Virus record (IMG/VR): IMGVR_UViG_3300037551_000005
Coordinates: 1 to 20,385 of that record
Direction: 5' to 3' (one strand)
DNA: 20,385 nt
DNA from: a virus
The notes under the pieces are model-generated. The model saw only the letters and a program-made list of their open reading frames with translations, did no database searches and was not told the DNA's origin. The first letter of the stretch is position 1; every line of letters begins with the position of its first letter. Shown in pieces: positions 1-20,385 of this stretch. The translations under genes and the position numbers were made by a program.

Positions 1-671
1 AAGAAACAAACGTCAACACGAACCAAGCCAAGGATGACACCGGCGGCGGGGGAACTGGGGGCGCACAGGACCAAGGGAATCAGGGGACTCCAGCGTTTTT
101 AGAGTCTCTACCGGAAGGAATCAGGGGTTTTGAAGGGTTTAAGGATATTCAGGATGTTGGGGCCTTGGCGACTAAGTACGTCGATGTGGTCAAAGGCCTG
201 CCTGTTGTTCCCGATAAGCCGGAAGCCTACGAAATCGCTGTTCCGGATGGATTGCCGAAGGATGAAAACTTCTTAACCGGGTTCAAGAGTGTGGCCCATC
301 AAGCCAAACTGACACAAGAGCAGGTCAAGACTGTGACGGACTGGTGGAACGGGTTGCAACTCGGGGCTGTTCAGCAAGCGGGGAAGGCACAGGAGGAGGC
401 TATTACGGCCCTTCGGGGAGAATGGAAGGGAGACTTCGATAAGAACCTGGAGTCCGCCAAGACCGCCCTGAAGCGTTTTGGTGGCGATGAACTCACGGCC
501 TATTTGGAAGATACCCGTTTGGGGGATAACCCGATCCTGATTAAGGCGTTTAAGAACATCGGCGAGGCCATCTCAGAAGATTCCTTTGTGGGAGGTAAAT
601 CAAAACCCAATGAAGTCAAACGCACGGCGGGAGGCACGCCTGTTTTACGCTTTCCGTCGATGGAAAAATAG
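1..671 (+). CDS. Capsid scaffolding-like protein, C-terminal part (5' truncated)
   Basis: The reading frame (first full codon at base 3) is open from the left edge to the TAG at 669-671, giving 222 visible residues. The true start lies outside the window; the internal TTG at 165 has no ribosome site and is not the start. The visible N-terminal stretch is a Gly/Gln/Asn-rich linker, followed by a charged, helix-prone region containing LTQEQVKTVTDWWNGLQ and a C-terminal FKNIGEAISEDSFVG segment. Low-complexity start, helical acidic body and position directly before the major capsid gene are typical of podovirus scaffolding proteins, which guide procapsid assembly and leave before DNA packaging. 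The family is assigned from character and position, not from a diagnostic motif; a capsid-maturation protein or another pre-capsid gene is possible. Confidence 0.65.
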   Translation, partial: ETNVNTNQAKDDTGGGGTGGAQDQGNQGTPAFLESLPEGIRGFEGFKDIQDVGALATKYVDVVKGLPVVPDKPEAYEIAVPDGLPKDENFLTGFKSVAHQAKLTQEQVKTVTDWWNGLQLGAVQQAGKAQEEAITALRGEWKGDFDKNLESAKTALKRFGGDELTAYLEDTRLGDNPILIKAFKNIGEAISEDSFVGGKSKPNEVKRTAGGTPVLRFPSMEK

Positions 672-683
672 GAGGTTTAAAAA

Positions 684-1652
684 ATGTCTACGTTATACGC
701 GAATACTCAATTGACCCTTCTGGAGTTGGCCAAAAGGACCGACCCCAAGGGGAACATGGCCGTCATTGCCGAAGTGCTTCAGAGGGATAACGAAATCCTT
801 CAAGACGCCCCCTGGATTGAGGCCAATGACACCTTTGGACATAAGATCGTCCAGAGAATGACCCTGCCGTCAGGCTCCTGGAGAAGTCTCAACGCCGGTG
901 TTGCCGCCGAATCTTCTCAGACCAGGGAGTTGACCGAGACCATCGGTATGCTGGAAACCTACTCTGAGGCCGACAAAGACCTGATACTGGCCGCGCCGGA
1001 TCCTCGGGCCTTCCGAAACAGTGAGGCCATCGCCTTCCTCGAAGGTCTTAGCCAGACCCTGGCGACCACCTTCATCTACGGGAATGCCGGTACGGATCCG
1101 GAGCAGTTTACCGGATTAGCCCCTCGCCTGGATGTCCTGTCCCAGACGAACGTCTATGGCGCCGGCGGATCGGGCGGCGATACCACCAGTCTTTTCCTGG
1201 TGCAATGGGGGGAGAATCGGGTTTTCTTCACCTATCCCAAGGGATCTAAAACCCAGGGTATTGCCCATGATGATCTGGGGCAGGTAACCAAGGTCGATTC
1301 CAATGGCAAGATGTGGGAAATCTATCGGGACCACTTCCAGGTTAAATGCGGGCTGGTGGTTAAGGATGAACGCTGTATCGCCCGGATTGCCAACTGTGAA
1401 ACGAGCGGCACCACCAATATCTTCGACGAAGATCTGGTCATTGAGGCCTTAAACCGTATGCCGATGAGGGGCCGGGGCGCTATTGCCTACGCCAATGCTA
1501 CCCTGCTGACCTACATCGACAAAATCGCCAAGGATAAGGGCAATGTTTTTTATCCTGTAAAAGACGCCTTCGGGACCGAGACCATGTCAATCCGGGGAAT
1601 CCCTCTCCATAAGGTTGATGCGATCCTGGATACCGAAACGGTAGTCTCTTAG
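684..1652 (+). CDS. Major capsid protein (epsilon15 gp7 / BPP-1-like, HK97 fold expected)
   Basis: Protein of 322 residues with a strong AGGAGG ribosome site 8 bases before ATG. The N-terminus (TLLELAKRTDPKGNMAVIAE, then LQDAPWIEANDTFGHKI) and the middle (ETIGMLETYSEADKDLI, then EGLSQTLATTFIYGNAG) match the major capsid family of epsilon15 gp7 and related podoviruses, which are of similar length (about 330 residues). The family adopts the HK97 fold and forms the icosahedral shell. The C-terminus (VFYPVKDAFGTETMSIRGIP) also fits the usual end of this family. It lies 12 bases after the scaffold gene and 11 before the cement gene, in one transcript that ends at the terminator at 2123-2154. I see no sign of proteolytic maturation or frameshift. 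Confidence 0.9.
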   Translation: MSTLYANTQLTLLELAKRTDPKGNMAVIAEVLQRDNEILQDAPWIEANDTFGHKIVQRMTLPSGSWRSLNAGVAAESSQTRELTETIGMLETYSEADKDLILAAPDPRAFRNSEAIAFLEGLSQTLATTFIYGNAGTDPEQFTGLAPRLDVLSQTNVYGAGGSGGDTTSLFLVQWGENRVFFTYPKGSKTQGIAHDDLGQVTKVDSNGKMWEIYRDHFQVKCGLVVKDERCIARIANCETSGTTNIFDEDLVIEALNRMPMRGRGAIAYANATLLTYIDKIAKDKGNVFYPVKDAFGTETMSIRGIPLHKVDAILDTETVVS

Positions 1653-1663
1653 GAGGTGTTGAT

Positions 1664-2104
1664 ATGTCTATTCGAGACGCTAAATTGATTTTTGCTGAGG
1701 ATATGGCCCTGGGAAGCGTTGGGGCCAATGTTTCCACCAACATTATCGACCTGGGAATCGGGAAGGATGCCTTTGATGCCGCCGTGAATTCCAACCCGGG
1801 CCAGGGCGGTCAAAATTTCCTTAATATAGTCATGACCGCCTCCGCAGCCGCAACCGGGGGAGCGGCCGAGGCCCAATGGGATCTCTTCGAATGCGATACG
1901 TTGGGAGGGTCCTATACCAAGACCCCTATCGGGACCAAGGCCATTTCCAAGGCAACCCTGGTAAAAGGGTATGTGGTCGTTTCCCAGAGCTTGCCGGCCA
2001 CACTCCAGGAGTTTTTGGAATTGAAGTGCACCGTTACGACCAACAATTTTACCTCCGGGACGTACAGCGCCTGGATTGGAAACAATCCCATCCAGGATAA
2101 ATAG
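1664..2104 (+). CDS. Capsid cement/decoration protein (Bbp16-like)
   Basis: Protein of 146 residues with AGGAGG upstream of the ATG. The N-terminal pattern (RDAKLIFAEDMAL, then STNIIDLGIGKDAFD) followed by a beta-rich body is characteristic of the small protein encoded right after the major capsid gene in BPP-1-like podoviruses, named Bbp16 family capsid cement protein. Such proteins bind the outside of the mature shell at its axes and stabilise it against internal DNA pressure. The mid region (AEAQWDLFECDTLGGSY) and the strands near QEFLELKCTVTTNNF agree with a jelly-roll type fold, which is inferred. It is co-transcribed with the capsid gene and is the last gene before the terminator, so both high-copy head proteins would be made from the same abundant message. 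Confidence 0.8.
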   Translation: MSIRDAKLIFAEDMALGSVGANVSTNIIDLGIGKDAFDAAVNSNPGQGGQNFLNIVMTASAAATGGAAEAQWDLFECDTLGGSYTKTPIGTKAISKATLVKGYVVVSQSLPATLQEFLELKCTVTTNNFTSGTYSAWIGNNPIQDK

Positions 2105-2122
2105 CGGTTAATCCTAAACCAT

Positions 2123-2154
2123 CAGGGAGGGACGTAAAATTCCCTCCCTGTTTT
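2123..2154 (+). terminator. Intrinsic terminator after the capsid/cement genes
   Basis: A perfect 10-bp inverted repeat (CAGGGAGGGA at 2123-2132, TCCCTCCCTG at 2141-2150) encloses an 8-base loop and is followed at once by TTTT. It sits 19 bases after the cement stop codon and ends 12 bases before the next ATG. Only about 60 bases separate the flanking genes and I see no promoter after the hairpin, so downstream genes probably depend on partial read-through, as at the T7 terminator after gene 10. Confidence 0.85.
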
Positions 2155-2165
2155 GAGGTGAAACG

Positions 2166-2648
2166 ATGATTAAGAGACTCTTCCTGGCCATAATCGTTTT
2201 ACTGGCCTTGTCTTCGGGGTCCTGGGCCGCTGCCGTGGGGACCATCTCTCAGACTATCGATACCAATTTTATCGAATTAAGTCGGGTTTCCAAGGTGGTG
2301 ACCTTTACCTGTGTTGCCAGTGCCGATAATGGATCATACCCGGCCACGGCTACGTCTACTGAGATTACCGGAGCCCTTCGCGGTTATTATCTTTATAAAC
2401 TCATCATCAAACCCGGAACGACCAATCCAACGGCCTCCTGGGGTTTTACCCTGGTAGACGGCGACGGCCTGGACATACTGGGTGGTGCGGGAGCCTCTAT
2501 GTCGGCCTCCGCGGTGGCCATGATCGCTCCAAAACTTAATTCGACAACGTATTTCGCCCAGCCGATTATCGATACATTGACCCTGAACATCACCGCCAAC
2601 TCGGTCCATTCGGCAGGGATAACCATTAAGGCCATTTTTGTTAAATAA
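2166..2648 (+). CDS. Secretory-signal-bearing beta-rich phage protein, probably virion associated
   Basis: Protein of 160 residues; GAGGTG ribosome site. Residues 1-21 form a textbook Sec signal peptide: basic start (MIKR), a hydrophobic core (LFLAIIVLLAL) and an SWA cleavage site before residue 22. The mature part is beta-rich: GYYLYKLIIKPGTTNPTASW, then LVDGDGLDILGGAGASMSAS, then a last strand pair ending in ITIKAIFVK. That mature pattern (a PGxxxPT loop, then DGxDxLGGAGA) resembles a small protein common next to capsid genes in many tailed phages, normally seen without a signal peptide. It may be a head decoration or an auxiliary surface protein. No catalytic motif is seen. It opens the downstream block just after the terminator. 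Confidence 0.7.
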   Translation: MIKRLFLAIIVLLALSSGSWAAAVGTISQTIDTNFIELSRVSKVVTFTCVASADNGSYPATATSTEITGALRGYYLYKLIIKPGTTNPTASWGFTLVDGDGLDILGGAGASMSASAVAMIAPKLNSTTYFAQPIIDTLTLNITANSVHSAGITIKAIFVK

Positions 2649-2661
2649 AGGAGGTACGAAG

Positions 2662-3108
2662 ATGAAAAAGTTTAAAGCAATCAGGGACTCCTACGGCGAA
2701 AAATATTACCATAAGGGGGATATTCACGAATTCCCCGAAGCGCCAAGCCGACATTTTGAAGAAGTTAAAGAAGGTAAAGACCAACTTGAGGACGTTGCTG
2801 CACCGGAGGCCGAACAAGAGCTGAAAGGATTCGAAGACTTTTCGAAAAAAGAAGATCCCGAAGAAACGACCGTTAAGGAACTGAAAGAAACGGAGTTTGA
2901 AGAATCCACAAGTCTGCATTGGGGAGAAGTGGTCGATCCCATTATTGAGGCACCGGAGTCCGAACAGATGACCACTAAGGAACTGCGGGAGGCCATATTG
3001 GCTGTTAATCCGGGGGAAAACTTAAAGGGACTTAAAAAAGACGAGCTGATTGATATTCTGAATTCTCTCCAAGGTACAGGAGGCAAAGAGGAAGGAGCCG
3101 ATGAATAA
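2662..3108 (+). CDS. Acidic phage protein with C-terminal SAP/HeH-like helix-extension-helix motif
   Basis: Start chosen at ATG 2662, 6 bases after GGAGG; an in-frame TTG at 2638 lies inside the previous gene and has no ribosome site. Protein of 148 residues. Residues 1-35 (MKKFKAIRDSYGEKYYHKGD, then EAPSRHF) resemble the short barrel-like start found in small phage proteins that sit between capsid and adaptor genes. The middle is a highly acidic, probably disordered linker with a repeated APExEQ/KEL pattern. The last about 35 residues (MTTKELREAILAV, then LKGLKKDELIDILNSL) match the SAP/HeH/Rho-N helix-extension-helix style, often nucleic-acid or protein binding. Role unknown; a DNA-contacting head-completion or minor head protein is plausible. 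It overlaps the next gene by 8 bases. Confidence 0.7.
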   Translation: MKKFKAIRDSYGEKYYHKGDIHEFPEAPSRHFEEVKEGKDQLEDVAAPEAEQELKGFEDFSKKEDPEETTVKELKETEFEESTSLHWGEVVDPIIEAPESEQMTTKELREAILAVNPGENLKGLKKDELIDILNSLQGTGGKEEGADE

Positions 3109-3685
3109 GTCCTCCATCTGCAATGCGGCCTTGATTGCCCTTGGCGCTGATAAAATCATGAATATCGGGGAGGACACCGAACAGGCGCGGGTCTGCAATT
3201 CGGTCTTTGACGATGTTCTTGACGAAGTTCTTGTGGCTCATCCGTGGAATTGTTCGTTAGCTAAACGATCCCTGGCTCAATCCTCCGTGGCTCCGGTATT
3301 TGGCTATTCGTACTCCTACGCTCTGCCCACTAATCCCTATTGTCTCCGGGTGATTCGCCTTAATGAAGCCGATTTTCTCCCTGGTTCCAGTGTGGCCTAT
3401 GGCTGGAAGATCGCCGGGAGATTTCTGGAAACCGATTCGGAAACGGCCAATATCGAATTCATCAAACGAATAACCGACCTTGGAGAATTGACGCCTGCCC
3501 TGGGCGGAGTGGTCGCCGCCAGACTGGCTGCTGAGATTGCCTACCGGATCACCGCCAATGCCACGATCAGGGAAACCATGTGGAAGGTCTATTCCGGTAA
3601 GCTTACCGAGGCGATCCAAAAAGATGCGGTGGAAGGGAAGGAAGAACCAACCCCGGAAGATCCCTGGTTAACGGCGAGGGCTTAG
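3101..3685 (+). CDS. Head-to-tail adaptor / tail tubular protein A-like (T7 gp11 class)
   Basis: Protein of 194 residues; ribosome site GAGGAAGGAG. The N-terminus (SICNAALIALGADKIMNIGE, then RVCNSVFDDVLDEVLVAHPWNCSLAKRS) is the hallmark of podovirus adaptor proteins: a small helix, the CNAALxxLGA segment and a Y/F-D-x-V-L-D-E-x-L helix ending in HPWNCSLAKR. The middle has the YALPTNPYCLRVIRL element, and the end has AARLAAEIAYRITANATIRE. Twelve copies are expected to sit below the portal and connect it to the nozzle. The gene starts inside the end of the previous one and stands one base before the nozzle gene, the same adaptor-nozzle order as T7 genes 11 and 12. Confidence 0.85.
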   Translation: MNKSSICNAALIALGADKIMNIGEDTEQARVCNSVFDDVLDEVLVAHPWNCSLAKRSLAQSSVAPVFGYSYSYALPTNPYCLRVIRLNEADFLPGSSVAYGWKIAGRFLETDSETANIEFIKRITDLGELTPALGGVVAARLAAEIAYRITANATIRETMWKVYSGKLTEAIQKDAVEGKEEPTPEDPWLTARA

Positions 3686-3686
3686 A

Positions 3687-5780
3687 ATGGCTAGAGCTTC
3701 GGTCCTGCTTTCCAACTTTACCAGCGGGGAACTCAGTCCAAGACTGGAAGGCCGTATAGATTTAGCCAAATATTTCAACGGCTGCAAGACCCTCGAAAAC
3801 TTTATTGTCCATCCTCATGGCGGGGCAACCAGACGGCCTGGGCTTCGCTTCATCTCTGAGATCAAAGATTCCTCAAAGCAGGCTCGTCTGATTCCCTTTA
3901 TCTGGAATGAAGATCAAGCTTACATCATCGAACTGGGTGATACCTATGCCCGATTTTTCTACGATCAAGGGGTATTGCTGGGTAAAGTCGGCTCAGACCT
4001 GGGAACCAATGGAGGGTTTGGGGCGGATACAAACTGGACCAAGGGGACCGGATGGACCATTGGGACGGGCGTGGCCTCTTCCAGTGGTGTACAGACATCA
4101 GACTCTGACCTTTACCAATCAATCGCCTTTACTTCCGGATTGAATTATATCGTCACCTTTACCGTTACCGCCAGATCAGCCGGAAAGATTCAGGCCGTAG
4201 TGGGCGGGACTGCAGGAACAGAAAGAAGCTCGACCGGAACATTCGAAGAATCCGTTGAGGCCGGCGCCGATGGCAAATTAGCTTTCCGGGCCGATGCCGA
4301 CTTTGTCGGGTCCATTGATAATGTCACGGTCTACCTTGAGGGCACCTATGAGATCGTTTCCCCTTATTCTGAGACTCAGGTTTTGTTCATCCGATATGCC
4401 CAGAGCGCCGACGTTCTCCATGTGGCCCACCAGGCCATAGCCCCGCAAAAGTTGACCCGTACCAGCCATACCTTATGGGCCTTCGCGACTCTCTCGTTCA
4501 CCGCTAAACCGTCGGTCTGGACCGGGACCAATTATCCCGGAGTAGTGGGATTCTTCGAACAGCGTCTCTGGTGGGGTGGTACACCTGCCGAACCTCAGAC
4601 CCTATGGGGATCCGCGAGCGGGTCTTATTATGACTTGACTACCGGGACCGATGATGATGATGCCCTGATCTATACCATAGCTTCCAACCGGGTGGATATG
4701 ATCAGGTGGATTGAACCCTACCGGCGGCTCCTGGTGGGTACTTTGGGGAGTGAATGGAGCGCAGGGGCCTCTTCCAGTCTGGATCCCATTACCCCTACAA
4801 ACGTGCGCTTTGAACAGGAAAACACCTTTGGGAGCGCTAATATTCAGGGAAGATTGATTAATAACAACCTTCTTTTTGTCGGCAAACACGGCTACCCCTT
4901 GCGCCAGCTTTCTTATGATTACACCACGGACGGATTCAAGGGCCTGGACCTGGGCCTTTTAAGCGGCCATATCTTTGGTGATGGAGTCTCGGGGTTCGAT
5001 TTCCAGCAAGATCCCGATTCTCTTTTATGGCTGGTGAGGACCGATGGAGTCCTTTTGGGCTGTACCTATTACCCGGACCAAGAAGTGGTTTCCTGGCACA
5101 GGCATATCATAGGAGGAACAGAGGCAGAGGTTGAATCGGCGGCAATCATCCCCGGTAAATACGGTCATGATGAACTTTGGGTGATTGTCAAAAGGACCAT
5201 AAACGGGTCAACAAAACGATATGTGGAAATGATGGAAGGGGACTTTGGGGATGATATAGCCGATGCCTTCTTTGTGGATTCAGGATTGACCTACGATGGA
5301 TCTCCTGCCGATACCTTAAGCGGCCTGGATCACCTGGAGGGTGAAACCGTTCAAGTCCTGGCCGATGGGGCGGTGCATCCTGATTGTGTGGTCGATTCCG
5401 GGACCATTGATCTTCAGTGGGAAGCCTCAAAGATTCATGTGGGTCTGGGCTATACCTCTAAACTGCAGACCATGAGGCTTGAGGCCGGGTCCCAGGACGG
5501 AACGGCACAGGGCAAGGTAAAGAGGGTTCATAGCGCCGCGGTGCGCTTCTATAACACCGTAGGCGGAAAAATGGGGATTGACGAAGCGACCCTGGACCGG
5601 ATCCCTTTCCGATCCACCGGGGATAATATGAACGAAGCGGTCCCGATGTTCAACGGGGATAAGATCATAAAACTTCCTGGAGGCTATAACCGGGACGGAA
5701 GACTCTGGATTGAACAGGATCAACCCTTACCGATGACCGTTTTGGCAATCATGCCGCAACTGGTGACTAACGACCAATGA
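3687..5780 (+). CDS. Tail nozzle / tail tubular protein B-like (T7 gp12 class) with inserted carbohydrate-binding-like domain
   Basis: Protein of 697 residues. Residues 1-60 (SNFTSGELSPRLEGRIDLAK, then GCKTLENFIVHPHGGATRRPG) are the strongly conserved start of podovirus nozzle proteins; the core continues with RFFYDQG at about 89-95 and resumes at YEIVSPYSE (221 onward), RYAQSADVLHVAHQ and KLTRTSHTLW. Between them, residues about 99-219 form an extra beta-rich block with NGGFGADTNWTKGTGWTIGT and SDLYQSIAFTSGLNYIVTFT, resembling phage CBM-like jelly-roll domains. In related proteins the core usually passes straight through this point. The nozzle is a hexameric tube that closes the tail and opens for ejection. 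The stop overlaps the next ATG (ATGA), so translation is probably coupled. Confidence 0.85.
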   Translation: MARASVLLSNFTSGELSPRLEGRIDLAKYFNGCKTLENFIVHPHGGATRRPGLRFISEIKDSSKQARLIPFIWNEDQAYIIELGDTYARFFYDQGVLLGKVGSDLGTNGGFGADTNWTKGTGWTIGTGVASSSGVQTSDSDLYQSIAFTSGLNYIVTFTVTARSAGKIQAVVGGTAGTERSSTGTFEESVEAGADGKLAFRADADFVGSIDNVTVYLEGTYEIVSPYSETQVLFIRYAQSADVLHVAHQAIAPQKLTRTSHTLWAFATLSFTAKPSVWTGTNYPGVVGFFEQRLWWGGTPAEPQTLWGSASGSYYDLTTGTDDDDALIYTIASNRVDMIRWIEPYRRLLVGTLGSEWSAGASSSLDPITPTNVRFEQENTFGSANIQGRLINNNLLFVGKHGYPLRQLSYDYTTDGFKGLDLGLLSGHIFGDGVSGFDFQQDPDSLLWLVRTDGVLLGCTYYPDQEVVSWHRHIIGGTEAEVESAAIIPGKYGHDELWVIVKRTINGSTKRYVEMMEGDFGDDIADAFFVDSGLTYDGSPADTLSGLDHLEGETVQVLADGAVHPDCVVDSGTIDLQWEASKIHVGLGYTSKLQTMRLEAGSQDGTAQGKVKRVHSAAVRFYNTVGGKMGIDEATLDRIPFRSTGDNMNEAVPMFNGDKIIKLPGGYNRDGRLWIEQDQPLPMTVLAIMPQLVTNDQ

Positions 5781-6217
5781 TCAATATCGAAGCTTTCAAA
5801 CCGGAACACGCCGAACAGATCCAGTTGAGGGAGATTGATTTGAAGTCTATCCTTCCCATTGATCCGGTCAAGATGATTCAGAACATGGCCCGGACCGGGC
5901 CGTTCTACACTGGGTTTGTCGATGATGAAATATTATTTATTTGCGGGTTGATGATCTTCTGGCGTGGATTCGCGGAAGCCTGGACCGGGACCACGGATCT
6001 GGTTGAAAAATATCCGATCCTTTTTACCAAGGCCATAAAGAGACTGCTTTCCTTTGAGATTGAAAACCGGAAACTTAACCGAGTTCAACTTAATGTCGTC
6101 GAAAATCATCTTCGGTCTTTGCTTTGGGTGAAACTTCTTGGATTCACTTTGGAGTCTAAAATGGAACGATATGGGCCAAACGGGGAAACGTATTACCGAT
6201 TTGTGAGGTTTGACTGA
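5777..6217 (+). CDS. T7 gp13-like protein with GNAT fold
   Basis: Protein of 146 residues, start within the nozzle stop codon (ATGA). The sequence order INIEAFKPEHAEQIQLRE, YTGFVDDEILFICGLMIFWRGFAEAWTG (read as two parts), KRLLSFEIENRKLNRVQLNV and LGFTLESKMERYGPNGETYY matches small phage Gp13-family proteins that have a GNAT acetyltransferase fold. The acyl-CoA loop R/QxxGxG of active GNAT enzymes is not visible, so it may use the fold structurally. In T7, gp13 (internal virion protein A) is needed for proper assembly of the inner core. The location between the nozzle gene and the internal virion genes is the same as in T7-like phages. Confidence 0.75.
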   Translation: MINIEAFKPEHAEQIQLREIDLKSILPIDPVKMIQNMARTGPFYTGFVDDEILFICGLMIFWRGFAEAWTGTTDLVEKYPILFTKAIKRLLSFEIENRKLNRVQLNVVENHLRSLLWVKLLGFTLESKMERYGPNGETYYRFVRFD

Positions 6218-6957
6218 TGGGCGCGGCGGCGATAGTTGGGTTGGTCGGGCTCATGGGCCAATACTCCGCCCAACAGCAACAAAAGGAAGCCTATCAGGAT
6301 CAAGCCGACTATGAACGTTTGATCGGGGGTATTCAGAAAGACCTTTATTATTCCAATGCCCGCTCCGATGAAATCCAGGCGGGCCTGGCTGCCGGCCAGG
6401 CTAAAATTCTTTCCAAGACCGCGGATATCAATGCCCTGGGTGCCGAGACCGAGGCCCTTTCCATTAAGTCCAATACCCTGGATCTGGTAACCAAGGTCAA
6501 GAAGGCCGGATCCCAGATCATGGGTTCTCAGGTTTCCCGGTACCTGAAGGCCGGGGTGGAGATGGAAGGTACGCCGATGGTGGTGATGAAGGACACGGCC
6601 AATAGCGTTGAAACGGATGTGGCTAATATTATCGCTTCCGGGAAGTATCAGGAACACCAAGCCCTGGGGAAGGCCTTCGCCTATACCCTGGAGGGCAAGA
6701 TGGCGGGTTTTGAGGGAGCACAGGAACAGAATAACCTGATGTCTCAAGCTACCCTGGCCAGGATCTACGGGTTAAATGCCAGTATCGGGAGCGCCTTTCG
6801 GGTTGCCGGGTATGGATACCAGGCTAATGCCATACAAGCAGCTTCTTATGGAACCCTCTTGACCGGGGCCGCGAACATCTATAGCCGATATTATACACCA
6901 GGATCAAAAGCTGTGGGATTAGATGAAAGTGTCCGCAATTTTGAGTTTGGGGATTAA
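6217..6957 (+). CDS. Internal virion (ejection) protein, T7 gp14-position
   Basis: Protein of 246 residues; its ATG overlaps the previous stop codon by one base (TGATG). The N-terminus is a short hydrophobic, Ala/Gly-rich stretch (MGAAAIVGLVGLMG) followed by a Gln-rich helix (YSAQQQQKEAYQDQADY), then long helices rich in Ala, Gln and Lys. A conserved-looking block KKAGSQIMGSQVSRYLKAGV, then EGTPMVVMKDTA is typical of the smallest podovirus ejection protein, where one helix before a membrane-prone start passes into the outer membrane. It ends in a Gly/Tyr-rich tail. The role (forming the outer part of the ejection channel) is inferred from size, composition and order. Confidence 0.7.
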   Translation: MGAAAIVGLVGLMGQYSAQQQQKEAYQDQADYERLIGGIQKDLYYSNARSDEIQAGLAAGQAKILSKTADINALGAETEALSIKSNTLDLVTKVKKAGSQIMGSQVSRYLKAGVEMEGTPMVVMKDTANSVETDVANIIASGKYQEHQALGKAFAYTLEGKMAGFEGAQEQNNLMSQATLARIYGLNASIGSAFRVAGYGYQANAIQAASYGTLLTGAANIYSRYYTPGSKAVGLDESVRNFEFGD

Positions 6958-6962
6958 CCAGA

Positions 6963-8774
6963 ATGCCTAAAATTCCAACCTACGATCAACAGACCACGGC
7001 TCCGATAGAGCAGAGCTTTAATTTGCCCATGAGGGCGCCGGCCCTGGAAAATCCTCCCGCGATTAACCCCGAGGCCGCTACCTCCGGGTTGCAGGCCAGC
7101 AGGCAAATGACCGCTTCTCTGGCTCAGATGTACGATACCGTGGCCAGGGTGGGCGAGCAGGTCTCCAACATCGGGGAGAAGTTCTGGAATATTCAGCAGG
7201 CCTCGTCTTTGAATAAGGCGGAAGTGGCCACTTCGAAGGCCATGATGGATAAGTTGGCCGATTTTGAGACCCGCAGCGACTACCAGAATTTTGATCCCGA
7301 GTGGCGGCAATTTACCGAAAAGACCAAACAGGATATCTTAAATAACACCGATCTCAAAGGGCCATACCTTGATAAGTTTGTCAATGTTTATGATTCTCAC
7401 GCTGTCTCCAATTATCCCAAGATTTTGGACAAAACTCGAACCCTGGCCATGGACGATTACAAGGCCAGTACCCTGGCAGTCATAGAACAGGGGCAAAGAG
7501 ATATTCTATCCGCAACGTCTCCGGAAGCCGAAAAACAGATAAGGCAGAACATTACCGACAAAATCGATTTTGGGGTCACCCGGGGAATGTTGAAAAACAC
7601 GGATGGTTTCACCCTGCAACAAAGACTTGACGAATCATTGGATAGTGCCAAAGGGATGAAGTTAATCCTTGGGGTAAGGGAAGGGACAGTCGATCCTGTG
7701 GTGGCCAAGGCCACATTGGACAATCCGAATGCCCTGATGAACCTGGACCCGATCAAGAGGGTCGAATTTCAAAAACAGTTAGATGTAGCCATCAATCAAA
7801 GGAAAACCGAATTAAAAGAGGCCCGCATCGATGCGGCCTTTTCTTTTGGAAAGGAAAAATTTCCAGGGGATTCCGAGAATGCCGCCAGATGGTTTGAGGA
7901 ACCTAAAAATTATCAGTCTCTTGGGTTGAATGTGGATGAAGCGACCCATATTGGAGATATTTTTAAAAGGCAACTGGTGTTTGAAAACACGCTAAAGGAC
8001 CAAAAAGCGCAGCAGGCGGCCAATGACGCAACCAATAATTACTACGGACTTTACAATAAAGGCCGATACGGGGAAGCCATAAGAAGTCTTGAGAAATCTG
8101 CGGCTATGGGGATTGTTGATGAAAAGACGGTGGCTCAGGCCAAGGACATGATCGACAGGAAAACTCAAGTAGGCGAACCAAAAGATCCTAAGACCCCGGA
8201 AGCAACCTGGGTAAAAGCCCTGATAGGAATTTGGGACGGCAGTATAAAAGACCCTGGCGACCTACTAAAAGCCGGAGTTCGCGGGGATAAATTCGCTCAG
8301 GCCATAAGCGATATACAGAAAAACCAAAGAGTCGATACCAAAGACCAGTTGAATTATGCAACTTCTTCTGTTTCCAAATATTTCGTTGATGATAAGGATC
8401 TCGATAAGGAGCAGAAGAAATTAAAACAGGATTATGTCCGGTCGCTTAAATGGTGGATGGATAAAGAAGGGCTTACCCCTAATGACCCGAAGGTCGGCGA
8501 GTTAGGCGATAAACTTTACGCTCCGATAGTTAAAGAAAAGGGCTGGCTTTGGAATACCCAACAGCCTCTTTATCAATGGCTGGGAGAAAAAAAGCCCTGG
8601 GTAACGGGGCAGGATTTCAAAATGGGGGGAATCTATAGCCCCAATGCCGGAGGTGTTCCCGATAAGGCCAAGGTCAAGATTCAGGGACTATTGAGAGGCC
8701 AGGGCAAGGTTGTTTCACCCGATAGTGTTCAGAAGGTTTGGGATACTTATGGGAATAAGGTTTTTGAGGAATAG
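6963..8774 (+). CDS. Internal virion (ejection) protein, T7 gp15-position
   Basis: Protein of 603 residues, 5 bases after the preceding stop, with only a weak ribosome site (GGGGATT), so translation may be coupled. After a short Pro-rich start (MPKIPTYDQQTTAPIEQSFN) the chain is nearly all helical and hydrophilic, with heptad-like stretches around residues 45-110 and 260-380. No enzyme motif is seen. Residues about 380-410 (RYGEAIRSLEKSAAMG, then EKTVAQAKDMID) resemble helical hairpin repeats. Size, helicity and position between a gp14-like gene and a giant gene correspond to the middle member of podovirus ejection proteins, which forms the periplasmic tube. The last residues run into the ribosome site of the giant gene. 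Confidence 0.7.
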   Translation: MPKIPTYDQQTTAPIEQSFNLPMRAPALENPPAINPEAATSGLQASRQMTASLAQMYDTVARVGEQVSNIGEKFWNIQQASSLNKAEVATSKAMMDKLADFETRSDYQNFDPEWRQFTEKTKQDILNNTDLKGPYLDKFVNVYDSHAVSNYPKILDKTRTLAMDDYKASTLAVIEQGQRDILSATSPEAEKQIRQNITDKIDFGVTRGMLKNTDGFTLQQRLDESLDSAKGMKLILGVREGTVDPVVAKATLDNPNALMNLDPIKRVEFQKQLDVAINQRKTELKEARIDAAFSFGKEKFPGDSENAARWFEEPKNYQSLGLNVDEATHIGDIFKRQLVFENTLKDQKAQQAANDATNNYYGLYNKGRYGEAIRSLEKSAAMGIVDEKTVAQAKDMIDRKTQVGEPKDPKTPEATWVKALIGIWDGSIKDPGDLLKAGVRGDKFAQAISDIQKNQRVDTKDQLNYATSSVSKYFVDDKDLDKEQKKLKQDYVRSLKWWMDKEGLTPNDPKVGELGDKLYAPIVKEKGWLWNTQQPLYQWLGEKKPWVTGQDFKMGGIYSPNAGGVPDKAKVKIQGLLRGQGKVVSPDSVQKVWDTYGNKVFEE

Positions 8775-8776
8775 AG

Positions 8777-11700
8777 ATGGCGCTTGATTTATCCATGATA
8801 CCGGATGAAAAGCCTCAAGGTGCTTCGGCAACGGCGAAGAAAAGCACCCTGGACCTGTCTATGATTCCCGACGCCGGTACCGCAACCCCGGTCGGGCGGG
8901 AAACCATAAGCACCGACAAGAGACCAAAATGGGAAGATCTTTCCCTTTGGGATAAATTGACTGTTCTCTCCAATCCTTTGACCATGGGCGCCGGATTAAG
9001 AGAAGTATTTAAGGAATCTCCCGAAGATATGCAGGCCAAATCCATCAATGCCCTGGCCATTTCCCAAAAATTAAATATTCCCGCTTCGGCAGTTTATCAG
9101 AATTATGACAAGATCATCAAGGACCCTTCCATTACCGGGATGAATTTCTCCGGTCCGGGCCGTGAGTCCTCCAGTCCGATATCCCGGGCCTATGAATTCG
9201 GGGAAGGATTAAGCAAGATGGCCTTTCCGGCCTTGATCGGGGCCGGACTGATCACTAATCCTCTGGCTACCCTGGGGGCGGTGGGGATGTTTACGGGGGT
9301 TTCAGAGGGATTGAAGTTTGGCGGATCCCTGGCTACCGGGAAAGATTATAAATTCGGGATGCCGGCTTCAGAATTGCTTCCCGGTGACTCCAGTGAAACC
9401 GTCAAGTCAATTTTTGACATGGCCGAATTTATGGGGTCTGCCCTGGCGACGGGTACGCTGGTTAAGGGTTGGAACAAGATCATTCCCGGTGTCCGGTCGA
9501 CAATGGCCGAGAAGTTGTTCCACGATACTATTACCGAGTATAAGGCTCCTGAAAAGGTCTATGTCTCCCCTGAAAAAGTCCGTGAATTGCAGATGGGGAA
9601 TGAGGATGTTGAAAACCAGCTCATAAAAGACCTGGACCTTGACGGCGCCCAATGGCGCCAGGCCCTGCGCATGGGAGTTGATATTGAAGTCCCTGCCGAA
9701 AAGATAATCAGGATTGTTGATAAGCCCTGGTTTGCCAAAATCAAACAGGATTTGAATAAAACGGGTATTTTTTCTCTGTCTCCCTATGAACGCGTTAAAA
9801 TGGAATGGGCGGGAAAGCCAAATGAAAGGCCAGTCCCGACCGGCCAACCTCGTCCCTCCGCTCTACTGCCTGCCCCTGGAGAAGAAGCTACCGGACCTTT
9901 AACCTCCGTACCTCTTTCCGGAGAACCGGGGTCTTCTTCTCCCCTCTATCAAACAAACCTGCAACCGGCCACGGAAGCCCTGGACCGGATCAAGCAGGAG
10001 ATCCAAGCCTCCGGGTTTGACGCCGAATATGCCGAATCTACGGCGGCGCTCCTAGATGCCCGCTCCCGGGTCTGGGCCGTCCAGACCGGCAAGACGCCGG
10101 CGGACTATTTCGAGCGCTGGGGGATCCAGGCGCAGCGCCGGACCTGGAATCCGCGAAACAAGACCCGCGAATCTTCTAACCTGGGGGAAAAGAAAGAGAC
10201 CCTGATCGGCTGGTTAAAGCAACGAGGCGGGGTTTGGGATGAAACGCTTCCTGGTGAAACAGCCCAGTTTGGGCCTAAAGAATCTGGGATGGTGGGCCTG
10301 GTCCGGAAAAGCAGCGGCCAGTCCTTTGACGAGCTGGCTAGTCATGCCGTTCAAGATGGCTGGCTTCCGGAAGGGGCCCCGGCCCGGGATTTTATCGACC
10401 TGCTGTCAAATGAGATCCGAGCCGTCAAGGAAAAGAAACCAGAAGCCAGGGCCGTAAAATCGGGCGGGGGACTGGATCGGGACGCGGCCAGGGCCATGGA
10501 GGGCGGGGGCCAGGCTCAGGGGCAGCTGGGTGAAGAAGCCCAGAAGATGATTGATGCCGGGTTTGATTACTATGGACCCCATAATGAGATAACCGCAGGA
10601 AGCCTGGAAGAGGGCGACAGGGTCATAATCCTGGGGGATGAGTACATTCACAAGGGGGAGGACGAGAACGGCGCTGCACGCCTTAGTGGCGCAGCCGGTG
10701 ATTACCTCCTAAAGCCCGATGATGTCGTTCCGGCTGAAGCGGTCAAGAAAATCAATCAGCCGATTTATGACGGGAAGGGGTTGTTTCAGGGGGCGGAAAA
10801 CAGCGGCACGCTCCTTGACATTGAGAAGTCTTGGGAGTCAAAGGGAATAGAGTCGAGTTTATACGAGAAAAACGGGATCATTACCTTAAGTAAAATAATC
10901 ATACCTAAGGGTTCACGAAACCAGGGCAAAGGGAAGGCCGCAATACAGGAACTTCTGGATTACGCAGATAAAACAGGGCAAAAAATTGCCCTTACACCAT
11001 CGAAAGACTTTGGCGGCAACAAGGGCAGACTAAACGCGTTTTATCGCAGCTTTGGATTCAGGACAAATAACGATTTTTCGATAAGTGAAAAGTTGGTACG
11101 AGACCCGATTTATGACGGGAAGGGGTTGTTTCAGGGGAATATCATTGACTTTCCTTCTAAGGGTAAACGCACTGAAAAATCAAAAATTGTTACTTATGGG
11201 GATGGTCTTTCTTTTGAGTTTCCCTTAAAAGAGGATGGAACAATAGATCCAGGCCATTGGAAGTTTGAAAACGGAACTACTATAACGGTATTAGCAAACG
11301 GAGAGATGCATAGAAGCATTAGTATTGGAGAGTTAAACCGCAAGGCAACCGATAAAGATTTGCTAGGATATGACAAAGCGTTAAAAATACAAAACGTCCG
11401 AGATAAATTTCATATTGTTAATCCTTCGAAAAGTGAAGAACAATTCCAAACCCCAGTCCAAAAACTCCGCACCAATCCCATTCCCGTCGAATCCGGCGAA
11501 ATTATTACCTCCTATTACAAGAATGATAAAGTCAAGGCTCACCCAGACTATAAAGCTGCAAAAGGCGGAGATTGGGAGGCGGCGGCCAGACTCGTCCCTG
11601 ATGTGGTGAAGCCGGAAACCATCGAGGCGGTAAAGTCCCTGGCCGGAGAAGGGGCTATTTTTGCCTATCCGCAGGCTCTGGAGGAAGCGGGAAGAAATGC

Positions 11701-14700
11701 CATTCCCGGTTTCTTGGCCAACTATTATGCGACCCTGACGGGTGGATCAGTTGACGATAAGATCATTCAAACCAACCGCGCTTATCACACCGGGGCCAAG
11801 GCCATGGAGCGGTTTATTTCTCCGGTGCATTTTGACGGAGAAGTAATCCCGGGCGGAAGATATGTTTTGGTTGATGATGTGAGCACTTTAGGTGGTACGA
11901 TAGCCGCACTGGCGCACCATATTCAGGAGGGAGGCGGGCAGGTTGCCGGCATTATTTTCTTGACAAATGCCATGAGATCGCGTACCATCGTCCCCAAAGA
12001 AAACGTTATTCAGGATATAGAAAGGAGATACGGCGATGCAGTCAGAGAAGAATTCGGAATCGACCCAAAAGCCCTTACCGCAGCCGAAGCCGGATATCTC
12101 CATGGTTTCCGAGATGCTGACTCCCTCCGAGCAAGAGCAGCTAAGGCAAGAGAAGAAAGAATTGAACGCCTACGCTCAAAAGGCATTCGCCCATCTGAAA
12201 CCGACCAAGTAGACCTCTTCCAGGGGTCCAAAATCCCCAAAGGTTCCCTTTCCTTTAACGCCGACAACAAGGCCGTCCTTACCTTTTTCCAATCCGCCGA
12301 TCTTTCCACCGCTCCGCACGAGATTTTTCACCTTTTTCTGGAAGACTTTCACGACACCGCCCTAACTCAAGGCGTTCCCGATCAGGTTAAAAAAGACTTC
12401 CAGACCGTCCTGGACTGGTTCGGCGTCAAGTCCTGGGATGAGGTGACCACGGCCCACAAGGAACGCTGGGCCAGGGCCGGGGAGAAATATCTTGGGTCCG
12501 GGAAGGCGCCCTCCGTTGAGCTGCGGTCTGTCTTTGAACGTTTCAAGGAATGGATTCTCTCCGTCTATAAAGCCCTGCGGGAACTGAACGTCAATCTGAC
12601 CAAGAAAATGCGCGGCGTTTTCGACCGCCTTTTGGCCACGGAAGAGGAGATCCAGACCATGAAGGCCGAGATGGATATCAAGCCTTTGTGGCGCGAGGGC
12701 CAGCCGCCGATAGGGATCTCTCCCGAGGCCTGGGCCAACTATGGCGAGCTGGCCAGGCGGGCAGCGGTGGCCACGCAGGAGGCCATCGAAAAACGCCGTC
12801 TGGAGGAGTTTAACGAGGCTAAGGGCAAATGGACAAAGGATGCCCAAGAGCTTTACCTGAAGGATGTCCGTCATGAACTGATGGAGCAAATTGTTCAGGG
12901 CGGGGGACTGAATAAAGAAATGCTCCTGCGGGAATTTGATGAGGCCACGGTTAACGCCCTCTCCCGGCGTCGACCGGGCCTGGTCCGGAACGACGGCAAG
13001 CTCTCCCATGAAATGGTGGCCTTCGGCAGTAACGATATTTCCACGGATCAGTTGGTAGATACCTTGCTGAATACGGAAACCAAAGAGGAATTCATCGATA
13101 ATTATATCAAGACCCAGACCGAAGAATTTGATTCAGAGATCCCCTTGGGTGAGACGGCCATTACCGATGAATATTTGGCCATGATTCATAAAGAAATGGA
13201 ACTTCTGCTTCAGGCCTCGACCAAAGGGGGCCCGGGAAGGGTTCCCCGGAACAGCGAAATCAAAAAGAGAATCCGCTGGGAAACCGGTCAGACCCGGGTG
13301 GATGACCTGGTTACCGAAACCGACGCCCTGAAGGCCGGACTGCAGATGGCCGGGCGGGCGGCGCGGGAGGCTTTGCGCGCCGGCAAGATGGAACAGGCCC
13401 TCTACGAAAAAGGCCGGCAGCGGGAAATCGTCATGAACCTGAAGGCCAAATACGAGGCCCAGCGGGAGATTGACAAGACGAAAGCCTATTTCAGCCGGGT
13501 GGCTAAATCAACGACCATCGATTGGGATTTCAAAGCCCAGATCCTGGATATCCTGGCTGACCATGAGATTATCCGCCGGCAGGATTTTCCCCGGGAGAAC
13601 ATGCCGACTCTGCGCAAGTTTGTGGCTGACCTGACGGCCGCGGGCGAGATGCTCGATATCAGTGACGCCATGCTGGACCGGGCCTATATCGGCCCCATGA
13701 AGGGCCGCACCTATGATCAGTTGATGGATATCCGCAACACCGTGGAACAGATCGAACACCTGGGCCGTATTCAGAACAAGCTGATCGCCGAAGAAAAGGT
13801 CCGGGACGTTCAGGAAGCGGTCGATGAAGTGACCGGGAAGATCCGACAGTATTACGGCAAGAAGTTTGTGGAGCCTTCCGGGCACCTGGAATTCGAAGAG
13901 CAAAAGAACATCCTTCAGAAGGCCGGGGAATTTGCCGACGGTTTTATTAAGGAGCTGATTAAACCGGAAGTGATTATCCGTCTGCTGGACGGCCTGGAGG
14001 AGATGGGGCCGGTCTGGCAGAATACCTTTGCCAAGATAAAGGCGGCCGAAGATAAAGAAATCGTCATGGGTAAAGACTTCATGAAACGGCTCAAGGAGGT
14101 CTTTGATAAAATCCCGAAGGATCAAAGGCGCTCCTGGTTAAATCAGAAAGTTTCTATTCCGGAGATCCCGGAAAAGTTTTTAACCAAGTCTCAAATGATC
14201 ATGGTTGCCTTGAATAGCGGGAATACCGGAAACCGCACGGCCCTGAAGGCCGGGTCCGGCCCGGATCCGGAGCAGCAATGGGATGACAGTTCCATCCAGG
14301 CCATTACCGATAAATTAAGTAAAGAGGAATGGCAACTGGTGCAGGAAGTCTGGTCCTTAATCAATGAGCTTTATAAGCCCTTAAATGAGGTCCACCGGGC
14401 CTTGACCGGGGTACCGCTAAAGAAGGTGGAAGGGATTACCGTCAAGACCCCATACGGGGAGATCGACGGGCAGTACTTTCCCCTGGTCTTTGATCCAAGC
14501 CCTAAGATGGGTCAAAAGGCCGAGCGCTATATGCTGGAAATGGCCGAGAAGGATATGTTCGCCAACTACTATGCCAGGCCGGTACCGGGCAGCGGGTTCA
14601 CTAAAGAGCGCGTGGGCGGGAAGATGTTCCCCTTGCTGGATTTCTCGGTCATTACCGGGCACATCAATGATGTCGTTCATTTCGTTTCCAATGCCCTGGA

Positions 14701-15856
14701 GATTCGGGATGTGAACAAGGTGGTCACTGACGTAGATGTCCGGGCGGCCATCGAGCAGTCCCTGGGAGATAATGCCTATAAACAGATCGGACCCTGGTTG
14801 CGATACGTGGCCCGGTCCGAGCATAAACCAATCCTGATGGGGGAGAAGATACTGGGCTGGGTCCGGCGAAACTCGAGTATTGTTATTTTGGGAGTCAAGG
14901 CCACGACCGCCTTAATGCAACCCCTGGCTTCTACGCAAGGGATAGAATACCTCGGGCTAAAGACCTGGTTAAGCGGGGCCAAGCAATTTTATTCAGCGCC
15001 CATTGAATGGTCCAACTTCATCAAAGAAAGATCCCCGATGATGTCGACCAGGTATTCTTCGGAAACCCTGGACCGGGAGATGGCCCAGTTTGCAAAGCAA
15101 TTCAATCCTGCCGGAGATTCCATTAAGGACCTAGCCATAGAAAGCTTCTTCGCCTGGATGAACGTGATGGATGCCTCGGTGACTTATCCCACCTGGATGG
15201 CTGCCTATAAAAAGGCCATGGATAAGAATTTGTGGAATGAGAAAAAAGCGATTGAATATGCCGACATGGCCACTAGACTTTCCCAGTCTTCTTCCGCCGT
15301 TAAAGATCAGGCCCTGGCCATGCAGGGGAAAGAAGGGGCCTGGAAACTGTTTACCATGTTTCAAACCTTTTTCAACGCCTTTTTTAACCGGATCGTTGAA
15401 AACGTGAAAGGTTTCGGGCTGGGTACGGTAGGGATCGGCGGTCTCGTGTCCGCCTTTACCTGGCTCATTCTGGCCCCGGCTACCATCCAATATGCCGCCT
15501 TCGAAAGAAAGATTCCGAGTGTGAAGGATGTCGGCCGGGAAGGACTTCTCTACTTATCAAGCGGTGTTCCCCTTGTCCGCGACGTTATGAATGTGATTCT
15601 GACCGACTTTGACTACAAGGCTTCTCCTGCCTTCGGAGCTGTTTATGAAATCGGATATCTCGCCAAATCACTCAGGGCCAAAGACCCAAAGCTGAAGTCA
15701 ATTTTAAAACATAGTCTCATGCTTGGTGGATATGCGGCCGGATTGCCTACGGCTCAAGCGGTTGTTACTTTGACGGCAATTTTTGACATGATTGAAGGGA
15801 AAGAGACCAACCCCCTAAATCTTTTACTTAGAAAACCAAAAGAGGAAAAGAAATGA
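8777..15856 (+). CDS. Giant internal virion / polyvalent protein: GNAT-like, phosphoribosyltransferase-like and zinc peptidase modules
   Basis: Protein of 2359 residues; GAGGAA ribosome site overlapping the previous gene's end. Order: duplicated LDLSMIPD (3-10, 25-32); hydrophobic segment about 147-178; conserved polyvalent-type regions about 402-460 (GKTPADYFERWG) and 475-560; small barrel-like segment about 600-655; linker PIYDGKGLFQG (662-672); GNAT-like module with RNQGKG (714-719) and FYRSFGF (755-761); the same linker (777-787); AT-rich unknown module about 788-900; phosphoribosyltransferase-like module with YVLVDDVSTLGGT (1029-1041); LFQG (1147-1150); zincin with HEIFH (1181-1185) and likely third ligand E1236; then a long helical region with conserved QMIMVALNSGN and TMFQTFFNAFFNRI segments and a membrane-prone stretch about 2212-2245. 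Position corresponds to T7 gp16. No lysozyme or transglycosylase motif is visible. Module functions are family-based; targets are unknown. Confidence 0.8.
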   Translation: MALDLSMIPDEKPQGASATAKKSTLDLSMIPDAGTATPVGRETISTDKRPKWEDLSLWDKLTVLSNPLTMGAGLREVFKESPEDMQAKSINALAISQKLNIPASAVYQNYDKIIKDPSITGMNFSGPGRESSSPISRAYEFGEGLSKMAFPALIGAGLITNPLATLGAVGMFTGVSEGLKFGGSLATGKDYKFGMPASELLPGDSSETVKSIFDMAEFMGSALATGTLVKGWNKIIPGVRSTMAEKLFHDTITEYKAPEKVYVSPEKVRELQMGNEDVENQLIKDLDLDGAQWRQALRMGVDIEVPAEKIIRIVDKPWFAKIKQDLNKTGIFSLSPYERVKMEWAGKPNERPVPTGQPRPSALLPAPGEEATGPLTSVPLSGEPGSSSPLYQTNLQPATEALDRIKQEIQASGFDAEYAESTAALLDARSRVWAVQTGKTPADYFERWGIQAQRRTWNPRNKTRESSNLGEKKETLIGWLKQRGGVWDETLPGETAQFGPKESGMVGLVRKSSGQSFDELASHAVQDGWLPEGAPARDFIDLLSNEIRAVKEKKPEARAVKSGGGLDRDAARAMEGGGQAQGQLGEEAQKMIDAGFDYYGPHNEITAGSLEEGDRVIILGDEYIHKGEDENGAARLSGAAGDYLLKPDDVVPAEAVKKINQPIYDGKGLFQGAENSGTLLDIEKSWESKGIESSLYEKNGIITLSKIIIPKGSRNQGKGKAAIQELLDYADKTGQKIALTPSKDFGGNKGRLNAFYRSFGFRTNNDFSISEKLVRDPIYDGKGLFQGNIIDFPSKGKRTEKSKIVTYGDGLSFEFPLKEDGTIDPGHWKFENGTTITVLANGEMHRSISIGELNRKATDKDLLGYDKALKIQNVRDKFHIVNPSKSEEQFQTPVQKLRTNPIPVESGEIITSYYKNDKVKAHPDYKAAKGGDWEAAARLVPDVVKPETIEAVKSLAGEGAIFAYPQALEEAGRNAIPGFLANYYATLTGGSVDDKIIQTNRAYHTGAKAMERFISPVHFDGEVIPGGRYVLVDDVSTLGGTIAALAHHIQEGGGQVAGIIFLTNAMRSRTIVPKENVIQDIERRYGDAVREEFGIDPKALTAAEAGYLHGFRDADSLRARAAKAREERIERLRSKGIRPSETDQVDLFQGSKIPKGSLSFNADNKAVLTFFQSADLSTAPHEIFHLFLEDFHDTALTQGVPDQVKKDFQTVLDWFGVKSWDEVTTAHKERWARAGEKYLGSGKAPSVELRSVFERFKEWILSVYKALRELNVNLTKKMRGVFDRLLATEEEIQTMKAEMDIKPLWREGQPPIGISPEAWANYGELARRAAVATQEAIEKRRLEEFNEAKGKWTKDAQELYLKDVRHELMEQIVQGGGLNKEMLLREFDEATVNALSRRRPGLVRNDGKLSHEMVAFGSNDISTDQLVDTLLNTETKEEFIDNYIKTQTEEFDSEIPLGETAITDEYLAMIHKEMELLLQASTKGGPGRVPRNSEIKKRIRWETGQTRVDDLVTETDALKAGLQMAGRAAREALRAGKMEQALYEKGRQREIVMNLKAKYEAQREIDKTKAYFSRVAKSTTIDWDFKAQILDILADHEIIRRQDFPRENMPTLRKFVADLTAAGEMLDISDAMLDRAYIGPMKGRTYDQLMDIRNTVEQIEHLGRIQNKLIAEEKVRDVQEAVDEVTGKIRQYYGKKFVEPSGHLEFEEQKNILQKAGEFADGFIKELIKPEVIIRLLDGLEEMGPVWQNTFAKIKAAEDKEIVMGKDFMKRLKEVFDKIPKDQRRSWLNQKVSIPEIPEKFLTKSQMIMVALNSGNTGNRTALKAGSGPDPEQQWDDSSIQAITDKLSKEEWQLVQEVWSLINELYKPLNEVHRALTGVPLKKVEGITVKTPYGEIDGQYFPLVFDPSPKMGQKAERYMLEMAEKDMFANYYARPVPGSGFTKERVGGKMFPLLDFSVITGHINDVVHFVSNALEIRDVNKVVTDVDVRAAIEQSLGDNAYKQIGPWLRYVARSEHKPILMGEKILGWVRRNSSIVILGVKATTALMQPLASTQGIEYLGLKTWLSGAKQFYSAPIEWSNFIKERSPMMSTRYSSETLDREMAQFAKQFNPAGDSIKDLAIESFFAWMNVMDASVTYPTWMAAYKKAMDKNLWNEKKAIEYADMATRLSQSSSAVKDQALAMQGKEGAWKLFTMFQTFFNAFFNRIVENVKGFGLGTVGIGGLVSAFTWLILAPATIQYAAFERKIPSVKDVGREGLLYLSSGVPLVRDVMNVILTDFDYKASPAFGAVYEIGYLAKSLRAKDPKLKSILKHSLMLGGYAAGLPTAQAVVTLTAIFDMIEGKETNPLNLLLRKPKEEKK
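10760..10792 (+). repeat. 33-bp direct repeat, copy 1 (LFQG linker before GNAT module)
   Basis: Identical over 33 bases to 11105-11137, spaced by 345 bp (115 codons). It starts on a codon boundary and encodes exactly 11 residues, PIYDGKGLFQG (662-672 of the giant protein). Together with copy 2 it brackets the GNAT-like module in frame. Confidence 0.95.
11105..11137 (+). repeat. 33-bp direct repeat, copy 2 (LFQG linker after GNAT module)
   Basis: Second perfect copy, encoding PIYDGKGLFQG at residues 777-787 of the giant protein. No third-position differences separate the copies although they lie over 300 bases apart, so the duplication is recent or kept uniform by recombination. The AT-rich module begins directly after it. 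Confidence 0.95.
11138..11460 (+). other. AT-rich module inside the giant gene (residues about 788-895)
   Basis: This stretch is visibly poorer in G and C than its surroundings (23 of 60 in the line at 11281, against 32 of 60 at 14521) while staying in frame. It encodes a beta-rich block (YGDGLSFEFPLKEDGTI, then HWKFENGTTITVLANGE) and a helical end (DLLGYDKALKIQNVRDKFHI). I do not recognise the family. Composition and its position after the LFQG linker suggest a separately acquired module. Confidence 0.6.
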
Positions 15857-16977
15857 CCGTATCTTCAGAAACCAACAAAGTTTCCTACAATGGAGGGGGC
15901 GGGGTCGTCACCTTTCCATATACCTTCAAGATATTTGCCGATGAGGATCTGCTGGTGGTTATCCGGGATGCCGATGGGGTGGAAACAACTCAGGCCTTGA
16001 CCAGCGATTACACCGTCACCGGGGCCGGGAGTGATTCTGGCGGCAATGTGGTCATGGGAACGGCGCCGGTCTCGGGCGAAACCCTGGTCATAAAGAGGGA
16101 GTTGGAACTCGTTCAGGAAACCGATTACCCTCCTAACGATCCCTTTCCGGCCGAGGCCCACGAGGACGCCTTGGACCGTTTGACCATGGAGGTTCAGCAG
16201 CTCAAGGAAGAAATCGATCGGGCCTTTACGTTCCCCCTGACCTATGCCGGATCCGGATCAAAGGAAATGCCTGAACCCTTAGCTGACTATCTTCTGGGTT
16301 GGAAATCGGATGGGACCGGATTGGAAAATAAAACGGGCCTAAGTGCTAATGCCGTAGTGACATCATTCATGGCCACTCTTCTGGCGGCCTCAACGGCAGG
16401 TGCCGCACAAACAATCCTTGGAATATCGGCCTTTATCAAAACCCTACTTGACGATGCGGATGCGGCCACGGCCAGGGCAACACTTGGCATTGGGGATGAT
16501 GCCGGAATTATCAAAATGTATGGCGGATCTACCGCTCCATTAGGGTATTTGCTTTGTGATGGGGCTTCCTATCTCCAGGCCGATTACGCCGCCCTCTTCG
16601 CGGTCATTGGAACAACCTATGGCAGCGCGGACGGAACCCACTTTAACGTCCCTGACCTCCAGGGTCGCGTTCCCATAGGGGTCGGTACCGGGACAGGCGG
16701 AGGAGCTGCGGGGACGGGAAAGCCGACTGGAGGATCAGCCCTGACCGCCGTCGCTCGGGCCAGGTGGAAAGGGGAGGAAACCCACCAACTTTCTACGGCG
16801 GAGTTGGCCTCTCATACTCACAGTCTCAGTGTATTGGGGGACACAGGGCCCGGCCAACTAGTTGCTGGGACCGGTCAGGCGACCCAAAATGTTTCAGCAA
16901 CCGGATCGGCTGGATCCGGAACGGCCCACAATATCATTCAACCCGTCATGGGTGTTAATTTTATCATAAAAACCTGA
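15853..16977 (+). CDS. Tail fibre with T7-fibre-like anchor and phage tail collar domain
   Basis: Protein of 374 residues; ATG overlaps the giant gene's stop (ATGA), with AGAGGAAAAG as ribosome site. Residues 1-130 (NKVSYNGGGGVVTFPYTFKI, LTSDYTVTGAGSDSGGNVV, DALDRLTMEVQQLKEEI) match the virion-anchoring N-terminal domain of T7 gp17-type fibres. Two short fibre repeats follow, LLAASTAGAAQTILGI (176-191) and LLDDADAATARATLGI (197-212 or so). A tail collar domain starts at about 218 (GIIKMYGGSTAPLGYLLCDG, then FNVPDLQGRVPIGVG). The end has ASHTHS, a His-x-His pair that binds metal in T4 gp12, and a typical NFIIKT terminus. It should trimerise and attach to the tail for receptor contact. The shaft is very short, so it may be an adaptor for other receptor-binding proteins. 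Confidence 0.85.
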   Translation: MTVSSETNKVSYNGGGGVVTFPYTFKIFADEDLLVVIRDADGVETTQALTSDYTVTGAGSDSGGNVVMGTAPVSGETLVIKRELELVQETDYPPNDPFPAEAHEDALDRLTMEVQQLKEEIDRAFTFPLTYAGSGSKEMPEPLADYLLGWKSDGTGLENKTGLSANAVVTSFMATLLAASTAGAAQTILGISAFIKTLLDDADAATARATLGIGDDAGIIKMYGGSTAPLGYLLCDGASYLQADYAALFAVIGTTYGSADGTHFNVPDLQGRVPIGVGTGTGGGAAGTGKPTGGSALTAVARARWKGEETHQLSTAELASHTHSLSVLGDTGPGQLVAGTGQATQNVSATGSAGSGTAHNIIQPVMGVNFIIKT

Positions 16978-16988
16978 GAGGGGATCAG

Positions 16989-17603
16989 ATGAAATACTAC
17001 ATGTTGGATAATAATGGCCGAATTCTCAGTGAAACAGATGAAAGTGAAGTTAATCATTCTCCGGTTCTCCTGGAAGGTCCTCCTGACGATGGGAATATCT
17101 ATAAGAGAGTGGAGGGATCCTGGGTAATAGATCAGGACGCCATGGTTTTACAGGAATCCTTAAATGTGAGCAGGCAACCTGATATCTACGGGAAGACATT
17201 GACCGGTGATGAAGACGCTTTAACTCTGGCTAGGCTGGCCCAGATCCAGACCATCAAGTATGCCATGCGGCTGCTTCTCAAGGGTGTTATCGGCGACCTG
17301 GGGGATAATATCGCCGATGTAACCAGGGCCTTGGTTTTGGCCGAGGGGATCAGAAATGGGGCGATCACAGATGAAAACATAATAAAGGGCTACTCGCAGT
17401 ACTGCCAAGACATGGTTGATATGTACGGGGGACCACAGGCGATCCTGGATGTTTTGAACTATGACCTGCAAGGATTAAAAACCTATCTGGCCCCTTATTA
17501 TTCATCGAGAGATCAGACTATGGGGGCCAATGATATGGGCGCGGTTACGGAAGCAGCGGTCAATTATAATGGAAACACAAGGTCGAAAAATATCGGGCAA
17601 TGA
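16989..17603 (+). CDS. Unrecognised phage protein between fibre genes
   Basis: Protein of 204 residues with GAGAGGGGAT upstream of the ATG. The first about 50 residues (MKYYMLDNNGRILSETDESE, then KRVEGSWVIDQDAMV) resemble the short beta-hairpin start found in many small proteins encoded beside tail fibres. The rest is helical (LTLARLAQIQTIKYAMRLLL, GAITDENIIKGYSQYCQDMV) and ends in an Asn/Gly-rich tail. No signal peptide, catalytic motif or membrane segment is seen. A fibre chaperone or fibre-associated protein is possible from position alone; I do not assign a function. Confidence 0.65.
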   Translation: MKYYMLDNNGRILSETDESEVNHSPVLLEGPPDDGNIYKRVEGSWVIDQDAMVLQESLNVSRQPDIYGKTLTGDEDALTLARLAQIQTIKYAMRLLLKGVIGDLGDNIADVTRALVLAEGIRNGAITDENIIKGYSQYCQDMVDMYGGPQAILDVLNYDLQGLKTYLAPYYSSRDQTMGANDMGAVTEAAVNYNGNTRSKNIGQ

Positions 17604-17625
17604 TCCAGGCTTAAGGAGAGAGACC

Positions 17626-18390
17626 ATGAAAAAATATTTTAACTTGATAATCTGTTTATGGTTTTTGGTCGGGGCTACGGCCCATGCTTTTCCGCCTATG
17701 ATAGGCGGTGGGGGGGCAACTGGGGCTGGAACAGGAGACGTCCTGGCCGGAACGATGGGCACAACGGGGCAGTTATGCACGAAGAACGCCGCCACGAATA
17801 CGATCGACTGTAATACCTCAACCCTTAGCAACGTGACTTTTGGAGGATTTGGAACTTCAAAACCAACTTGCAGCAATAGTTCGGGCAATTTGACGGACTG
17901 CACCAACCTGACCGATGTAGCCGTCCCGGACAAGGCCGCCTATACCGACATCAACACCGGCTCAGACGACGCCAAATTTGCCACGCCAGCGGCCCTGAAA
18001 GCCTCCTATGTGGCGACCAAGGACGTGGGGTGGGCCATTATTGACAGCGACACGGTGACGGCAGTTGCCGACGGGAAAAAAGCCTATGTTGTCCCGGCCT
18101 CCCTGAACGGCATGAACGTGGTCGGATTCACCTGTACAGTTTACAACCTCAATTCTGCAAGCGGGGGAGCGACTACGGCTCAATTAAGACGATCCAGGGC
18201 AGGGACCGACGCCGATGTCCTCAGCTCGGCGTTGTCCATCGCCTACACCGCTTACACGGCAAACGGGACAATCAATACCTCATATGATGATTTGGCGACA
18301 GGGGATCTGCTTTTTGTTGATATCGACAGCGTGACCACCGGCGCGGCCCAGAAGGGCTTTGCCTGTACCATGACGGCGCGGTTGCCATAG
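17626..18390 (+). CDS. Predicted exported tail-fibre-like adhesin with signal peptide
   Basis: Start chosen at ATG 17626, which follows AAGGAGAG; a longer frame open from ATG 17530 overlaps the previous gene and lacks a ribosome site. Protein of 254 residues. Residues 1-21 are a Sec signal peptide (MKKYFNLIICLWFLVG core, AHA cleavage site before F22). Next comes a Gly-rich motif MIGGGGATG (25-33), a Cys-containing region (QLCTKN, IDCNTS, PTCSNSSGNLTDC) able to form disulfides, a fibre-type segment NTGSDDAKFATPAALKAS, and a C-terminal beta domain (GFTCTVYNLNSASGG, GDLLFVDIDSV) like those in phage fibre tips. This combines fibre features with export features, so it may be a virion protein that folds outside the cytoplasm or a secreted adhesin. 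Confidence 0.75.
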   Translation: MKKYFNLIICLWFLVGATAHAFPPMIGGGGATGAGTGDVLAGTMGTTGQLCTKNAATNTIDCNTSTLSNVTFGGFGTSKPTCSNSSGNLTDCTNLTDVAVPDKAAYTDINTGSDDAKFATPAALKASYVATKDVGWAIIDSDTVTAVADGKKAYVVPASLNGMNVVGFTCTVYNLNSASGGATTAQLRRSRAGTDADVLSSALSIAYTAYTANGTINTSYDDLATGDLLFVDIDSVTTGAAQKGFACTMTARLP

Positions 18391-18398
18391 GTGACGAA

Positions 18399-18965
18399 AT
18401 GAAAAAAAATCTCGTTTTTTTGTTGATTTTATCTTGGGTCTTTCCGTCCTTTGGTTTGGCCGGAGGATTGATAGGGAGTGGCGGGACGACAGGGGTTTGT
18501 TCTCTTTGCAGATCGGGAACCGACGGATCGCTTTACCGGCCAAATACTGCCACAGAAGACAGTTCTTTGGATGCCTGGATTGCAATGCCATTCAACTTAG
18601 GTGCAAACAAATGTATAAGCGGAGTAACAGCATCGGCGTTTGACAATGGCAGTAGTTATGGATTAACCGGAGAAATATATACGGATTCAAGCGGTTCACC
18701 TGGCAGTATAGTGGCCCCTGGTTATACCTCCACGATGGCTAATATCCCTGATGCCATTGCCAATAATGTACTTTCATTTGCAGTCGTGCAGAATCTTCCA
18801 ACCGGGGATTATTGGATAGTTATCAAGCCGACAGGAACAGTAAATTGGGGGAAGAGAACATCGGGAGGGATTACTACGTTAAAATTTAGTGCCCTAAAAA
18901 ATGGGAGTGATTGGCTACCGACAACCTGGAAAGTAGATTTAGGGGTGCTTGGATGCTCTCAATAA
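18399..18965 (+). CDS. Predicted exported beta-sandwich protein with signal peptide
   Basis: Protein of 188 residues, 8 bases after the previous gene, with a weak AGGTGA ribosome site. Residues 1-21 form a signal peptide (MKKN, hydrophobic LVFLLILSWVF, cleavage after GLA). The motif LIGSGGTTG (24-32) parallels the Gly-rich motif of the preceding protein at the same distance from its signal peptide, and is followed by CSLC. The body is beta-rich (CISGVTASAFDNGSSYGLTG, YTDSSGSPGSIVA, GDYWIVIKPTG), a pattern found in jelly-roll modules of surface and extracellular proteins. No enzyme motif seen. Likely a receptor-binding or surface accessory protein working with its neighbours. Confidence 0.7.
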   Translation: MKKNLVFLLILSWVFPSFGLAGGLIGSGGTTGVCSLCRSGTDGSLYRPNTATEDSSLDAWIAMPFNLGANKCISGVTASAFDNGSSYGLTGEIYTDSSGSPGSIVAPGYTSTMANIPDAIANNVLSFAVVQNLPTGDYWIVIKPTGTVNWGKRTSGGITTLKFSALKNGSDWLPTTWKVDLGVLGCSQ

Positions 18966-20385
18966 AACGCCTGATATTCCTATTCTGTCTATTATCAATT
19001 CCTTGTTCGACCTTTGGTGCCGATATTTACATTACTCAGGCAACGTCGGGGAGTGACACAGGGGCAAGTTGTGCCAATGCCCACTCAGCCTCTTGGTTTA
19101 ATACCAACGCAACAGGCGGGAATGTCTATCACCTCTGCGGCACGTTTACCGGAACAGCAGGACAGACCATCTTGACTATTCCGGCAAGTGGTACGGCAGG
19201 ACCAGGGAATGATTTAAAGGTTTTATTTGAGACGGGTGCAATACTTGCAGCCCCTTATTGGAGTCTGAATGGAGCAATTCATATTAATGGTAAAAACTAT
19301 ATTACTATTGATGGGGGGTCAAACGGAGTCATAGAAAATACAGCCAATGGTTCAGGATTGACATATCAGGCAGATACTGCTGGGTTACTTGTAGAAGGAA
19401 ATTCATCCCATATTGAGATTAAAAATTTAACCGTTACAAATATGTATGTTCGTGAGATATCTCTAGCCAGTCTTGACAGAGCAGGTGGAACCTCATGGGG
19501 TGTTCAAAATACTTCCTCTGGAACTGATATATCTATTCACAATAATAATGTATCTTGGTGTAGTGGTGCTATTCTTTCCGGAGGTTCAGGAGGAACAAAT
19601 TTTAACATATATAGTAACACAACTAGACACATGAATTGGGGGATATATATTACTCCATCCTCTGACGCAGCAATATCTAATTATAATGTTTATAGTAATG
19701 ATATCTCAGATTGGAGTGGTTGGGAATGTCCTGGTGGAGGTGCGGCAGGTATTTGTGCAGCTGGGGTATCCCCCTGGGATTCAGGAACAACATATTCCAT
19801 TGATCAACGAGTTACCAGTGGTGGTCTAATATGGAGGAGTAAAGTTAACAGTAATTATGGAAATACTCCTGAAAATGGAAGTTATTGGCAAGATATGGAT
19901 GTATTTCACCAAGATGGAATATTTATTGCTGGTCATCACATTATTTCTACTACTCCTATTAATATTTATAGTAATTATATTCATGGTTTAACGGGTGGAA
20001 GTCCATCGGCTTCAATTTTTTTAACCCTTCAACCATATAGTTATACTTTGGATGACTTGCCTGGGCCAAGAGTATATGTTTACAATAATATTATTACTCC
20101 AGATCCCGTTAGAGGAGGAATTGGAGTTATCGCAAGTGGTTCAGGGGCTAGTAATTGGTTTTATAATAATACCATTGAAGCTGGTGGGTCGGGTGCTTCT
20201 TGTTTCATTTTTTCTAGTGCAGGAGTTAAAACTCTAGTTAATAACATATGTATTAATGCAAAACTTGGAATTGAAACCTGGGATTCCTATATGGGTGGAC
20301 CTCAATACACATTAGGAACAGTGGATTATAATATCTGGTATAATTCTTGCCAAATGGGTCATTGTTGGTCTGATATTAATCATAT
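18953..20385 (+). CDS. Right-handed beta-helix protein with signal peptide (3' truncated), tailspike/polysaccharide-lyase-like
   Basis: The frame starts at ATG 18953 inside the end of the previous gene (13-base overlap, AGGGG ribosome site) and is open to the right edge, giving 477 complete codons. Residues 1-23 are a signal peptide (MLSIKRLIFLFCLLS, ending TFGA before DIY). Residues 24-120 (DIYITQATSGSDTGASCANA, YHLCGTFTGTAGQTILTIPA, FETGAILAAPYWS) match the start of bacterial extracellular beta-helix proteins. After ITIDGGSNGVIENTANGSG come many coil-like repeats (EIKNLTVTN, SIHNNNVSWC, NIYSNTTRH, NVYSNDISDW, VYVYNNIITP, NWFYNNTIEA). Residues 275-312 carry an inserted W-TTY-RV-W-NTP-YW module like small chitin-binding-type domains. 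Probable role: binding or cleaving surface polysaccharide. From about 19240 the DNA is clearly AT-rich. Confidence 0.8.
   Translation, partial: MLSIKRLIFLFCLLSIPCSTFGADIYITQATSGSDTGASCANAHSASWFNTNATGGNVYHLCGTFTGTAGQTILTIPASGTAGPGNDLKVLFETGAILAAPYWSLNGAIHINGKNYITIDGGSNGVIENTANGSGLTYQADTAGLLVEGNSSHIEIKNLTVTNMYVREISLASLDRAGGTSWGVQNTSSGTDISIHNNNVSWCSGAILSGGSGGTNFNIYSNTTRHMNWGIYITPSSDAAISNYNVYSNDISDWSGWECPGGGAAGICAAGVSPWDSGTTYSIDQRVTSGGLIWRSKVNSNYGNTPENGSYWQDMDVFHQDGIFIAGHHIISTTPINIYSNYIHGLTGGSPSASIFLTLQPYSYTLDDLPGPRVYVYNNIITPDPVRGGIGVIASGSGASNWFYNNTIEAGGSGASCFIFSSAGVKTLVNNICINAKLGIETWDSYMGGPQYTLGTVDYNIWYNSCQMGHCWSDINH
19240..20385 (+). other. AT-rich tract covering the beta-helix
   Basis: G plus C falls to about 22-40% in lines I counted (13 of 60 at 19921, 24 of 60 at 19981) from about half upstream, with a codon shift to AAT, ATT, GGT and AGT. 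The change occurs inside the gene, after the signal peptide and first domain, which suggests the helix part was acquired separately from its N-terminus. Confidence 0.65.

Follow-up and report, generated by a model that had tools for sequence, protein, structure and literature searches.

Exact linker repeat around a GNAT module and protein-specific tags at module borders in phage large polyvalent proteins

We analyzed an exact 33-nt repeat in a 20,385-nt stretch of virus DNA (the window, meaning this whole stretch) and found that it lies within the gene of a large polyvalent protein (LPP), where its two copies encode the linkers on either side of a GNAT acetyltransferase module. LPPs of this kind often carry a short tag at both ends of a cargo module, a tag that is repeated inside one protein and different between proteins. 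On sequence comparison, we read the repeat as a duplicated inter-module linker and the tags as most likely processing or recognition sites, probably for proteolysis, a reading that we regard as having an even chance of being right.

RESULTS

The repeat lies in an LPP gene of a BPP-1-like podovirus

The ORF that carries the repeat follows the head and tail genes, and its neighbors encode a major head protein (phrog_212) and tail proteins (phrog_376 and phrog_394). The source virus is a BPP-1-like podovirus: residues 1147-2351 of the ORF product are 23-31% identical to LPPs of such viruses, and a phrog_9880 match (E=3.5e-211) spans most of the protein. The features to which we refer are these:

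8777..15856, + strand: LPP gene, 2359 aa, carrying the repeat (ORF; phrog_9880; homology to BPP-1-like LPPs)
9944..9955, + strand: linker tag LYQT, aa 390-393 (motif scan)
10760..10792, + strand: linker copy 1, PIYDGKGLFQG, aa 662-672 (exact repeat; within a low-pLDDT segment of the model, aa ~661-675)
10793..11104, + strand: GNAT acetyltransferase module, aa 673-776 (phrog_10691, sub-threshold Pfam, LPP homologues, folded model, Foldseek)
11105..11137, + strand: linker copy 2, PIYDGKGLFQG, aa 777-787 (exact repeat; overlaps a low-pLDDT segment of the model, aa ~784-798)
11138..11440, + strand: orphan module B, aa 788-888, GC 0.356 (composition; almost no similarity in fetched loci)
11441..11452, + strand: linker tag QFQT, aa 889-892, ahead of the phosphoribosyltransferase (PRTase)-like module (relative L026 has GQMQQTP at the equivalent place)
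11459..12166, + strand: PRTase-like module, aa ~895-1130 (PF00156 sub-threshold; phrog_22413, 3e-54; pyrE/apt models)
12215..12226, + strand: third LFQG tag, aa 1147-1150, ahead of the HExxH domain ([LIVFYM]xQ here in 100/102 relatives)
12239..12646, + strand: HExxH metallopeptidase-like domain (HEIFH at 12317-12331; active-site residues invariant)

The product is very large, has many domains, and is encoded amid virion structural genes. It combines several kinds of catalytic effector module that LPPs are known to carry (MPTase, GNAT, and PRTase), and its order is N-terminal region, GNAT, orphan low-GC module, PRTase-like domain, and HExxH domain. The Pfam/NCBIfam matches to PRTase and GNAT fell below cut-off yet were consistent. 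LPD domains are common in LPPs, though not obligatory, and the relatives L195, L212, and L218 carry LPD38; with the window protein as query, Pfam gave no LPD hit at E<=1, so that its filing as an LPP rests on resemblance in architecture and homology rather than on a curated-domain match. It fits the description of the LPPs of phages and conjugative elements by Iyer et al. (2017; PMC5512222). Searching IMG/VR with the full-length protein gave zero matches, that is, no close relative.

The PRTase-like module is 43% identical to that of L026. In the HExxH domain, the H, E, and H residues and a distal Glu (E96/E103) are invariant in 32 aligned sequences, so that both the HExxH motif and the distal Glu ligand of an MPTase are present. 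Its model shows two strands followed by the HExxH helix; a Foldseek comparison of this model with PDB folds gave zero matches, and the label "zincin" therefore rests on motif and alignment.

Elsewhere in the window, a separate GNAT-like ORF of 146 aa (5777-6217) has the large tail protein on one side and the internal proteins on the other, and phages Parlo, Skulduggery, and ZX1 have similar small acyltransferase genes upstream of the LPP gene. An open-ended tail-fiber-like ORF at 18911-20383 has a GC content of about 0.36-0.38, far below the rest of the record.

Two identical linkers flank a GNAT module

The two copies are identical over all 33 nt, both begin on codon boundaries of the ORF, and they are spaced by 345 nt, or 115 codons; the coordinates and sequence given in a sequence-only reading of this DNA were borne out. 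Given the 11 residues, the probability that all codons would be equal by chance is 2.2e-5 under the gene's own codon usage. Exact in-frame repeats of such length, low-complexity ones aside, were rare: among 170 non-redundant long ORFs of the fetched loci, one other gene had them. This LPP ORF (L065) contains exact in-frame repeats of 39 nt and 35 nt (aa 841/1011 and 972/1194) that sit in the start and end motifs of adjoining ART domains, so that in this gene, too, DNA at the edges of modules was recently copied.

The motifs RNQGKG and FYRSFGF, from which the module had been called GNAT-like, are both present, and profiles, homologues, and a model back the identity. phrog_10691 matched at E 2e-19, with Pfam GNAT scores below threshold; similar GNATs were found in many LPPs, and a single-protein query with the GNAT in genomes returned 8 loci. 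RNQGKG fits the R/Q-x-x-G-x-G acetyl-CoA motif, whose two Gly residues are invariant in 35 aligned sequences. The model has a folded core (pLDDT >90) and low-confidence stretches over or beside both linkers, which are probably disordered. Both the acetyl-CoA motif and the GNAT fold were found, since the Foldseek list for the model was dominated by GNAT structures, with 5isv at the top, 6iuf at a TMt of 0.67-0.70, and RimI and AcrVA5 among the best structural matches, none of them below E 0.001. PADLOC reported nothing for this module.

The copies flank a GNAT of ~104 aa, as had been proposed, with two corrections. The opening P of linker copy 2 aligns with the final residue of the conserved GNAT end VR(E/Q/M)P. 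The GC argument is weak: the module is poor in GC (0.439), but the dip is not confined to it, as the next ~300 nt past copy 2 are lower still (0.356), hence no border in composition coincides with the second repeat. These ~300 nt form orphan module B, which had almost no similarity in any fetched locus and may have come in together with the GNAT as a single low-GC import.

The linkers of the window protein carry [LQ][FY]Q(G/T), and LFQG is present three times. The third LFQG is written in codons other than the repeat's (CTCTTCCAGGGG vs TTGTTTCAGGGG).

Tags around GNAT modules are alike within a protein

We compared the 34 aa before with the 34 aa after the GNAT, using BLAST-defined borders, and scored each protein's own pair of flanks against permuted pairs. 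Own pairs were far above permuted ones in 67 non-redundant GNAT-bearing proteins (z 8.5, 0/10000), and still so with the window protein left out (z 7.8). Some cut-offs had been chosen after seeing the window, a point addressed in part by new loci and displaced flanks: 18 strictly new proteins, from later scans and with no detectable overlap with the first set, gave z 7.0, and the signal was gone when the flanks were displaced outward by 40 aa (z 0.6) or 80 aa (1.05). With stricter borders the test covered 11 proteins only and was not significant without the window. A replicate on ART flanks was weak (n=18, z about 2.3).

Pairs on the two sides of a GNAT include DVPLFSR/DIPLFSR, DIPTFSR/DMPTFSR, KYSKGE/KFSKGE, and LFSSSS/LFSSAS, and in other proteins the same tag stands on both flanks (LRSAPA, GESFSLS, GATFSL, LEQRD, and SFEQ, each twice). 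At L109, DPNDANILNQ comes after two unrelated modules, a GNAT and an ART. The tags are specific to the protein (LFQG, PLFSR, PTFSR, LFSSAS, TFSL, KFSKG, LRSAPA). Over whole proteins, 7-mer pairs within a protein were not in excess over pairs between proteins (ratio 0.81), which indicates that clear tags occur in a subset of proteins only; the top tetrapeptide per protein was only slightly above shuffled sequences.

GNAT modules are mobile, and tag class is associated with the backbone

In 102 non-redundant proteins with a BPP-1-like HExxH domain, [LIVFYM]xQ occurred within the 34 aa before this domain in 100, compared with a mean of 44 and a maximum of 60 after shuffling. Replacing Q by E, N, K, D, S, or R in this test gave flat results. 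Outside the HExxH junction, L[FYHN]Q was enriched at BLAST-edge module borders (80/202 vs 53 +/- 6 expected), composition-matched controls again being flat, and S and G were enriched after the hydrophobic-x-Q motif.

The class of tag was associated with the backbone: HExxH backbones had 26 Q and 0 S tags and backbones without HExxH had 6 Q and 14 S tags (Fisher P=1.6e-7), a comparison confounded by lineage and in which the Q class includes the pre-HExxH tag when the GNAT directly precedes HExxH. By contrast, the GNAT tree did not cluster by backbone type (17 changes vs a shuffled mean of 19.2, on few columns and weakly resolved). Together, these two observations indicate a mobile module and a tag that stays with the backbone.

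L026, the closest relative to share the PRTase and the backbone, lacks the GNAT, and its slot is filled by another HExxH module; it is only 25-43% identical to the window protein and is without the linker too. Such a module (LLLHEIGHEIS) occupies the cargo slot of the L026 and L066 LPPs at aa ~530-536, where the usual HExxH domain is missing. The tree and this relative support the proposal that the window's GNAT is a mobile module.

Linker DNA is often copied with a module, and the 33-mer was found in no other phage searched

The sequence-only reading had taken the linker DNA as a homology site for the swapping of modules between phages; RecA- or Red-type recombination between linkers would exchange, remove, or multiply modules. 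The 33-nt identity with every codon equal, the movement of the GNAT between backbones, and the existence of a GNAT-less relative speak for this explanation. It also gains from codon sharing elsewhere: among the best tag pairs on either side of the GNAT, with the window excluded, 41/55 identical residues shared their codon where 24.4 were expected (z 4.8), while identical residues paired randomly between the same flanks gave a codon ratio of 0.98. The linker pair of L149 is identical at 18/18 nt, and L212 and L218 have nearly identical 21-nt pairs. This excess suggests that linkers were often copied as DNA along with a gained module; the window is the most recent such case seen, the peptide then being maintained.

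However, we found the 33-mer in no record but its own, where it stands only on the two sides of the GNAT, with zero matches in 50,697 phage records, and a degenerate 24-mer for YDGKGLFQ showed that no other IMG/VR contig encodes this peptide. The same DNA site was thus found neither beside other modules nor in other phages. Whether the repeat ever adjoins another domain was a point on which the reading had itself proposed to be judged: the DNA does not, but the peptide LFQG does, at 12215-12226. Moreover, tags differ between backbones, even between orthologues, so that donor and recipient would not share a site and inter-phage homology would be poor. Exact repeats are rare in such genes, and multi-copy tags in L195 and L212 keep their peptide at chance codon identity (see below). 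As judged from these comparisons, the GNAT slot is variable and the 33-mer site is not common to relatives. A role of the linker DNA as a homology site between phages was not supported, and we consider this explanation unlikely.

Tag peptides are kept at chance codon identity in some proteins

Several relatives carry one tag many times: LFSS six times in L195 (0.04 expected), PTF[SA] six times in L218 (0.05 expected), and TFSL six times in L141/L190 (0.02 expected). Codon identity among the copies was at chance in L195 (18 vs 23.0 expected) and L212 (8 vs 10.1), slightly above expectation in L218 (34 vs 27.0), and clearly so in L190 (35 vs 21.2), so that peptide conservation and DNA copying both play a part. 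Tags occur four to six times in L195 and L212, and there the peptide is kept while codons are at chance, suggesting that selection acts on the peptide.

The orthologues L212 and L218 are 42-52% identical. L212 has PLFS three times and PLYS once; in L218 there are four copies of PTFS and two of PTFA, the tag Thr being coded in four ways (ACA, ACC, ACG, ACT). PLFS thus stands against PTFS/PTFA at all tagged junctions, and the tag peptides seem to have changed in concert, with no gene conversion at the Thr codons.

These observations bear on whether the tags might be plain flexible spacers, their likeness within a protein reflecting recent duplication of linker plus module and nothing else. The linkers are indeed modelled at low confidence, like disordered segments, and DNA-level sharing is seen in several pairs and in L190. 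Plain spacers would nevertheless account poorly for the strict requirement for Q (or FS) with flat composition controls, for a peptide that survives codon change (the four Thr codons of L218), for concerted change in orthologues, and for a tag class tied to the backbone; we hold this possibility to be just as improbable as the homology site. Less probable still is a non-proteolytic recognition role, for example in docking or threading for packaging of the LPP into the capsid or ejection through the tail: LPPs are encoded among virion genes and a tag peculiar to each protein could fit a cognate portal or ejection protein, but the hydrophobic-x-Q (S/G after) or [FY]-S shape and the strict position ahead of the HExxH domain look more like protease sites.

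DISCUSSION

We favor processing or recognition sites, probably for proteolysis, as the explanation of the tags, and we infer a scheme that covers cleavage, the identity of the protease, injection, and the order of evolutionary events. The LPP would be a multi-effector protein, probably present in the virion and injected. Cutting at the tags, in the head or in the host, would release the GNAT, the PRTase, and further modules. For Q-type backbones the likeliest protease would be the LPP's own HExxH domain, which itself comes after a [LIVFYM]xQ tag; otherwise, a head maturation protease is an alternative candidate, and FS-type proteins may use another enzyme. The GNAT plus one linker would have been gained recently, through duplication or insertion at an existing linker, and the exact 33-nt repeat would be the record of this gain. 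In older linker copies, codons would drift while the peptide is kept.

More broadly, LPPs may be self-cleaving polyproteins, each with its own junction tag co-evolving with its protease, such that an incoming module needs the tag of the recipient; we put this somewhat below an even chance. If true, it would amount to a modular code of injected effectors with protein-specific separators. Polyvalent proteins deliver many counter-defense effectors at once, and a tag that marks borders would allow LPPs to be parsed into single effectors by sequence alone. The tags also predict neo-termini that are testable with proteomics, and point to possible Q- and S-specific phage proteases.

The window protein resembles the LPPs described by Iyer et al. 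in being giant and multi-domain, in its place among virion genes, and in combining an MPTase-like HExxH domain with GNAT and PRTase modules (PMC5512222). In that work, RimI-like GNATs were often found beside ART in LPPs, the P1 protein DdrB was noted to be processed, and autoproteolysis by the MPTase was proposed; its main text mentions neither linkers nor LFQ or LYQ, and repeated protein-specific inter-module tags are not described there. Nor did we find inter-module tags described in the literature searched, which does not exclude prior knowledge in the field. GNATs of the AcrVA5/RimI type are alike in fold, but the sequence similarity of the window's GNAT to them is very weak (6iuf, E 0.51).

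Phage prohead proteases offer one parallel. The motif of the T4 prohead protease is LXE. Ejection proteins of giant phages are cut at lineage-specific motifs, AXE in SPN3US and SXE in phiKZ (PMC5694885). In all three phages, as proposed for the tags, short lineage-specific motifs direct the processing of packaged or ejected proteins. Unlike these X-x-E sites, the tags described here have Q or S and separate effector modules within a single protein; we identified no prohead protease in the 20-kb record.

The second parallel is with viral polyproteins that carry 3C/TEV-type sites, where (V/L)xFQ-G/S-like sites are repeated at module borders and change in concert. The putative cleavage of LPPs would differ in that its candidate protease is the HExxH domain rather than a chymotrypsin-like cysteine protease.
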